Positions 1 to 64,000 of a DNA stretch of 64,000 bases are shown here, one piece after another. The stretch is from Salinispora cortesiana (GTDB taxonomy: Bacteria > Actinomycetota > Actinomycetes > Mycobacteriales > Micromonosporaceae), in contig NZ_AXVR01000008.1 in assembly GCF_000484695.1 (NCBI RefSeq), positions 1-64,000 of the forward strand, in the 5' to 3' direction. The position numbers were made by a program, and so were the translations under genes. The number at the start of each line of letters is the position of its first letter. Within the stretch, counting starts at the first letter, position 1. The notes beneath the pieces are model-generated. The model was given only the letters and a program-made list of their open reading frames with translations, did no database searches and was not told the DNA's origin.

Positions 1-974
1 GGGTGGCGTTCGGTGTGGTAGGTGTCGAGCAGGTCGGGCGGCGCCCAGCCGTGCACCGCCGCCGCCAGCTTCCAGCCCAGGTTCACCGCGTCCTGCAAGC
101 CAGCGCTGAGTCCCCACGCCGCCAGCGGCGGCATCTCGTGCGCCGCGTCGCCGGCCAGGAAGACCCGGCCCCGCCGGTACTCCTCGGCGACCGCGGCCGC
201 GTTGCCGCAGGCCCACAACCACGGTGCCGACCCGTGGTGCAGGGACTCACCGGTGAGGCGTTGCCACGCATCGGCGACCTCGGCAAACGTCAGCGCGTCC
301 GGATCTGGGTTCGGCGGTAGTCCTCGGTCGTGGAGCACGATGCGGTAGCGACCGTCCCCCAGTGGCGTGCACACCACCATGCCGCCGCCGGGCCGGCGTT
401 CGCCGATCGGACGAGGGCGTAACTCGACTCCGGTGATCTCCGCGGTGTACATGCCCCGGGTGGCTGCGGGGCCGGAGGCTTTGATCCCGGCCAGCGCCCG
501 GACGGTGCTCCGCGCGCCATCACAGCCGACCAGGTAGTGGGCCCGCACCTCAGTGCCTCCGCCTGGCTCGTCGAAGGTCGCGACGACGCCGTTGCCCGTT
601 TCCCGCACGCCGGTGAGCTCGTGTCGCCGTACTATCGGAACGCTCTGTTCGGCCAGCCAGTCCGCCAGCATCTGCTCGGTGCGGGCCTGCGGCAGGCCCA
701 GGATGCCGCTGTGGTCGTCGTTGAGCCGGCTGAGGTCGATGCGTACGCCGCCGAAATGTCCCATCGGACCCCAGCGGATGCCGCCCAACCGTGCGAGTAG
801 GCCGCGCTGGTCCAGTGATTCGGCGGCACGCCGGTTGAAGCCGAGAGCACGGGACTCGCCGGTGGCGGCGGCGAGGCGGTCGTACACCCGTACCCGCGCG
901 CCGCCCAGGTGCAGTTCAACGGCGAGCATCAGGCCGACCGGCCCCGCACCCACCACGATCACGTCGGTTTCCAT
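1..974 (-). CDS. FAD-dependent aromatic monooxygenase, C-terminus cut off by window edge
   Basis: PHBH-type flavin hydroxylase expected to oxygenate the aromatic polyketide. The reading frame starts at ATG 974, after an AAAGG-containing leader, and is open to position 1 (about 324 residues seen). The N-terminus has the Rossmann motif VGAGPVGLML. The second FAD-binding region reads GDAAHEMPPLAAWGLSAG and leads into DAVNLGWKL. In its three sister enzymes here this loop is HxHLPxGxQ, so PLAAWG is a divergent version. It is transcribed away from the SDR gene at 1191. Substrate and position of hydroxylation cannot be read from the sequence. The C-terminal thioredoxin-like part lies outside the window. 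Confidence 0.9.
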   Translation of the reverse strand, partial: METDVIVVGAGPVGLMLAVELHLGGARVRVYDRLAAATGESRALGFNRRAAESLDQRGLLARLGGIRWGPMGHFGGVRIDLSRLNDDHSGILGLPQARTEQMLADWLAEQSVPIVRRHELTGVRETGNGVVATFDEPGGGTEVRAHYLVGCDGARSTVRALAGIKASGPAATRGMYTAEITGVELRPRPIGERRPGGGMVVCTPLGDGRYRIVLHDRGLPPNPDPDALTFAEVADAWQRLTGESLHHGSAPWLWACGNAAAVAEEYRRGRVFLAGDAAHEMPPLAAWGLSAGLQDAVNLGWKLAAAVHGWAPPDLLDTYHTERH

Positions 975-1190
975 TCCCCGGACCTTTCCGCCTCGCGGCC
1001 GGATAATCGCGACGCCAAAGTATCCGCCGACGCCCCTCGGATCAATGGTGACCGACGGTTGGCGGTAATTGTTCGACTGCGGATTTCGCTCGGTTGAACC
1101 AACGCTATTGCGCGGCAATTTCAGAGATGCCGCATTTGCGGTTGGCCGTTCAGCATGGACGCGACAGTGCGACGGAAAGGAATTGTGGAC
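975..1190. promoter_or_regulatory. Divergent promoter region with N11-spaced palindrome at 1071-1099
   Basis: This region separates the flavin monooxygenase (minus) from the SDR gene (plus). It carries GTTCGACTG at 1071-1079 and CGGTTGAAC at 1091-1099, an inverted repeat with an 11-nt spacer. The same arrangement occurs at 28103-28131 and in weaker form in two other divergent regions of the cluster. An operator role is inferred. Confidence 0.55.
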
Positions 1191-1919
1191 GTGCCGGTCG
1201 AGAAGATCGCGCTGATCACTGGCGCGAACAAGGGAATCGGGTACGAGATCGCGCGTCAGTTGGGGGAGCGAGGGCATACCGTCCTGGTCGGGTCCCGGGA
1301 CGAGACCCGGGGTAGGCAGGCGGTGGACTCCCTGGCGGCCCAGGGCATCAGGGCAGTACCGGTGCGCCTGGACGTGACGGATCCGACCTCGATCTCGGCG
1401 GCTGCGGCGGAGATCGAGCAGCGCTATGACCGCCTGGACATCCTGGTCAACAACGCCGGCATCGCCGGTACCGCCACCGGTGTGCCCAGCACGGTACGCG
1501 TCGATGACCTCCGCCAGGTGTACGAGACCAATGTCCTCGGGGTGGTGTCCGTGACCAACGCCGTGCTTCCGCTGCTGCGTCGGGCGGTGGCCGGGCGGGT
1601 GGTCAACGTCTCCAGCCACCTGGGCTCCCTGACCCTGAACTCGCAGTTGGACTCGCCGCTGGCTGGCGTCAACCTGATCGCATACCAGTCCTCGAAGACC
1701 GCCCTGAACGCGATCACTGTGGCGTACGCCAAGGAACTGCGGGGCACGCCGATCAAGGTGAACGCGGCGAGCCCTGGCATGGTGGCCACGGACCTCAACG
1801 GCCACCGGGGAAACCAGACTCCCGCGGAAGGCGCGGCGATCGCGGTCCGGCTGGCGTTGCTGGACGAGGCGGGGCCTTCCGGCTGCTGCCTCTCCGCGGC
1901 CGGCGTCGTGCCCTGGTGA
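1191..1919 (+). CDS. Short-chain dehydrogenase/reductase
   Basis: NAD(P)H-dependent SDR of about 242 residues. It shows the cofactor motif TGANKGIG near the N-terminus, NNAG in the middle, and the catalytic Tyr-Lys pair in YQSSK preceded by the Ser-containing VSS strand. The reading frame extends back to 1155. GTG 1191 is preferred because GGAAAGGA lies about 9 nt upstream, and GTG 1185 is the alternative. The sequence resembles carbonyl-reductase-like SDRs more than the polyketide C9 ketoreductase encoded at 3906-4691. A tailoring reduction of a quinone or ketone is inferred. It is followed after 53 nt by an NmrA-like gene on the same strand. Confidence 0.85.
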
Positions 1920-1972
1920 CCGAACTTCCTCGCGGACACCGGCGGGTGTGCGCGCTGCGCAAAGGAGCAAAC

Positions 1973-2845
1973 GTGCCGACAGATGGGGCGATTCTGGTGC
2001 TGGGCGGTACCGGCCGACAGGGCGGGGCGACGGCGCGCGAACTACTGCGCCGCGGACGGACGGTACACGTCCTGGTCCGGGATCCGGGCAAGCCCGCGGC
2101 CCGGGCACTGGCGGCCGCGGGTGCCGTACTGGTCCCCGGCGATCTCGACGACGAGGCGTCGTTGGCAGCGGCGATGACCGGAGTGCACGGGGTGTTCAGC
2201 GTCCAGACGTTCCGGACCCCGGGCGGTGTGGTCACCGAGCAACGGCAGGGTAGGGCGGTAGCCGATGCCGCGGCTCGCACCGGCGTGGGGCACCTGGTCT
2301 ACAGCTCCGTCGGGGGCGCGGAGCGCGCCAACGGCGTTGACCACTTCGCGAGCAAGTGGCAGGTCGAGCAGCACATCCAGCAGCTGGGCATCCCGGCGAC
2401 GGTACTGCGGCCCACCATGTTTCACGAGGTCTTTCACGACACCGGTCCGCGGCTGGTCGACAGCGGGCTGGTCCTCGGCCTGTGGCTGCAACCCGAGGTG
2501 CCGTTGCAGCTGATCGCGACCAGCGACATCGGTGCCTTCGCGGCGGACGCCTTCGACGACCCGGACAGCTGGCTGGGCCGGCAGGTGGAGCTCGCCGGTG
2601 ACGAACTCGCCGGACCCGAGATGGCGGCGGCGTTTGGGCGGGTCGCTGGCCTGCCGGCGCGCTACGAGCAGTTGCCGCTCGGTCCGCTCCGCGTCGCCCG
2701 TCCAGATCTGGCGGCCATGTTCGACTTCTTCAACGACGGGGGATACCGCGCTGACCTGCCGGCGCTGCGCCGGATTCGGCCGGACCTGGTCAGCTTAGAG
2801 GCGTTCCTCCGGTCCACCTGGACGGCGCCGGGGCCGGGTCAGTGA
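1973..2845 (+). CDS. NmrA-like NAD(P)-binding protein
   Basis: Atypical SDR of about 290 residues in the NmrA/HSCARG or quinone-oxidoreductase-2-like group. The N-terminal motif GGTGRQGG binds NAD(P), followed by a HVLVRDP strand typical of the family. There is no YxxxK pair in the canonical place, as is usual for NmrA-type proteins. Start GTG 1973 is chosen because AAGGAG sits 6 nt upstream. The frame itself opens at 1916, overlapping the SDR gene by four bases. The sequence does not show whether it is a redox sensor or a real reductase. It ends at a strong stem-loop (2871-2906). Confidence 0.8.
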
Positions 2846-2870
2846 GCGACGGCGGGCCGGCGCCCCCGGC

Positions 2871-2906
2871 CGGGCTGCCGGCACCCGTCCCGGTGCCGGC
2901 AGCCCG
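2871..2906. terminator. Bidirectional stem-loop terminator
   Basis: Perfect 15-bp inverted repeat (2871-2885 with 2892-2906) and a 6-nt loop, between two convergent genes ending at 2845 and 2918. There is no U tract, as is common in high-GC actinomycetes. Confidence 0.75.
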
Positions 2907-2917
2907 TGTGGTTGCGG

Positions 2918-3535
2918 TCAACCGATGATCGGACCCTGGGTACGACTGCGCTTGAGCTCGAAGAACCCGTCGGTCGTGGCCAGCGCCAGCACGCCGTCCC
3001 AGAGCCGGAGTGCGGCGGCGCCCCGTGGTGTCGGCGACACCACCGGACCGAAGAACGCCACGTTCCGCACTGCGATCACCGGCGTGCCGACATCGGCGCC
3101 GACGCGGCCGAGGCCGTCGTCGTGACTGGCGCGTAGCGCCCCGTCGTACTCAGTAGAACTCGCTGCTGCAGCCAGCTCGGGATCCAGGTTCGCGGCGACC
3201 AGCGCCGCCTCGTGGGTGGAACGCTGCCGGGGGGCGTTCTCGAGGTGAAGCCGAGTGCCCAGCTCGGTGTACAGCCGGCCCAACGCGGGGGCACCGTACT
3301 TCTGCTCGGCGGCGACGCAGACCCGCACCGCCTCCAGCGCGCCCTGCATCCCGCTCCGGTAGCGCTCTGGCAGGTCGTCGCGTCCTTCGTTGAGCAGCGT
3401 CAGGCTCATCACGTGCCAACATGGCGTGATCGGCCGCTGCTTCGCGACCTCGAGCAGCCACCGGGAGGTGATCCAGGCCCAGGGACAGGTCGGGTCGAAC
3501 CAAAAATCTACGGGGGTACGGACATCGTCCGACAT
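2918..3535 (-). CDS. DsbA-family oxidoreductase (mycothiol nitroreductase-like)
   Basis: Thioredoxin-fold protein of 205 residues. From memory it resembles the Mycobacterium Rv2466c family: N-terminal FWFDPTCPWAW, central helical insert with NEGRDD, cis-Pro region VGTPVI, and C-terminal FFELKRSRT. The active site here is CPWA. The second cysteine expected in CPWC enzymes is Ala, so it cannot work as a dithiol oxidoreductase. A monothiol (mycothiol-linked) reduction or an isomerase-like role is inferred. Start ATG 3535 has AAGGAG 7 nt upstream. It is the last gene of a ketoreductase-cyclase-DsbA operon. Confidence 0.85.
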   Translation of the reverse strand: MSDDVRTPVDFWFDPTCPWAWITSRWLLEVAKQRPITPCWHVMSLTLLNEGRDDLPERYRSGMQGALEAVRVCVAAEQKYGAPALGRLYTELGTRLHLENAPRQRSTHEAALVAANLDPELAAAASSTEYDGALRASHDDGLGRVGADVGTPVIAVRNVAFFGPVVSPTPRGAAALRLWDGVLALATTDGFFELKRSRTQGPIIG

Positions 3536-3547
3536 CACTGGACTCCT

Positions 3548-3877
3548 TCAGCCCTCGGCGGCCCAGCGATAGAACCGGGTGGCCAGGGCGTCCGTGGGGG
3601 AACGCCAGGTGGCTGGGTCGTAGGGCTGGATGAACGGCTTCAGATCGTCGCTGATCTGGCGGAAGCGGGGGTCGGTGCGGGCCTGGGCGATCCGCTCGCC
3701 GCCGTACTCGCCGTCGAAGTCCTGCAGGTGGAAGTAGAGCCCTTGGTAGTGGAACAGCTCGCGGCGTCGGGTGCCCATGCGGTGCGGCATCTCGGTTCCG
3801 TCGAACGCGCCGAAGAGTTCGGCGACCTCCGCCGACCACTGCGGACGCATTCGACCGACGATTAGGGTGCTGTACAT
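3548..3877 (-). CDS. TcmI-family polyketide cyclase
   Basis: Small ferredoxin-fold cyclase of 109 residues, which as I recall is the usual TcmI size. It begins MYSTLIVGRM and contains the family features FDGTEMPHRMG, LFHYQGLYFHLQDF and the C-terminal ATRFYRW. Such enzymes close the later rings of aromatic polyketides after the first ring is set by the aromatase. Start ATG 3877 was chosen over an in-frame upstream start at 3928 because it gives the canonical length and has AAGGGCGG upstream. It lies 28 nt behind the ketoreductase, so the two are likely co-transcribed. Confidence 0.92.
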   Translation of the reverse strand: MYSTLIVGRMRPQWSAEVAELFGAFDGTEMPHRMGTRRRELFHYQGLYFHLQDFDGEYGGERIAQARTDPRFRQISDDLKPFIQPYDPATWRSPTDALATRFYRWAAEG

Positions 3878-3905
3878 TGTCGCGTCACCGCCCTTGGCTG
3901 CGAGA

Positions 3906-4691
3906 TCAGTAGTTTCCGAGGCCGCCACAGACGTTGATCGCCTGCGCGGTGACCGGAGCGGCCGCGTCGCTGACCAGGTAGCCGACGAGGCCGGCGACCT
4001 CCTCGGGGGTGGAGTAGCGACCCAGTGGGATCTTCGCCTGGAATCGCTCCAGGATCTCCGCCTCGGTCGTCTCGAAGTGCGCGGCGTACCCCTGCCGTAC
4101 CCGCTGCGCCATCGGCGTCTCGACGTAGCCGGGGCAGACCGCGTTGACCGTGACCCCGGTCTTCGCGAGCTCCAGCCCCAGCGCCTTGGTGAAGCCGACT
4201 ACCCCGTGCTTGGACGCGGAGTAGGGCGCGGCGAGCACCACCCCCTGCTTACCCCCGGTTGACGCGATGCTGATGATCCGTCCCCAACCGCGCTCCAGCA
4301 GCTGTCCCGACCGGAGTACCTCACGGGTGACCCGGAAGACGCTGTTCAGGTTGGTTTCGACGACGTCGTACCAGAGCTTGTCCTCAATGGTGGCGGTCAC
4401 CCCGCCGCCGCTGCGCCCGGCGTTGTTTACCAGGACGTCAACGTGTCCGTACCGCGCGACTGCGGCGCCCACGAGGCGCTCGACGTCGGCCTGACGCCGG
4501 ACATCCGCGACAGTGCCGGCGGCCTGGTGGCCGCCGGCCCGCAGTTTGCCGACCGTCTCCTCGACGGTCTCCGGAGTTCGCGCACAGAGGAAGACCTTGA
4601 GGCCGCAGCGGGCGAGCGTCTCCGCGACCGCCAAGCCGATTCCACTGGTTCCACCGGTGATCAGCGCTACTCGCTGTTCGTTCTCCGCCAT
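3906..4691 (-). CDS. Type II polyketide ketoreductase (C9-type)
   Basis: SDR-family ketoreductase of 261 residues that reduces the C9 carbonyl of the nascent polyketide on the ACP. Features are TGGTSGIG (NADPH), VNNAGRSGGG, the SIASTGGKQG strand with the catalytic Ser, the YSASK catalytic pair, VCPGYVETPM, and the C-terminal INVCGGLGNY. These are characteristic of ActIII-like enzymes. Start ATG 4691 follows AAAGG. It is the first gene of a three-gene minus-strand operon (ketoreductase, TcmI cyclase, DsbA-like) and faces the O-methyltransferase across a shared promoter region. Confidence 0.95.
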   Translation of the reverse strand: MAENEQRVALITGGTSGIGLAVAETLARCGLKVFLCARTPETVEETVGKLRAGGHQAAGTVADVRRQADVERLVGAAVARYGHVDVLVNNAGRSGGGVTATIEDKLWYDVVETNLNSVFRVTREVLRSGQLLERGWGRIISIASTGGKQGVVLAAPYSASKHGVVGFTKALGLELAKTGVTVNAVCPGYVETPMAQRVRQGYAAHFETTEAEILERFQAKIPLGRYSTPEEVAGLVGYLVSDAAAPVTAQAINVCGGLGNY

Positions 4692-4881
4692 GGGGTTGCC
4701 TTTCCCGAATACGGTGTCGCGGCAGTATGTCAACGATTTGCGAAATGTCGCTCGAGCCTCGGTGGAAAGCGCTGTTCCAACCGCGTCAACTCGTCAGTTG
4801 AACGACCTGGTGGGGCTTGCGACCAGAAAACGACGCGGCCTATCGTCTGGCATCTCACTATCGCCTCGGAGGAAAAGGATT
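4692..4881. promoter_or_regulatory. Divergent promoter region with conserved half-site CAGTTGAAC
   Basis: Spacer between the ketoreductase (minus) and the methyltransferase (plus). It contains GTCAGTTGAAC at 4793-4803. The same 11-mer is at 28121-28131, and on the minus strand at 18398-18408. The matching left half at the 11-nt spacing (TTCCAACCG, 4775-4783) fits the consensus GTTCAACTG at 6 of 9 positions. Confidence 0.55.
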
Positions 4882-5919
4882 ATGTCCGCAGTACCTGCCG
4901 CTCCCGTGGTGCGGGACAATTCCGCCGCCTACCTATTACTTGACCTGATCCAGGGCTCGGTGATCACTCAGGCGATCTCGGTCGCGGCCAAGCTCGGCGT
5001 CGCCGATGTTCTCGCCGCCGGCCCGTTGCCGGCTGAGGAGATCGCCAAACGCGTGGACTCCGATCCGGAGGCGACCTATCGGCTGCTGCGTACGCTCTCC
5101 GGCTGCTCGGTGTTCGCGCTGCGACCGGATGGCCGTTTCGCGCTGACCCCGATGGGCGAGGCACTGCGCGATGATGCGCCAGATTCCATGCGTGGCATAG
5201 CGATGCTCATGGGGCATCCGCTGCTCTGGGAGGAGTGGGGGCACCTGATCGAGTCGGTGCGCACCGGGGCAGCCAGCCTGCCGAAACTGCGGGGCATGGG
5301 CGCCTTTGAGTTTCTGATGGCGAATCCGGCGTACGCGGCCGAGTTCTTCCAGGGCATGGGGAGCCTCTCCGGCGCGGAGACCGCCCCCGTGCTCGCCGCG
5401 TACGACTTCTCGCGGTTCCGTACCGTGGTGGATGTCGTCGGTGGACGTGGCACGCTGCTGGCCGGCATCCTCGCCCAGACCGGGGGCTCCCGCGGAATCC
5501 TGTTCGACAACGAGGTCGCCACCGCGGACGCACCAGCGGTCTTCGCCTCGGCCGGCGTCGGTGACCGAGTGACGATCGAGCACGGCGGTCAGTTCGACCC
5601 GCTGCCGACCGGTGCCGACGCCTACGTGCTCAAGCACGTCCTGCATGACTTCCCGGAGCCCGCCTGCCGGCAGCTGCTGCACAACGTGCGGGAGGCGATC
5701 GCTCCAGGCGGGACCATGCTCGTGATCGAGTATGTGCTCGAGGAGCAGAATGAGCCGCACATTGGCAAGATCATAGATCTGTGGCTCCTGCTGCTGCTCG
5801 GCGCCAAGGAGCGCACCCGGCCGCAGTACACCGAGCTGTTCGCCGAGGCCGGCCTGAAGGTTACCCGGGTCATCCCGACCGCCTCACCGGTCTCGATCAT
5901 CGAGGCGGTTCCGGTATGA
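4882..5919 (+). CDS. SAM-dependent O-methyltransferase (DnrK/TcmO type)
   Basis: Small-molecule O-methyltransferase of 345 residues with an N-terminal winged-helix dimerisation domain (about 15-110) and a C-terminal Rossmann SAM domain. The SAM motif reads VVDVVGGRGTLL (about 175), followed by LFDNE and a FDPLPTGADAY segment. The histidine of LKHVLHDF is in the place of the usual catalytic or substrate His. The frame is open far upstream (4513), but ATG 4882 with GGAGGAAAAGG before it gives the normal family start. It heads the oxygenase/cyclase run to 12171. The methylated oxygen is not predictable. Confidence 0.92.
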   Translation: MSAVPAAPVVRDNSAAYLLLDLIQGSVITQAISVAAKLGVADVLAAGPLPAEEIAKRVDSDPEATYRLLRTLSGCSVFALRPDGRFALTPMGEALRDDAPDSMRGIAMLMGHPLLWEEWGHLIESVRTGAASLPKLRGMGAFEFLMANPAYAAEFFQGMGSLSGAETAPVLAAYDFSRFRTVVDVVGGRGTLLAGILAQTGGSRGILFDNEVATADAPAVFASAGVGDRVTIEHGGQFDPLPTGADAYVLKHVLHDFPEPACRQLLHNVREAIAPGGTMLVIEYVLEEQNEPHIGKIIDLWLLLLLGAKERTRPQYTELFAEAGLKVTRVIPTASPVSIIEAVPV

Positions 5920-5972
5920 GACTCGCCGTACCGCCGCTCCCACCGCCCCCACTGAGGAGCTGAGGTCAGCAG

Positions 5973-7514
5973 ATGGACACGGACGTAATCGTCGTCGGCG
6001 CCGGACCCACCGGACTGATGCTCGCGGCCGAGCTCCGGCTCGGCGGCGCGAGCGTCACCATCATCGAGCGGCGAAGCGAGCGGAGCTGGGAGTCCCGCGG
6101 CATCGGATTCACGGCGCGCGCGGCGGAGGTCTTCGCGCAGCGCGGCCTGCTGGAGCGACTGGAGAACGCCGAGATCACCCGGCAGGGGCACTTTGGTGGC
6201 ATTCCGCTTGACTTCGGGGTGCTCGAGGACTCGCACTTCGGAGTCCGCGGCGTGCCTCAGTTCACCGTCGAGGAGATGCTGGAGAACCGAGCGTTGGAGC
6301 TCGGGGTGACCCTACGCCGGGGGCACGAGCTGATCGAACTGAGTGAAACCGGCGACCACGTCACGGCGACTGTACAAGGGCCGAACGGCCGGATCGGATA
6401 CTCGGCCCAGTACTTGGTCGGTTGCGACGGCGGCCGGAGCACCGTACGCAAGCTCGCCGGTTTTGACTTCCCTGGCCAGGACGCGACCTGCGAGATGTAC
6501 CTGGCGGACGTGACCGGCTGTGACATCCGGCCGCGGATGATCGGCGAGTTGCTGCCGAACGGCATGGTCATGGCGGGGGCGCTCGGCGAGGGCTACTCCC
6601 GCATCATCGTCTGCGAAACCGGCACTCCGCCGGATCGGGACCGGCAGGTCACCTTCGTGGAGGTGGCGGACGCCTGGCAGCGGTTGACCGGTGAGTCCAT
6701 CCATCACGGCGCGGCGCGCTGGGTAAGCCGGTTTACCGACGCCACCCGCCAGGTCACCGAGTACCGGCGGGGACGGGTGTTGCTGGCCGGGGACGCCGCC
6801 CACATTCACCTGCCCGCCGGTGGGCAGGGGATGAGCATTGGCGTGCAGGACGCAGTCAACCTCGGTTGGAAGCTGGCGGCCACAGTCCGGGGCACCGCGG
6901 ACGCCGGGCTGCTCGACACCTATCACCGGGAGCGGCATCCGGTGGGGGCCCGGGTCCTGCGCAACACCCGTGCCCAGGGCATCCTCAACCTCAGCGGGAG
7001 CTCGGTCGAGCCGCTGCGGGCCGTGGTGGCCGAGCTCATCGCGCTCCCGGTGGTGGCGCGGCACCTCTCCGGGATGGTGAGTGGACTCGATATCCGACAC
7101 GACCCGGATCCGGGCGGCGCGCCGCTGGTCGGCGTCCGGACTCCGGATCGCGAACTGGAGTTGGTCGGCGGTGGCCGGGACCGGACTGCCCGGCTGCTCC
7201 AGTCGGCGCGGGGCGTCCTGATCACCACTGCGGACTCCGCAGCGACGGAACGGTTGGCTGCGGCCTGGTCCGATCGGGTCGACCTGGTACGCGTGCGGAG
7301 TATGCCAGCCGGCCTGGACCCGGACGGCCCACCCCCGGAATCGCTGCTGATCCGCCCGGACGGCTACCTCGCCTGGGTCGCGCCGGGTGGGGGCGAGCTG
7401 GTGGACGCCCTGCGGCGTTGGTTCGGCGCGGCCGGACCCGCCGGTGACACCCCGGACCCGGACCGCCTCGCGCGGGCCCACCCGGCAGCCGGTACCCAGG
7501 GGAGGCGAACGTGA
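5973..7514 (+). CDS. FAD-dependent aromatic polyketide monooxygenase
   Basis: PHBH-fold hydroxylase of 513 residues, related to angucycline oxygenases. FAD is bound by VGAGPTGLML near residue 10. The DG motif appears as GCDGGRSTVRKL (about 150), and the GD motif as GDAAHIHLPAGGQGMS (about 275-290) with DAVNLGWKL after it. The C-terminal thioredoxin-like domain (about 390-490) ends LLIRPDGYLAWVAP. Close sequence similarity to the protein at 9893-11371 (shared HFGG, DLRRGYE-like and IEMW/CEMY segments) indicates an internal duplication. A role in ring hydroxylation or oxidative ring contraction toward a benzofluorene is inferred. Its stop overlaps the next start by 4 nt. Confidence 0.92.
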   Translation: MDTDVIVVGAGPTGLMLAAELRLGGASVTIIERRSERSWESRGIGFTARAAEVFAQRGLLERLENAEITRQGHFGGIPLDFGVLEDSHFGVRGVPQFTVEEMLENRALELGVTLRRGHELIELSETGDHVTATVQGPNGRIGYSAQYLVGCDGGRSTVRKLAGFDFPGQDATCEMYLADVTGCDIRPRMIGELLPNGMVMAGALGEGYSRIIVCETGTPPDRDRQVTFVEVADAWQRLTGESIHHGAARWVSRFTDATRQVTEYRRGRVLLAGDAAHIHLPAGGQGMSIGVQDAVNLGWKLAATVRGTADAGLLDTYHRERHPVGARVLRNTRAQGILNLSGSSVEPLRAVVAELIALPVVARHLSGMVSGLDIRHDPDPGGAPLVGVRTPDRELELVGGGRDRTARLLQSARGVLITTADSAATERLAAAWSDRVDLVRVRSMPAGLDPDGPPPESLLIRPDGYLAWVAPGGGELVDALRRWFGAAGPAGDTPDPDRLARAHPAAGTQGRRT

Positions 7515-8470
7515 CCACCGACACGGTGCACGAGACGGAGCATCAGGTCGTTGTCAACGCACCCGTCGAGCGGGTGTATTCGTTGATCGAGGAGGTCGGC
7601 CGTTGGCCGGAGGTGTTCCCGCCGACGGTCCACGCCGAGTGTCTCGAGCGTGACGGCGAGGCCGAGCTGGTCCGGATCTGGGCGACCGCCAACGGCGCCG
7701 CCAAGACGTGGACCTCGCGGCGGCGGCACGACCGAAAGCGGTGGACTGTCTCCTTCCGGCAGGAACGCTCGCAGCATCCGGTCGGCGGCATGGGCGGGGC
7801 GTGGGTGATCGAGCCGATCTCCGTCGCCGCCTGTCGGGTGCGGCTGCTGCACGACTTCTTCGCGGCCAGCGACGACCCCGCCGAGCTGGCCTGGATCCGG
7901 CGAGCGGTGGATCGCAACAGCACGTCGGAGCTGGCGGCGCTCAAGACGGCTGCCGAGCTCACCACCGCCGACCAGCGTCTCTCCTTCGACGACACCGTTC
8001 CGGTCGCCGGCAGCGCCGCGGAGGTCTACGACTTTCTCCAGGACGCCCGGCGCTGGCCACTGCGGCTCCCACATGTTGCTCGGGTGGTGCTGGCGGAGGA
8101 GACACCGGGGCTTCAGGTGCTGGAGATGGATACCCGAACCACGGACGGGCCGGTGCACACGACGCGCTCCGTCCGAGTCTGCGAGCCACACCGCGGCATC
8201 GTCTACAAGCAGATCCTCCCGCCTGCCCTGCTGACGTTGCACCTCGGTCGCTGGTTGATCGAGGAGCAGGGACCGGGGCGGGTACTGGTCACCTCCCGGC
8301 ACACGGTCCGGATCAATACCGCGCGGATCGCCGAGGTCCTCGGGCCGGTGGCCGATCTGCCGGCCGCGCGGGAGTTCGTCCGGAACGCCCTCAGCGCCAA
8401 CAGCCTGACGACCCTACGGGCCGCGAAGGCGTACGCCGAGGGCGCTGGTGGCGGACGTGTAGCGCCGTGA
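7511..8470 (+). CDS. Didomain aromatase/cyclase (two SRPBCC domains)
   Basis: Aromatase/cyclase of 319 residues made of two START/Bet v1-like folds (about 5-150 and 160-305). Each begins with a hydrophobic strand and the motif APVERVYSLIEEVGRWPE or its equivalent AAEVYDFLQDARRWP. Didomain enzymes of this kind (ActVII or JadD group) form and dehydrate the first ring of C9-reduced polyketides. That agrees with the presence of the ketoreductase at 3906. The GTG start overlaps the preceding TGA (GTGA), and the stop overlaps the following GTG in the same way, so three genes are translationally coupled. Confidence 0.93.
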   Translation: MTTDTVHETEHQVVVNAPVERVYSLIEEVGRWPEVFPPTVHAECLERDGEAELVRIWATANGAAKTWTSRRRHDRKRWTVSFRQERSQHPVGGMGGAWVIEPISVAACRVRLLHDFFAASDDPAELAWIRRAVDRNSTSELAALKTAAELTTADQRLSFDDTVPVAGSAAEVYDFLQDARRWPLRLPHVARVVLAEETPGLQVLEMDTRTTDGPVHTTRSVRVCEPHRGIVYKQILPPALLTLHLGRWLIEEQGPGRVLVTSRHTVRINTARIAEVLGPVADLPAAREFVRNALSANSLTTLRAAKAYAEGAGGGRVAP

Positions 8471-9906
8471 CAGTCATCCCGGTCGTCATCGTCGGTGCCG
8501 GCCCGGTCGGGCTCCTGCTCGCCGGCGAACTGGGTCGGGCCCGGGTACCGGTCGTCGTCGTGGAGCGGCTGGCCGACCCGATGACCGAGTCGCGGGCGGG
8601 GCAGCTCTCCACGCTCACCGCCGAGCTCCTACACGAGCGGGGCCTCGACGTACTGCTCGGCGAGGCCGCGCACGAGCCGCGGGCCCACTTCGCCGGCCTG
8701 GGATTGGACCTGTCGGGGCTGGACAGCGCGTACCAGGGCAGCTGGAAGGTGCCCCAGTACCGGACTGAGGCCGTGCTCGCCGAGTACGCCCGGCGCTGGG
8801 GCGCGACGGTGCTGCGGGGGTACGAACTGACCGGACTCACCGCCGGGCCGGGCCACGTGGTCTGCCAGCTTCGGGGGCCCGCGGGTCGGCAGCGCCTCGA
8901 TGCGGGCTTCGTGGTCGGCTGCGACGGGGCGGACAGCTCCGTACGCCGGCTGTGGAACTTCCCGGTGTCGGCTGCAGCGTCGACGAGAGAGCTGCTGCGT
9001 GCGGACGTGATCGGACTTCGGATTCGCGACCGTAGGTTCGAGCGGCGGCCCGCCGGGCTCGCAGTGGCGGCGACCCGAGCCGGTGTCACGCGGGTGATGG
9101 TGCACGTGGCCGGCCAGCCGGTGACCAACCGGGTGGGGCCGCCGGAGTTCGGTGAGGTCGTCCGGGCTTGGGCGGTGGTGACCGGCGAGGACCTCTCCAG
9201 CGGAACTCCGGTCTGGCTGGATGCCTTTCACAACTCCCGGGGACAGGTCGGCGCATATCGACGGGGTCGGGTGCTACTGGCCGGGGACGCTGCTCACTGG
9301 CACCTTCCGATCGGTGGCCAGGCGCTCAACGTCGGACTCCAGGACGCGGTGAACCTGGGCTGGAAGCTGGCGGCGACGGTGCACGGCTGGGCCGCACCCG
9401 GGCTCCTGGACAGCTACCACGACGAGCGGCACCCGGTAGCGGCGCGGGTGCTGGATTACGTTACCGCGCAGGAGACGTTGCTGCTGGGCGGAGCGGAGGT
9501 TGAGCCGCTGCGGGCGATCCTGGCTGAGCTTGTCGGCCTGCGGTCGGTCCGTGATCATCTAGCCGGGACCGCCGCCAACCTGACTGACCGGTGGGGCCCA
9601 CCTGGCCCGTCGCCGGTCGGGCGGCGGGCTACGACGTTACGGCTCCGAACCGACTCGGGGCCGCTTCCGTTGGCTGACACCGAGCCCGTCATTGTTCGGC
9701 TCAGATCCGGTGCGGACCGTCCGCACCACCGCACGGTGCGGACGGTTCACGCGCGTTGTGACGGTGGTCCTCCCCTGGACACCACCGCCCTCCTACTGCG
9801 CCCAGACGGCTATATCGCCTGGGCCGGCGACGACGAGGAGGGCCTGGAACAGGCAATCGAGAAGCTGCTGTGGGTGGAAGGTAGGAAGGAAAATGCCAGA
9901 CTTTGA
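8467..9906 (+). CDS. FAD-dependent aromatic monooxygenase
   Basis: PHBH-type flavoprotein of 479 residues. It has VGAGPVGLLLAGELG at the N-terminus, the DG motif GCDGADSSVRRLW (about 155), and the GD motif GDAAHWHLPIGGQALN (about 275). The C-terminal domain ends LLLRPDGYIAWAG. The open frame continues upstream to 7708 inside the cyclase gene, but the 4-nt GTGA overlap at 8467 and homology fix the start. It is more divergent than the pair at 5973 and 9893, so it probably acts at a different position or is a reductase-like variant. It overlaps the next gene by 14 nt. Confidence 0.9.
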   Translation: MTVIPVVIVGAGPVGLLLAGELGRARVPVVVVERLADPMTESRAGQLSTLTAELLHERGLDVLLGEAAHEPRAHFAGLGLDLSGLDSAYQGSWKVPQYRTEAVLAEYARRWGATVLRGYELTGLTAGPGHVVCQLRGPAGRQRLDAGFVVGCDGADSSVRRLWNFPVSAAASTRELLRADVIGLRIRDRRFERRPAGLAVAATRAGVTRVMVHVAGQPVTNRVGPPEFGEVVRAWAVVTGEDLSSGTPVWLDAFHNSRGQVGAYRRGRVLLAGDAAHWHLPIGGQALNVGLQDAVNLGWKLAATVHGWAAPGLLDSYHDERHPVAARVLDYVTAQETLLLGGAEVEPLRAILAELVGLRSVRDHLAGTAANLTDRWGPPGPSPVGRRATTLRLRTDSGPLPLADTEPVIVRLRSGADRPHHRTVRTVHARCDGGPPLDTTALLLRPDGYIAWAGDDEEGLEQAIEKLLWVEGRKENARL

Positions 9907-11371
9907 CGCAGATGTCATCATCGTCGGGGCCGGCCCCACCGGACTCATGCTCGCCGGCGAACTGCGCCTCGCCAGCGTCAAGGCCCTCGTCCTGGACCGG
10001 CTCACCGAGCCGACGAAGCAGTCCCGTGCGCTCGGCTTCTCGGCCCGGACGATCGAGGAGTTCGACCAGCGCGGGCTCCTGCCCCGTTTCGGCGAGCTAC
10101 AGACCATCCCCTTCGGTCACTTCGGTGGGCTGCCGCTGAACTTTCAGGTGGTGCCCGGGGGCTCGTACGGGGCCCGGGGCAAGCCGCAGTCGCTCACCGA
10201 GGGGATCCTGACCGGCTGGGCCACCGAACAGGGCGCTGACCTCCGCCGTGGCTACGAGGTGACCGGGCTGCGGGAGATTGACGGGGGCGTTGAGCTGGAC
10301 GCGGACACCCCGTCGGGCCCCAAGCGTCTGCGGGCCCGGTACGTGGCTGGCTGCGACGGTGGCCGCAGCACCGTACGGAAGTTGGTCGGAGTCGACTTCC
10401 CGGGCACCGACGCCACGATCGAGATGTGGTTCGCCGACGTCGCGGGCTGTGCGCTGCGCCCCCGATTTTCCGGGGAGCGGGTACCCGGCGGGATGGTCAT
10501 GGTGCTTCCGCTGGGCCCGGAGGTCAACCGGGTGGTGGTCTACGAACGCGGCATGACCCGGCAGGGTGAAGGGGCGCCGAGCTTCGAGGCGATCGCCGCC
10601 GCCTGGAATCGGTTGACCGGTGAGGACATCAGCGGTGGGAGGCCGCTGTGGACCAGTTGGACCACCGACGCCAGCCGTCAGGCGGCGGAGTATCGGCGGG
10701 GCCGGGTGTTCCTGCTCGGCGACGCGGCGCATATTCATCTGCCGGTTGGCGCGCAGGGGATGAGCGCGGGCATCGGCGACGCCGTCAACCTCGGCTGGAA
10801 GCTCGGTGCGGCGATCAACGGTCACGTTCCGGACCGCCTACTGGACACCTACCACACCGAGCGGCACCCGGTCGCGGCCCGGATCCTGACCAACACCCTC
10901 GCGCAGCGCATTCTGTATCTGGGCGGCGACGAACTGGACCCGATGCGGGCCGTGATGACCGAGCTGCTCGGCTACGCGGAGGCCCAGGAGTTGCTGGTCG
11001 GCATGGTCACCGGGCTGGACATTCGCTACGACGTGGGGGCGGACGGCCATTCACTGCTCGGCCGGCGGCTGCCCGACACCGAGCTCACCGGTGACTTCGG
11101 GCCGGCCGGCACGGTCCGGGCCTTCAGCTTCCTGCACAACGGCCGCGGCCTCCTCCTCGATCTGGCCGGCGACGCCGAGCTGCGCGCCGTAGCCGCGCCG
11201 TGGAAGGACCGGGTCGACGTGGTCACTGCGACCTCACGGCCCGTCGGTGCGTTGGCGGAGGTCAACGCCGCGCTGGTGCGGCCGGACGGCTACGTCGCGT
11301 GGGTCCGCTCCGGCGCTGCGGACAGCACCGGCCTGTCGGAGGCCCTCATCCGGTGGTTTGGCCGGCCCTGA
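9893..11371 (+). CDS. FAD-dependent aromatic polyketide monooxygenase
   Basis: PHBH-fold flavin monooxygenase of 492 residues, closest in this window to the enzyme at 5973. Motifs are VGAGPTGLML (about 10-20), GCDGGRSTVRKLVG (about 155), GDAAHIHLPVGAQGMS (about 280) and the C-terminal ALVRPDGYVAWV. ATG 9893 is preceded by AGGAAGGAAA and lies inside the end of the previous gene. It probably acts with the other flavoproteins on oxidation of the angucycline core. The order and regiochemistry of the oxygenases cannot be assigned from sequence alone. Confidence 0.92.
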   Translation: MPDFDADVIIVGAGPTGLMLAGELRLASVKALVLDRLTEPTKQSRALGFSARTIEEFDQRGLLPRFGELQTIPFGHFGGLPLNFQVVPGGSYGARGKPQSLTEGILTGWATEQGADLRRGYEVTGLREIDGGVELDADTPSGPKRLRARYVAGCDGGRSTVRKLVGVDFPGTDATIEMWFADVAGCALRPRFSGERVPGGMVMVLPLGPEVNRVVVYERGMTRQGEGAPSFEAIAAAWNRLTGEDISGGRPLWTSWTTDASRQAAEYRRGRVFLLGDAAHIHLPVGAQGMSAGIGDAVNLGWKLGAAINGHVPDRLLDTYHTERHPVAARILTNTLAQRILYLGGDELDPMRAVMTELLGYAEAQELLVGMVTGLDIRYDVGADGHSLLGRRLPDTELTGDFGPAGTVRAFSFLHNGRGLLLDLAGDAELRAVAAPWKDRVDVVTATSRPVGALAEVNAALVRPDGYVAWVRSGAADSTGLSEALIRWFGRP

Positions 11372-11427
11372 CCGGTCCGCCCAGCCTGGGTAGTCCCGCC
11401 GTGTGTTCTAAAGGAGTGAGGAGACGC

Positions 11428-12171
11428 ATGCCCTTCATCGACCCCGAAAATGGCTACCTGACAGTCATCAACCTGTTCAAGACCGATACCCCCGAGCGCG
11501 TGGATCGACTCGTCGGCGAAATGCGGGCGATCGTCGACACCGCGGACTACCCCGGTTGGATCTCCAGTACCGTGCATCGGGGTCTGACCGAGCCGGGAAC
11601 CGCGAACTTCATTCAGTGGCGCGGCAAACAGGATCTGGAGTCGCGGTACGCCGGCGACGAGTTCAAACACCGTACGGTTCCGGTGTTCCACGAGATCACC
11701 ACCTTCATCCGGTTGCTGCAGACCGAGGTGGAGGTGAGCCAACGCCATCCCGCGCTCGGTGCGGTCACGGAGATCTCACCGGACCGGGATGACTACACGG
11801 TGATCGAGATCCTCGGCGTGGCCCCGGCTGATCAGGACGAGCTGATCGGCACCCTGGGCGCGGCCCATCAGTGGCTGGTGGAGGTACCGGGCTATCGCTC
11901 GCAGAGCCTGCTCCGCGGCATTCGGGCCCGGAGTGTCCAGGGCGGCGGCAGTGGTCTGACCGCGGTCGGCGAGGAGCGGGACTTCGTGGTGATCTACTCG
12001 CAGTGGGACGGCCCGGAGGCCTTCGCCGCGTTTCGCACCCGACCCGCCGCCGACCAGCCCGCGGCCCGCCGCCGGTCGCTGGAGAAGCGGAGCTCCCTCA
12101 CGACCACCACCGCCTGGAACACCTATCGGGTCGTCCACACCCGGTCCAGCGCCCAACCCGCGTCGGCCTGA
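11428..12171 (+). CDS. Two-domain ABM-like (antibiotic biosynthesis monooxygenase) protein
   Basis: Protein of 247 residues that looks like two ferredoxin-like ABM/dimeric alpha-beta barrel units. The first spans about 8-100 (YLTVINLF to FHEITTFIRLLQ) and the second about 115-225 (DYTVIEILGV to DFVVIYSQWDGPEAFAAF). Members oxidise or cyclise anthrone- and naphthacene-type intermediates without a cofactor. A JadG-like role in ring opening or an anthrone oxygenase-like role is possible but unproven. The RBS AAGGAGTGAGGAG precedes ATG 11428. It is the last gene of the rightward oxygenase operon and is followed by an 18-bp terminator stem. Confidence 0.75.
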   Translation: MPFIDPENGYLTVINLFKTDTPERVDRLVGEMRAIVDTADYPGWISSTVHRGLTEPGTANFIQWRGKQDLESRYAGDEFKHRTVPVFHEITTFIRLLQTEVEVSQRHPALGAVTEISPDRDDYTVIEILGVAPADQDELIGTLGAAHQWLVEVPGYRSQSLLRGIRARSVQGGGSGLTAVGEERDFVVIYSQWDGPEAFAAFRTRPAADQPAARRRSLEKRSSLTTTTAWNTYRVVHTRSSAQPASA

Positions 12172-12183
12172 TCTTCCCCGGCA

Positions 12184-12226
12184 TCCGGTTGTGGGCCCGT
12201 GCCTCCGCCACGGGCCCACAACCGGA
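12184..12226. terminator. Bidirectional stem-loop terminator
   Basis: Perfect 18-bp inverted repeat (12184-12201 with 12209-12226), loop of 7 nt, between convergent genes ending at 12171 and 12240. Confidence 0.85.
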
Positions 12227-12239
12227 GTGCCGTACCGAG

Positions 12240-14129
12240 TTACTGGCCGGTGATCTTCGCCCAGTGCCACTGGCTGTCGAAGGCGGCCACCTTGAGGTTG
12301 ATGCCGGCGGCGACCAGGTTGGCGGCCTGGGTCGTGGCGGTGGCGATGAGGTCCGAGGCCCGGTGCGCGGCGAGCAGGTCCTGCTCGTCGAAGGGCCGCC
12401 CCGCGCAGCGCAGCAGCCGCAGGTCGACGAAGCCAGTGAAGGCACGGCCCAGCACCACCACCGGCTGCGGGCTGCGGATGCTGAACCGCACCCGGGCCGC
12501 GACATGACCGTGGTGGTGTTGGTCGGAGTGGTAGGCGAGATCCGGGATGGTGGGCGGGGCGAAGTAGTCGCGGTCCACCACCTCCGGTACCGGCGGCAGG
12601 TTGCCGGCGAGGAAGTGCCACGAGTTGTACTGCATGCGTGCGGCCATCGACCAGGCGGCGTCGGCCAGGTGCGCGGCGGAGTTCCCGAAGTGCTGGCGGG
12701 CCGCTGGCGTCGGCACCACGCAGCAGAAGAAGTGTGGGATGTCCCAGGAGACGATTGTGGCCCATCGCTCGTCCCGCAGCGCCGCCACCAAATTGGTCAG
12801 GGACCGCATGCCCCGGCTCATCGCGAAGTCGGCGTCGAAGACCGTGGTCGCCGCCGCGACGGTTTCGTACACCAGGGACTCCAGCCCGGTCCCGAAGTCG
12901 CCATGGGGCTCGGCCAGCCAGCCCGGCGACGCCGCCACGGCAGCACCCAGCTCCCGCAGGGTGTCGCCGGTGACGGGTAGCCGGTCGCGCAGGTGGGCAC
13001 TGAGCGCCGCCTCCGCGCGATGGGCCCGCCCCGTGCCGGGCCCGGCGATCCGCTCGATCTTGTGCATCAGGGGCCCGTGGATGTCCCGGTACAGCTGAAC
13101 CCTTGTGCTGATCTCCCGACGGCGCCGAGCGATCGCCACCGCGAGCGCGTCGAGCGCCGTCACCGTGGCCGAGCTGGCCGGCGGCACCGGATCACCACCG
13201 GGGATCTCGTTGTACGCCATCCGGGTCCGCTCCAGGAGGTGGGCCACGTGGTCGAGGGTCAGCTGGGTACCGTTGGCCTCCTCGATCCGGGCGTACCCCG
13301 CCGACCGGACCAGCAGCGTGAGCGACACCACCAGCAGCACGTCGTCGTCGGACCACAGTTCGAGTGGGACGGTGAGCAGCGCGCTCAGTGCGCAATCCGG
13401 GTGCCCCGGCCACAGCGTCTTGCCGGTCAGCGTGTTTCGGTCGCGGAAATTGGTGTACAGCCGGTCACCGCAGTAGAACACCACCGGAGCTGTTCGGTGA
13501 ACCGCCTCGGTCAGCTCCGCCAGCAGCTTCGCCCGGCCGTCCGACCGCGCCTCAGCGAGCCAGCGGCGACAGTCGGCAACCGAGTCGTGTTGCCGGATGG
13601 CGGCAGCGGTGAGCTCGGCCTGGTAGGCGGCCAGATCTCGGGTCGACCACGGTACTCGCAGCACCCCACCGATCAGGTCGTCCGTACTGGTCAGCGGGCC
13701 CTGGGACGGAACCCGTACGGCAATCCGACCGCTCCTGGTTAGCCCCACCTCACCGAGGAAGGCCGTCTCGGCACTGTCCGCGTGCCGGACAGCCGGATCG
13801 GCACCGCGCCACGACCGTCCGAAAAGTACTCGTACCGCGCACTCCGCGGTGGTGGGCAGCGCCCGTAGCTGGATTTCAGCCGGAACATGCCCGCCGAGGG
13901 TCAGTAGCGCCTCCACCGCCACGGCCGGGTTCGGCGCGGTCGTCGCCTGCTGCCAGACCCGGCCCAGCAGGCCAGGGAAGCCGGCATCGCTGCCGACCGG
14001 ATAGTCGGGTGTGGCGGTGGCGCCGGCCTTCCGGCCGAGCCGGCTCGGCCGTCGGCTCTGCCGCGCCTTCGCCAGGGCAGCTCGGCGGGACAACCCGCTA
14101 TCCGGCTCGACTGGCAGTGTCATGCCCAT
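12240..14129 (-). CDS. Uncharacterised 629-aa protein of the hydrazine/diazo cassette
   Basis: I do not recognise a catalytic domain. The protein is soluble-looking, without signal peptide or membrane segments. It has a basic N-terminus (KARQSRRPSRLGRK), a long helical middle, and a C-terminal part with conserved-looking clusters: IPHFFCCVVPTP (about 490), YNSWHFLAGN (about 530), and a His-rich HSDQHHHGH (about 565) that could bind metal. The adjacent ferredoxin gene overlaps it by about 30 nt, so the two are likely produced together and the ferredoxin may supply electrons. By position it corresponds to the hypothetical protein shared by the kinamycin and fosfazinomycin N-N bond cassettes. 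A role in N-N bond formation is inference. Confidence 0.75.
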   Translation of the reverse strand: MGMTLPVEPDSGLSRRAALAKARQSRRPSRLGRKAGATATPDYPVGSDAGFPGLLGRVWQQATTAPNPAVAVEALLTLGGHVPAEIQLRALPTTAECAVRVLFGRSWRGADPAVRHADSAETAFLGEVGLTRSGRIAVRVPSQGPLTSTDDLIGGVLRVPWSTRDLAAYQAELTAAAIRQHDSVADCRRWLAEARSDGRAKLLAELTEAVHRTAPVVFYCGDRLYTNFRDRNTLTGKTLWPGHPDCALSALLTVPLELWSDDDVLLVVSLTLLVRSAGYARIEEANGTQLTLDHVAHLLERTRMAYNEIPGGDPVPPASSATVTALDALAVAIARRRREISTRVQLYRDIHGPLMHKIERIAGPGTGRAHRAEAALSAHLRDRLPVTGDTLRELGAAVAASPGWLAEPHGDFGTGLESLVYETVAAATTVFDADFAMSRGMRSLTNLVAALRDERWATIVSWDIPHFFCCVVPTPAARQHFGNSAAHLADAAWSMAARMQYNSWHFLAGNLPPVPEVVDRDYFAPPTIPDLAYHSDQHHHGHVAARVRFSIRSPQPVVVLGRAFTGFVDLRLLRCAGRPFDEQDLLAAHRASDLIATATTQAANLVAAGINLKVAAFDSQWHWAKITGQ

Positions 14130-14454
14130 CCTCCATGGTCAGGCCGATGTGATCCCAGAGCTTGTCGTCGGTCGGGGTCCACTGCGGATCCGGGTAGATG
14201 CAGTCGACCGGGCAGACCAACACGCACACCGGGCACCCGGAGCACAGCTCGGGAATGATCACCACGTCGAGCCCCCGATCGAAGATCGCCCCAAACTCGG
14301 GCGGGCAGTTGCGCAGGCAGGTGTCGCACGTGATGCACTCAGATTTCTCGATCCGGCGCGGCGGCTTCCGCCACGCCTCGTTGCGGGTGCGCTGCGTGAT
14401 CCGCGCGTCCCGCGCCGCGCCCGCCGGGGCAGCGGCCTCTCGTGTCCACGGCAT
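14098..14454 (-). CDS. 2[4Fe-4S] ferredoxin
   Basis: Bacterial-type ferredoxin of about 118 residues. Two clusters are indicated by CITCDTCLRNCP and CSGCPVCVLVCPVDC, with cysteines spaced CxxCxxCxxxC in each. A 40-residue N-terminal extension precedes the first cluster. Start ATG 14454 is preferred (GGAGG 10 nt upstream), and an in-frame GTG at 14481 is possible. It overlaps the start of the 629-aa unknown gene, implying coupled synthesis and an electron-transfer partnership. Diazo and hydrazine cassettes of the kinamycin type carry such a ferredoxin next to the unknown protein. Confidence 0.92.
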   Translation of the reverse strand: MPWTREAAAPAGAARDARITQRTRNEAWRKPPRRIEKSECITCDTCLRNCPPEFGAIFDRGLDVVIIPELCSGCPVCVLVCPVDCIYPDPQWTPTDDKLWDHIGLTMEDGHDTASRAG

Positions 14455-14523
14455 CTCCTGCTCACCTCCGGTGCTGGGCACTCCGGGCCGACCAGCGGCG
14501 GCCCGGAGTGAGGTTCCCCTCGG

Positions 14524-15318
14524 TCAATGGACGGACCGCCGAAGCTGCGCGGAGATGCCGTCCCACAGCTGGGTCCGCGCGGCCAAAGCGGTGTGGACGG
14601 TGTCCCTGCACTGCTCCCACCGGTTTCTGTCGTCCCCGCACAGGTCGGCGAGCATCTGCATCGCCATCGGCGTGTGCTCCTCGCTGTCCACCTGAATGTG
14701 CCGCCGGAGGTAGTCGACGAAGGTGGAGAGCACGCCGACTCCGGTGTTGAGCGCGGCGACCTGGTCGAACATCGCCGGGATCAGATCCTCCCGACCGAAC
14801 GCGAACGCCGCGGCCTGGCAGTGCACCGGGGCGTGCTCGATGAACCTCCAGGTGGTGCCGATGAATTCGGCCGCCGGACCGGGGACGCCGGCCTGGGTGA
14901 TCGCCACGGGGACCGGCACGCCCTCACGCAGCAGGCTGATGAAGGAGTCGATGCCGTGGGTGTCGGCGCCGGCCTGGCGCATGCCGTCCACGTACAGCTC
15001 GAAGTGGCTGATGAAGCCGTCGCCCAGCTCGTCGCTCTCCTCGACCAGGGTGATGTCGTTGATCAGTCGGCTGCTGCTGCGCTGCCCGGACGGCACCCAG
15101 GGCACCTCGACGCAGGTGAGCTGCCGCTGCAGCGACTTGAGTAGGGACATGAAGTCCCAGACCGCGTAGACGTGGTGCTCCATGAAGGTGACCACCGCGT
15201 CGACACTGTCCAGCTGCCCGTACACCGGGTGGCCAAGCACCTTCTGCCGGGCCGGCTCGATGGTGTCCTTGAGCATGTCGATGGCCGGAGTCGACTCGCC
15301 CCAGTCGTACCGTGACAT
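14524..15318 (-). CDS. DUF3050-type, heme-oxygenase-like fold protein
   Basis: Helical protein of 264 residues that resembles DUF3050 and the wider heme-oxygenase-like (HDO) superfamily. Candidate metal ligands are in [13 protein letters not shown] (about 47-59), in the helix [20 protein letters not shown] (about 165-185), and in the DSEEH segment (DxxxH pattern, about 217-221). Several HDO enzymes are diiron oxygenases acting on nitrogen or C-C bonds. Its place between the ferredoxin and the glutamine-synthetase-like gene suggests N-oxidation in hydrazine or diazo formation, which is inference. Start ATG 15318 has AGGAGAAGG upstream. Confidence 0.75.
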
Positions 15319-15369
15319 CGCCCTTCTCCTCTCGTCTCGTCCTGCCGTCCGGCCCATGGGGCCGGGTGG

Positions 15370-16872
15370 TCAGAAGGTCCCGAAGTACTCGCGGTGCTCC
15401 CACTCGGTGACGACATCGGTCGCCGGGTGTTCCGTCGCGCACCAGGCGCGGAACCGGGACGCCTCGCTCTCTTTGAGCTTGCGCAGGCAGTTCTTCAGTG
15501 GCGTGCCGAGCAACTCCTCCGCACGGGTGCTCTCGCCGAAGGCGGCCAGTGCCGCGTCAAAGGAGGCTGGCAGCGCCGGGGCCCGCGTACCAGCCGCCGC
15601 GGCACCCGGCGAGTCCAGCCCGGCCAGGCCCGCGTGTAGCTGCGCGGCGATGACCAGGTACGGGTTGGCGCACGGTTCCCCGATCCGGTTCTCGACGTGG
15701 GTCGCGCTGCCGGCGTTGAACACCCGGACCATGGCGCTGCGGTCCTCCTCGCGCCAGTCGACGGAGGTGGGAGAGAGCGGGAACCGCGGCGCCAACCGGT
15801 GGTAGCCGTTGACGGTTGGGACGGACAAGAGGCAGAACTCGCGTGCGTGGGCCAGCAGCCCCCGCACGTAGGCCTCGCCCGCGGCAGAAAGGGGGCCCGA
15901 GGTGCCGTCCTCCGGCTCGAACAGGTTGCGGTTCGTCGTTGTGTCGACGACCGACTGATGCAGGTGCCACCCGCTTGGGTCGAACCCTTCCAGCCCGGGG
16001 AGGGTCATGAACGACGCGTGGTAGCCGCGGCGCCGGCACTCCTGCTTGACCTGGGTCCGGAACAGCAGCATGGCGTCCGCCGCCGCCAGCGCCAGCATCG
16101 GGCCGAAGGTCGTCTCCAACTGCCCCGGCCCGGATTCGTGTTCGATGGTGCGCAATGGCAGGCCGAGTGCCATGAGCATGGCCGCCAGGGGGTCTGCGAT
16201 GTCGGCCACGACGTCGTAGTAGCTGTCCAGGTTGAACTGGTATCCGGCGTTCATCGCCGCCACCGCCGGGGCTGCCCCCTGCCGGCCGAACCCGTTGCCC
16301 GCGTTACCCACCGGACCGGAGACCAGGCGAGTCAGGTACCACTCGACCTCGAGTCCAATCACGGGTGCCAGGTCGCGTTCCGCGTAGCGGGCACAGACCC
16401 GGCGCAGGAGGTGACGGGTCGCCAGCGGGTGTGGCGAGCCGTCCCGGAGGTACTCGTCGCCAACCACCCACGCGGTCCGCCGTTGCCCGCGGGGCAGCAC
16501 CTGGAACGTGCGTGGATCCGGGACCAGGACGAAGTCACCGGCGCCGAGTAGTTCCGCGACCCCGACGCCGGGGTCGGTGCGGAAGTCCACGGCGACAGCG
16601 TGCCCGGTATCGAAGAGGAACGGCCCGGGGCTGAAGTCCAGGCCGTTGCGCAGCACGGTACGGAAGACGTGCGCCGGCACGGTCTTGGAGCGGGCCAACC
16701 CGTGCGGATCACCGAAGACGACCCGGACCAGGTCGACCTCGTCGAGCGCAGCCTCGACCTTCTCGGCGGCGGCGATCTGTTCATCGTTCCAGTGGCCGAA
16801 CTCGGCCACGAACGAGGGCCGCCCGACGCCGCTGTCGCTACCGGGCAGGGACCAGGTTCTGGACATCGTCAT
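15370..16872 (-). CDS. Glutamine-synthetase-like ligase (glutamylhydrazine-forming)
   Basis: GS-fold ATP-dependent ligase of 500 residues, carrying FGDPHG, the metal-ligand segment VIGLEVEWYL (about 155-165), EHESGPGQLE (about 250), GWHLHQS, NGYHRLAPRF and the nucleotide/substrate segment ENRIGEPCANPY. In kinamycin and fosfazinomycin biosynthesis a GS homologue attaches acetylhydrazine to the side-chain carboxylate of glutamate. I infer the same reaction here from context. The ATG at 16872 overlaps the amidase stop (ATGA), so the ligase and amidase are coupled. The frame opens as far back as 17088, inside the amidase gene. Confidence 0.88.
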   Translation of the reverse strand: MTMSRTWSLPGSDSGVGRPSFVAEFGHWNDEQIAAAEKVEAALDEVDLVRVVFGDPHGLARSKTVPAHVFRTVLRNGLDFSPGPFLFDTGHAVAVDFRTDPGVGVAELLGAGDFVLVPDPRTFQVLPRGQRRTAWVVGDEYLRDGSPHPLATRHLLRRVCARYAERDLAPVIGLEVEWYLTRLVSGPVGNAGNGFGRQGAAPAVAAMNAGYQFNLDSYYDVVADIADPLAAMLMALGLPLRTIEHESGPGQLETTFGPMLALAAADAMLLFRTQVKQECRRRGYHASFMTLPGLEGFDPSGWHLHQSVVDTTTNRNLFEPEDGTSGPLSAAGEAYVRGLLAHAREFCLLSVPTVNGYHRLAPRFPLSPTSVDWREEDRSAMVRVFNAGSATHVENRIGEPCANPYLVIAAQLHAGLAGLDSPGAAAAGTRAPALPASFDAALAAFGESTRAEELLGTPLKNCLRKLKESEASRFRAWCATEHPATDVVTEWEHREYFGTF

Positions 16873-18290
16873 CGCTCTCCTTGGAAGTCGCCGCCCGGCC
16901 GTGGCGTCGGGCGGGCCAGCTCCGCTTCCAGCCGGCTGGCTGCCCGGAGCACCAGGTCGTCGTCGCCGACGCGCCCCACGAGCTGAACCCCGACCGGGAG
17001 CCCGTGGGGCGTCACGCCGGCGGGCAGGGAGAGGGCCGGCTGGCCGGTGAGGTTGAACGGGTAGGTGGCGGGTGACCACGCGAGCCACCGCAGGCCCTGC
17101 GGGTCAGTGGTGGCGGGCGGGGCGACGGCGTCGGCGGCGAAGGGCATGATCGGGACGGTCGCCATCGCCAGCAGGTCGTAGCGCTCCATCACGCGGTGCA
17201 GCCGGGCCCGCAGTGCCATCCGGGTCTCTTCGGCGCGGAGGACAGCGGCGCCGGTGAGCGTGCGCCCGTACCGGACGAGCGCAAGCCGGCCCGGGTCGCA
17301 GAGCTGGTCTTCCGTCGGTGCCGCTGCAGCGGCCTCGGCGGCAGCGAGGAGGTCCACGAGCGCGTCGTAGGGGTCGGTGAACGGCACCGCGATGCGTTCG
17401 ACCCGGTGTCCCAGTCGGGCCAGCACCGGTTCAACCATGCCGGTGACCGCACGGACCTCGTCGGTCGTCCCAGGGAACTCGAGCCAGCCGATCCGTAGCG
17501 CGGCCGGGGCGGCCGTTGGCGTGACCGCTCCGGCCACCGAGTCCGGGTCCTGGCGGTCCGGTCCGACCAGCACCGCCATCAGGACGGTGATGTCGGCGAC
17601 CTCGCGTGCCAGCGGCCCCAGGTGGGACAGGCGCTCGGCGCCGGGTGGCACGTAGGGGACCCGGCCGAAGGACGGCTTGAACCCGACCACCCCGCAGAAT
17701 GCCGCGGGGATGCGGATCGACCCAGCCCCGTCGGTACCGATCGCCGCGGTGCTCAGCCCGGCTGCCACCGCGGCGGCCGAGCCGCCGCTCGACCCGCCGG
17801 CGGTCCGCTCCGGTGCCCACGGGTTGCGGGTCGGGCCGGCGACCCGGCTTACCGTGCTGGCGCTCCACCCGTATTCCGAGGTCGCGGTCTTGCCCACCAG
17901 GATGGCGCCCGCCGCCCGGAGCCGGGCCACCGCCGGTGCGTCCACCGCCGGGCGGCGGTTCGGCACCAGTGACCCGCGTCGGGTGGGTAGGTCCCGGGTC
18001 TGGATGAGGTCCTTGACCGCGATCGGGATCCCGAGTAGTGGCCGCTCTCGGAAGGCGACCTCGCCGAGAGTGTCGAGAAGCCGGTCGGCCGCCTCCGCCT
18101 CGTACCGGGCGCGGTCGTCGGCGACCGCGACGAACGCCCGGATCGTCGGGTCGATCTCCCCGACGGCCGCGAGCACGTTCCCGAGATGCTCGGCAACTGT
18201 CGAACCGCCGGTGAGAAACAGCTGTCTCGTCTCCCGGACAGACCGGCAAACCGGGGTTCGAATGGTGGGAAGCGTGAATGCGGGCACCAC
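16869..18290 (-). CDS. Amidase signature family hydrolase
   Basis: Amidase of about 473 residues with the complete Ser-cisSer-Lys triad: Lys in IAVKDL (about 93), the Gly-Ser loop GGSSGGSAA (about 166-173) and the nucleophile Ser in GTDGAGSIRIP (about 191). In the fosfazinomycin/kinamycin scheme an amidase removes the acetyl or glutamyl group from the hydrazine carrier. That role is inferred here. The frame is open back to 18470, but homology starts near TVAEHLGN and no clear RBS fixes the start. The GTG codons at 18305 and 18290 are the candidates. It is coupled to the downstream GS-like gene by a 4-nt overlap. Confidence 0.88.
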   Translation of the reverse strand: MVPAFTLPTIRTPVCRSVRETRQLFLTGGSTVAEHLGNVLAAVGEIDPTIRAFVAVADDRARYEAEAADRLLDTLGEVAFRERPLLGIPIAVKDLIQTRDLPTRRGSLVPNRRPAVDAPAVARLRAAGAILVGKTATSEYGWSASTVSRVAGPTRNPWAPERTAGGSSGGSAAAVAAGLSTAAIGTDGAGSIRIPAAFCGVVGFKPSFGRVPYVPPGAERLSHLGPLAREVADITVLMAVLVGPDRQDPDSVAGAVTPTAAPAALRIGWLEFPGTTDEVRAVTGMVEPVLARLGHRVERIAVPFTDPYDALVDLLAAAEAAAAAPTEDQLCDPGRLALVRYGRTLTGAAVLRAEETRMALRARLHRVMERYDLLAMATVPIMPFAADAVAPPATTDPQGLRWLAWSPATYPFNLTGQPALSLPAGVTPHGLPVGVQLVGRVGDDDLVLRAASRLEAELARPTPRPGGDFQGER

Positions 18291-18523
18291 CCAAATAAAG
18301 GCCACAGTCGCTCGTCGGGCAAGTGTTGCGGGGAGGGCGTGGTGGTCCGGATGGCAACTCCGAAGAAAATACCTTCGGTACTCCTCGGGACCGCTTTGTT
18401 CAACTGACGAAAAGCTACGGAAGCCCAGGAGGCAAGTATGGATAAGTTTTGGATCAGTGCTGTACTGCACGCCGGAAGAATCGCTACTCTGCGGCTTGTG
18501 GGTTCGGTTCTCGTTAGGGGGTC
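18291..18523. promoter_or_regulatory. Divergent promoter region of the hydrazine cassette
   Basis: Lies between the amidase (minus) and the lyase (plus). GTTCAACTGAC at 18398-18408 is the exact reverse complement of the GTCAGTTGAAC elements at 4793 and 28121. The opposite half at the 11-nt spacing (18418-18426) matches poorly. A second pseudo-palindrome, GTGCTGTACTGCAC, lies at 18457-18470 nearer the lyase gene. The amidase start, and so the left boundary, is uncertain. Confidence 0.5.
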
Positions 18524-19816
18524 ATGGTCATGATTTCTCGTTACTCTCTGCCGGAGATGGCCGACCTCTGGTCGGACGAGGCACGCTACACCACCTGGTC
18601 GCAGGTGGAGCTTCTCGCGACCCGGGCGCAGGCACTGCTGGGCCGGGTCCCCGAGCCGGCCCTGGCCGACATCCAGCGAGCCCGGGTGCCGTCGGTGGCG
18701 CGGGTGGCCGAGCATGAGCGCCAGCGGGACCACGAGATTCTCGCCTTCCTCGCGGCCTTCTGCGAGGACATCCCCGCGGACTCAGCCCGTTGGGTCCACC
18801 TCGGCATGACCAGTTACGACCTGGTGGACACCGCGCTGGGGGTTACCCTCGCCCGCGCCTGCGACGTGCTGCTTGCGGCGGTGGTGCGGCTGCGCGGCGT
18901 GCTGGTGGATCAGGCGCTCGGGCACTGGGGGACGGTCTGCATCGGCCGTACCCACGGCATGCACGCCGAGCCCACCACGCTCGGTCACAAGCTCGCGGGC
19001 TTCGCCTTCGCGTTGGACCGTTCCGTGCGGCGGCTGCGAGCGGCGCGTACTGAGGTCGCGGTTGGCACGATCTCCGGGTCCGTCGGGACCTATGCGCTCA
19101 TCGACCCCTTCGTCGAGGAGCATGTCTGCGCCGAGCTCGGCCTCGGGGTAGAGCCCGCGCCATCCCAGGTCGTGGCCCGGGATCGACACGCACAGCTGCT
19201 GCACGCCCTGGCCACGTTGGGTGCCTGCGTGGAGCAGGTGGCCACCGAGGTCCGACTGCTCTCGCGCAGCGAGGTCCGCGAGGTGGAGGAGCGCCGCACG
19301 GTCGGCTACCAGGGCTCCAGCGCCATGCCGCACAAGCGGAATCCGACCACCAGCGAACGTCTGGTGGGGCTGGCCCGGCTGCTACGCGGGTACGCGGGTA
19401 CGACGTTGGAGAACGTGGCGCTGTGGCACGAGCGGGATCTGTCCCACTCCTCCGTGGAGCGGGTGGTCCTACCCGACGCGATGATCGTTGCCCACTACCA
19501 GGCGAGTCGCGCTGCGGATCTGGTGGCGGGGATGGAGGTCTTCCCGGACCGAATGCGGGCCACGGTTGATCAGAACGGCGGTGTGGTCTACAGCTCCGCG
19601 GTCCTGGCCGATCTGCTGGCGGGCGGCACCGAGCGGGAACGCGCCTACCGGTCGGTGCAGGCCGCCGCGAACGGCGCCGTCGCCGGCACCGGAGATTTCG
19701 CTACCCTGCTGAGGGCCGAGGGCATCGATGTCGCGCCGCTGCGCCCGGAGCTATTCCTGGTCCACCACGATGTCATTCGCAAGCGATTGGAAAACCTCCG
19801 TGACCTGGCACATTGA
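18524..19816 (+). CDS. Adenylosuccinate-lyase-like enzyme (hydrazinosuccinate lyase type)
   Basis: Fumarase/aspartase superfamily lyase of 430 residues. The signature loop GSSAMPHKRNP (about 264-274) contains the catalytic Ser. GRTHGMHAEP (about 141-150) carries the active-site His, and HLGMTSYDLVDT (about 92-103) binds substrate. The location is far from purine genes and beside an acetyltransferase and a GS-like ligase. It therefore probably releases hydrazine (or a nitrogen oxide) and fumarate from a substituted succinate, as described for the fosfazinomycin/kinamycin lyase. It is the first gene of a two-gene plus-strand unit. Start ATG 18524 or 18530. Confidence 0.88.
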   Translation: MVMISRYSLPEMADLWSDEARYTTWSQVELLATRAQALLGRVPEPALADIQRARVPSVARVAEHERQRDHEILAFLAAFCEDIPADSARWVHLGMTSYDLVDTALGVTLARACDVLLAAVVRLRGVLVDQALGHWGTVCIGRTHGMHAEPTTLGHKLAGFAFALDRSVRRLRAARTEVAVGTISGSVGTYALIDPFVEEHVCAELGLGVEPAPSQVVARDRHAQLLHALATLGACVEQVATEVRLLSRSEVREVEERRTVGYQGSSAMPHKRNPTTSERLVGLARLLRGYAGTTLENVALWHERDLSHSSVERVVLPDAMIVAHYQASRAADLVAGMEVFPDRMRATVDQNGGVVYSSAVLADLLAGGTERERAYRSVQAAANGAVAGTGDFATLLRAEGIDVAPLRPELFLVHHDVIRKRLENLRDLAH

Positions 19817-20201
19817 ACGCGAAGACGGCGTCGACCTCGACCTGGGTGCGGTCCTGGCGTTGTATCGATCGTCGGGGCTCGGTGCGCGGCGGCCGATCGC
19901 GGAGGCCGGCCGGCTGGCCGCGATGGTGCGAAACGCAAACCTGGTTCTGACCTGTCGGGCCGGGGGCAAGCTGGTGGGAATCGCGCGGAGCATTTCCGAC
20001 TTCGCTTACGTGACGTACCTCTCCGATATCGCCGTGGACCGGGCGTATCAACGGTCCGGCATCGGCCGGGCCCTTATTGCGGCGACCCAGCAGGAGGCGC
20101 CGCAGGCGAAGATCGTCCTGCTGTCGGCGCCGGGCGCAGCCGACTACTACCCACACATCGGCTTCACCCGGCACAACTCGGCCTGGGTGCGTAACCCGTA
20201 G
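19800..20201 (+). CDS. GNAT N-acetyltransferase (acetylhydrazine-forming)
   Basis: GNAT protein of about 133 residues. The acetyl-CoA loop is RSGIGRALI, preceded by the strand YLSDIAVDRAYQ, and the C-terminus GAADYYPHIGFTRHNSAWV is typical of the family. GTG 19800 is the likely start and overlaps the lyase by 17 nt. The frame is open from 19728, and ATG 19770 is an alternative. Lyase-GNAT pairs make acetylhydrazine from hydrazinosuccinate in fosfazinomycin biosynthesis, and the adjacency here supports the same step. No clear stem-loop terminator was seen in the 85 nt that follow. Confidence 0.87.
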   Translation: MTWHIEREDGVDLDLGAVLALYRSSGLGARRPIAEAGRLAAMVRNANLVLTCRAGGKLVGIARSISDFAYVTYLSDIAVDRAYQRSGIGRALIAATQQEAPQAKIVLLSAPGAADYYPHIGFTRHNSAWVRNP

Positions 20202-20286
20202 CGGGCACCGGTGACCAGCGACGAGCGGCGGTGGACCGCCCTCCGGCCCCTCCCGTCGGTGTCCGCTGTCCGGGTGTGTGCAGCGC

Positions 20287-22056
20287 CTAGCGGGCGTCTG
20301 CCGGCACCTCGGCCTCGCGGCTGACGAGCATCGCGTAGTGACCCCCCAGCTCCAGTAGCTCGGTGTGGGTACCGCGTTCGACGATGGTGCCGGCATCCAG
20401 CACGATGATTTCGTCCGCGTCGCGGATCGTCGACAGCCGGTGCGCGATCGTGATCGTGGTACGACCGGTGCTGGCTGCATCAATGGCCCGAGTGACGGCC
20501 TCTTCGGTCTGGTTGTCCAGAGAACTGGTCGCCTCGTCGAGCACCAGGATCGGCGGGTCGCGCAGGACCGTCCGGGCGATCGCCAGCCGCTGCCGCTCCC
20601 CGCCGGAGAACCGGAACCCCCGCTCACCCACCACGGTGTGGTAGCCGTTCGGCAGCGACAGCAGGTGGTCGTGGATATGTGCGATCTTCGCGGCCGCCAC
20701 CAACTCGTCGTCGGTCGCGTCGGGCCGGGCGAACCGCAGATTCTCGGCGACCGAGGTGTGGAACAGGTAGGTCTCCTGGAAGACCATTCCAACCGTGGCC
20801 GCCAGCGCCTCCGCCGGCAGTTCCCGCACGTCGGTACCGTCGATTGTCACCCGTCCCGACGTCGGGTCGTACAGCCGTGGGATCAGGTAGCCGAGAGTGG
20901 TCTTGCCGGACCCGGTCTCGCCGACGATCGCCAGGCGGTGGCCGGCGGGGATCGTCACGTCGACGTCGCTGAGCGTGGGCCGCTCCGCGTCGGGGTAGGT
21001 GAAGCTGACCTGTCGGAGCCGGAGTTCTCCACGCGGCTTCGCGAAGGGGGTGGGAGCCGCCGGCTTGTCGAGGTCGACGGGCAGGTCGAGGTATTCGAAT
21101 ATCCGGGCGAACAGGACGAGTGAGGTCTGCACCTCCACGGCGACCTCCACCAGGGAGACCGCCGGCCGCAGCAGAGTCTGCTGCAAGGTCGTGAAGGCGA
21201 CCAGGGTGCCGATGGAGATCGCCGCCTGACCGCCGCTACCGTTCAGTCCCGCCACCCAGTACGTCGCCGCCGGCATCGACGCCAACACGATCCAGGTCGT
21301 CGCCTGGGTCCAGCGGCCCGCCATGTGTGAGCGGATCTCCAGGTCGGACAGGAGCCGCGACTCTGCGGTGAAGATATCGGTCAGCGAGCGGGAGCGGCCC
21401 ATCGTCCGGGCCAACAGCACACCGCTGACGGAGAGTGATTCCTGCACAATCACGGAGATCGCCGCAGCCTGGCGTTGCCGCTCGCGGGTGATGCGGCGGC
21501 GCTGGTTGCCAACCCGTCGCCCGACCCAGACGAAGAACGGCACCATTACCAGTGACACGATGGTGAGGCGCCAATCCAACACCAGCATCCCAATGACCGT
21601 GGCCACGACCACGGTTACGTCGGAGACCAGCGTCGTCGCGGTGGTGGTCACGGTGGCCTGCATGTCGCCGATGTCGTTGGTGATGCGCGACTGCACCTCG
21701 CCGGAGCGGGTCCGGCTGAAGAAGGCCAGTGGCATCCGCTGCAGGCGCCCGTAGACGGCGGCGCGCAGATCGTGCATCACCTGCTCGCCGACCTTCGTGG
21801 AGAGGTAGGTCTGCCAGACGACGACCGAGCTGTTCGCGACGGCCGCGAGGAGCATGCCAGCTGCGAGGACGGTGAGTAGGCCCGTCCGGCCCTCCGGTAG
21901 GGCCACATCCAGGATCTCTCGGATCAAGAACGGGTTGACCAGGAAGAACAGGGAGGAGAGGCCGACCAGGCCGGCGACGAGTACCAGGCTCCATCCGTAC
22001 GGGCGGAACAGCCGGAGGATGCGCCGTACCGGCACATCAGGGGCAGCGGTGGTCAC
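20287..22056 (-). CDS. ABC exporter (fused TM and ATPase half-transporter)
   Basis: ABC half-transporter of 589 residues that should dimerise in the membrane. Residues about 15-310 hold six transmembrane helices. The ATPase domain has Walker A GETGSGKTT (about 385), the signature FSGGERQRLA (about 485) and Walker B ILVLDEATSSLD (about 508). Type-IV exporters of this kind in antibiotic clusters usually export the product or confer self-resistance. The gene is convergent with the GNAT gene. A gap of about 106 nt separates it from the Rieske gene on the same strand, so the two may form an operon. Confidence 0.93.
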   Translation of the reverse strand: MTTAAPDVPVRRILRLFRPYGWSLVLVAGLVGLSSLFFLVNPFLIREILDVALPEGRTGLLTVLAAGMLLAAVANSSVVVWQTYLSTKVGEQVMHDLRAAVYGRLQRMPLAFFSRTRSGEVQSRITNDIGDMQATVTTTATTLVSDVTVVVATVIGMLVLDWRLTIVSLVMVPFFVWVGRRVGNQRRRITRERQRQAAAISVIVQESLSVSGVLLARTMGRSRSLTDIFTAESRLLSDLEIRSHMAGRWTQATTWIVLASMPAATYWVAGLNGSGGQAAISIGTLVAFTTLQQTLLRPAVSLVEVAVEVQTSLVLFARIFEYLDLPVDLDKPAAPTPFAKPRGELRLRQVSFTYPDAERPTLSDVDVTIPAGHRLAIVGETGSGKTTLGYLIPRLYDPTSGRVTIDGTDVRELPAEALAATVGMVFQETYLFHTSVAENLRFARPDATDDELVAAAKIAHIHDHLLSLPNGYHTVVGERGFRFSGGERQRLAIARTVLRDPPILVLDEATSSLDNQTEEAVTRAIDAASTGRTTITIAHRLSTIRDADEIIVLDAGTIVERGTHTELLELGGHYAMLVSREAEVPADAR

Positions 22057-22162
22057 CCAGCCTCCTCAACCGGCCGGTGTCGGCGCGGCGTGTCGTCGGG
22101 TCGTCCTGGCCAGTGGCCGCCGGGCGTCGGCAGATCACCGGGGCGCCGGTGTGCCGCGCCGG

Positions 22163-22483
22163 TCAGGGCTGGCCGCCACCGCGGGCGACGTAGACATCCC
22201 CACCCTCGACCCGTACTCGATAGGTACCGATCGGTCGGGTAGCTGGGGGGTTGGTCGGCTCGCCGGTCCCCAGATCGAAGCAGGAGCCGTGCAGCCAGCA
22301 CTCGATTGTGCCGTCGTACACCTCGCCCTCGGCGAGCGAAACCTCCGCATGGGAACACCGGTCGTCGATCGCGTACACCCGTCCCCCGCTACGGACCACG
22401 GCCACCGCCCGGCCCTCGACCTTTACCCCGACCGCGCCTTCGGCCGGGAGCGCCGTCACCGGGCACACCTTGACGAAATCCAT
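22163..22483 (-). CDS. Rieske [2Fe-2S] ferredoxin
   Basis: Small Rieske protein of 106 residues. The cluster ligands are in CSHAEVSL (CxH) and CWLHGS (CxxH), separated by 16 residues. There is no membrane anchor, so it is a soluble electron carrier like those serving ring-hydroxylating oxygenases or NirD. No Rieske oxygenase is present in the window, so its partner is unknown. ATG 22483 with GAGAGGAG upstream is preferred over the in-frame start at 22510. A sequence-poor divergent spacer separates it from the VOC gene. Confidence 0.93.
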   Translation of the reverse strand: MDFVKVCPVTALPAEGAVGVKVEGRAVAVVRSGGRVYAIDDRCSHAEVSLAEGEVYDGTIECWLHGSCFDLGTGEPTNPPATRPIGTYRVRVEGGDVYVARGGGQP

Positions 22484-22709
22484 CGACCACTCCTCTCGAC
22501 CACGTTGCACTTCGCCCCGGATGCCGGATCGCGGGTTACGGGGCTCGTCCGCCGGACGGGAGCCGACCCCGCCACCTTGCGCGTCGGGCCTCAGGCCGGG
22601 GCCGAGCGGGAGTCGAAGCCCGCTGGAGCCTCCGGCTCCCGCCGGTGACCTGGGAGAATGGATCAGGAATCAAGAAGCGTCGGGGTCGGGCGGCCGTTAG
22701 CGTAGCGCT
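22484..22709. promoter_or_regulatory. Divergent spacer between Rieske and VOC genes
   Basis: Must hold promoters in both directions. I do not find the GTTCAACTG-type palindrome here. An inverted pair of CGGGAGCC and GGCTCCCG is present, but its arms are about 80 nt apart and its role is unclear. Confidence 0.35.
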
Positions 22710-23120
22710 ATGAACATCACCATCCACTCGAGCTTTCTGCCGCACGAGAATGCGGACGCCTCGATCACCTTCTACCGGGAAGTCCTGGGCTTCGAGATTC
22801 GAAACGATGTCGGCTACGACGGGATGCGGTGGGTCACGGTGGGCCCGGTCGGCCAGCCGCAGACCTCGATCGTGCTCCAACCACCGGCGGCCGACCCCGG
22901 GATCACCGACGAGGAGCGGCGCACGATCGAGGAGATGATGGCGAAGGGCACGTACGCCGGGGTTCTCCTCGCCGCCCCCAACCTCGACGAGGTGTTCGAG
23001 CGGGTGCAGGCCAGCGGAGCCGAGGTGGTGCAGGAGCCGATCGATCAGGACTACGGGGTCCGGGACTGCGCCTTCCGTGACCCGGCCGGCAACCTGATCC
23101 GGATCCAGCAGGCGGGTTGA
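22710..23120 (+). CDS. VOC-superfamily (glyoxalase/bleomycin-resistance-like) protein
   Basis: Single VOC protein of 136 residues with paired beta-alpha-beta-beta-beta modules: ASITFYREVLGFEI at the first and CAFRDPAGNLIRIQQ at the end, as usual in this fold. His and Glu metal ligands are only partly evident. In clusters such proteins act as drug-binding resistance proteins or as isomerase/dioxygenase-like enzymes. It is a conserved type in actinomycetes and may not belong to the pathway. The start at ATG 22710 has no strong RBS. Confidence 0.85.
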   Translation: MNITIHSSFLPHENADASITFYREVLGFEIRNDVGYDGMRWVTVGPVGQPQTSIVLQPPAADPGITDEERRTIEEMMAKGTYAGVLLAAPNLDEVFERVQASGAEVVQEPIDQDYGVRDCAFRDPAGNLIRIQQAG

Positions 23121-23189
23121 GCTCCGCGCGGAAGCGTCATCTCCCCCGTGGATCGCAAGCCCACCGATGCCAAGGAGGCCATCACCATC

Positions 23190-23987
23190 ATGCTGTTGCC
23201 TGACACGATCATGCTCGGTGCAACCGACGCGCAAGCCGCACGCGCCTTTTACCAGTCCGTGTTCTCGCCAACCGCCGTAAGTCAGCAGGACGAGCGGGTG
23301 GAGTTGGATCTGCACGGTGTGGCCCGGCTCGCCGTGTGCCCGGTTGCGGAGCTGGCGGCGCAGGCGCACGCGGAGCCCGCAGCACCGAACTATCGCGGTT
23401 ACGTCCTCAGCTATGTCGTCAGTCAGCCCGACGAGGTGCGGAGCATCCTGGACGCCGCCGCCCGGCAGGGCGCGAGCGTTCTCAAGCCTGCGAAGAAGGC
23501 CATGTTCGCCGGCTTCTCCGGCGCCTTCCAGGCTCCGGACGGTGCGGTATGGAAGCTGACCTCGGCGAAGGCGAAGGCGACCGGGCCGGCCGAGGAGACA
23601 CCGGTGCCGGATGAGGTCGGTGTCCTCCTCGGCGTCGCTGCAACGAAGTCCGCCAAGTCTTTCTATGCGTCCCTGGGCATGGTGGTCGATCGGGACTACG
23701 GCAGCAAGTACATCGACTTCCAGCCCACGCCGACCGGTTGCCGGCTGGGCCTCATGGACGGAAAGGTGCTGGCGAAGGATGTCGGAACGAAGGAGGACCG
23801 CGCCGACTTCCGGGCGGCGGCCTTCGAACGGATGGTGCCCGCGCCGGACGAGGTCGACTCCCTACTGTCGGCAGTGACCGCTGCTGGCGGCCGGGTCGTC
23901 GCCCCGGCTGCGAAATCCGGGTCGGGAGTCTACGCCGGCTTCTTCACCGATCCGGATGGCTTTCTGTGGAAGGTGACCGCCGGGTAG
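23190..23987 (+). CDS. Two-domain VOC (glyoxalase-like) protein
   Basis: Tandem VOC protein of about 265 residues. The first half begins MLLPDTIMLGATDAQAARAFYQ and ends GAFQAPDGAVWKLTS. The second begins VGVLLGVAATKSAKSFYASLG and ends GFFTDPDGFLWKVTAG. The two halves share the FxxPDGxxWK ending, so it is an internal duplication. Start ATG 23190 has AAGGAGG upstream, and a GTG at 23148 is in frame. It could bind or modify small molecules, but the function is not deducible. It ends at a 13-bp terminator stem. Confidence 0.85.
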   Translation: MLLPDTIMLGATDAQAARAFYQSVFSPTAVSQQDERVELDLHGVARLAVCPVAELAAQAHAEPAAPNYRGYVLSYVVSQPDEVRSILDAAARQGASVLKPAKKAMFAGFSGAFQAPDGAVWKLTSAKAKATGPAEETPVPDEVGVLLGVAATKSAKSFYASLGMVVDRDYGSKYIDFQPTPTGCRLGLMDGKVLAKDVGTKEDRADFRAAAFERMVPAPDEVDSLLSAVTAAGGRVVAPAAKSGSGVYAGFFTDPDGFLWKVTAG

Positions 23988-24022
23988 TGGGCGGGACCCC
24001 GACGCGCCAACCACCGCGGAGC

Positions 24023-24058
24023 CAGGTCCGCCGGCCCGAGGTGGCGCCGGCGGACCTG
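24023..24058. terminator. Bidirectional stem-loop terminator
   Basis: Perfect 13-bp inverted repeat (24023-24035 with 24046-24058), 10-nt loop, between convergent genes ending at 23987 and 24072. Confidence 0.75.
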
Positions 24059-24071
24059 TGGAGCATCCTGG

Positions 24072-25634
24072 TCAGCCGGCTTCCGGAACTGGTGGCGGGT
24101 TCGCGTCACAGGTGGCGTCAACGCCGGTCGTGGCGCTTGGGCGGGTCCCGTCTCGCAGGTAGGCGGTGACGTGGCTGTTGAGGCACCCGTTGGCGTTGGC
24201 GGTCAGGGACGCGCCGTGGAAGACGCCACCGCGCTCCAGGACCAGCCGGGAGTTCGGGAACCGCCGGTGCACCTCGTGGGCGCCGGCCACCGGGGTGAGC
24301 GCGTCGTACTCCGCCTGGATCAGCAAGATGTTCGCATTTCGGTCGCCGACCTTCGCCGGCCGGCGGGCGGGCACCGGCCAGAACGCGCACGGAGCGTTGT
24401 ACCATGCGCTGTTCCAGGTCATGAAGCGGTCTCCCTGGTGGTACTGGCGATTCAGGTCGGTGTGCCAGCGGTTCCAGCGCCGGGGCCAGTAGCCGTCGAT
24501 GCACTGCACGGCGCGGTACGTGGCGTGGGTGTTCTGCGCCGGGAAGCCCGGCTCGCCGCCGAAGTTCTGCCGCGGCCCGGCCGGGTCACCCCGCAGCACC
24601 CAGTCGGCCAGCACCTGTGCGTGGTACGTCCAGACGTAGGTGCGGTATACGTTCACCGCGAAGATGTCGTTGTATTCAGCCGGGCCGATCTGGCCGTCGA
24701 TCGGTGCCGCCCGGACTGCGGCCATGCCCTGGTAGTAGTTCGCCTCGACCTCCGCGGCCGTGTCGCCCAGGTGGTAGTACGAGTCGTGCTCGGCGATCCA
24801 ACTGAAGAAGATCTGAGCCCGCCGCTCGAAGGCCGCATTCGTCCGGGACAGCGAGGCGTATCCGACGGTGCTTGGCTGCACCACACTGTCCAGTACCATT
24901 CGGCGCACCCGGTTCGGGAACAGGGAGGCGTAGACCGAGCCGAGGTAGGTGCCGTAGGAGTAGCCCAGATAGTTGATTTTCTCCTGGCCGAGCGCGGCCC
25001 GGATGAGATCCATGTCCCGCGCGGAGTCGGTGGTCCGGAAGTGCCGGAGGGTGTCGCCGTACTTCTCGCCACAGCTCTCGGCGTATGTGCGGGCCCGTTT
25101 CGTCCACACCCGTTCCTCGGCCGGGTTGCCCGGAACGTAGTCGGGCCGTGCTTCGCCCGGATACAGGTAGGTGGGGTCGCAGGTGATCGACGGCTCGCTC
25201 GCTCCGACGCCGCGGGGATCGAAGCCGATCCAGTCGTAGGTCGAACCCACCTCGGTCGGCAGCCCGCTCCAGCCCTTCGCGAATCGGGTGGGTAGGTCGC
25301 GTCCGATGGTGCCGGGCCACTGACCCCGGTTCAGCAGGACAACGCCCTGGTACTCGGACTCCGGCGCGGTGTGCTTGGCTCGGGTGAGGGCTAGGGTGAT
25401 CTTCTGGCCCCTCGGTCGGGAGTGGTCAAGCGGCACTGCGAGGGAGCCGCACTCCAGCCCGACCAGGTAGTCCTCCATTATCGGGTCGTCTTCTGGGCAG
25501 GGGGACCAGGAGATTGGGCTGGTTGGCCGGGCGGTGCTGCCGGCCGTCGGTGTCGCCCCGACCGGGGCGACGGCGATGACCTGTGCCGTGAGGCCCAGTA
25601 CGACTGCGGTCGCACCGGCGAAAAGTCTCTTCAC
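24072..25634 (-). CDS. Secreted alpha/beta hydrolase (tripeptidyl aminopeptidase family)
   Basis: Exported serine hydrolase of 520 residues. The signal peptide is KRLFAGATAVVLGLTAQVIAV followed by Ala-rich cleavage sequence. The nucleophile is Ser in GYSYGTYLG (about 230), the acid is Asp in AEYDALTP (about 445) and the His is in GVFHGAS (about 475). The C-terminal part resembles the TAP-like domain. Start GTG 25634 follows GGGGGA, while the open frame reaches 25763. Related secreted hydrolases occur in several Streptomyces antibiotic clusters, but whether it processes the product, detoxifies it or is an unrelated peptidase is unknown. Confidence 0.9.
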   Translation of the reverse strand: MKRLFAGATAVVLGLTAQVIAVAPVGATPTAGSTARPTSPISWSPCPEDDPIMEDYLVGLECGSLAVPLDHSRPRGQKITLALTRAKHTAPESEYQGVVLLNRGQWPGTIGRDLPTRFAKGWSGLPTEVGSTYDWIGFDPRGVGASEPSITCDPTYLYPGEARPDYVPGNPAEERVWTKRARTYAESCGEKYGDTLRHFRTTDSARDMDLIRAALGQEKINYLGYSYGTYLGSVYASLFPNRVRRMVLDSVVQPSTVGYASLSRTNAAFERRAQIFFSWIAEHDSYYHLGDTAAEVEANYYQGMAAVRAAPIDGQIGPAEYNDIFAVNVYRTYVWTYHAQVLADWVLRGDPAGPRQNFGGEPGFPAQNTHATYRAVQCIDGYWPRRWNRWHTDLNRQYHQGDRFMTWNSAWYNAPCAFWPVPARRPAKVGDRNANILLIQAEYDALTPVAGAHEVHRRFPNSRLVLERGGVFHGASLTANANGCLNSHVTAYLRDGTRPSATTGVDATCDANPPPVPEAG

Positions 25635-25811
25635 TATTCCCCCAGATTGCTCGTGGGCTTTGGACCCAACAGCGGTGAGGCGGCTGAACCCTACCGGGTC
25701 AGGTTCGCAATTGTCGAACTTTTGACGGCAGGTGGTAATGCGGACGGTGCTCCGTGTTGACATGGAGTAAAGGGGGCAGTTAATGCTGTAACGGCACCTA
25801 TGTAAGTGCCT
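25635..25811. promoter_or_regulatory. Upstream region of hydrolase with near-perfect palindrome
   Basis: Contains GTTCGCAATTGTCGAAC at 25703-25719, an inverted repeat GTTCG-N7-CGAAC around a CAATTG core. It sits about 70-85 nt before the GTG of the secreted hydrolase and is a plausible operator. The rest is AT-richer than its surroundings. Confidence 0.45.
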
Positions 25812-26969
25812 TTACTCGTCAGTCGGATCATTCGGATTGTTGATATCTCGCCGAGCGGCAACCAGTGTCTCCATTGTCCGGACGATGTCGGCTGGGGTCG
25901 GAAGTGCGGCCAGCTCGGCGGCGAGGGCCTGCGCCTGCCGGGCGTACCGGGGGTCGGCGAGTAGCTCTCGGCTGCGAGCGGCCAGCACGTCCGCCAGTTC
26001 GTGGTCGGCCTGGTGGGGGGCGGGGATCGTCACTGCGGCGCCGAAGGTGGACAGAGCGTCGGCGATCGCCCTGGTGTGGGTGTTCGGGGGAGTGATCACC
26101 TGCGGCACCCCGGCGGTGATGACAGCCATCGTGGTGGTGGCGCCGCCGTGGTGGATGGCCAGGTCACAGGTGGGTGCGACGGTGTCCAACGGGATCCAAC
26201 CGATCCGGATGCCGTCCGTCGTCGGGCCGAACTCCTCGGCGACCCGAGTGGGTGCCGCGATCACCACCTCGGCGTCTACGGCGGTGAGCTGCTTCGCCAG
26301 CCGTCGCAGTGAGCGGCCGGCGAGCATACGATGGTGCGTTCCGGAGGTGATCAACACCCGGGGGCGGCCTTGTGGGCGGGTGTATGCCCACCGCTGGAGG
26401 CGGCGCTGGGGGTTCGTGGCCACGTAGCGCATGGGGTGCGCGTCGGTGGCAGAAGACGACCGTAGCGACGGCGGGCTGACATCAACCAACAGGTCGGGCT
26501 CGGGCAGCCCGGCCAGACCCCGGCGGCTCAGCTCTGGCGCGAGCTCCTCCGCCGCCACCGGGTCGATCTCCGCCATCGGAATTCGCAGATACTCGATGTG
26601 ACGCACGAAGGGGATCTCCCGTGCCGCGGCGAGCAGTCCCGCCGCGTAGCTCATCGAGCTACCGACGATGGCGTCCGGCGTCCAGTCCTGCGCCAGCACA
26701 CTGAGGCGTGCCAGCGTGGCGGCGGCCATCCTGCCCAGTCCGCGGCCGGTCACCACCACCTCGTGCGGTGAGTCGACGGTGGCGAGGAAGCGCCGGATCG
26801 ACTCCGACGTGATCGACACCCCGGGTAGGCCGACCGTCTCCACCGCGTCGATGAGCGGCTCGTTCGTGGCCACCAGTACCTCGTGCCCCGCGTTGCGTAC
26901 CGCATGGGCCAGGGCGGCGATCGCGTACACGGTGACGTGGCTGCCAGTGGTGAGGAAGAGGAATCTCAT
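25812..26969 (-). CDS. Glycosyltransferase, GT-B (GT1-like) family
   Basis: NDP-sugar glycosyltransferase of 385 residues for antibiotic glycosylation. The N-terminus MRFLFLTTGSHVTVYAIAALAHA is the acceptor-domain start. The C-terminal nucleotide-sugar domain has GWIPLDTVAPTCDLAIHHGGATTTM (about 260-285) with the conserved HHGG, followed by GVPQVITPP. It is a paralogue of the transferase at 32795-33835, which has the near-identical APTCDLAxHHGGAxTTM. The 4-nt overlap (ATGA) with the upstream methyltransferase implies coupled translation. Two glycosyltransferases would suit a product bearing two different deoxysugars. Confidence 0.93.
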   Translation of the reverse strand: MRFLFLTTGSHVTVYAIAALAHAVRNAGHEVLVATNEPLIDAVETVGLPGVSITSESIRRFLATVDSPHEVVVTGRGLGRMAAATLARLSVLAQDWTPDAIVGSSMSYAAGLLAAAREIPFVRHIEYLRIPMAEIDPVAAEELAPELSRRGLAGLPEPDLLVDVSPPSLRSSSATDAHPMRYVATNPQRRLQRWAYTRPQGRPRVLITSGTHHRMLAGRSLRRLAKQLTAVDAEVVIAAPTRVAEEFGPTTDGIRIGWIPLDTVAPTCDLAIHHGGATTTMAVITAGVPQVITPPNTHTRAIADALSTFGAAVTIPAPHQADHELADVLAARSRELLADPRYARQAQALAAELAALPTPADIVRTMETLVAARRDINNPNDPTDE

Positions 26970-27985
26970 CGCTGGGCGTTGGTCTTCGTTGCGGTGCTGC
27001 CAGCCTCGGGGCGGCATTCGGTGACGAACTGGCCCGACGGACTGTGACCGGATGCCGTGACGGCGAGGCCGGCGCGGGCGGCGAGGTCCCGGAACTCATC
27101 CAGGGTCCGGGGCTTTCCGCCGGTCTGCACCATCATCAGTAGCCCGGCCGAGGCGGCCGCTCGCCCCGGGGAGACCCCGCCGATCACGACCACGCGGCCG
27201 CGCGGTGCCGCGGCCTCGGCGCAGCGGGTGAGCAGCGCGACAGCCTGCTCGTCGGGCCAGTCCAAGAGCAGGCGTTTGAGCAGGTAGACGTCGGCTCCGG
27301 CGGGAAGCGGGTCGAAGAAGCTCTGCCCCTGGACGGTGGCCCGGTCGGCAACCCCCGCGGCCGCGAAGACCTCGGTGGACCGGGCGACTGTTCGGGGCAG
27401 GTCAACCAGGGTGCCGCGGACCGTCGGCCGGGCCCGCAGGATTTCGGCGAGCGTCTCGCCGGTCCCACCGCCCACGTCAACGACGTGGCGGACCTGAGAC
27501 CAGGTGTCGTCGAGGAGGACAGCCGGGTCCGATGCCTCGCCGGCCCGCCGCCCCATGTTCGCGTCGTAGCTGGCCGCGAGGTCGGAGTCGGCATCGAGGT
27601 CGGCCCAGTAAGAGCGACCGAAGACAGTCTGGTAGCCGGGCTCTCCGGTCCGCACCGTCGCCAGCAGTCCGTTCCAGGCGGCGGCGCTGCGGCCACCGTG
27701 ACCGTCCAGAGCCAGGCCGTGCAGCGGGCCGGACCTCAGCAGGGAACGGGCCGCCTCGTTTAGGGCGAACTCACCCTCGACCGGCTCCTCGAAGACGCCC
27801 CTGCCGACCAGGTGGCGCAGGACCCGAGCCAGGCAGTCCCGGTCACACTCTATGTGGCGCGCGAGTTCCCCGATCTCGGTGACTCCCGCCGCCAACTGCT
27901 CGGCCACGCCCAGGGTTACCACCACGCGTAGGCTCCACGGTGTCGCCAGGTCACTGAGTGAGTCGACATTTACCTTTTCTGGCAC
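26966..27985 (-). CDS. SAM-dependent O-methyltransferase
   Basis: Methyltransferase of 339 residues in the same family as the one at 4882. The N-terminal dimerisation/winged-helix domain (about 10-100) starts DSLSDLATPWSLRVVVTLGV. The SAM motif is VVDVGGGTGETLAEIL (about 175), followed by FFDPLPAGADVYLLKRLLLDWPD. The usual catalytic His in LKHVLHDW is here Arg (LKRLLLDW), so it may not act as a normal general-base O-methyltransferase. Start GTG 27985 with GGAGGGA upstream. It is the first gene of a two-gene unit with the glycosyltransferase. Confidence 0.88.
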   Translation of the reverse strand: MPEKVNVDSLSDLATPWSLRVVVTLGVAEQLAAGVTEIGELARHIECDRDCLARVLRHLVGRGVFEEPVEGEFALNEAARSLLRSGPLHGLALDGHGGRSAAAWNGLLATVRTGEPGYQTVFGRSYWADLDADSDLAASYDANMGRRAGEASDPAVLLDDTWSQVRHVVDVGGGTGETLAEILRARPTVRGTLVDLPRTVARSTEVFAAAGVADRATVQGQSFFDPLPAGADVYLLKRLLLDWPDEQAVALLTRCAEAAAPRGRVVVIGGVSPGRAAASAGLLMMVQTGGKPRTLDEFRDLAARAGLAVTASGHSPSGQFVTECRPEAGSTATKTNAQR

Positions 27986-28262
27986 TGCGTCGTCCCTCCA
28001 CTGTTGGGATGGCCCGCGGTGGCCCGCTTCGAGGCCATTATCGGCCTTCTGTTGCCTGTTCGAGAGTGTGTTCAAGCCCGTTTTTGGAGCACCCGAAAAA
28101 CTGTTCATCTGTCGACGACAGTCAGTTGAACGTGGGCACACCACAACTGTGGAGTTGTGGTGTGCCGGACCGGATGTCAGACTCCGTCGAGATCGAGTAC
28201 GTCCACACGTCGAGCGCAGAAGAGCGTTTTCGACTACCTTCCCCGGGCGAAAGACGGTCGAG
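27986..28262. promoter_or_regulatory. Divergent promoter region with two inverted repeats
   Basis: Between the methyltransferase (minus) and sugar methyltransferase (plus). It contains GTTCATCTG at 28103-28111 and CAGTTGAAC at 28123-28131 (11-nt spacer), the best copy of the cluster-wide palindrome. A perfect 13-bp inverted repeat, GGCACACCACAAC at 28135-28147 with its complement at 28154-28166, follows immediately. The two lie four bases apart, so competing or cooperative protein binding is plausible. Confidence 0.6.
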
Positions 28263-29189
28263 ATGACAGGTGTATACCGAGCGAGCCGACAGTGGGAACG
28301 CATCACTCGGCACTGGGTCACCGAGGAGGCGGCGGTCGATCTCACGCACTTCAAGTCGGAGCGGCCGAACCACAAGATGTCGTTGTGGGACCCTGAGGTG
28401 AACGGCGTGCGCTATCTCAAGACGCTGGTACACAATCTGGCGACCACCCTTGAACCGGACGACTGGGCGCGGTTACGTCGGACGGCCCGGCGTGAGGTGG
28501 GTGATCCGGTTGCGGTGCGGTGGCACGGAATGCAGGTCTGCCTGGACTACCTACAGGCCACGCTCGAGGTCGGGTTCATCGAGCGGAGCGTCGACCTGCG
28601 GGGCTCCCGGGTGCTCGAGATCGGAGCCGGCTACGGACGGACCTGTCACACCCTGCTGTCGAACCACGACATCGCCGCGTACTGCATCGTGGATCTGCGC
28701 AGCACCATGCGATTCAGTCGTCGCTATCTGCGTGTGGTCCTGGACGACGTTCAGTTCGCGAAGCTCCGTTTCGTCCCGGTGGAGGCCGGGGACGTGGGAC
28801 TGGCGCTCAGCGAAAGCGACTTCGACCTCGGTATCAACATCAACTCGTTCGCCGAAATGACCCCAGAGACCGTACGCTGCTATCTCGATTTGATCGACCG
28901 GCGGTGCGCGGCCCTGTATGTGAAGAACCCCGTTGGCAAGTACCAGGACCGGAGCCTGGACGGGCACGTGGAGGGCGACGAGGCCCGATGGCGGGCGATG
29001 GAGACCGGTCTACTGCGTCAGGTCCTGGATATCCACGATGACCAGGCGGTGCGGGCCGCCGTGCCCGGGTTCCTTGCGGCCTACCGGCCCGGACCCGACT
29101 GGCGCGATGTCGTTGATGCGTGGGCTGTGCCGTGGAGCTTCTACTGGCAGGCCGTCTACCGCAGAAAGCGATCGGACAGCAGTGGCTGA
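28263..29189 (+). CDS. Putative sugar O-methyltransferase
   Basis: SAM-dependent methyltransferase of 308 residues of the putative sugar O-methyltransferase type. The SAM motif is VLEIGAGYGRTCHTLL (about 120), followed by CIVDLRSTM and DLGININSFAEMT. The C-terminus ends VPWSFYWQAVYRRK. A 3-O-methylation of a deoxysugar (as in oleandrose) would fit the surrounding sugar genes, but this is inference. ATG 28263 gives a sensible protein, although the preceding RBS is weak (the frame is open from 27852). It starts the sugar operon to 31934. Confidence 0.82.
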   Translation: MTGVYRASRQWERITRHWVTEEAAVDLTHFKSERPNHKMSLWDPEVNGVRYLKTLVHNLATTLEPDDWARLRRTARREVGDPVAVRWHGMQVCLDYLQATLEVGFIERSVDLRGSRVLEIGAGYGRTCHTLLSNHDIAAYCIVDLRSTMRFSRRYLRVVLDDVQFAKLRFVPVEAGDVGLALSESDFDLGININSFAEMTPETVRCYLDLIDRRCAALYVKNPVGKYQDRSLDGHVEGDEARWRAMETGLLRQVLDIHDDQAVRAAVPGFLAAYRPGPDWRDVVDAWAVPWSFYWQAVYRRKRSDSSG

Positions 29190-29273
29190 CCGGCCGGACC
29201 GGCGATGAAGCCAGCGGGGCGCGACAACCTGCGAACACCAGAGATCGGAGGAGTGGTGGACCGGGAGTCTGCG

Positions 29274-30260
29274 ATGGGCGGTAACCCACCCCTGGTGAGC
29301 GTACTAGGGGCGGCTGGCTACCTGGGGTCGGTCGTCACCGCCCGGCTGGCACAGCTTCCGATCCGACTGCGGGCCGCGTCGCGTCGCCGGAGCCCGATGC
29401 CGGAGCAGGTGGTCGCCGAGGTGGAGGTCTGCACCGGGGACCTCACCGAACCGGAATGCCTGGCCGATGCCGTCGCGGGCGCCGACATCATCCTTCACCT
29501 GGGTAAACACAGCGGTGGGTGGCGTGCGGCCGACACTCCGGAGGGAGAGCGGGTGAACGTGGGCATCGTGCGTGACCTCACCGAGATTCTTGGCCGGCGC
29601 CGGCCCGCCCGGCCCGCTCCGTTGGTGGTGTTCGCCGCGACCACCCTGCAGGTGGGACAGCCCCCGAAGCAGCCGATGAACGGCAGCGAGCCGGACCGGC
29701 CGGAGACCGCCTACGGCCGGCAGAAGCTGACCGCCGAACGGTTGCTGAAGGCCGCGAGCGCGGCGTCGGTACTGCGTGGGATCAGCCTGCGGCTGCCGAC
29801 CGTGTTCGGGCAGAGCCCGCTGTCCCGGGTGGCTGATCAGGGCGTCGTGGTCACGATGGCCCGTCGGGCCCTCGCCGGTCAGCCACTGACGATGTGGCAT
29901 GACGGGACCGTTCGGCGGGACCTGGTGTATGTCGAGGACGCCGCGGACGCCTTCCTGGCCGCCATGCGCTGCCCGGATGCGCTGACCGGTCGACACTGGC
30001 TGGTGGGCTCCGGCCGCCCGGACACGCTGGGCGCGGTCTTCCGTACGGTGGCGAGGTCGGTGGCGGCGCAGACCGGCGAGCCGGCCGTACCGGTGATCTC
30101 GGTGCCGGCGCCGGACCACGCCCCCGTGATCGATTTTCAGAGTATGCAGATCGACCCGACGCCCTTTCAGCGGGTCTCGGGATGGTGCGCGCGCACGGAG
30201 TTGGCGGAGGCGGTGCACCGCACCGTGGCGGCCCTGCTCGACGGGCGCGGCCGGTTCTAG
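29274..30260 (+). CDS. NDP-hexose 4-ketoreductase (extended SDR)
   Basis: Extended-SDR nucleotide-sugar enzyme of about 328 residues. The cofactor motif is GAAGYLG, with VFAATTLQVGQ holding the Ser/Thr strand, and the catalytic pair in TAYGRQKLTAE. The later PTVFGQSP and DLVYVEDAADAFL match deoxysugar 4-ketoreductases. It reduces a dTDP-4-keto-deoxyhexose to the final alcohol, giving the sugar with a 4-OH. ATG 29274 follows CGGGAG, and GTG 29256 or ATG 29205 are alternatives. It is followed 9 nt later by the epimerase gene. Confidence 0.87.
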   Translation: MGGNPPLVSVLGAAGYLGSVVTARLAQLPIRLRAASRRRSPMPEQVVAEVEVCTGDLTEPECLADAVAGADIILHLGKHSGGWRAADTPEGERVNVGIVRDLTEILGRRRPARPAPLVVFAATTLQVGQPPKQPMNGSEPDRPETAYGRQKLTAERLLKAASAASVLRGISLRLPTVFGQSPLSRVADQGVVVTMARRALAGQPLTMWHDGTVRRDLVYVEDAADAFLAAMRCPDALTGRHWLVGSGRPDTLGAVFRTVARSVAAQTGEPAVPVISVPAPDHAPVIDFQSMQIDPTPFQRVSGWCARTELAEAVHRTVAALLDGRGRF

Positions 30261-30269
30261 GGAGATCAG

Positions 30270-30881
30270 GTGAAGGTCGAGAAGCTCGCGGTCCAGGGTG
30301 CGTTCGTGTTTACCCCCGAGGTCTTCTCGGACCGCCGTGGACTGTTCGTGTCACCGTTCCAGCGAGCTCCGTTCGCCGCGGCGAACGGTAGCCCGCTCCT
30401 GCCCGTCGCGCAGACCAACCACAGCGTGTCCCGGCGGGGTGTGGTCCGCGGAGTCCACTACACCAGCGCTCCGCCGGGTACGGCGAAGTACGTCCACTGT
30501 GCTGCCGGTGCGGCGATCGACATCGTCGTTGACGTCCGCGTCGGTTCACCGACCTTCGGCGTCTGGGATGCGGTGCAGATGAATTCGCGGGAGTTCCGGG
30601 CGGTGTACTTTCCAGTCGGGGTCGGGCACGCCTTCGTGTCGCTCGCCGATGACACCATCATGTCCTACCTGCTCACCGGGGCGTACGTCCCGGAGCACGA
30701 GCGGGTGGTCTCCGCCTTCGACCCAGCTCTGGGGCTGCCGATCCCCGCGGACCTGGAAGCGATCATCTCCGACCGGGACCGGGTCGGTCCGAGTCTGGCC
30801 GAGACCGCCGAGGCCGGTCTGCTCCCCGACTACCAGCAGTGCCAGGCGCTGGAGCAACAGCTGTATCGGATGTCCCACTGA
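30270..30881 (+). CDS. dTDP-4-keto-6-deoxyhexose 3,5-epimerase (RmlC-like)
   Basis: Cupin-fold epimerase of 203 residues. The motifs RRGVVRGVHYTSAPPGTAKYVHC (about 55-77) carry the active-site His, and PVGVGHAFVSLADDTIMSYLLTGAYVPEHERVV is the second half-barrel. It inverts C5 (and/or C3) to give L-configured or C3-epimeric sugars. Cluster members are often 3- or 5-only epimerases, which the sequence alone does not decide. GTG start at 30270 after GGGAGATC, 9 nt behind the ketoreductase gene. Confidence 0.92.
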   Translation: MKVEKLAVQGAFVFTPEVFSDRRGLFVSPFQRAPFAAANGSPLLPVAQTNHSVSRRGVVRGVHYTSAPPGTAKYVHCAAGAAIDIVVDVRVGSPTFGVWDAVQMNSREFRAVYFPVGVGHAFVSLADDTIMSYLLTGAYVPEHERVVSAFDPALGLPIPADLEAIISDRDRVGPSLAETAEAGLLPDYQQCQALEQQLYRMSH

Positions 30882-30929
30882 CCGCCACCGGGCCGGCTGC
30901 CGGCCGGCTCCAGTAGAGGGAGGCACCGA

Positions 30930-31934
30930 ATGCCGGCTCTCATCCGACTGGGTGTCCTGGGGTGTGCCAGCATCGCGCTCCGCCGGTTTCTGCCGGCGCT
31001 GAACGAGGCGACCGGAATCGAGCTGAGGGCGGTCGCGAGCCGCGACGCCGCCCGGGCCCGCACCGTCGCCGAGCAGTTCGGCTGCCAGGCTGCCAACGGA
31101 TACGACGAACTGCTGGAGCGGGCCGACATTGACGCGGTGTACATCCCACTGCCCACCGGGCTGCACGCGTACTGGGTGAGCCGGGCCCTGGCGGCCGGCA
31201 AGCACGTGCTCTCCGAAAAGCCGCTCACCGGCGACCACCGCACCGCCCGCAAGCTGGTGAACCAGGCGGAGCAGGCGGGACTCTGGCTGCTGGAGAACTA
31301 CATGTTTCTCCACCACCGTCAGCACGAGGTGGTCCGTGACCTTGTCGCCGGTGGCCGGATCGGCGCGACCCGGCTCTTCACGGCGAGCTTCGGGATTCCG
31401 CCACTCGCCCCGACGAACTGGCGCTACGACCGCGAGTTCGGTGGCGGCGCGCTGCTCGATGTCGGCGTCTATCCGCTGCGCGCCGCCACCTACTTCCTCG
31501 GCCCGGAGCTCGACGTCATCGGATCGGTGCTGCGGACGAGTCCGGTCCGGGGCGTCGACCTGGCCGGCCACGTCTTGCTGGCTACCCCGTCGGGCGTGAC
31601 GGCCGAACTCTCCTTCGGCTTCGAGCACGCGTACCGATCCTGCTATTCGCTCTGGGGCGAACGGGCGCGACTCACCCTCGACCGGGCTTTCACTCCACCG
31701 GCCACCCGGCAGCCGGTGATCCGGATCGAGGCTGACGGCCATGCCGAGGAGGTGCTGCTCCCCGCAGATCATCAGTTCCGCAACATCGCGGAGTTCTTCG
31801 CCCGGTCTCTGCTCGACGGTGCGGACTACAGCCCACAGGCGAGAGCGATCAACCAGCAGGCGGAACTGATCGACAAGGTACGGTCGCGCGCCGTGTCCGT
31901 CCCCGCGCCGCACCGGGACGGCGGAGCGGACTGA
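30930..31934 (+). CDS. NDP-hexose 3-ketoreductase (GFO/IDH/MocA family)
   Basis: Oxidoreductase of 334 residues with the N-terminal Rossmann motif GVLGCASIALRRFLPAL, the conserved EKPLTGD at about 95 (Lys active site), and the C-terminal GGGALLDVGVYPL. Members in deoxysugar pathways reduce the 3-keto-4-keto intermediate after 2,3-dehydration. The 2,3-dehydratase it needs is not in the window, so it is probably encoded upstream of position 1. ATG 30930 follows GAGGGAGGCACCG. It ends about 50 nt before a convergent gene. Confidence 0.92.
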   Translation: MPALIRLGVLGCASIALRRFLPALNEATGIELRAVASRDAARARTVAEQFGCQAANGYDELLERADIDAVYIPLPTGLHAYWVSRALAAGKHVLSEKPLTGDHRTARKLVNQAEQAGLWLLENYMFLHHRQHEVVRDLVAGGRIGATRLFTASFGIPPLAPTNWRYDREFGGGALLDVGVYPLRAATYFLGPELDVIGSVLRTSPVRGVDLAGHVLLATPSGVTAELSFGFEHAYRSCYSLWGERARLTLDRAFTPPATRQPVIRIEADGHAEEVLLPADHQFRNIAEFFARSLLDGADYSPQARAINQQAELIDKVRSRAVSVPAPHRDGGAD

Positions 31935-31965
31935 GCGGCTGACGTGCCGTGCCCCGGTGCACCCC

Positions 31966-31981
31966 GCGGGACCGGTCCCGC
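31966..31981. terminator. Palindrome between convergent genes, possible terminator
   Basis: GCGGGACCGGTCCCGC is a 16-bp perfect palindrome without a loop, in the 51-nt gap between genes ending at 31934 and 31986. It may act as a weak bidirectional terminator. Confidence 0.35.
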
Positions 31982-31985
31982 CACG

Positions 31986-32723
31986 CTATCTTGGTGGTGG
32001 GGCGGTGCTGCCGCGGGCGGCCATGAACTCCGCGACCATCGCCACGAACGCCTTCTTGTCGGTATCCGGAAGAAAGAAGTACGGCGCGATGACCTCGGAG
32101 AGCCCGGGCCGTACGAAGGTCATCGGCTGGTCGCGCCGGTGGAGCGGCTCGATGACGCAGACATCCTCGGGGCGGGTGTCGCGGTAGGCCATGTCGGTGG
32201 CGACCGTGTACCACTGCTGTTCCTTCGTGATCAGACCGTGCGCCCGGGCGACGGTCTGCTCCTTGAGGCAGCGGGGAGCATGACTGGCGGCGGTGACCTG
32301 CAGCACCCGGTGGACGCCGTGTGCAGCGAAGATGCCAGCCGCGGTCGCAAGTTCGGAGACCGTATTGCCGGCCTGCGGCATGATGATGATGTCCTGCACC
32401 GTCTGGCGGAAGGCAGCCCGTTGCGGGCCGGACAGCCGGGCCAGGAGCGGGCGCAGCCGGGGGAAGTCATCGAGGCGGGCGAGGTTCGCCAGGAAGAACC
32501 GCTTCGTGTACTCGCCCTCGCTGACGCCGTCGCGCTGGGAGCAGCCGCTGCCCATGACGATGCAGCTGAGCTCGTGATCATGGCTTAGGGTCAGGACCTC
32601 CCGGGCCAGCGTGGCCGCGTCGCCCAACCTGTCGTCCCGGGGGCGACCGAGGACCAGGTCCTCCCACGCCTCCGTCTCGAGGTGACGACTGTGCAGGAGC
32701 ACGCCCACCTTCGTGGTCAACAC
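31986..32723 (-). CDS. Uncharacterised protein, DUF218/YdcF-like arrangement
   Basis: Protein of 245 residues without a recognised catalytic domain. A distant resemblance to the DUF218 (ElyC/SanA/YdcF) fold is suggested by an N-terminal strand-loop VMGSGCSQRDGVSEGEYTKR, a central MPQAGNTVSELATAAGIFAAHG, and VLQVTAASHAPRCLKEQ. The latter resembles the family's S-x-HxxR segment. There is no signal peptide. GTG 32723 with GGAGGAG upstream is the likely start. It lies behind a glycosyltransferase on the same strand, separated by a stem-loop. Function unknown. Confidence 0.6.
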   Translation of the reverse strand: MLTTKVGVLLHSRHLETEAWEDLVLGRPRDDRLGDAATLAREVLTLSHDHELSCIVMGSGCSQRDGVSEGEYTKRFFLANLARLDDFPRLRPLLARLSGPQRAAFRQTVQDIIIMPQAGNTVSELATAAGIFAAHGVHRVLQVTAASHAPRCLKEQTVARAHGLITKEQQWYTVATDMAYRDTRPEDVCVIEPLHRRDQPMTFVRPGLSEVIAPYFFLPDTDKKAFVAMVAEFMAARGSTAPPPR

Positions 32724-32762
32724 GGAACTCCTCCGGGGTGGGCAGGCTGGTGCGGCTTTCAG

Positions 32763-32799
32763 GATAGCCAGCGTGGATCCCTCACCGGGGCTGGCTATC
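32763..32799 (-). terminator. Stem-loop at the end of the glycosyltransferase gene
   Basis: Perfect 10-bp repeat GATAGCCAGC (32763-32772) and GCTGGCTATC (32790-32799) spanning the glycosyltransferase stop. It may terminate or attenuate transcription before the next minus-strand gene. Confidence 0.5.
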
Positions 32800-33835
32800 G
32801 GCTGGCGGCCAACTGCTCGACCGTATGAACGACCTCGGCGGGTGTCGGAAGTCCGGCGATCTCGGCGGCCAGGAACCGTGCGCGTTCGGTGTACTCGGGG
32901 TTGGAGAGGATTCGCCGGCAACCCGCCGTGATCGCCTCGACCGCCGCCTGGTCCCCATCCGGGGGCACCGGGTCGGCGGTCAGGCCCGCACCGAAGTCGG
33001 TGAGGGCCTTGGCGACGGACCGGGAGTAGTCGTTGTCGGGGACGACCAGATGCGGTGCGCCGGCGTTCAGCACCGTCATCGTGGTGGCCGCGCCGCCATG
33101 GTGCACCGCCAGATCACAGGTGGGGGCGACGACATCCAACGGGACCCAGCCGACGCGGACATCGTGGAACTGTGCGCCGAACTCCGCGGCGGCCCGCTCC
33201 GGTGCGGCGATCACCACCTCGGTACCAGCCGCGATGAGCTGGTCCACCAGGTGCCGGATGACGCTGCTGCGCGAATGCAGGAAGAGGTTGCGCGTGCCTG
33301 CGGTGACCAGCACCCGGGGGCGGTCGGCGGGCCGGATGTACATCCATGGCTGCAGGCGACGCTGCCGGTTCTTCGGGATCCAGCGCATCGGCCGTGCGCC
33401 GGGGGTGGGCGATGGCCGTAGGCCCGGCGGGCAGACGTCGATGAACAGGTCGGCCGCCGGCGGCCCGCTCAGCCCAAGCCGCTCCAGGTCGGGCGCGATT
33501 CCTGGCTCTGGTCGCAGCGGCGCGATGTCCCAGTAGTGGCGCACGTACAGTGCCCGGGTCTCCACGGCGACGAGACCGGGGACGGAGGAGAGGCCACCGA
33601 CAACCACATCGGGCGGCCACTGTCCAGCCAACTCCAGCAGGGCCCGCAGCCGGGCCGCGGGCTTTCCCGGATGGGGTGTGGGGACCGCCGGCAACCCGAT
33701 CGCCGCCGCGGTCTCCAGCAGCGGTTCGTCGGCGGTCAGCAGGATCTCGTGGCCGGCGTTGCGGGCCGCGGTCGCCAGTGGGGCGATACAGAACACGGTG
33801 GACTGGCTGCCCCCGACGGTGAACATGAATCTCAT
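32795..33835 (-). CDS. Glycosyltransferase, GT-B (GT1-like) family
   Basis: NDP-sugar transferase of 346 residues, paralogous to the one at 25812. It starts MRFMFTVGGSQSTVFCIAPLATAARNAGHE. The sugar-binding domain has GWVPLDVVAPTCDLAVHHGGAATTM (about 232-256) and HLVVPDNDYSR. It is about 40 residues shorter than its paralogue, mainly in the acceptor domain, which suggests a different acceptor or sugar. The frame opens at 34099, but ATG 33835 gives the family start. It lies 16 nt behind the aminotransferase gene and probably belongs to that operon. Confidence 0.92.
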   Translation of the reverse strand: MRFMFTVGGSQSTVFCIAPLATAARNAGHEILLTADEPLLETAAAIGLPAVPTPHPGKPAARLRALLELAGQWPPDVVVGGLSSVPGLVAVETRALYVRHYWDIAPLRPEPGIAPDLERLGLSGPPAADLFIDVCPPGLRPSPTPGARPMRWIPKNRQRRLQPWMYIRPADRPRVLVTAGTRNLFLHSRSSVIRHLVDQLIAAGTEVVIAAPERAAAEFGAQFHDVRVGWVPLDVVAPTCDLAVHHGGAATTMTVLNAGAPHLVVPDNDYSRSVAKALTDFGAGLTADPVPPDGDQAAVEAITAGCRRILSNPEYTERARFLAAEIAGLPTPAEVVHTVEQLAASR

Positions 33836-33851
33836 CGAATTGAGGTGCTTT

Positions 33852-35063
33852 CTAGGAGGTGGCGAAGGGGCGGGTGGAACTCGGGTCCAGTCGGTTGGTG
33901 AGCTCTGGTCCGTGGGAGATCGCGCACCGCACGATGCTGCAGATTCGGTCGATGTCCGCCGCGGAGACCGCCGGTCCGGTCGGCAGGGCGAGAACCTGCT
34001 CCGCCAGGCGTTCGGTGTGCGGCAGGGAGACCGGACGCTGTGACCGGTAGGGCTCCAGCCGGTGACAGGCCGGGGAGAAGTAGCGCTGAGCGCCCGCATT
34101 CTCCGCTCGGAGTATCCGCATCACCAGGTCGCGATGGATACCGGTAGCCGCTTCGTCGATCTTGAGGATGACGTACTGCCAGTTTGGTTCCTGAGCCTCG
34201 TCGAAGTCGACGACAGCGAGGCCACCCAGTCCGCGCAGCGCAGCACAGTAGCGTGCGTGGTTGGCACGATTATGGCGCACCGTGGCAGTCAGTGCGTCCA
34301 GCGAGGTCAGTCCCATCGCCGCGGAGGCCTCGGTCATCTTGGCGTTGGTGCCGACCCCCAGGCTACGGCCGTCGGTGGTGATCCCAAAGGTACGGAGCGT
34401 GCGAAGCTCCCCGGCGAGGGCGTCGTCGTCGGTAGCCACGGCACCGCCCTCGAAGCAGTTGACCACCTTGGTGGCGTGGAAGCTGAACATCTCCGCACTA
34501 CCGAAACCACCGATCCGGCGGCCCTGATGGCTGCATCCCAGTGCATGCGCCGCGTCGAAGACGAGCGTGAGGCCGTGCTCGGCGGCTACCTTCTCCAGCT
34601 CGCCCGCCGGGCTGGGCCGGCCCCAGAGGTGGACCCCGACGATGCCGGAGGTACGCGGGGTCAGTACCGTCTCCACCTGCTGCGGGTCGAGACACCCGGT
34701 CTCCGGATCGACGTCGGCGAAGACCGGCGTCAGCCCCAGCATCGAGGCGGCATGCGCAGTGGCCACGTAGGTCATTGCGGGCATGATCACCTCGCCGGTG
34801 AGCCCGGTGGCCTGGTAGAGCAGTTGCAGCGCCATGGTGCCGCTGCAGGTCGCCACGCAGTGCCGTACGCCCGCCAGCTCTGCGATGCGTTCTTCGAACT
34901 CTCTGACCAGGGCGCCGTTGGTGAGCCACTTGTTGTCCAGCGCGGTGTTCAGCCGCTCGAACAACCGCGACCGCTCTCCCACGCTGGGCGTTCCCACCTG
35001 CAACACCTGTGGGAACGTCGGAGTCCCGCCGAGGATGGCGAGATCAGCGACCGTGTCTTTCAC
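33852..35063 (-). CDS. DegT/DnrJ/EryC1 PLP-dependent sugar aminotransferase
   Basis: PLP enzyme of 403 residues of the sugar aminotransferase family. The Schiff-base Lys is in FSFHATKVVNCFEGGA (about 195). AAHALGC carries the PLP-binding Asp-Ala-Ala-His, and the N-terminal GNKWLTNG-like NKWLTNGALVREFEE matches the family. It transaminates a keto sugar. A 4-amino product would fit a dimethylaminosugar such as pyrrolosamine, which is inference. GTG 35063 with GGAGG upstream. No N,N-dimethyltransferase is seen in the window. Confidence 0.92.
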   Translation of the reverse strand: MKDTVADLAILGGTPTFPQVLQVGTPSVGERSRLFERLNTALDNKWLTNGALVREFEERIAELAGVRHCVATCSGTMALQLLYQATGLTGEVIMPAMTYVATAHAASMLGLTPVFADVDPETGCLDPQQVETVLTPRTSGIVGVHLWGRPSPAGELEKVAAEHGLTLVFDAAHALGCSHQGRRIGGFGSAEMFSFHATKVVNCFEGGAVATDDDALAGELRTLRTFGITTDGRSLGVGTNAKMTEASAAMGLTSLDALTATVRHNRANHARYCAALRGLGGLAVVDFDEAQEPNWQYVILKIDEAATGIHRDLVMRILRAENAGAQRYFSPACHRLEPYRSQRPVSLPHTERLAEQVLALPTGPAVSAADIDRICSIVRCAISHGPELTNRLDPSSTRPFATS

Positions 35064-35234
35064 GCGCGGGCCTCCAAAGCCGTACGACCTTCGGACGAGC
35101 ACCGTCGCGCACCGTGCTCGTACCCCGGTGGAGCCCGGCTGGTGGCGTGTGCTGCCGGGTGCGGTGGATCTGCTCGACCGCCGTTCCAGTGGACCTCCAC
35201 CCGGGGTCGGTTGCGTCCGGCGAGGCTCGCAGAC
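35064..35234. promoter_or_regulatory. Divergent promoter region of sugar genes
   Basis: Spacer between the aminotransferase (minus) and rmlB (plus). I do not find the N11-spaced palindrome at a convincing level: the best half-site is GTTCCAGTG at 35183 (7 of 9), and its partner is absent. Confidence 0.35.
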
Positions 35235-36251
35235 ATGAGAATCCTCGTGACCGGGGGAGCCGGCTTCGTCGGCTCGCAGTACGTACGCAACCTCCTTGAC
35301 GGCGCCTATCAGGGTTACGAGGACGCGGAGATCACCGTCCTGGACCTCCTCACGTACGCGGGCCGCCGGGCGAACCTGCCGGTGGCGGACCGTCGGCTGA
35401 CCTTTGTTCGGGGCGACATCGGTGACCGGAGCCTGCTTCTTGACCTGCTGCCGGGGCAGGACGCGGTCGTCCACTTCGCGGCCGAGAGCCACGTGGACCG
35501 GTCACTGCAGGACGCGTCGCCGTTCCTGACGACCAACGTGCTGGGTACCCAGACCCTGTTGGAGTGCTGCCTGCGGCTCGGCATTGAACGGATCGTGCAG
35601 GTCTCGACGGACGAGGTCTACGGCACCATCGCTGAAGGTTCCTGGACGGAGGAGCATCCGCTCCAGCCGAACTCCCCGTACGCCGCCTCGAAGGCCGCGG
35701 CCGATCTGCTCGCCCGCGCCTATCACCGCTCATACGGACTGCCGGTGGTGATCACTCGCTGCACCAACAACTATGGGCCGTACCAGCATGTGGAGAAGGT
35801 GATCCCGCGCTTCGTCACCAACCTGCTGACCGGCCAGTCGGTGCCGCTCTACGGTGACGGCCAGAATGTCCGGGAGTGGCTGCACGTCGCGGACCACTGC
35901 CGCGGGGTGCAGCTGGCGCTGGAGAAGGGTCGCGAGGGCCAGATCTACCACCTCGGTGGCGGAGTCGAGCTGACCAACCGAGAGCTCACCGCACTTATTG
36001 TGGAGCTCTGCGGGGCCAGCTGGGACGCGGTCCGGTTCGTGGCCGACCGGTTGGGACACGACCGGCGCTACTGCCTCGACGACCGCAAGGCCCGCCACGA
36101 GCTCGGCTATGCCCCACAGGTGTCGTTCGAGTCAGGACTGGCCGCGGTCGTGAACTGGTATCGCGACAACCGCCCCTGGTGGGCGGAGCGTACCCGCGGC
36201 ACGCGACCAGACCGGGAAGATGTCGGCTCGAGCATGGCGGTGCCCCGGTGA
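35235..36251 (+). CDS. rmlB: dTDP-glucose 4,6-dehydratase
   Basis: Extended SDR of 338 residues that makes dTDP-4-keto-6-deoxyglucose, the entry to the cluster's deoxysugars. It has GGAGFVGS at the N-terminus, [18 protein letters not shown], and the catalytic pair in YAASK. Start ATG 35235. Its stop overlaps the ketosynthase GTG by 4 nt (GTGA), so sugar and polyketide genes are translationally linked. A second rmlB copy lies at 59376-60350. Confidence 0.95.
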
Positions 36252-37513
36252 GCGGCCCAAGGGTGGTGATCACGGGTCTCGGCGTCGTGGCGCCGGGTGG
36301 CGTGGGTACGAAGGCGTTCTGGCACCTGATCACCGCCGGCCGAACCGCGACCCGGCCGATCACCGCTTTCGACGCTGCCGCGTTCCGGTCGCGGATCGCT
36401 GCCGAGGTGGACTTCGAGGCGGCTCAGGCCGAACTGTCCCACCGGGAGCGTCGCCGACTGGACCGATCCGCCCAGTTCGCCTTGGTCGCGACGAGGGAGG
36501 CGTGCGTTGACAGTGGCCTGGAGCCGGACCGGTTCGATCCCACCCGGGTCGGCGTGAGTCTCGGCACTGCCGTCGGCGCCACCTGCAACCTTGAGTCCGA
36601 GTACCTCGCCCTCAGCGACACCGGTCGGGAGTGGATTCTGGACCACCGGTATGCCAGCCCACACCTCTACGACTACTTCATGCCCGGCTCGATGGCTGCG
36701 GAGATCGCCGCGGAGTGCAACGCCCAGGGCCCAGTCACCGTGGTCTCGGCGGGATGCACCTCTGGCCTGGACGCGGTCGGCCACGCGGCCGATCTGATCC
36801 GGGAGGGTGCCGCCGATGTGATGGTCACCGGCGGTACCGACGCGCCGATCTCTCCGATCACGGTCGCCTGTTTCGATGCCATTCGGGCAACCTCGCCGAG
36901 TAACGACGATGCCGCACACGCGTTGCGGCCCTTTGATCGCACCCGGAACGGCTTCGTCCTCGGCGAGGGCGCCGCCACGCTGGTGCTGGAGGCCGAGGAG
37001 CACGCCCGAGCCCGCGGCGCCCGGATCTATGCCGAGATCGCCGGCTTCGCCTCGCGGAGTAACGCCTACCATATGACCGGGCTGCGGCCCGACGGCGCCG
37101 AGATGGCCGCCGCCATCACCGCGGCCCTGGCCGAGAGCCGGCGCGCGCCCCAGTCCGTCGACTATGTCAACGCGCACGGCACCGCGACCAAACAGAACGA
37201 CCGGCATGAGACCGCCGCGCTCAAACGGGCACTCGGTCCCCACGCGTACCGGACCCCGGTCAGCTCGATCAAATCTATGATTGGTCACTCGCTCGGGGCC
37301 ATCGGCTCGATTGAGATCGCCGCCTGCGCCCTCGCCCTCGACCAGGGCGTCGTCCCGCCCACCGCGAACCTATGCGAGCCGGATCCCGAGCTCGACCTGG
37401 ACTACGTCCCGCTGCACGCTCGGGAGCAGCGGCTCGACACGGTGTTGAGCGTCGGCAGCGGCTTCGGTGGTTTCCAGAGCGCGATCGTGCTCACCCGGTT
37501 GGGCCCGGCATGA
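36248..37513 (+). CDS. Type II PKS ketosynthase (KS-alpha)
   Basis: Minimal-PKS ketosynthase of 421 residues that performs Claisen condensations with malonyl-ACP. The active-site Cys is C170 in [15 protein letters not shown]. The two His are in [12 protein letters not shown] (about 309) and [12 protein letters not shown] (about 345). N-terminus [16 protein letters not shown] 36248 overlaps rmlB, and the stop overlaps the chain-length factor start (ATGA), so KS and CLF should be made in equal amounts as a heterodimer. Confidence 0.97.
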
Positions 37514-38799
37514 CCACAGCGGTGATCACCGGTATCGGCGTCCTGGCGCCGAACGGCGCCGGGACAGAGAACTTCTGGGCCGCGACGCTCCGCGGCGAAT
37601 CCGGCATCGGCCCGATCCGCCGCTTCGACGCGCGGGGCTATCCGGCTCGACTGGGTGGCGAGATCGACGGCTTCGACCCGGTTGAGCACCTGCCCCGCCG
37701 GCTGCTACCGCAGACCGATCGGATGACCCAGCTCGCCCTCGCGGCGTCGGCGTGGGCGTTGGCCGACGCCGGGGTGGAGCCGGGCACCTACGACCCGGGC
37801 GGGACCGGGGTGGCGATGGCCGGGGCGTTCGGCGGCTTCGAGTACGGCCAGCGGGAGCTGGAGAACCTCTGGTGTTCCGGCCCGGAGCGCGTCAGTGTCT
37901 ACATGTCGTTTGCGTGGTTCTACGCCGTCAACACCGGGCAGTTGTCCATCCGGCACGCCCTGCGCGGCCCGGCTGGCGTCGTCGTTGGTGACCAGGCCGG
38001 CGGACTGGACGCGGTCGCGCAGGCCCGGCGCAACATCCGCAAGGGGGCACGGCTGATGCTCTCCGGCGGCGTCGACAGCTCCTTCTGCCCGTATGGGTGG
38101 GTTGCCCGGATAAGCGACGGGGCGCTGAGCACCGACGAGGATCCGCGCACCGCCTACCTGCCCTTTGACCTCCGCGCCCGGGGACAGGTCCCCGGCGAGG
38201 GCGGTGCGGTCCTGGTGGTCGAGGAGGCCGCTGCGGCCCGTCGCCGCGGTACCCAGATCTACGGGGAGATCGCTGGGTACGCCGCGACGTTCGACGCCGC
38301 GGTCCGGCACGGCGGTGAGCGGGGTCTGGGCCGGGCGGTGGAGGCCGCTCTCGCCGACGCGGGGGTGACCGCCCGGGAGATCGGGGTGGTCTTCGCGGAC
38401 GGTTCCGGCCGGCTGGCTGACGACCGTGCCGAGGCCGAGACCATCGCTGATGTCTTCGGTCCGCAAGGGGTGCCGGTCACCGTCCCGAAGACCATGACTG
38501 GACGGATGAGTTCCGGCGGCGCCCCGGCCGACCTCGCCGGCGCGTTGCTGGCGATGCGAGACGGGCTCATTCCGCCCACGGTCAACGTGCAGACGCCGGC
38601 CCCCGGCGCACGGCTGGATCTCGTCACCGGTGTTCCCCGGCCGTGGCAGCCGGGACCCGCCTTGGTGCTGGCCCGGGGCCGGGGCGGCTTCAACTCCGCC
38701 ATGGTGCTCCGGCCTGGTGCCGCGGTTCCCGGCCGCACCGGAGAAGCCGGCGTCACCGGCCGTGCGGCGCCCACCCGCTCAGGAGGGAAACCGTCATGA
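37510..38799 (+). CDS. Type II PKS chain length factor (KS-beta)
   Basis: Catalytically reduced ketosynthase partner of 429 residues. The active-site Cys is replaced by Gln in [15 protein letters not shown] (Q162), a hallmark of KS-beta subunits, and the heterodimer tunnel fixes chain length. The ending [23 protein letters not shown] is typical. ATGA overlap with the KS and a second ATGA overlap with the ACP gene keep the three in one tightly coupled unit. Confidence 0.97.
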
Positions 38800-39050
38800 A
38801 GCAGATGACACTGTCGGCCCTGGAACAGATCATGCATACCTGCGCGGGGGACGACGAGTCCACGGACTCGTTCCAACAGGCCCCCGAACGGCCCTTCGCC
38901 GACCTCGGCTACGACTCCCTCGCGCTACTGGAGACCCAGAGCGTGATCCGGCGCGAGTACGGCGTTGACCTCTCCGAGCAGGCGCTGAGTGAGGCGGAGA
39001 CGCCGCAGCAGCTGGTTGACCTTGTGAACCGATGGCTGTCGGCCGCCTGA
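38796..39050 (+). CDS. Acyl carrier protein of the minimal PKS
   Basis: ACP of 84 residues. Phosphopantetheine attaches to Ser41 in DLGYDSLALLE. It carries the growing polyketide for the KS-CLF. AGGAGG lies a few bases before ATG 38796, and the start overlaps the CLF stop by 4 nt. The downstream acyltransferase begins 19 nt inside this gene. The motif is nearly identical in the second ACP at 41158-41406 (ELGYDSLALLE). Confidence 0.96.
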   Translation: MKQMTLSALEQIMHTCAGDDESTDSFQQAPERPFADLGYDSLALLETQSVIRREYGVDLSEQALSEAETPQQLVDLVNRWLSAA

Positions 39051-40015
39051 CCGGCCCGCTGGCCCTGCTGATGCCGGGCCAGAGCGCCCAGTACCAGGGG
39101 ATGGGTACCGGGCTGTACCGCGACGTCCCGGCGTTCGCGAGGGTCATGGACGAGCTGTTCCTGCTGATGGGGGCGGCAGGGGACGAGCTCCGCTCGGACT
39201 GGCTCGCCACTTCGCCCCGGGTGCCGATCGACCACGCCGACCGCTCCCAGCCGTTGCTCTTCGCCATCGACTATGCGCTCGGCCGGCTCCTGATGGACCG
39301 GGGGCTGCGGCCGACGGTTCTGCTCGGGCACAGCATCGGCGAGCTGGCCGCGGCGACCCTGGCCGGGATCTTCGATCCGGCCGGCGCGGTCCGGATCGTG
39401 CGGCATCGGGTCGGCCAGTTCGCCACGGTGCCGGCGGGCGGGATGGCCGCCGTCGCCGCATCCCGAGCGCAGGTGCAGCCCTACCTCCGGCCGGGGGTCG
39501 AAATCGGTGCGGTCAACGCGCCCCGGCAGACGGTGATCGCGGGCGCGGTCGAGCCACTGCGGACGACCTTGGACGCGCTCCGGCATGCGGGCTACACCTG
39601 GGCTCCGGTGCTGTCAACGGTGCCATTCCATAGCGAGTTGCTCCGCCCGGTGGTTGTCGCGGCCGGCCCGCTGCTGGCCAGTTTGCCGGCCCGGCCGCCA
39701 CAGATACCCCTGGTTTCCGGGTACACCGCGGGCTACCTGACTGACGCCGAGGCACGGGACCCCGGGTACTGGGCGCGTCATCCGGTGGACCCGGTGCTGT
39801 TCTGGCCGGCCCTGACGACCCTGGCGGGGGCCGGGCCGCAGCTGTTGGTCGAGTGCGGCCCGGGTAATGGCCTGACGAGGATCGCGCGGCGGCTGCCACA
39901 GGTTCGCTCCGGGCACAGCGAGGTGCTGGCGCTGCTCGGCCCGCCGACGCACCCGTACCGGGAGGCCGAGCAGCTCGCCGCCGCCGCTGCCCGCCTCGGG
40001 ATTTCCCCGCCCTGA
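39032..40015 (+). CDS. Discrete acyltransferase (FabD/ZhuC-like)
   Basis: Malonyl-CoA:ACP acyltransferase-fold protein of 327 residues. The nucleophile is S101 in LLGHSIGELAAA, the N-terminal LLMPGQSAQYQGMG is the GQxxQ motif, and the His is in VPFHSELL. Many type II clusters borrow the FabD of fatty acid synthesis. Those priming with a non-acetate starter carry their own AT, which in R1128 (ZhuC) edits wrong acetyl starters. The LnmK-like neighbour makes an editing or priming role likely. It overlaps the ACP gene by 19 nt. Confidence 0.9.
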   Translation: MAVGRLTGPLALLMPGQSAQYQGMGTGLYRDVPAFARVMDELFLLMGAAGDELRSDWLATSPRVPIDHADRSQPLLFAIDYALGRLLMDRGLRPTVLLGHSIGELAAATLAGIFDPAGAVRIVRHRVGQFATVPAGGMAAVAASRAQVQPYLRPGVEIGAVNAPRQTVIAGAVEPLRTTLDALRHAGYTWAPVLSTVPFHSELLRPVVVAAGPLLASLPARPPQIPLVSGYTAGYLTDAEARDPGYWARHPVDPVLFWPALTTLAGAGPQLLVECGPGNGLTRIARRLPQVRSGHSEVLALLGPPTHPYREAEQLAAAAARLGISPP

Positions 40016-40164
40016 TCCGCCGCCGGAGCGGAGCCAGTGTTGCTTGACCGGACCGGGTGTGAGCTCGGGTCACCGGCGGGTGGTGACCACGTTCCGCCGG
40101 GCCCTGGCTTTCCGGAACACCAGCTACGGAGGGGCACGGCCCCCTCCAGAATCGTGGAGGCGAG

Positions 40165-41139
40165 ATGGCGACCTACCAACCGGCCCCGTTCACCCAGGTC
40201 GGTCGCCCGGCGCTGGTTCGCGGCCCGGGCGACTGGTGGGGACGCGTCGAGTTGATTACCCCGGCGATGTGCGGCCCCAACTCGCTCTTCGTCGGGCAGC
40301 TCGGGGACTGGACGTGGGACGCGGTGGGCGCCGCCTGCCACCTCGACCCCTACTCTGCCGTGGATCCGGCCGGCAACCCGGTCTATCTCTCCTTCGCGTA
40401 CTTCCGGGTTCAGGCCTGCCGGGAGCTGTCCGTGGAGCAGTTGACCTTCGGTGACCGGCTGCGGGTGCGTTCCAAGGTCCTCTCCTGCGGCGGTGATTCG
40501 GTGCTGACCGTGCATCAGATCAGCCGTTACGAGGGGGAATCCGGTGCGACGCCGAGCGGCACCGCTGCCAGTACGGACGACTTCTTCCGTTACGACACGC
40601 CCGACTGCCTGCACGTCGAGACGTTCAACCGGTGGATTCAGCGTTCCGGGGCGGGAACCAACCACGGGTTGCGGCGGGCCACGCCGGTTGGCTTCCGGGC
40701 GGATCACCTGGAGCAGATCGCCGACGAGTACACGCCGCGGCGAATCGTGTCGAGTGTTCGCCGGGCCGCCGGGTTCCGGTCAGTGGGGGAGCCACCGCCG
40801 CAGGTCCGCTTGGCGCTGACCTACCAGGTGAGCGCGAGCCGTGATCTCAACGGTGTCGGTCTGCTGTACTTCGCGTCGTACTTCTCGATTGTGGATTGGG
40901 CTGTCCTGCAGCTGTGGCGCTCTCTCGGTCGGTCGGTAGCGGGCTTTCTTCGCCGGCGGGTCCGGGACCGGCAGGTCTGCCTGGTCGCCAACGCCAACGC
41001 CGACGATCTGCTCGATGTCGAGGTCATGATGTACCGAGATGTTTCGGGGGAGGATGTGATTGATGTGAGCCTCCGCCGTGGTCAGGACGGCAGCCTGCTC
41101 GCCGTGGCGCGTCAGCGGATCACCCGGCCAGCCGACTGA
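40165..41139 (+). CDS. LnmK-type bifunctional acyltransferase/decarboxylase
   Basis: Double hot-dog protein of 324 residues that looks like LnmK, which transfers methylmalonyl from CoA to an ACP and decarboxylates it to propionyl-ACP. Similar segments are ITPAMCGPNSLFVGQLGDWTWD near the N-terminus, HLDPYSAVDPAGNPVYLSFAYFR (holding the Tyr region expected for acyl transfer), and LLYFASYFSIVDWAVLQLWR in the second hot-dog. With the facing ACP gene at 41158 it forms a propionyl starter module, as reported for lomaiviticin. The start ATG 40165 follows GTGGAGGCGAG. Confidence 0.88.
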   Translation: MATYQPAPFTQVGRPALVRGPGDWWGRVELITPAMCGPNSLFVGQLGDWTWDAVGAACHLDPYSAVDPAGNPVYLSFAYFRVQACRELSVEQLTFGDRLRVRSKVLSCGGDSVLTVHQISRYEGESGATPSGTAASTDDFFRYDTPDCLHVETFNRWIQRSGAGTNHGLRRATPVGFRADHLEQIADEYTPRRIVSSVRRAAGFRSVGEPPPQVRLALTYQVSASRDLNGVGLLYFASYFSIVDWAVLQLWRSLGRSVAGFLRRRVRDRQVCLVANANADDLLDVEVMMYRDVSGEDVIDVSLRRGQDGSLLAVARQRITRPAD

Positions 41140-41160
41140 CGGCGGGCGGTCCCGCCGTCA
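41137..41160. terminator. Bidirectional terminator built from two stop codons
   Basis: Perfect 10-bp stem TGACGGCGGG (41137-41146) and CCCGCCGTCA (41151-41160) with loop CGGT. The first TGA ends the LnmK-like gene and the last three bases (TCA on the plus strand) are the stop of the convergent ACP gene. Confidence 0.75.
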
Positions 41161-41406
41161 CGATCCGAGGTGTTCGTTGATGAACGCAACCAAGGTCTGG
41201 GGCGTGCGGACGTGCTCCAGGTCGTCTTCGGAGACCAGGACGCCGTAGTCGTGCTTGATTCGGCTGTGCGTCTCCAGCAGGGCCAGCGAGTCGTACCCCA
41301 GTTCGTCGAAAGGCTGGTCTGGGGCGTGCTCGAACGACTGCCAGTCCCCGTCCCAGACGTACTGGCGCATGAGGAGCTCGAGCTCCCGCAACGTGATCGG
41401 CGGCAC
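41158..41406 (-). CDS. Second acyl carrier protein (starter ACP)
   Basis: Stand-alone ACP of 82 residues with the phosphopantetheine Ser40 in DELGYDSLALLETHS. It is convergent with the LnmK-like gene and shares a terminator stem with it. A dedicated propionyl-ACP that accepts the product of the AT/decarboxylase is the natural reading. Start GTG 41406 follows AAGGAG at a 7-nt spacing. The open frame reaches 41646. Confidence 0.92.
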   Translation of the reverse strand: MPPITLRELELLMRQYVWDGDWQSFEHAPDQPFDELGYDSLALLETHSRIKHDYGVLVSEDDLEHVRTPQTLVAFINEHLGS

Positions 41407-41520
41407 GAACGACTCCTTCGCCTTGCGGTCGATGCGGCTGCCGGCGTCGGTGCCGCATCCGGACCGTTTCGGATCGCATCGTGTCGATCCTGCGGCCCCG
41501 ACCTCCGGGGAGGCTCGAGG
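41407..41520. promoter_or_regulatory. Divergent spacer between starter ACP and AraC regulator
   Basis: Short region of 114 nt that must hold promoters for both the ACP (minus) and the regulator (plus). It contains the imperfect inverted pair TTTCGGATCG / CGATCC. No cluster palindrome is found. Confidence 0.35.
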
Positions 41521-42057
41521 GTGAATCGAGCCTCGTCTCGGCGAGTCGGCGGCGAACTGCTGGACGGGGGCGTGGAGACTTTGCAGAATACGTGCGTGCG
41601 TGCTCAGCAGCCGAACCCGGACGAGGTCCGATTCCGCCTGCGTCATCTTGCGCGGCTGCGGCGAGTACGGGACCGGATCGACCGGGAGTACGCGCAGCCG
41701 CTAGACGTACAGGCGTTAGCCCGCGGGGTGAACATGTCGGCCGGGCATCTCAGTCGTGAGTTCCGCCTCGCCTACGGTGAGTCGCCCTACGCGTACCTGC
41801 TGACCCGCCGGGTGGAGCGGGCGATGGCGCTGCTGCGACGGGGCGACATGACCGTTACGGAGGTCTGCTTCGCGGTCGGGTCCTCCTCGCTGGGGACGTT
41901 CAGTACTCGGTTCACCGAACTGGTGGGCGTGCCCCCCAGCACGTACCGACGGATGGCGTCGGAGGCAACGGCGGGGATGCCGTCGTGCGTGTCGAAGCAG
42001 GTGACTCGGCCGGTGCGGAGCCGACCGAGGTCGACGGGGGAGCGGCAGCCGGCCTGA
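41521..42057 (+). CDS. AraC-family transcriptional regulator
   Basis: DNA-binding protein of about 178 residues. The two helix-turn-helix motifs are in LDVQALARGVNMSAGHLSREFRLAYGESPYAYL and VTEVCFAVGSSSLGTFSTRFTELVGVPPSTYRR. It lacks a large ligand-binding domain, having only about 50 residues before the HTH. GTG 41521 with GGGGAGG upstream is preferred, and GTG 41572 is possible. It is the only apparent DNA-binding regulator in the biosynthetic half of the window. Its target is unknown, and AraC proteins usually prefer direct rather than inverted sites. Confidence 0.88.
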   Translation: MNRASSRRVGGELLDGGVETLQNTCVRAQQPNPDEVRFRLRHLARLRRVRDRIDREYAQPLDVQALARGVNMSAGHLSREFRLAYGESPYAYLLTRRVERAMALLRRGDMTVTEVCFAVGSSSLGTFSTRFTELVGVPPSTYRRMASEATAGMPSCVSKQVTRPVRSRPRSTGERQPA

Positions 42058-42243
42058 GACCGGGACGCCCCGAGCCCGGCTTGAGCGCTGCCGGAGCGTT
42101 GCCGGCCAGACTTCGGCCGCGTAGCCATCGGTCGGCTGGAAATCCTTGTTTGCCCGGCCTCCGGTCCAGTGGTGGCGGCGCCCGCCCATGGCATCCGGTC
42201 CGGCGGGACGGCACAGAGACATCCCGCGGTGAGGAGGGCTCAG

Positions 42244-43116
42244 GTGAAGGGCATCGTCCTGGCCGGCGGCTCGGGGACGCGGCTGCACCCGGTGACCCTG
42301 GCGCTGTCGAAACAGCTTTTGCCGGTCTACAACAAACCGATGATCTACTACCCCCTCTCGGTGCTCATGCTTACCGGAATCCGGGACATCCTGATCATTT
42401 CCACGCCACGGGACCTGCCGTTGTTCGAGCGGCTCCTCGGCGACGGTTCCCGGTTCGGCCTGTCGATCTCGTATGCCGCCCAGCCGGTTCCGCGGGGCCT
42501 GGCCGACGCCTTCATAATCGGCGCGGAGCACGTCGGCCCCGACCCAGTCGCCCTCATCCTGGGCGACAACATCTTCCACGGCTACCGGTTCTCGGAGCGG
42601 CTGCAGGCGGAGAGCCGGGACATCGACGGGTGTGTGTTGTTCGGCTATCCGGTCACCGATCCGCAGCGGTACGGGGTGGGGGAGACCGATGCGACGGGGC
42701 GGCTCATCTCCATCGAGGAGAAGCCACGCGCGCCCCGGTCGAATCGGGCGATCACCGGGTTGTACTTCTACGACAACGACGTGGTGGATATCGCCAAGAA
42801 CGTTCGTCCGTCGGCGCGTAACGAGGTCGAGATCACCCGGGTCAACCAGGTCTACCTGGAGCGGGGTAAGGCGAGACTGGTCGATCTGGGTCGTGGGCTG
42901 GCCTGGCTGGACGCTGGCACCTATGACTCGCTGCTGCAGGCCAGTCACTACCTGCAGACCCTGGAGCAGCGGCAGGGCATCCATATCGCCTGTCTCGAGG
43001 AGGTGGCCCTGCGAATGGGTTTCATCGACGCCGAGGCCTGTCACGCTCTCGGTGCCGAGTTGGCGCATACCGACTACGGCCGGTACGTCCTGAACGTGGC
43101 CGCGGAAGCACGCTGA
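42244..43116 (+). CDS. rmlA: Glucose-1-phosphate thymidylyltransferase
   Basis: Nucleotidyltransferase of 290 residues that makes dTDP-glucose from glucose-1-phosphate and dTTP, the first step of the deoxysugar pathway. It starts KGIVLAGGSGTRLHPVT, with LGDNIFHG in the dTTP site, VEEKP-like ISIEEKPRAP, and GLYFYDNDVV. The GTG start at 42244 follows GAGGAGGG. The gene is separate from the rmlB operon and lies after the AraC gene on the same strand. Confidence 0.95.
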   Translation: MKGIVLAGGSGTRLHPVTLALSKQLLPVYNKPMIYYPLSVLMLTGIRDILIISTPRDLPLFERLLGDGSRFGLSISYAAQPVPRGLADAFIIGAEHVGPDPVALILGDNIFHGYRFSERLQAESRDIDGCVLFGYPVTDPQRYGVGETDATGRLISIEEKPRAPRSNRAITGLYFYDNDVVDIAKNVRPSARNEVEITRVNQVYLERGKARLVDLGRGLAWLDAGTYDSLLQASHYLQTLEQRQGIHIACLEEVALRMGFIDAEACHALGAELAHTDYGRYVLNVAAEAR

Positions 43117-43174
43117 GCTTTTGTTGCTCCCGGCCGGCGGGGCCGGCGCGGTGCTGGTGGTCGGGGCTGTCTAA

Positions 43175-44644
43175 TCATGCGGACCCCACGGACCGGTCGG
43201 GCGCGATGAGATTGACCAGGGCGGCGGTCAGTGCGATGGCGAAGAGCCCGACGATGACCAGAGTTGGTATGCGGAAGGCGGTCAGCCAGTCGCCCGTCCG
43301 GTCCAGGCTCGCGAAGAGAACCGTGCCGACGAGACCAACGCCCAGACCGCCACCGAAGGCCTGCCCGGTCTCGAGCATGCCGCCAGCGCTTCCGCCCTCG
43401 GTCCGTGGTACGGGAGTGAGGGCTACGGTCAGGTTCGGGGCGATCACCAGGCCCCCGGCCACCCCCGAGGTGATCAGTCCGCCGCCCAGCCCGGCCAGGA
43501 GCAGCGGCAGGGTGGCCGTGTGCGGGGAGTCCGGGCCGGGGAGAAAGACGTCGGCGACGAGCAGTGCGATGAGCCCGACCGCTGCGAGAAGCAACCCCGA
43601 CACCACCAGTGGTCGGCCCAGCCGCCCCGCCTTGGACCCGGCGATCACCGAACTGATTGCGGCGCCCAGCGCCAGTGGGGTGAGCGCGACACCGGTCACC
43701 AACTCGTCATGTCCGAGCCCGTGTTGCAGATATTCTGACATTAGGTAGTAGATACCGTCATAGCCGGCGGTGTAGAAGACGGCGATGACCACTCCCGCAG
43801 AAAACGACCGGAACCGGAACAGCCTCATGTCGAACATCGGCACGCCGCGGCGGGCGTATCGCTTTTCCCAGCGCACGAACCCCATCAGTACCGCCACCCC
43901 GGTGGCTAGGAGCGTCCAGGTCAACCACGCCGGCCAGTGTTCACCCTGGGTCAGCCACACCAAGCCCAGCCCGACCATCAACAGGACGGCTCCCACCAGG
44001 TCCATTCGTGGCCGGTGGGCCCGCTCTGCAACCGGGAAGAACCGCCACCCGAGGATCGCGATGACGATCCCGGCCGGCACGCTGACCAGAAAGGCCCACC
44101 GCCAGCCCCATTCGGCACCCCCGACAGCGACCAGTCCGCCGCCAAGCACCGGACCGACTATCCGGGCGACGTTGATCCCCACGGAGACCGCTCCGAACGG
44201 CAGCCCCCGCTCCTGGGCGGGAAACATCCGTTGAATTGTTCCGAACACCTGGGCGAGTGCCAGCCCGATACCGACCCCTTGCACCAGGCGGGCGGCGATC
44301 AGCCACGCCTCATGCGACGCGAGAGCCGCGGCTCCGCTCGCCACGACGAACGCCGTCATGCCGGCCACGAAGATGTTGCGCCGGCCGTGTACGTCACCGA
44401 ATCGGCCCGCGGGCACCAGCACCAGGCCGATCGCTAGGTAGAACGCCGAGACCAGCCACTGTTGGGTGCTCGAGTCCAACCCGAGCGTGGTACGGATCGT
44501 CGGCATCGCGATCACCACCAGGGCGATGTTGAGCCCCAGGATGAAGGTAACCAACGTGCTGACCGCCACTACCGGCATCCGCGGCACCGGACGACCCGAT
44601 CCCGTCCGAAGCGACTGCTCCTCCTGCTGATGCTCCTCGGTCAC
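43175..44644 (-). CDS. MFS drug exporter (DHA2/EmrB type)
   Basis: Fourteen-helix major-facilitator exporter of 489 residues. The DHA2 features are the motif-A loop GRFGDVHGRRNIF after helix 2, the motif-C-like GPVLGGGLVAVG in helix 5, and long hydrophobic segments throughout. It is expected to use the proton gradient to export the cluster product or a toxic quinone. The initial residues MTEEHQQEEQSL form a charged tail. The start GTG 44644 lies in a 20-bp repeat that also supplies the RBS. The gene is convergent with rmlA. Confidence 0.93.
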   Translation of the reverse strand: MTEEHQQEEQSLRTGSGRPVPRMPVVAVSTLVTFILGLNIALVVIAMPTIRTTLGLDSSTQQWLVSAFYLAIGLVLVPAGRFGDVHGRRNIFVAGMTAFVVASGAAALASHEAWLIAARLVQGVGIGLALAQVFGTIQRMFPAQERGLPFGAVSVGINVARIVGPVLGGGLVAVGGAEWGWRWAFLVSVPAGIVIAILGWRFFPVAERAHRPRMDLVGAVLLMVGLGLVWLTQGEHWPAWLTWTLLATGVAVLMGFVRWEKRYARRGVPMFDMRLFRFRSFSAGVVIAVFYTAGYDGIYYLMSEYLQHGLGHDELVTGVALTPLALGAAISSVIAGSKAGRLGRPLVVSGLLLAAVGLIALLVADVFLPGPDSPHTATLPLLLAGLGGGLITSGVAGGLVIAPNLTVALTPVPRTEGGSAGGMLETGQAFGGGLGVGLVGTVLFASLDRTGDWLTAFRIPTLVIVGLFAIALTAALVNLIAPDRSVGSA

Positions 44645-44690
44645 GACAGGTGCTCCTCGGTCACGACAGGTGCTCCTCGGTCACGACAGG
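44631..44690. repeat. Three perfect 20-bp tandem repeats over the MFS start
   Basis: The unit TGCTCCTCGGTCACGACAGG occurs at 44631, 44651 and 44671. On the minus strand each copy contains GTGACCGAGGAG, so the GAGGAG of one copy serves as RBS for the GTG of the next. The last GTG (44644) starts the MFS gene. Confidence 0.9.
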
Positions 44691-44963
44691 GCCACCGGGC
44701 AGGCTGCGAGAACCGTCATGTACCCACTAACGATCTGCGGTGAACGTGGCCGTGTAGAGAGAAGCGATCCGGGCCGGGACAACCCACCGGTGGTGGCGCG
44801 AATCCCGGTTGGCCCGGCCGCCGAGTCGGGTACCCCCGCACCGGCCGCCGCCGAATCGGGGTACCCGCCAGCGGCGAATGTCACCGGGGAGCGGGATCGG
44901 GTGCCGAGGCTGGGGCGGCGGCTGGCAACATCTGTGGTCTACCCCGAGGTGAGGAGGCCCACG
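44691..44963. promoter_or_regulatory. Divergent spacer between MFS and HAD genes
   Basis: Promoter region for both genes. It contains an imperfect direct repeat around CGAGTCGGGTACCC: 44814-44835 (CCGGCCGCCGAGTCGGGTACCC in two parts) and 44841-44866, the second copy with three extra bases and one change. No gene is seen here. A long open frame crossing it only extends the HAD gene. Confidence 0.4.
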
Positions 44964-45656
44964 GTGAGCGCCCAACATCCTGCCGCTGTCCTCTTCGACA
45001 TGGACGGCACCCTGGTGGACAGCGAAAAGTTGTGGGACACCGCGCTGCACGAGCTGGCAGTCGCCTATGGCGGCGTGCTCTCCGCGGCCGCTCGCCGGGC
45101 CATGATCGGAACGAGCATGGCGGCCTCGATGCAGCTCCTGCACGACGACCTGGGCCAGTCGGAACGTGACCTGCAGGCCAGCGCGGCGTGGATCAACGCA
45201 CGGATACTGGAGCTGTTCCGCAGCGGGCTGCAGTGGCGGCCGGGCGCGCTGACCCTGCTGCGTGCCGTCCGTGCCGCGCAGATCCCGACTGCCCTGGTCA
45301 CCTCCAGCGCTCGGGCGTTGGTGGAGGTTGCCCTCGACACCCTGGGGCGGGACAGCTTCGACGTGGTGGTGTGCGGGGACGAGGTGGATTCGGCCAAACC
45401 ACACCCGATGCCCTACCTGACCGCCGCCCGGGTGCTCGGTGTGCCGATCGGCCGGTGTGTGGCGATCGAGGACTCCCCGACCGGCGTGGCGAGTGCTCTC
45501 GCCGCGGGTGCGGCGGTCCTCGCGGTACCGGCAGAGGTGCCGGTGGAGCCCCGCGCCGACGTGCATCAGCTGGCGAGCCTGGCCGCGGCCGACCTGGAGC
45601 TCCTCGCGGCGCTGCTCGGGGACCGCTCTGCGAACGCGGCCTTCGGCGCTCGGTAG
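44964..45656 (+). CDS. HAD-superfamily sugar phosphatase-like hydrolase
   Basis: HAD hydrolase of 230 residues. Motif I is LFDMDGTLVDSE, motif II is LVTSSARALVE, motif III is the Lys in SAKPHPMPY, and motif IV is IEDSPTGVASALAAG. A helical cap lies between I and II, as in beta-phosphoglucomutase-type phosphatases. Start GTG 44964 after GAGGAGG. It may dephosphorylate sugar phosphates. Whether it belongs to the biosynthetic cluster or to the housekeeping side is unclear. Confidence 0.92.
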   Translation: MSAQHPAAVLFDMDGTLVDSEKLWDTALHELAVAYGGVLSAAARRAMIGTSMAASMQLLHDDLGQSERDLQASAAWINARILELFRSGLQWRPGALTLLRAVRAAQIPTALVTSSARALVEVALDTLGRDSFDVVVCGDEVDSAKPHPMPYLTAARVLGVPIGRCVAIEDSPTGVASALAAGAAVLAVPAEVPVEPRADVHQLASLAAADLELLAALLGDRSANAAFGAR

Positions 45657-45666
45657 CGCGCGGCCG

Positions 45667-45706
45667 CTCCGGGGCCCTTCCGTCAGCACTCGGAAGGGCC
45701 CCGGAG
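45667..45706. terminator. Strong bidirectional terminator
   Basis: Perfect 16-bp inverted repeat (45667-45682 with 45691-45706), 8-nt loop. A third copy of the GGGGCCCTTCCGAG arm follows at 45711-45724, so an alternative hairpin is possible. It marks the convergent boundary between the HAD gene and the ABC permease. Confidence 0.88.
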
Positions 45707-45729
45707 CCACGGGGCCCTTCCGAGCTGAC

Positions 45730-48279
45730 TCAGTCGTGGGCGATAGCGCCCAGGACATCGATGCGGGCGGCGCGGACCGCGGGAATCACCGCGGCGATGA
45801 CGCCGACCAGCGCGCCGAGGCCGACCATCGTCCCCATGTCCGCCCAAGGCAGCACCAGGTCGGTGATTCCCTCGTCGCGCAACGCCTCGACGACGGCCGC
45901 GCCGAGGCCGGAGCCGACGGCGATGCCGAGCAGCGCACCGAACACCGAGATCACCACCGCCTCTATAGTGATCATGCCCATGGTCTGCGCCCGACCAAGG
46001 CCGACCGCGCGGAGCAGCCCGAGCTCCCGGGTGCGTTCGAGCACCGACAGGGCCAGGGTGTTGATGATGCCGAGTACCGCGATCACGATGGCCAACAGCA
46101 GCAGGATCTGGATCATTCGCAACAGGTCGTCGAGCGGCTTGGTCTGCTGCTCGATGAACGCGTCCCGGTCGGCCACCGTCACCTCCGGGCTGTCCGCCAG
46201 AAGCGTCTCCACCCGCGGCAGCACGTCAGCGGCCTGGGCCCCGGGCGTGAGCTGGATGAAGCCCGCTATCGGCTGGGGGACGGTGAAGTCCTGCGCCGCG
46301 GTGACCGGCACAGTGATCGGATCGAGGAGCTCATCGGCTTCGTAGATCCCGCTGACCGTGTAGGTCTTCGCCTCGGCGCGGGCCAACTGCACCGGCACGG
46401 TGGAGCCGACGGAGAGTCCGCGCGAGGCCGCCACATCCGAACTGACCAGCATCTGATCCGGCCCGAGTCGACTGATGTCCCCGGCGGTGGCCCGCGCGCC
46501 GAAGATCCGCGTCAGCGTCGACACGTCGCTGTTGGCGCCCACCCAGGTGCGTTCGTCGCCGACCTGGGCCAGATCGCCGTATGCTCCGCCGACCAGCGCC
46601 ACCCCGGGCAGCGCCGCGGTCTTCTCCAGCACCACGGGGTCGAAGGTCGGCGGCCGGGGTCCGGTCTGCGCGCCGCCGATCACCAACTCGGCCTTGATCT
46701 TGTCCTGGGCCAGGCCGCTGATGCTGCTCTTGGTGGAATCCAGGATGACGGTAACCCCGGTTACCAGGGCGATGCCGACCATCAGCGCGGCCGCCGTGAT
46801 CGCCGTACGGCGCGGGTTTCGTCCGGAGTTGAGCCGGCCCAACTTGCCCGGCATCCACCAGGAGAAGATCCCGCCGAGTAGACCGACCACCGGCCGGCTG
46901 ATCAGCGGGGTCAGGAGCGCCACCCCGATGAAGGCGAAGAGCACGCCGCCGAGGATGGTGATCAGGGTGTTGCCACCGGCGTGTCCGCCGAGGCCCAGGA
47001 AGAGCAGCGTGGCGCCGGTCGAGGTCACCGCCGCGCCCGCCACCGTGACCTTGGTCAGCGGCCGGTCCGGCGTCGCGACATCCTGCATCGCCGCGATCGG
47101 CGGGATCCGGGACGCCCGCAGCGCGGGCAGCAGCGCCGCCACCACCGTGATGATCAGGCCGACCCCGAACGCACCGATAACCGCCGCCGGGGGTACGGCG
47201 ACCCCTGCCAGGTCGAGCCCGCCGGAGAGGTTGCCGAACAGGTACGCCAACAGCGCGCCGATGCCGACGCCGGCGCCGAGGCCGAGCACGGAGGCGAGTA
47301 GGCCGACCGCCACCGCCTCCAGCACCACCGAGCCGATGATCTGGCGGCGGCCCGCCCCGACGGCGCGCATCAGCGCCAACTCCCGGGTGCGCTGGGCCAC
47401 GATGATCGAAAATGTGTTGAGGATCAGGAACGTCCCCACCAGCAGCGCCACCGCGGCGAAGCCGAGCAGGATTCGGTTGAAGAAGGACAACCCCTCCTTC
47501 AGCGTCGCCGAGGCCTCCGCGGAGACCTCGGCGCCGGTCTTCACCTCGAAGTCGGCCCCGAGCGCGGCGGCGATGTCGTCGCGCAGCCGATCGTTGGCGA
47601 CGCCGTCGGCGGCGGTGACCGTGACGTTGGTGAAGGCGTCGCCCTGGCCGAGCATCAACTGCTGCGCCACCGGAGTGGTGAACATGACCTCGTTGACGCC
47701 GCCGATGGAGTCGCGGCCGCCGCTGTAGCCGAAGATCCCGACGATGGTGAACTCCTGCTTCGGCTCGAGCGTGAGCACGCCCACTCGATCGCCGACAGCG
47801 ACCTGGCCGGCCTTGGCCAGCCCGGCATTGACCAGGATTTCGTCGTCCGCCTGCGGCTCCCGGCCCTCGCGCAGCTGGACGAGATCGCTTACGCCCACCC
47901 AGTTCGCACCGATTTGGGGCGGCCCGAAGGAGGTGACCACCTTGCCATTGCTACCGATCAGGCGCGCGCCGTCGGCGGCCACGATGCCGGTGGCGTCGGC
48001 CACCCCGGCAACGTTTCGGATTCGCTCCACCGTCTCGGCCGGCACCGGCATTGCCACCGCGTCACCCTCGAAGTCGCCCACCTCGATCCGCGGCTTCGCG
48101 GCGACGTTGACGTCCACCCCTTCGTACGCGTCGGCGAAGACGGCGTCGAAGGAACGGCCGAGGGTGTCGGTGAGCACGAACGCGCCCGAGACGAACATGA
48201 CGCCGAGTACCACCGCCAACCCGGACAGGATCAGCCGGAGCTTGCGTGCCAGCAGGCTCTTGAGGGTCGCCCGGAACAT
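45730..48279 (-). CDS. ABC transporter permease (MacB/FtsX, two modules)
   Basis: Large permease of 849 residues with two FtsX domains. TM helix 1 at the N-terminus is followed by an extracytoplasmic MacB-like domain (about 40-250) and three TM helices (about 265-400). The second unit then follows (about 490-849), ending with TM helices around AIVIAVLGIINTLALSVLERTRELGLLRAVG. It works with the ATPase just upstream. The ATG overlaps the ATPase stop by one base (TGATG). Such systems export lipids, peptides or drugs, or control cell-wall hydrolases. Confidence 0.93.
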   Translation of the reverse strand: MFRATLKSLLARKLRLILSGLAVVLGVMFVSGAFVLTDTLGRSFDAVFADAYEGVDVNVAAKPRIEVGDFEGDAVAMPVPAETVERIRNVAGVADATGIVAADGARLIGSNGKVVTSFGPPQIGANWVGVSDLVQLREGREPQADDEILVNAGLAKAGQVAVGDRVGVLTLEPKQEFTIVGIFGYSGGRDSIGGVNEVMFTTPVAQQLMLGQGDAFTNVTVTAADGVANDRLRDDIAAALGADFEVKTGAEVSAEASATLKEGLSFFNRILLGFAAVALLVGTFLILNTFSIIVAQRTRELALMRAVGAGRRQIIGSVVLEAVAVGLLASVLGLGAGVGIGALLAYLFGNLSGGLDLAGVAVPPAAVIGAFGVGLIITVVAALLPALRASRIPPIAAMQDVATPDRPLTKVTVAGAAVTSTGATLLFLGLGGHAGGNTLITILGGVLFAFIGVALLTPLISRPVVGLLGGIFSWWMPGKLGRLNSGRNPRRTAITAAALMVGIALVTGVTVILDSTKSSISGLAQDKIKAELVIGGAQTGPRPPTFDPVVLEKTAALPGVALVGGAYGDLAQVGDERTWVGANSDVSTLTRIFGARATAGDISRLGPDQMLVSSDVAASRGLSVGSTVPVQLARAEAKTYTVSGIYEADELLDPITVPVTAAQDFTVPQPIAGFIQLTPGAQAADVLPRVETLLADSPEVTVADRDAFIEQQTKPLDDLLRMIQILLLLAIVIAVLGIINTLALSVLERTRELGLLRAVGLGRAQTMGMITIEAVVISVFGALLGIAVGSGLGAAVVEALRDEGITDLVLPWADMGTMVGLGALVGVIAAVIPAVRAARIDVLGAIAHD

Positions 48280-49046
48280 CAGTCGCCCACCTCGACCTGG
48301 GTGTCGAGCTTCTTCATCGTGTCCAGCACCGTCTCCGCCGTCGGCTCGATCAGCTCGGAGACGATCTGTCCGTCGGCGAGGAAGACCACCCGGTCGGCGT
48401 AGGCGGCGGCGGTCGGATCATGGGTGACCATGACAATGGTCTGTCCGTGCTCCCGTACCGAGTTACGGAGGAACTTCAGCACCTCCGCGCCGGCCCGAGA
48501 GTCGAGGTTGCCGGTCGGCTCATCTGCGAAGATCACCTGTGGGCGGCTGACCAGTGCCCGCGCGCACGCCACCCGCTGCTGCTGCCCACCGGAGAGCTGC
48601 GCCGGCCGGTGACCCAGCCGTTCCCGCAGGCCGACGGTCTCGATCACCGTGTCGAACCAGGCTTGGTCCGGCTTGCGCCCAGCGATCGACAGCGGCAGCA
48701 GGATGTTTTCCTTTGCGGTCAACGTCGGCAGCAGGTTGAACTGTTGGAAGATGAATCCGACCTGCTCGCGGCGCAGCTTGGTCAGACCGGCATCCCCCAG
48801 GCCGGTGACCGTGGTCTCGCCGATCGAGACCGTGCCCCGGGTCACGGCGTCCAGCCCGGCGAGGCAGTGCATCAACGTTGACTTGCCCGACCCGGATGGA
48901 CCCATGATCGCGGTGAATCGGCTCTGCTCGAACTCACAGGTGACCCCGCGAAGCGCGATCACCTGTGCCTCCCCGCTGCCGTACACCTTCCACACCTCGC
49001 TCGCGCGGGCCGCGGCCTGCGCCTGACGGCCTACCGTCGCGGTCAC
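48279..49046 (-). CDS. ABC transporter ATPase (LolD/MacB type)
   Basis: ATPase of 255 residues. Walker A is [10 protein letters not shown] (about 50), the Q-loop is [10 protein letters not shown], the signature is [15 protein letters not shown], Walker B is [12 protein letters not shown] and the switch His is in VMVTHDP. It belongs to the group that powers two-module FtsX-type permeases. Start GTG 49046 with GGGAGAAG upstream. Operon with the following permease. Confidence 0.94.
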
Positions 49047-49342
49047 GTCTTCTCCCTCTCGTCGTTCGGTCCGCCCCGTCCCCCTCGGCCGGCGCGGCAG
49101 TCCCATCATGGGGTTTCCCCAGTCCACATCCCTCCGACTTGCGGCGGAGCCGTGGCGGATTTTTGTGCTACGGGTGTCCCCGAGCGCCACTCAGGGTTGC
49201 CCCTGAGCGCCCGTTGGCGTCGAGCCGGCTTCCCGATTGCCCCGGGACCGATCCCCACCCGGTGATGTCCCATGGATGATCAAGCCCGCTGCCCCCTGTT
49301 GGTCACGGTAGGTGACCGGGGCAACCCGGCGGGGCGGGCGGG
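49047..49342. other. Intergenic region upstream of ABC operon
   Basis: Holds the promoter of the ABC operon. It contains a small stem CTCAGGG/CCCTGAG (49190-49207) and no convincing coding frame. The adjacent 49343-49441 is a regulator remnant. Confidence 0.5.
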
Positions 49343-49441
49343 TCAGCTCCGGGGCCGGACCAGCCCGGACTCGTACGCCAGCACCGCCAGGATCCGGACC
49401 GGGCGCCGCTGCGGGTCGGGGCCCGCGCGGCGCCCACTCAC
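49343..49441 (-). pseudogene. C-terminal remnant of a LuxR-type response regulator
   Basis: A 32-residue reading frame starts at GTG 49441, overlapping the nuclease stop by 4 nt. It ends RILAVLAYESGLVRPRS. The VLAYESGLV(R/T)PG segment is typical of the extreme C-terminus of NarL/FixJ response regulators in actinomycetes. Nothing of the receiver or HTH is in frame around it, so it is probably a leftover of a lost regulator. It could also be a real leader-like small gene. Confidence 0.5.
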
Positions 49442-50349
49442 TCGTCAGCGCCCGGCGGCATCGGCTGGGATCGCGAGTCACGGAGCGAGTCGGCCGGTTT
49501 CGGGCCGACCGGGAACGGCGGCGGCGTGCCCCCGAAACTCGGACACAGCGGCTGGTGGCTGCACCAGTCACAGAGCCGGCTCGGCCGCGGGCGGAAGTCC
49601 TGGGCGGCGGTGGCGGCCTCGATCGCCCGCCAGAGCGCCACCACCGTGCGCTCGAATCGCACCAGTTCGTCGGCGTCCGGGGTGTAGTCGCAGACCTCGG
49701 CATCTTTCAGGTAGAGCAGCCGCAGTACCCGTGGCACCACGCCGCGGGTACGCCACAACACCAAGGCATAGAACTTGAGCTGGAACAGCGCCCGCGCCTC
49801 GAACGCCTCCCGCGGCGCGCCGCCGGTCTTGTAGTCAACCACCCGCAGCGCGCCGTCCGGCGCCACGTCCAACCGGTCCAGGTAGCCCCGGATCAGCAAC
49901 TCCTCGTCCACCACCGCGGAGATCAGACTCTCCCGCTCGGCCGGCTCCAGGCGGCGTGGATCCTCCACCGCGAAGTAGCCCTGGAGCAGCCCTGCGGCCG
50001 AGCGTAGAAACGTTGACCGGGCCTCGGCGTCGTCGGTGAACAGGGTGGCCAGCTCCGGCTGCTCGGTGACCAGCCGTTCCCACTGCGGAGCCACCAGGTC
50101 GCTGGCGGCCCGCGGGGTGCGGCCAGCGGAGGGCAGGTCGAACAGTCGCTCCAGTACGGCGTGGATCAGGGTGCCCCGGGCCTGCTCCATGGTGGGCTGC
50201 TCGGGCAGCCGGTCGATGCTGCGGAACCGGTAGAGCAACGGGCAGGTCTTGAAGTCGGCCGCCCGCGAGGGGGACAGCGAGGCCCGTACCGTGACCGGCA
50301 CCTCCGCCGTGGGCGAGAGCTGCTGGGCTGTCACCGGATCCGCTGTCAT
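49438..50349 (-). CDS. RecB-family exonuclease (PD-(D/E)XK, Fe-S)
   Basis: Nuclease of 303 residues of the PDDEXK/Cas4-AddB group. It starts SLSPSRAADFKTCPLLYRFR, the active-site motif is VVDYKTGG (about 195), followed by FQLKFYALVLWR. The C-terminal LCDWCSHQPLCPSF with the early Cys (TCPLLY) forms the Fe-S ligands typical of the family. A DNA repair function is likely. Start ATG 50349. It is divergent from the site-2 protease gene. Confidence 0.9.
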   Translation of the reverse strand: MTADPVTAQQLSPTAEVPVTVRASLSPSRAADFKTCPLLYRFRSIDRLPEQPTMEQARGTLIHAVLERLFDLPSAGRTPRAASDLVAPQWERLVTEQPELATLFTDDAEARSTFLRSAAGLLQGYFAVEDPRRLEPAERESLISAVVDEELLIRGYLDRLDVAPDGALRVVDYKTGGAPREAFEARALFQLKFYALVLWRTRGVVPRVLRLLYLKDAEVCDYTPDADELVRFERTVVALWRAIEAATAAQDFRPRPSRLCDWCSHQPLCPSFGGTPPPFPVGPKPADSLRDSRSQPMPPGADE

Positions 50350-50433
50350 GACCGGAAAGGGTAGGGCACCGGGGTGACAGCGTGACCCGCGCCGTCTGCA
50401 AGGCATGATCGGCTCCCGCGTAGCATCGGGTCG

Positions 50434-52537
<2,104 letters not shown>

Positions 52538-52618
52538 CGGTCATGACGGTCGAGCAGGACAGCGGGGAATGACGCGACAGCGGCCGACCGGCGTGGACCG
52601 GTGGTGCGGGGAGGCGGA

Positions 52619-53191
52619 ATGAAACGGCCGGGCCTGGGCGGCGGCGACGTGCCAGCGGTGTTTCCGGACTGGTCGCCGTATCGGGACCTCGAGTCCGCGG
52701 CGAGTGCCTACCTGCGCGACCCGGATGTGGCCCTGGAGGCGCTCGGCGGTGTGCTTCGCGGCGCCTCCGTGCTTGGCTTCACCCTGGAACGGTTTGTCAA
52801 CGAGGTCAACGGAGTCTGGCAGGAGGTGGTCATCTGTGACGGCAGTCGCCTGGTCCTCTGGCACGGCGAGGACATCCCGCCCGGAGAGGGCCCACCTGGT
52901 TCGATGACCTCCTCGCTGCGGGTGGTGCCGGTCTCCTCGATCACCGAGGTGGGGTGTCGGCGGCGGCTCACCCGCGCCGATGACGGCACCGTGCGGGTGG
53001 ACGGCATCGACGTCTACCTGCTGTTGAGGTCGCTGGATGAGGCGCCGTCGGGCGAGGAGGGGGCCAGCGTGCTCCGGCATGACGCGTTGCGCTTCGGCAA
53101 GACCCTCGACGACGGTGGCGCCGGGCAAATCGCCCGCCTTGAGGAGTTCGCCCGGTTGGTCGCCTCGGCCGTCGGTCGGCCACTGCGTTGA
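52619..53191 (+). CDS. Conserved actinobacterial hypothetical protein (DUF5998-like)
   Basis: Protein of 190 residues without known catalytic motifs. It is probably the DUF5998-type protein often seen near trmI and the proteasome ATPase gene. It has VFPDWSPYRDLESAASAYLRDPDVALEAL at the start and alternating strands such as RLVLWHGEDIPPGE and SLRVVPVSSITEVGCRRRL. The function is unknown. Start ATG 52619 has GGGGAGGCGGA before it. Confidence 0.8.
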   Translation: MKRPGLGGGDVPAVFPDWSPYRDLESAASAYLRDPDVALEALGGVLRGASVLGFTLERFVNEVNGVWQEVVICDGSRLVLWHGEDIPPGEGPPGSMTSSLRVVPVSSITEVGCRRRLTRADDGTVRVDGIDVYLLLRSLDEAPSGEEGASVLRHDALRFGKTLDDGGAGQIARLEEFARLVASAVGRPLR

Positions 53192-53275
53192 GGGCTGACC
53201 GCTCGGCTGAGGGTTGACCGCGCGCGCTCGGCGGGGAGCTGCCCGGTGCGGCAGCGCCGCACCCGGCGGTGGCGG

Positions 53276-53569
53276 TCAGTCTTCGGCTTCTGGACCGGCG
53301 ACTGGCGTGCCGTCGCCGCCGCGGAGCACGTGGATGCACTCGCCCGGGCACTCCTTCGCCGAGTCGATCACCTCAAGGCGGAGGTGTTCCGGCACCTCCA
53401 CCCGGCCGCCCGGGGCCTGCACCAGTTCGCCGTCCGGTCCTTTGACGTAGGCGAGTCCGTCGATGTCGAACTCGAAGACCTCTGGCGCGTACTGGACGCA
53501 GAGCCCATCGCCCGTGCACAGGTCCTGGTCCACCCAGACCTGTAGCTGGTCCGTCGCGACCTCGATCAC
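53276..53569 (-). CDS. Ferredoxin (3Fe-4S/4Fe-4S type)
   Basis: Small ferredoxin of 97 residues. The first Cys pair is in [16 protein letters not shown] (CxxxxxC) and the later pair in [11 protein letters not shown]. This is the pattern of P450-associated [3Fe-4S] or single [4Fe-4S] ferredoxins, with one extra Cys in CPGEC. Start GTG 53569 with GGGGGAACG upstream. It is transcribed divergently from the ARC ATPase gene. Its partner is unknown. Confidence 0.9.
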
Positions 53570-53744
53570 CGTTCCCCCAGGTTCGTCCGTCGTACGCCTT
53601 GACGGTACCCGAACCGTCGGACGGATTCCCGCGCCCACCCGGGGACGATCAAGGTTCGGTGACGAGGGTGTTGCATGGGACCGAATCGGCCTCATAGCGG
53701 TTAGTGTTAGGGCAGAACGTTCAAGCCCCCCGGGGAGGTGGGAC

Positions 53745-55526
53745 GTGGCACGCAGCGACGACGCGGACTCGCGCGCCGCACGGTGGGAGAAGGAGGCCCA
53801 CGATCTCTCCACGCAGGTCGCGTTCCTGCAAGAGGAACTCGCTCTGGTGCGGCGCAAGTTGACCGAAAGCCCCCGACAGGTCCGGCAGCTCGAAGAGCGG
53901 CTGGCGGCCGCCCAGGCTCAACTGGCGCGGCTGACCGAGAACAATGAGCGGCTCGTGAGCACTCTCAAGGAGGCTCGAGCGCAGATCATGACGCTCAAGG
54001 AGGAGATCGACCGGCTCGCCCAGCCGCCGAGCGGCTATGGGGTCTTCCTGGCGCGACACGACGACGGCACGGTGGATGTGTTTACCGGCGGCCGCAAGCT
54101 CCGGGTGGCCGTCTCACCGTCCCTGGAGGTCGCCGAACTGCGCCGGGGGCAGGAGGTCCTGCTCAACGATGCGCTCAACATCGTTGACGCGTTCGGCTAT
54201 GAGCGGGCCGGTGAGGTGGTCATGCTCAAGGAGGTGCTCGCCGGGCCGGACGGCGCTCCCGGCGACCGCGCCCTCGTGGTCTCCCACTCCGACGAGGAGC
54301 GCGTCGTCCACCTCGCGGAGACGCTGATCGACGCCCCGATCCGGGCGGGTGACTCCCTCATGATCGAGCCTCGCTCGGCGTACGCCTATGAGCGGATTCC
54401 GAAGAGTGAGGTTGAGGAGCTGGTCCTGGAGGAGGTGCCGGATGTCGACTACACCGACATCGGCGGTCTCCATGCCCAGATCGAGCAGATTCGCGACGCG
54501 GTGGAGCTGCCGTTCCTGCACGCTGACCTGTTCCGGGAGCACCAGCTCCGGCCACCGAAGGGCATTCTGCTCTACGGGCCACCGGGCTGCGGCAAGACCC
54601 TGATCGCCAAGGCGGTGGCGAACTCGCTGGCGAAGAAGATCGCCGAGCGGCGTGGCGAGGAGAAGCACACCAGCTACTTCCTCAACATCAAGGGCCCGGA
54701 GTTGCTCAACAAGTACGTCGGCGAGACCGAGCGGCACATCCGGCTGGTCTTCCAGCGGGCCCGGGAGAAGGCCGGCGAGGGCACACCGGTCATCGTGTTC
54801 TTTGACGAGATGGATTCCGTGTTCCGCACCCGGGGCTCCGGTGTCTCGTCGGATGTGGAGAACACCATCGTCCCGCAGTTGCTCAGCGAGATCGATGGGG
54901 TGGAGGGTCTGGAGAACGTCATCGTCATCGGTGCCTCCAACCGGGAGGACATGATCGATCCGGCGATCCTGCGGCCGGGCCGGCTCGATGTCAAGATTAA
55001 GATCGAGCGGCCGGATGCCGAGGCGGCGAAGGATATCTTCTCCAAGTACATCCTTCCCGGCCTGCCCCTGCACCCGGATGACCTGGCCGAGCACGGCAGC
55101 GATCCGCAGGCCACCGTGGCGGCGATGATCGACGCGGTCGTCCTGCGGATGTACTCGGAGACCGAGGAGAACCGCTTCCTCGAGGTCACCTACGCCAACG
55201 GCGACAAGGATGTCCTCTACTTCAAGGACTTCAACTCCGGTGCGATGATCCAGAACATCGTGGACCGGGGCAAGAAGATGGCCATCAAGGAGTTCCTCAC
55301 CTCCGCCCGCAAGGGCTTGCGGCTGCAGCACCTCCTCGACGCCTGCGTTGACGAGTTCCGGGAGAACGAGGACCTGCCCAACACCACCAACCCCGATGAC
55401 TGGGCGCGCATCTCCGGAAAGAAGGGCGAGCGGATCGTCTACATCCGTACGCTCGTCTCCGGCGGCAAGGGCGCCGATGCGGGCCGGTCCATCGAGACCG
55501 CCAGTAACACCGGCCAGTACCTCTGA
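53745..55526 (+). CDS. mpa: Proteasome-associated AAA ATPase ARC/Mpa
   Basis: Hexameric unfoldase of 593 residues that feeds pupylated proteins to the 20S core. An N-terminal coiled coil (about 10-85) binds Pup, an OB-fold interdomain (about 90-230) follows, and then the AAA domain. Walker A is GPPGCGKT (about 283), Walker B is [10 protein letters not shown] (about 350), and [24 protein letters not shown]. The C-terminus ends GQYL, where the QYL tail resembles the HbYX-type gate opener. Start GTG 53745 with GGGGAGGTGG upstream. Confidence 0.97.
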
Positions 55527-55537
55527 CGACGGAGGAG

Positions 55538-55570
55538 ACGGGCCCGGGTCGTGGTTGGACCCGGGCCCGT
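55538..55570. terminator. Stem-loop terminator after the ATPase gene
   Basis: Perfect 13-bp stem ACGGGCCCGGGTC (55538-55550) and its complement (55558-55570), loop of 7 nt. Confidence 0.8.
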
Positions 55571-55608
55571 AACCCTTCGCTGGGTACGGGTCAACCCTTC
55601 GCTGGGTA
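55571..55608. repeat. Two 16-bp direct repeats with 22-bp period
   Basis: AACCCTTCGCTGGGTA occurs at 55571-55586 and 55593-55608, upstream of dop (start 55698). Each copy has internal ACCC/GGGT symmetry. The 22-bp period equals two helical turns, fitting a protein bound to one face of the DNA. Confidence 0.65.
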
Positions 55609-55697
55609 GTTGCTCCGCACCGCCGCGTCACGATCGGGTGCGGCGCCGACTACTCTCGACGAAGGGATCGGTCGGGGCGAGTGAAGCGGGTAGGTTG

Positions 55698-57215
55698 ATG
55701 AGCGTTAGACGGATCATGGGCACCGAGGTCGAGTACGGCATCTCCGTGCCCAGTCAGGCCGGGGCCAACCCGATGGTCACCTCCTCGCAGGTGGTCAACG
55801 CCTACGGGGCGCGCCCCGAGCTCAACCGCGGGGGGCGTGCTCGCTGGGACTACGAGGAGGAATCGCCGCTGCGCGACGCCCGTGGCTTCACCTATTCCGG
55901 CGCCGCGTACGACCCGGCGGAGGCCCTCGCCGACGAGGATCTCGGTCTGGCCAACGTGATTCTGACCAATGGCGCCCGGCTCTATGTGGACCACGCCCAT
56001 CCGGAGTACTCCACTCCGGAGGTGACCACGCCGTTGGACCTGGTGCGCTGGGACAAGGCAGGGGAGCAGGTGATGGCCGAGGCGGCTCGGCGCGCCGCCA
56101 CCATCCCCGGTAGCCACCCCATTCACCTGTACAAGAACAACACCGACAACAAGGGCGCCAGTTACGGCGCCCACGAGAACTACCTCATGCGCCGGCAGAC
56201 GCCCTTCGCCGACATCGTCACGTTTCTGACTCCGTTCTTTGTCACCCGGCAGATCGTCGCGGGGGCCGGGCGGGTTGGCCTCGGCCAGGACGGTGGGCAG
56301 AACGGCTTCCAGATCTCTCAGCGCGCCGACTTCTTCGAGGTTGAGGTGGGGCTGGAGACCACGCTTAAGCGGCCCATCATCAACACTCGCGACGAGCCGC
56401 ACGCCGATGCCGACAAGTATCGCCGGCTGCACGTCATCATCGGCGATGCCAACCTGTCGGAGATCTCCACGTACCTCAAGGTCGGCACGACTGCCCTGAT
56501 CCTCACCATGATCGAGGAGAAGGCGCTCGTCCCTGATCTCGGCATCGCGGACCCGGTCAGCGAACTCCGTGCGGTCAGCCACGATCCCTCCCTCGGCCAC
56601 CTCATGCGGCTGCGGGACGGGCGGCGGCTCACCGCGCTGGACGTCCAGTGGGCCTACTACGAGCGGGTGCGCTCGTTCGTGGACGACCGGTACGGCAGCG
56701 ACGTCGACGAGCAGACCGCCGACGTGTTGCAACGGTGGGAGAACGTGCTGGACCGGCTGGGCCGGGACGTGTTCCTCTGCGCCGACGAGCTCGACTGGGT
56801 GGCGAAGCTGCGGTTGCTGGAGGGCTACCGGGAGCGGGAGAAGCTCGGCTGGGGGTCACCCAAGCTGCACCTGGTTGACCTGCAGTACTCCGATGTTCGC
56901 CCGGAGAAGGGGCTCTACCACCGGTTGGTGTCGCGGCGCGCGATGAGGACACTGCTGCCGGCGGAGGCGGCCCAGGTCGCGATGACCGAGCCCCCGGAGG
57001 ACACCCGGGCCTACTTCCGGGGTCGCTGTCTCGCCCAGTTCGCCTCCGAGGTGGTTGCGGCGAGCTGGGATTCGGTCATCTTCGACGTGGGCCGGGAGTC
57101 GCTGGTGCGGGTGCCGATGATGGAGCCGGAGCGCGGCACCCGCGCCCACGTCGGGGCGCTCTTCGACCGCTGCGAGAGCGCCAAGGATCTGCTGGAGACG
57201 CTTACCGGTGGTTGA
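55698..57215 (+). CDS. dop: Depupylase/deamidase of Pup
   Basis: Dop of 505 residues, a glutamine-synthetase-like enzyme that removes Pup from proteins (and deamidates Pup ending in Gln). The N-terminus [11 protein letters not shown] holds the catalytic Glu. The Dop-specific long loop [18 protein letters not shown] follows (about 30-50). [39 protein letters not shown] and FRGRCLAQF are conserved. It differs from the PafA at 60464, which lacks the loop. Start ATG 55698. The pup gene follows after about 100 nt. Confidence 0.94.
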
Positions 57216-57319
57216 GCTGTCCGACGCGGTGGCCCAGTATCACGTGACTCGCGCGCGACGGGCCACTTCGTCGTCCGCGCGAGGTAAGTTCGTCGCAGAC
57301 GATCGTGGAGGAGGCAGCC

Positions 57320-57535
57320 ATGGCGACCCGTGACAGCGGTGGGCAGTCGCAGACCGGCCGGTCCCAGCAGAACGAGGAGATCGAGGACGTCACGACGGAG
57401 GCGAGCGCGGAAGCCGCCGAGCGACACGCCGAGATCACCGAGGACGTGGACGACCTACTCGACGAGATCGACTCAGTCCTTGAGGAGAACGCCGAGGAAT
57501 TTGTCCGGGGCTACGTGCAGAAGGGTGGTGAATAG
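57320..57535 (+). CDS. pup: Prokaryotic ubiquitin-like protein Pup
   Basis: Pup of 71 residues: an acidic, coiled-coil-prone middle (TEDVDDLLDEIDSVLEENAEE) and the C-terminus VRGYVQKGGE. The last codons are AAG GGT GGT GAA TAG, so the protein ends in Glu rather than the usual Gln. It can be ligated by PafA without prior deamidation. Start ATG 57320 follows GGAGGAGGC. Confidence 0.97.
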   Translation: MATRDSGGQSQTGRSQQNEEIEDVTTEASAEAAERHAEITEDVDDLLDEIDSVLEENAEEFVRGYVQKGGE

Positions 57536-57685
57536 GAGTCGGGGCGGATTCGCCGTCACCTGGACACGATCACCGCGCCGGCAGGGGTGCGGGATACCCT
57601 GCTTTAACCGCAACGGTGGTCCTGGCTGGTTCCGGAGAGGTCCGGGCAGACCGACCAGGACGATCACGTACCTGAGAGGAACCAC

Positions 57686-58525
57686 GTGGCAGCGGCTTTC
57701 GACCCATCCGGGCGTCTTCCGGATCTGTTCACCAACGCCGGGACGTCCTCCTTCTCCGCGTTCCTGAGCAAGGCGGCGCCGGAGCTGCTGCCCGGACGAC
57801 GGCCACTGCCGCCCGGGGTGGCCACCGACCTGACGCCGCACGCCACCACTATCGTCGCCATCGCCGCCGCCGGTGGGGTCGTGCTGGCGGGCGATCGCCG
57901 CGCCACCATGGGTAATCTGATCGCCCAGCGGGACATCGAGAAGGTGTATCCGGCGGATGCGTACTCCCTGGTGGGCATGGCGGGTGCGGCCGGAATCGGG
58001 ATTGAGCTGATCCGACTCTTCCGGGTCGAGCTGGAGCACTACGAGAAGATCGAGGGCGCGATGCTCTCGCTCGACGGTAAGGCCAACCGGTTGGCCGCAA
58101 TGGTTCGGGGCAATCTCGGTGCGGCGATGCAGGGGCTCGCTGTGGTCCCGCTCTTCGCCGGGTTTGACCTGGCCGCAACGGATCCGGCGAAGGCCGGTCG
58201 GATTTTCAGCTTCGACGTGACCGGCGGTCCCTACGAGGAGACCGGTTACGACGCGGTCGGCTCCGGCTCCTTGTTCGCGAAGTCGGCGCTGAAGAAGCGG
58301 TTCCGGGCCGGGCTCTCCGTTGATGACGCGGTACGTCTGGCCGTGGAAGCCCTGTACGACGCGGCGGACGATGACACCGCGACCGGCGGGCCGGACCTGA
58401 CCCGGCGGATCTATCCGGTGGTGATGTCCGCTACGGCCGAGGGCACGCACCGATTCACCGAGGCGGAGACGGCGGCGATCGCCGAAAGCGTGGTCGCCGG
58501 CCGGATGGAGAACCCGGGCGGCTGA
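57686..58525 (+). CDS. prcB: 20S proteasome beta subunit
   Basis: Beta subunit of 279 residues. An N-terminal propeptide of about 53 residues is removed before the catalytic Thr in the segment [22 protein letters not shown] (about residue 54). The later [14 protein letters not shown] is conserved. GTG 57686 with GAGAGGA upstream. It forms the inner rings of the proteasome and is directly followed by prcA. Confidence 0.96.
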
Positions 58526-58578
58526 GCCCCCTACCCGATCCCAGCGACCAGCACAGCGCCGTAAGGAGAACTTCTGTC

Positions 58579-59346
58579 GTGGCCATGCAGTTCTACGCCT
58601 CGCCCGAGCAGATCATGCGCGACCGCTCCGAGCTGGCCCGCAAGGGCATCGCCCGCGGGCGCAGCGCGGTGGTCCTGAGTTACGCCGGCGGGGTGCTCTT
58701 CGTCGCGGAGAATCTCTCCAGCGCCCTGCACAAGGTTGGTGAGATCTACGACCGGATCGGCTTCGCCGCCGTGGGCCGATACAACGAGTTCGAGAACCTG
58801 CGACGTGCGGGCGTGCGGATGGCTGACCTGAACGGTCTGAGCTACGACCGGCGGGACGTGACCGGGCGGGCGCTCGCCAACGCGTTCGCGCAGACGCTCG
58901 GCGCGATCTTCACCGAGCAGTCCAAGCCGTTCGAGGTGGAGATCTGCGTCGCCCAGGTCGGCGTAACAGCGGAGGACGACGAGCTGTACCGGTTGACCTA
59001 CGACGGCTCGGTCAACGATGAGCCGGGCCGAATGGCGATGGGCGGTCAGGCCGAGGCGATCGCTGGAGTGCTGAAGTCGAACCACCGTCCGGACATGTCG
59101 CTGGGCGACGCGGTCAAGGTGGCGGTGCAGGCCCTGGGTAGCGTCGGCGGCGAGGGCGGGGCTGCTCGCACGATCGCGGCAGACCAGCTGGAGGTCGCCA
59201 TCCTGGACCGGGGCCGGGCCGGCCGGACCTTCCGGCGGGTTACCGGCGCGGTGTTGACCGCCCTACTCGACGACGGCGAGACCACGGCAGCAACGGCGGA
59301 CACTCCGGCTGACTCGGCCGATGTGGCGGAACGCCCCGACTCCTAA
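58579..59346 (+). CDS. prcA: 20S proteasome alpha subunit
   Basis: Alpha subunit of 255 residues. The N-terminal H0/gate segment [32 protein letters not shown] is typical of actinobacterial PrcA. It forms the outer rings where ARC docks. GTG 58579 (or ATG 58585) follows AAGGAGA. The C-terminal tail is low-complexity and rich in Ala and Asp. Confidence 0.95.
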
Positions 59347-59375
59347 GCTCGGCGGGGGCCGCTGAATTCGGCTGC

Positions 59376-60350
59376 TCACGCTTTGATCAGCGGCTCCCAC
59401 CAGGCCCGGTTCTCCCGGTACCAGTCGATGGTGGCGGCCAGACCCTGATCGAAGTCGACGGCGGGCTCCCAGCCGAGATCGCGCTGGGTCGCGGTGCTGT
59501 CGAGGGCGTACCGGCGGTCGTGGCCCTTTCGGTCCGCCACCGGCGTTACCCGGTCCCAACCGGCGTCGAACGCGGCGAGGAGAGAGCCGGTCAGGTCCCG
59601 GTTGGTCCGGGCGGTACCGCTGCCGAGGTGGTAGATCGCCCCAGCACGGCCGTTCCGTTGCGCGAGTGTTATCCCGTGACAGTGGTCGTCCACATGCAGC
59701 CAGTTCCGGATGTCGCCGCCGTCGCCGTACAGCGGCAGGGTGTGTCCGTCGATCAGGTTGGTGACGAACCGGGGGATCAGCTTCTCGGGGTGCTGGTAGG
59801 GGCCGTAGGTGTTGGCGCCGCGGGTGATGACCACGTCGAGTCCGTGGGTGCGATGGTAGGAGAGGGTGAGCAGGTCGGCGCCGGCCTTGCTGGCCGAGTA
59901 CGGCGAGCTGGGATTCATCGGCGCGGAGGGGGCCCACGAGCCCTGGTCGATGGAGCCGTACACCTCGTCGGTGGAGACGTGGAGGAACCGCCCGATGCGG
60001 TGCCGCAGCGCGGCGTCGAGCAGGACGCCGGTGCCGCCCACGTTGGTGCTGACGAACGGGGCGGCGGTGGCGATGGAGCGGTCCACGTGGGATTCGGCGG
60101 CGAGGTGGACGATGACATCGTGTCCGGCGACGGTGGCGTCCACGAGTTCCACGTCGCACACGTCGCCATGGACGATGCGGAGGCGGGGGTCGTCGCGGAC
60201 CGGGTCGAGACTGCCTTCGGTGCCGGCGTATGTGAATTTGTCCAGCACGGTTACCCGGTCTGGCCGTAGGACGGACTCGGTGCCCTGGAGCAGCCGGCGC
60301 ACGTACGCCGAGCCGATGAAGCCGGCCCCGCCGGTGACGAGGATTTTCAC
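59376..60350 (-). CDS. rmlB: dTDP-glucose 4,6-dehydratase (second copy)
   Basis: Extended SDR of 324 residues with [30 protein letters not shown] and the pair YSASK. It is clearly a functional-looking RmlB, distinct from the cluster copy at 35235 (many differences, for example TRGANTYGPYQHPEKLIPRFV). It sits between prcA and pafA on the opposite strand, an unusual place. It may serve cell-wall rhamnose or the biosynthetic cluster. GTG 60350 or 60359 as start. Confidence 0.92.
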   Translation of the reverse strand: MKILVTGGAGFIGSAYVRRLLQGTESVLRPDRVTVLDKFTYAGTEGSLDPVRDDPRLRIVHGDVCDVELVDATVAGHDVIVHLAAESHVDRSIATAAPFVSTNVGGTGVLLDAALRHRIGRFLHVSTDEVYGSIDQGSWAPSAPMNPSSPYSASKAGADLLTLSYHRTHGLDVVITRGANTYGPYQHPEKLIPRFVTNLIDGHTLPLYGDGGDIRNWLHVDDHCHGITLAQRNGRAGAIYHLGSGTARTNRDLTGSLLAAFDAGWDRVTPVADRKGHDRRYALDSTATQRDLGWEPAVDFDQGLAATIDWYRENRAWWEPLIKA

Positions 60351-60463
60351 GGCTTGCACCGTACCGTGGTGAGGGGCAGCGCGGGCCGCCGCCGGGCCGG
60401 ACGGTCGGGGACGGGTGTGGTGAGCACTGCCCAGATGTCGCCTTGTGCGGCTAGTGTCGCATC

Positions 60464-61822
60464 ATGGAGCGGCGAATCTTCGGCCTCGAGACCGAGTACG
60501 GCGTCACCTGCACCTACCGTGGGCAGCGTCGGCTGTCCCCGGACGAGGTCGCGCGGTACCTGTTCCGGCGGGTGGTGTCGTGGGGCCGGTCGAGCAATGT
60601 CTTCCTGCGCAACGGTGCCCGGCTGTATCTGGACGTCGGCTCGCACCCCGAGTATGCGACGCCGGAGTGCGACTCGGTGGCGGACCTGGTGGCCCACGAC
60701 CGTGCTGGCGAGCGGATCCTGGAGGGCCTGCTCGTCGATGCGGAGAAGCGGCTGCACGACGAGGGAATCGCCGGCGAGATCTACCTGTTCAAGAACAACA
60801 CCGACTCGGCGGGAAACTCGTACGGGTGCCACGAGAACTTCCTCGTCTCCCGGCACGGCGAGTTCGGCCGGTTGGCGGATGTGTTGATCCCGTTCCTGGT
60901 CACCCGACAGTTGATCTGTGGTGCGGGGAAGGTCCTTCAGACGCCACGGGGGGCCGTCTACTGCCTGTCGCAGCGGGCCGAGCACATCTGGGAGGGGGTC
61001 TCGTCGGCGACCACCCGGAGCCGGCCGATCATCAACACCCGGGACGAGCCGCACGCGGACGCTGAACGGTACCGTCGGCTGCACGTGATCGTCGGCGACT
61101 CGAACATGAACGAGGTCACCACCCTGCTGAAGGTGGGCGCCGCGGACATCGTGCTCCGGATGATCGAGTCCGGGGTGGTGATGCGGGACCTGACGCTGGA
61201 GAATCCGATCCGCGCGATCCGCGAGGTGTCGCACGACATCACCGGACGGCGGAAGGTGCGGCTGGCCTCTGGAAAGGAGATCAGCGCGCTGGAGATCCAG
61301 CAGGAGTATCTGGCGAAGGCCACAGAGTTCGTCGAGCGGCGTGGCGGCGATCAGACGGCGAAGCGGGTGGTGGAGCTCTGGGGCCGGGTGCTGCGGGCGG
61401 TGGAGACCGGTGATCTGGAGCCGGTGGCCCGGGAGATCGACTGGGTGACCAAGCTACGATTGATTGAGCGTTACCAACGTAAGCATGAGCTGCCGTTGTC
61501 GCATCCGCGGGTGGCGCAGATGGATCTCGCCTATCACGACCTCCGTCGTGGCCGGGGCCTGTATGGCTTGCTGGAGCGGCGGGGCCAGGTGGACCGGGCG
61601 GCGACCGATCCGGAGATCTTCGAGGCGAAGGAGACGCCGCCGCAGACCACTCGGGCGCGGCTGCGGGGCGAGTTCATCCGGCATGCCCAGGAGAAGCGGC
61701 GGGACTTCACCGTCGACTGGGTGCACCTGAAGCTCAACGACCAGGCGCAGCGCACGGTGTTGTGCAAGGACCCCTTCCGGGCGTACGACGAGCGGGTGGA
61801 GCGGCTGATCGCCAGCATGTGA
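60464..61822 (+). CDS. pafA: Pup-protein ligase
   Basis: PafA of 452 residues, a glutamine-synthetase-like ATP-dependent ligase that attaches Pup's C-terminal Glu to lysines. It has [16 protein letters not shown] (catalytic Glu) at the start, [47 protein letters not shown] and the C-terminal [22 protein letters not shown]. The absence of the Dop loop separates it from dop at 55698. Confidence 0.96.
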
Positions 61823-61877
61823 GCGCGCCCGGGCGCGGTGGGCCTACTCGGCGGCCGCCGGGTAGGCTGGCCACGCC

Positions 61878-62063
61878 ATGATGTCAAGCCAACCGGGCGG
61901 TCCCGGCTCCCAGAAGCAGGGCTGGGCCGAGCGCCGCCGCCAGAAGATTCGTGCCGAGATCGAGCGAAACCGCCGCGGCGAGTACACGGTGCCCACCTGG
62001 GTGCTGGCGCTCGCCCTGGCCGCGATGGTGGGGGCCTGGGCCACCCTGGTGATCTTGGCCTGA
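61878..62063 (+). CDS. Small single-pass membrane protein
   Basis: Protein of 61 residues: a basic N-terminal stretch (WAERRRQKIRAEIERNRRGEY) and one TM helix (TWVLALALAAMVGAWATLVILA, about 40-61). It follows pafA by 55 nt and ends 7 nt before the convergent DUF3866 gene. A small protein of this type is often found behind pafA in actinobacteria. Function unknown. Confidence 0.75.
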   Translation: MMSSQPGGPGSQKQGWAERRRQKIRAEIERNRRGEYTVPTWVLALALAAMVGAWATLVILA

Positions 62064-62070
62064 GCGGCGG

Positions 62071-63156
62071 TCAGCCGGCGAGCCGCGCGGCGTGCCGTCC
62101 GGCCGCCGCGGCGGCGAGGAAGTAGGCGTGGTCGGCATCCAGGCCGCGACCCATCGTCGACAGCGCTACCGGGCTGGCCCGCAGCGCGGCGTCGAGGCCG
62201 GCTACCGACACCCGGCGCACCTGGTGCCGGGCGGTGAGCGGGGCCAGGGCGGTCTCGACCGCGGTGGCCAGCGCCGGGTCGAGTTGGTCGGGCACGACCA
62301 ACTCCGCGGGGGCCAGGGCGACCCGGCCGTACGCGGTCAGGCTGTGGTGGGAGACGCCGTGGTGTCGGGGGCGGGGATCCGCGGCGGAGATGCGCAGGGA
62401 ACCGACCGGCCGTCCACCCAGCGCGGCGATCGCGTTGACCGCCTCGCCGACCGCCACCCCGGAGAAGCCCCAGCGGGTGCCGGTGCCGAGGTTGCCGGGT
62501 CCCTGGGCGACGACGGCCAGGTCGGCGTGGAGCACATGCCGTGCGGCGAGCAGGCCGGAGTGCAGGGTGCTCGCCTCCAGGTCGCCGCCGAAGGCCTGCC
62601 CCACGCTGATCGTGCCGGCGAGGTGTCCGTGGAGCCCGGCGAGGGTGCGGGAGAACCAGGCCGGCAGTGCGCCCCCATCGGTGAGCAGGTACGCCACCCG
62701 TGCGTCGGGTGCGTCGGCGCGGATCCCGGCGAGTACGGCCGGGAGGGCGGAGTGCAGGTCGGCGGTGACCACGGGCAGGCCGTCCAGGTCGTCGGCGTCG
62801 GCCAGGGCCGCTCGGTGCGGGGACGCCTCCTCGTCGACGCCGAGCAGGATCGGCTGCAACGGGGTGTAGCGGGCTTTGACCAGGTGACCCCCGGCGCGAC
62901 TGTCCGCCGGTGCGGGCGGATCCGGTGGCAGCCGGTCCGGCAGGGCCACGACCAGGGCGTAGCCGCCGGTGCCGAGGCCCATCAGCAGGGCGCCGACGTT
63001 GAGCAGCACCCGATCGCCGACGCGTGGTTGACCAACCAACTCGGGGTAGGCGAGTGCGCGAATTGTCGAGTCGTCGGCGAGCGTGACGGCCAACTCGACC
63101 GCGCCGCTCCACTCCCGCCGCACCGCCGTTACCGTTCCCGACCGCCATCGCACCAT
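62071..63156 (-). CDS. DUF3866-family protein
   Basis: Protein of 361 residues that I assign to DUF3866 from its context and sequence: GTVTAVRREWSGAVELAVTL at the N-terminus, SAALPAVLAGIRADAPDARVAYLLTDGGALPAWFSRT in the middle, and ADPRPRHHGVSHHSLTAYGRVAL with a His pair near the C-terminus. The function is unknown, and it commonly occurs beside the proteasome genes. Start ATG 63156 is chosen over an in-frame start at 63195. Confidence 0.85.
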   Translation of the reverse strand: MVRWRSGTVTAVRREWSGAVELAVTLADDSTIRALAYPELVGQPRVGDRVLLNVGALLMGLGTGGYALVVALPDRLPPDPPAPADSRAGGHLVKARYTPLQPILLGVDEEASPHRAALADADDLDGLPVVTADLHSALPAVLAGIRADAPDARVAYLLTDGGALPAWFSRTLAGLHGHLAGTISVGQAFGGDLEASTLHSGLLAARHVLHADLAVVAQGPGNLGTGTRWGFSGVAVGEAVNAIAALGGRPVGSLRISAADPRPRHHGVSHHSLTAYGRVALAPAELVVPDQLDPALATAVETALAPLTARHQVRRVSVAGLDAALRASPVALSTMGRGLDADHAYFLAAAAAGRHAARLAG

Positions 63157-63315
63157 GCGCGCGACGCTAGCGGTCGGGTTGGGCGGGTCCGGCATCCGGG
63201 GGTGTCACGGGTCGGCGCGACGGTCCGGCCAGACCGGCCCTGGTGACCAACCAGGGCGAGACGCGCGGCGTGATAGGTACATTTGTTCGCTGGCGTTGGC
63301 TGCTAGCGTCGTACC
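63157..63315. promoter_or_regulatory. Divergent promoter region of DUF3866 and pafB
   Basis: Spacer of 159 nt with an AT-richer stretch around 63275-63320, where GATAGGTACATTTG could be a -10-like element for pafB. No clear operator repeats. Confidence 0.35.
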
Positions 63316-64000
63316 GTGTCGCGGACCCGTACCGAACGCCTGGTCAACCTGGTGATCTGTCTCCTGTCCACGCGACGGTTTCTGACCGCCGTGCAGATCG
63401 CCGCGACCGTGCCCGGCTACGAGCATGATCCGCACGACGTGCGGGACCACGAGGCGTTCCAACGCAAGTTTGAGCGGGACAAGGCCGAACTGCGCGAGCT
63501 CGGCGTCCCGCTGGAGACCGGGACGGCCAGCGCCTTCGACATCGAGCCGGGCTATCGGATCGCCCGCCGGCAGTATGCGCTGCCCGAGATTCCGCTTGAG
63601 CCGGACGAGGCCGCGGCGGTCGGCATCGCCGCCCGGCTGTGGCAGCACGCTGGTCTGGCCGCTGCCGCTTCCTCCGGGTTGGCGAAGCTGCGTGCGGCCG
63701 GCGTTGACGTGGACCCACAGGCCACGCTCGGGCTGGAGCCGATGGTGACCGTGGACCCGGCCTTCGCGCCGCTGACCGCCGCGGCCCGGGACCGTCGCGA
63801 GGTGGCGTTCGACTACCGGGTCCCGGACCGGGACGAGCCGTCCGCCCGCCGACTGCAGCCGTGGGGGGTGGTCTGCTGGCGGGGCCGGTGGTATGTGGTG
63901 GGGCACGACCTGGATCGGGCCGCGGCCCGCTGCTTTCGTCTCTCCCGGGTGGTGGGGGCGGTTCGGACGGTGGGCTCGCCGGGGGCGTACGAGCCGCCGG
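63316..64000 (+). CDS. pafB: WYL-domain transcriptional regulator PafB, cut by window end
   Basis: HTH-WYL regulator. Seen are SRTRTERLVNLVICLLSTRRFLTAVQIAATVPGY (winged HTH, about 3-36), the linker with FERDKAELRELGVPLE, and the WYL domain start with FDYRVPDRDEP. It forms a DNA-damage regulator with PafC downstream in mycobacteria. Start GTG 63316. The frame runs out of the window at 64000 after about 228 residues. Confidence 0.9.
   Translation, partial: MSRTRTERLVNLVICLLSTRRFLTAVQIAATVPGYEHDPHDVRDHEAFQRKFERDKAELRELGVPLETGTASAFDIEPGYRIARRQYALPEIPLEPDEAAAVGIAARLWQHAGLAAAASSGLAKLRAAGVDVDPQATLGLEPMVTVDPAFAPLTAAARDRREVAFDYRVPDRDEPSARRLQPWGVVCWRGRWYVVGHDLDRAAARCFRLSRVVGAVRTVGSPGAYEPP

Follow-up and report, generated by a model that had tools for sequence, protein, structure and literature searches.

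StrR is known as the regulator of streptomycin biosynthesis. Its target is given in PMC8406272 as the inverted repeat GTTCGACTG-N11-CAGTCGAAC (GTTCGACTGN11CAGTCGAAC), and for the chloramphenicol cluster the same source describes binding of the StrR homologue CmlR to a divergent promoter region that contains a site of this kind. The glycopeptide relatives of StrR are reported to bind GTCCAR-N17-TTGGAC, and binding to the own upstream region is described for Bbr and AoStrR1 (PMC7852140, PMC6022936). Furthermore, PMC10886168 names NovG of the novobiocin cluster a StrR-like activator, lists Lom15 of the lomaiviticin cluster among the StrR-like regulators and describes the regulators of nenestatin and lomaiviticin as a clade. 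Operators of this Lom15/nenestatin clade were described in none of the literature matches listed.

The DNA analysed here, referred to as the window, comprises 64,000 bases with a G+C content of 69.4% and represents the start of contig C8 of a 5.18-Mb Salinispora genome that is distributed over 204 contigs. The Pfam and NCBIfam matches of the cluster include two ketosynthase genes, an acyltransferase, a LnmK-like hot-dog domain, FAD oxygenases and a glutamine-synthetase-like gene as well as an amidase, an adenylosuccinate-lyase-like gene, a DUF3050 gene, glycosyltransferases and deoxysugar genes, and we take this gene set to be a lomaiviticin-type (diazobenzofluorene) type II polyketide cluster. 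The regulatory system is of a known kind, namely a StrR-type regulon in a lomaiviticin-type cluster, with Lom15 as a regulator already classed as StrR-like.

The four palindromic sequences that the earlier note had located in the window were all recovered as described, including the poor second half of the fourth. Site 1 (1071-1099; GTTCGACTG-N11-CGGTTGAAC) is a full StrR-type box between the 5' part of a FAD-dependent aromatic oxygenase gene (1..974, minus strand), which extends past the contig edge, and a SDR gene (1155..1919, plus strand); its spacer is N11 in this genome and in G060 and N12 in the other four aligned genomes. The GTG codon near 1191 may be the true start of the SDR gene, since the frame is broken upstream of it in G060. 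Site 2 (4775-4803; TTCCAACCG-N11-CAGTTGAAC), with a perfect right arm and the degenerate left arm TTCCAACCG, is located between a SDR/ketoreductase gene (3906..4691, minus strand; frame open to 4733, with the ATG at 4691 as the likelier start) and an O-methyltransferase gene (Methyltransf_2; 4882..5919, plus strand; start from conservation). Site 3 (28103-28131; GTTCATCTG-N11-CAGTTGAAC), whose right arm is perfect and whose left arm has one mismatch, separates a second O-methyltransferase gene (Methyltransf_2; 26966..27985, minus strand; likely start GTG at 27985, frame open to 28375) from the gene of a NanM-type sugar O-methyltransferase (28263..29189, plus strand; start from conservation, frame open from 27852). 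Site 4 (18398-18426) consists of the perfect left half GTTCAACTG at 18398-18406 and the sequence CGGAAGCCC with only four of nine matching positions, and is placed between an amidase gene (16869..18328, minus strand; frame open to 18470) and the adenylosuccinate-lyase-like gene (18530..19816, plus strand; frame open from 18524). A hairpin sequence, CACACCACAACTGTGGAGTTGTGGTGTG, was additionally noticed at 28137-28164, a few bases past site 3; relatives retain it in part, and some of their changes look compensatory by eye. At gathering scores, the Rfam search of the window yielded nothing.

The strands assigned by Pfam confirmed that all four sites lie between divergent genes, with the strand of the oxygenase gene at 1-974 being deduced from DNA similarity and from Pfam matches in the G043 counterpart. 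The longest open reading frames run over sites 2, 3 and 4; the alignments with relatives revealed indels or stop codons inside the match in these regions, so the true gene starts are located further in, and with corrected starts all four sites fall in spacers. In the case of the amidase, the true start is at or inside about 18330, because the matches of some relatives begin only there or hold a stop codon further out.

The left part of the cluster is absent from the window. The cluster copy of the relative G043 is 90.5% identical to the window over 49.5 kb, and contig C46 was taken as the missing left part because it is 88% identical over 17.5 kb to the G043 stretch directly left of the window counterpart. 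The cluster of this genome is accordingly split between contigs C8 and C46; neighbouring similar FAD-oxygenase genes may have broken the assembly, as the first 94 bases of C46 (L038:1-94) match two places in G043. Contig C46 contributed two further boxes. One (C46:4977-5005) is located between the start of a FAD-oxygenase domain and a divergent peptidase-C26 gene, with the longest frame of the oxygenase overlapping the box, and the other (C46:8853-8882), with an N12 spacer, is located between two genes of the same direction, upstream of a NDP-hexose 2,3-dehydratase gene. The site list of the earlier note therefore stands for the four positions in the window and has to be modified in that site 4 counts as no more than a half-site in Salinispora and that two boxes are added, resulting in a total of five boxes and one half-site in the cluster. 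Likewise, the proposed N11 spacing is joined by N12 and, outside the genus, by N10. The same part of the cluster on C46 also carries a SARP gene (L038:10424-11377) and a gene for an AraC-type regulator (L038:8988-9824). In the cluster copy of G015 (L027), about 7.7 kb of extra DNA was observed opposite window positions 20241-20284, ahead of an ABC transporter gene.

With respect to the consensus GTTCRACYG-N11-CRGTYGAAC, sites 1 to 3 and the box at C46:4977 show zero to two mismatches, the box at C46:8853 is exact with the N12 spacer, and site 4 represents a half only. The cluster shares with the described StrR and CmlR systems the 29-bp inverted repeat GTTCGACTG-N11-CAGTCGAAC, a cluster-encoded StrR-like regulator and sites in probable divergent promoter regions. 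It differs from them in that the arms favour GTTCAAC over GTTCGAC (35 A to 7 G in 42 half-sites from outside the genus), that N12 and N10 variants occur, that the pathway is of the diazo-type angucycline kind and that five boxes and a half-site are present. The glycopeptide regulators Bbr, Dbv4, Tei15* and AoStrR1, as far as they are described in the sources named above, have in common with this system the 29-bp geometry (GTCCAR-N17-TTGGAC versus GTTCRA-N17-TYGAAC) and several promoters per cluster, whereas the third base of the half-site is C in the glycopeptide type and T here. As T occupies this position in both arms of sites 1 and 3, and likewise in each of the 42 training half-sites from outside the genus, the boxes do not belong to the glycopeptide (Bbr) subtype. 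The site of NovG is GTTCRACTG-N11-CRGTYGAAC, and the pathway is that of an aminocoumarin, in contrast to the present one. Two glycopeptide-type boxes (GTCCAR-N17-YTGGAC) were observed beside a StrR-like gene at L077:1116-1144 and L077:1265-1293; as these adjoin the gene, the subtype of the box may follow the subtype of the regulator.

The rarity of the motif was examined in the whole genome. The 11-mer GTCAGTTGAAC, which the earlier note had reported at 4793 and 28121 on the plus strand and at 18398 on the minus strand, was confirmed at these three positions, and these are the only copies in the 5.18-Mb genome (two in the reversed control). No further match was detected in the window even with one mismatch, at an expectation of 0.58 matches with at most one mismatch, and 4 of 100 shuffled sequences reached the number of three. 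The 11-mer alone is not specific, since it is contained somewhere in 35 of the 61 genus genomes; the matches located in the cluster copy are two of two in G043, one of two in G015 and none of one in G060. The full consensus with at most one mismatch was found at three sites genome-wide, all of which belong to the cluster (two in the window and one on contig C46), which corresponds to a binomial probability of 1.7e-6 for a confinement to approximately 1.2% of the genome. With at most two mismatches, seven sites were detected, including four in the cluster, and with at most three mismatches the number increased to 47 versus 26 in the reversed control, so that this class is mostly background. The N12 variant yielded three sites with at most two mismatches, which equals the control, and only its lone exact match, C46:8853-8882 in the cluster, is telling. 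Equally good sites elsewhere in the genome, a concern of the earlier note, were thus few. Moreover, a half-site weight matrix trained on 21 boxes from outside the genus ranked sites 3 (28103; 32.5), 1 (1071; 30.6) and 2 (4775; 21.2) as the top three in the window and assigned scores of 30.6 and 25.4 to the boxes on C46, compared with 9.3 as the best score in the reversed control and none of at least 12 in 68,661 bases of control loci. As the boxes used for training had been picked by means of this consensus, the matrix is an independent test only in part. Site 4 scored 9.8 with this matrix, which is at noise level and below a chance match at 17429 (10.2).

To compare the conservation of the sites, six genomes were aligned over each spacer and the mean pairwise identity was calculated for the left arm, the right arm, the spacer of the box and the rest of the intergenic DNA. 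The resulting values were 0.96, 0.96, 0.75 and 0.79 for site 1, 0.96, 1.00, 0.80 and 0.85 for site 2, and 0.82, 1.00, 0.60 and 0.73 for site 3. The arms of sites 1 to 3 are therefore conserved above their spacers, as would be expected if a protein recognises the two arms. At site 4 the values were 1.00, 0.44, 0.72 and 0.75, with all nine columns of the left half being invariant and the right half not being conserved. In the orthologous amidase/lyase spacer of seven clusters from outside the genus, belonging to Actinoallomurus (2), Streptomyces uncialis and Actinomadura (4), a full box with at most one mismatch was present in every case, the spacer being N11 in six clusters and N10 in the seventh; the amidase match, taken at its longest protein extent, covers the box in L055 and L061. 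The invariant left half, the loss of the right half and the full box outside the genus suggest that site 4 of Salinispora is the remnant of a box, a half-site that is functional as such, or a half retained as a -35 element. Around the lom15 homologues of seven loci outside the genus, the arms with at most two mismatches were found 11 times at N11, twice at N12 and once at N10, with at most two matches at any other spacer length from 0 to 30. The conservation in related clusters, on which the earlier note had placed weight, was hence evident both from the arms in the six genomes and from the loci outside the genus.

The StrR-like regulator gene is located outside the window at C46:199-1305 and encodes 368 amino acids. 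With regard to cluster, family and position, the deduced protein would correspond to the published Lom15. Close relatives of the regulator gene from Salinispora fenicalii, S. vitiensis and S. pacifica are 93-95% identical, and the orthologues of the C46 regulator in three relatives show 77-95% identity. In agreement with StrR-like proteins of approximately 350 amino acids with a central AsnC-like HTH motif, Lom15 revealed weak AsnC-type HTH matches at about 198-242, which are below the Pfam cut-offs, and a structural model of moderate quality built from 13 sequences (mean pLDDT 65.6) placed helices at 198-240; a poor earlier model from four sequences (mean pLDDT 46.6) was set aside. A Foldseek search with the model listed Noc, ParB and KorB among the best matches (E 2e-5, probability 1.00) at low TM-scores, and a PDB profile comparison gave a weak match to Spo0J (E 0.006). 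Pfam ParB_N had no match in Lom15; this model detected one gene in each of four genomes and none in this cluster, indicating that it does not detect Lom15.

In G043, lom15 occupies the third position in a row of minus-strand genes that begins at site 1, behind two FAD oxygenase genes, whereas in this genome the gene is found on contig C46. The gene order fits the description of Lom16 and Lom17 as a pair of oxygenation enzymes in PMC4506494. The position of lom15 in this row makes a feedback through site 1 likely. In Actinomadura, a box with one mismatch was found directly upstream of the regulator gene in all four loci.

The co-occurrence of box and regulator was examined in 61 genus genomes, in which StrR-like genes were called with an E value of 1e-10 or better from 32 scored candidates per genome, so that some genes may have been missed. 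A StrR-like gene was found in at least 11 of the 61 genomes, and all 11 contain a box with at most one mismatch within approximately 35 kb of the gene. Across the 61 genomes, 50 sites with at most one mismatch were counted, compared with two in the reversed control; some such site is present in 18 of the 50 genomes without a detected StrR-like gene. Exact boxes occur in seven of the 11 genomes with a StrR-like gene versus one of the 50 without (Fisher p 6e-6).

Promoter elements were searched on the eight sides of the four window sites. A plausible pair of -35 and -10 elements was found for three of them, at sites 1 and 2, at a distance of 13 to 41 bp beyond the box, and nothing convincing was detected on the other five, including both sides of site 3. 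The predicted promoter of the FAD-oxygenase operon (1017..1045, minus strand; TTGATC-N17-TACTTT) would place the centre of the box about 75 bp upstream of the transcription start, and that of the O-methyltransferase gene (4817..4846, plus strand; TTGCGA-N18-TATCGT) about 64 bp upstream. A weak candidate promoter of the SDR gene at site 2 (4706..4733, minus strand; TTGACA-N16-TATTCG) has lost its -35 element in G060 and would leave a very short leader. The placement of the elements beyond the box is as expected for an activator that would touch RNA polymerase. At site 4, the left half itself may be the -35 element of the amidase gene (TTGAAC-N17-TACCGA). A corresponding reading of sites 1 to 3 as promoters of an alternative sigma factor, with the TTGAAC of an arm serving as -35 element, was considered by eye and dropped, because no common -10 element follows.

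The explanation that is very probably correct is that the palindromes represent StrR-class operators, at which a Lom15 dimer would activate the flanking promoters, including that of its own operon. It agrees with the earlier proposal of a single pathway regulator on two half-sites about two helical turns apart, which the few genomic matches and the conservation favour. A simple chance similarity in a GC-rich genome would be in line with the background character of the three-mismatch class, with the noise-level score of site 4 and with the sites in genomes lacking a detected StrR-like gene, but it is opposed by the confinement of the best sites to the cluster, by arms that are conserved while their spacers drift and by the recurrence dominated by N11 outside the genus; for sites 1 to 3 it was rejected by the shuffles, the whole-genome reversed controls and the spacer scans. 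Even for site 4, the invariant columns of the left half and the full boxes in the orthologous spacers speak against chance, and we regard the probability of this explanation as negligible.

Type II PKS clusters are often SARP-driven, and the presence of both the SARP and the AraC-type gene in the cluster part on C46 raises the question whether one of these proteins binds the boxes, with Lom15 acting elsewhere. SARPs, however, take direct heptamer repeats, whereas the boxes are inverted repeats that match the published StrR target and track StrR-like genes across the 61 genomes, and a role of the SARP or the AraC-type regulator at the boxes is accordingly very improbable. The consensus and weight-matrix scans detected no box at the minimal PKS genes, and for this reason it might be guessed that a second regulator, the SARP encoded on C46, serves these genes. 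Besides activation by Lom15, the boxes could partly counter silencing by the nucleoid protein Lsr2, which would be an added layer and not an alternative; for the StrR homologue CmlR, countersilencing of Lsr2 through the promotion of transcription is reported from the chloramphenicol cluster (PMC8406272), and such a contribution appears rather doubtful here, with perhaps a minor chance of being right.

In the StrR-type mechanism that is favoured by these considerations, the operators are 29-bp and sometimes 30-bp inverted repeats of the sequence GTTC(A/G)AC(T/C)G-N11(12)-C(A/G)GT(T/C)GAAC, which are most likely occupied by a dimer of Lom15 with its putative ParB-like N-domain and HTH motif. From boxes ahead of the -35 elements, for the most part in divergent promoter regions, Lom15 would recruit RNA polymerase, and the oxygenase, methyltransferase, amidase/lyase and sugar genes would thereby be switched on together. 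As the box at 1071 faces the gene row holding lom15, a positive feedback would result. Lom15 therefore probably turns on the antibiotic-making gene cluster of this marine bacterium.

Boxes were also found inside StrR-like genes. The analysis covered 44 StrR-like open reading frames from 43 loci, comprising 15 Lom15-like and 29 more divergent ones; L050 and L072, which contain the same genes as L026 and L038, and class-wide matches without a locus were left out, as were the StrR-like genes of G031:C39, G011:C5 and G037:C41, whose coordinates give no box with at most one mismatch inside any of them. A box with at most one mismatch is contained in nine of the 29 divergent frames (L066, L067, L068, L069, L075, L076, L078, L088 and L089) and in none of the 15 Lom15-like frames; the matches printed for the Lom15-like L049 and L051 fall before the start position of Lom15 and were not counted. 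All nine internal boxes are located in one frame at the position of Lom15 residues 174-175, directly before the HTH motif, and no other box with at most two mismatches is present in these frames. The nine include two near-duplicate pairs, leaving about seven independent cases by eye, and L066 to L069 owe their inclusion to an internal box observed beforehand; in the class-wide set of 23 divergent frames, which was not picked in this way, five contain an internal box. When codons were redrawn synonymously with the protein kept, an equally good box appeared in 0.1 to 3.3% of the draws per gene, and the protein sequence alone thus hardly explains the internal box. The Lom15 clade is devoid of internal boxes and instead has a box at the operon promoter or directly upstream of the gene. 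No report of a StrR site inside a gene was found among the literature matches listed, a coverage outside of which the original StrR paper falls. There is about an even chance that many StrR-like regulators keep an operator within their own gene. The parS site is located inside the parB gene, and the internal StrR box recalls such an arrangement. If the internal boxes are functional operators, part of the family would sense or brake its own transcription in the gene body, and the question arises for what reason a subset of the StrR-like genes harbours its own box within the coding region.

Taken together, the analysis defines a regulon for a lomaiviticin-type cluster with one likely activator, five boxes and a half-site, from which the minimal PKS genes are set apart. 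Beyond this cluster, the StrR box can serve to assign StrR-like genes to the clusters that they target across the Actinomycetes.
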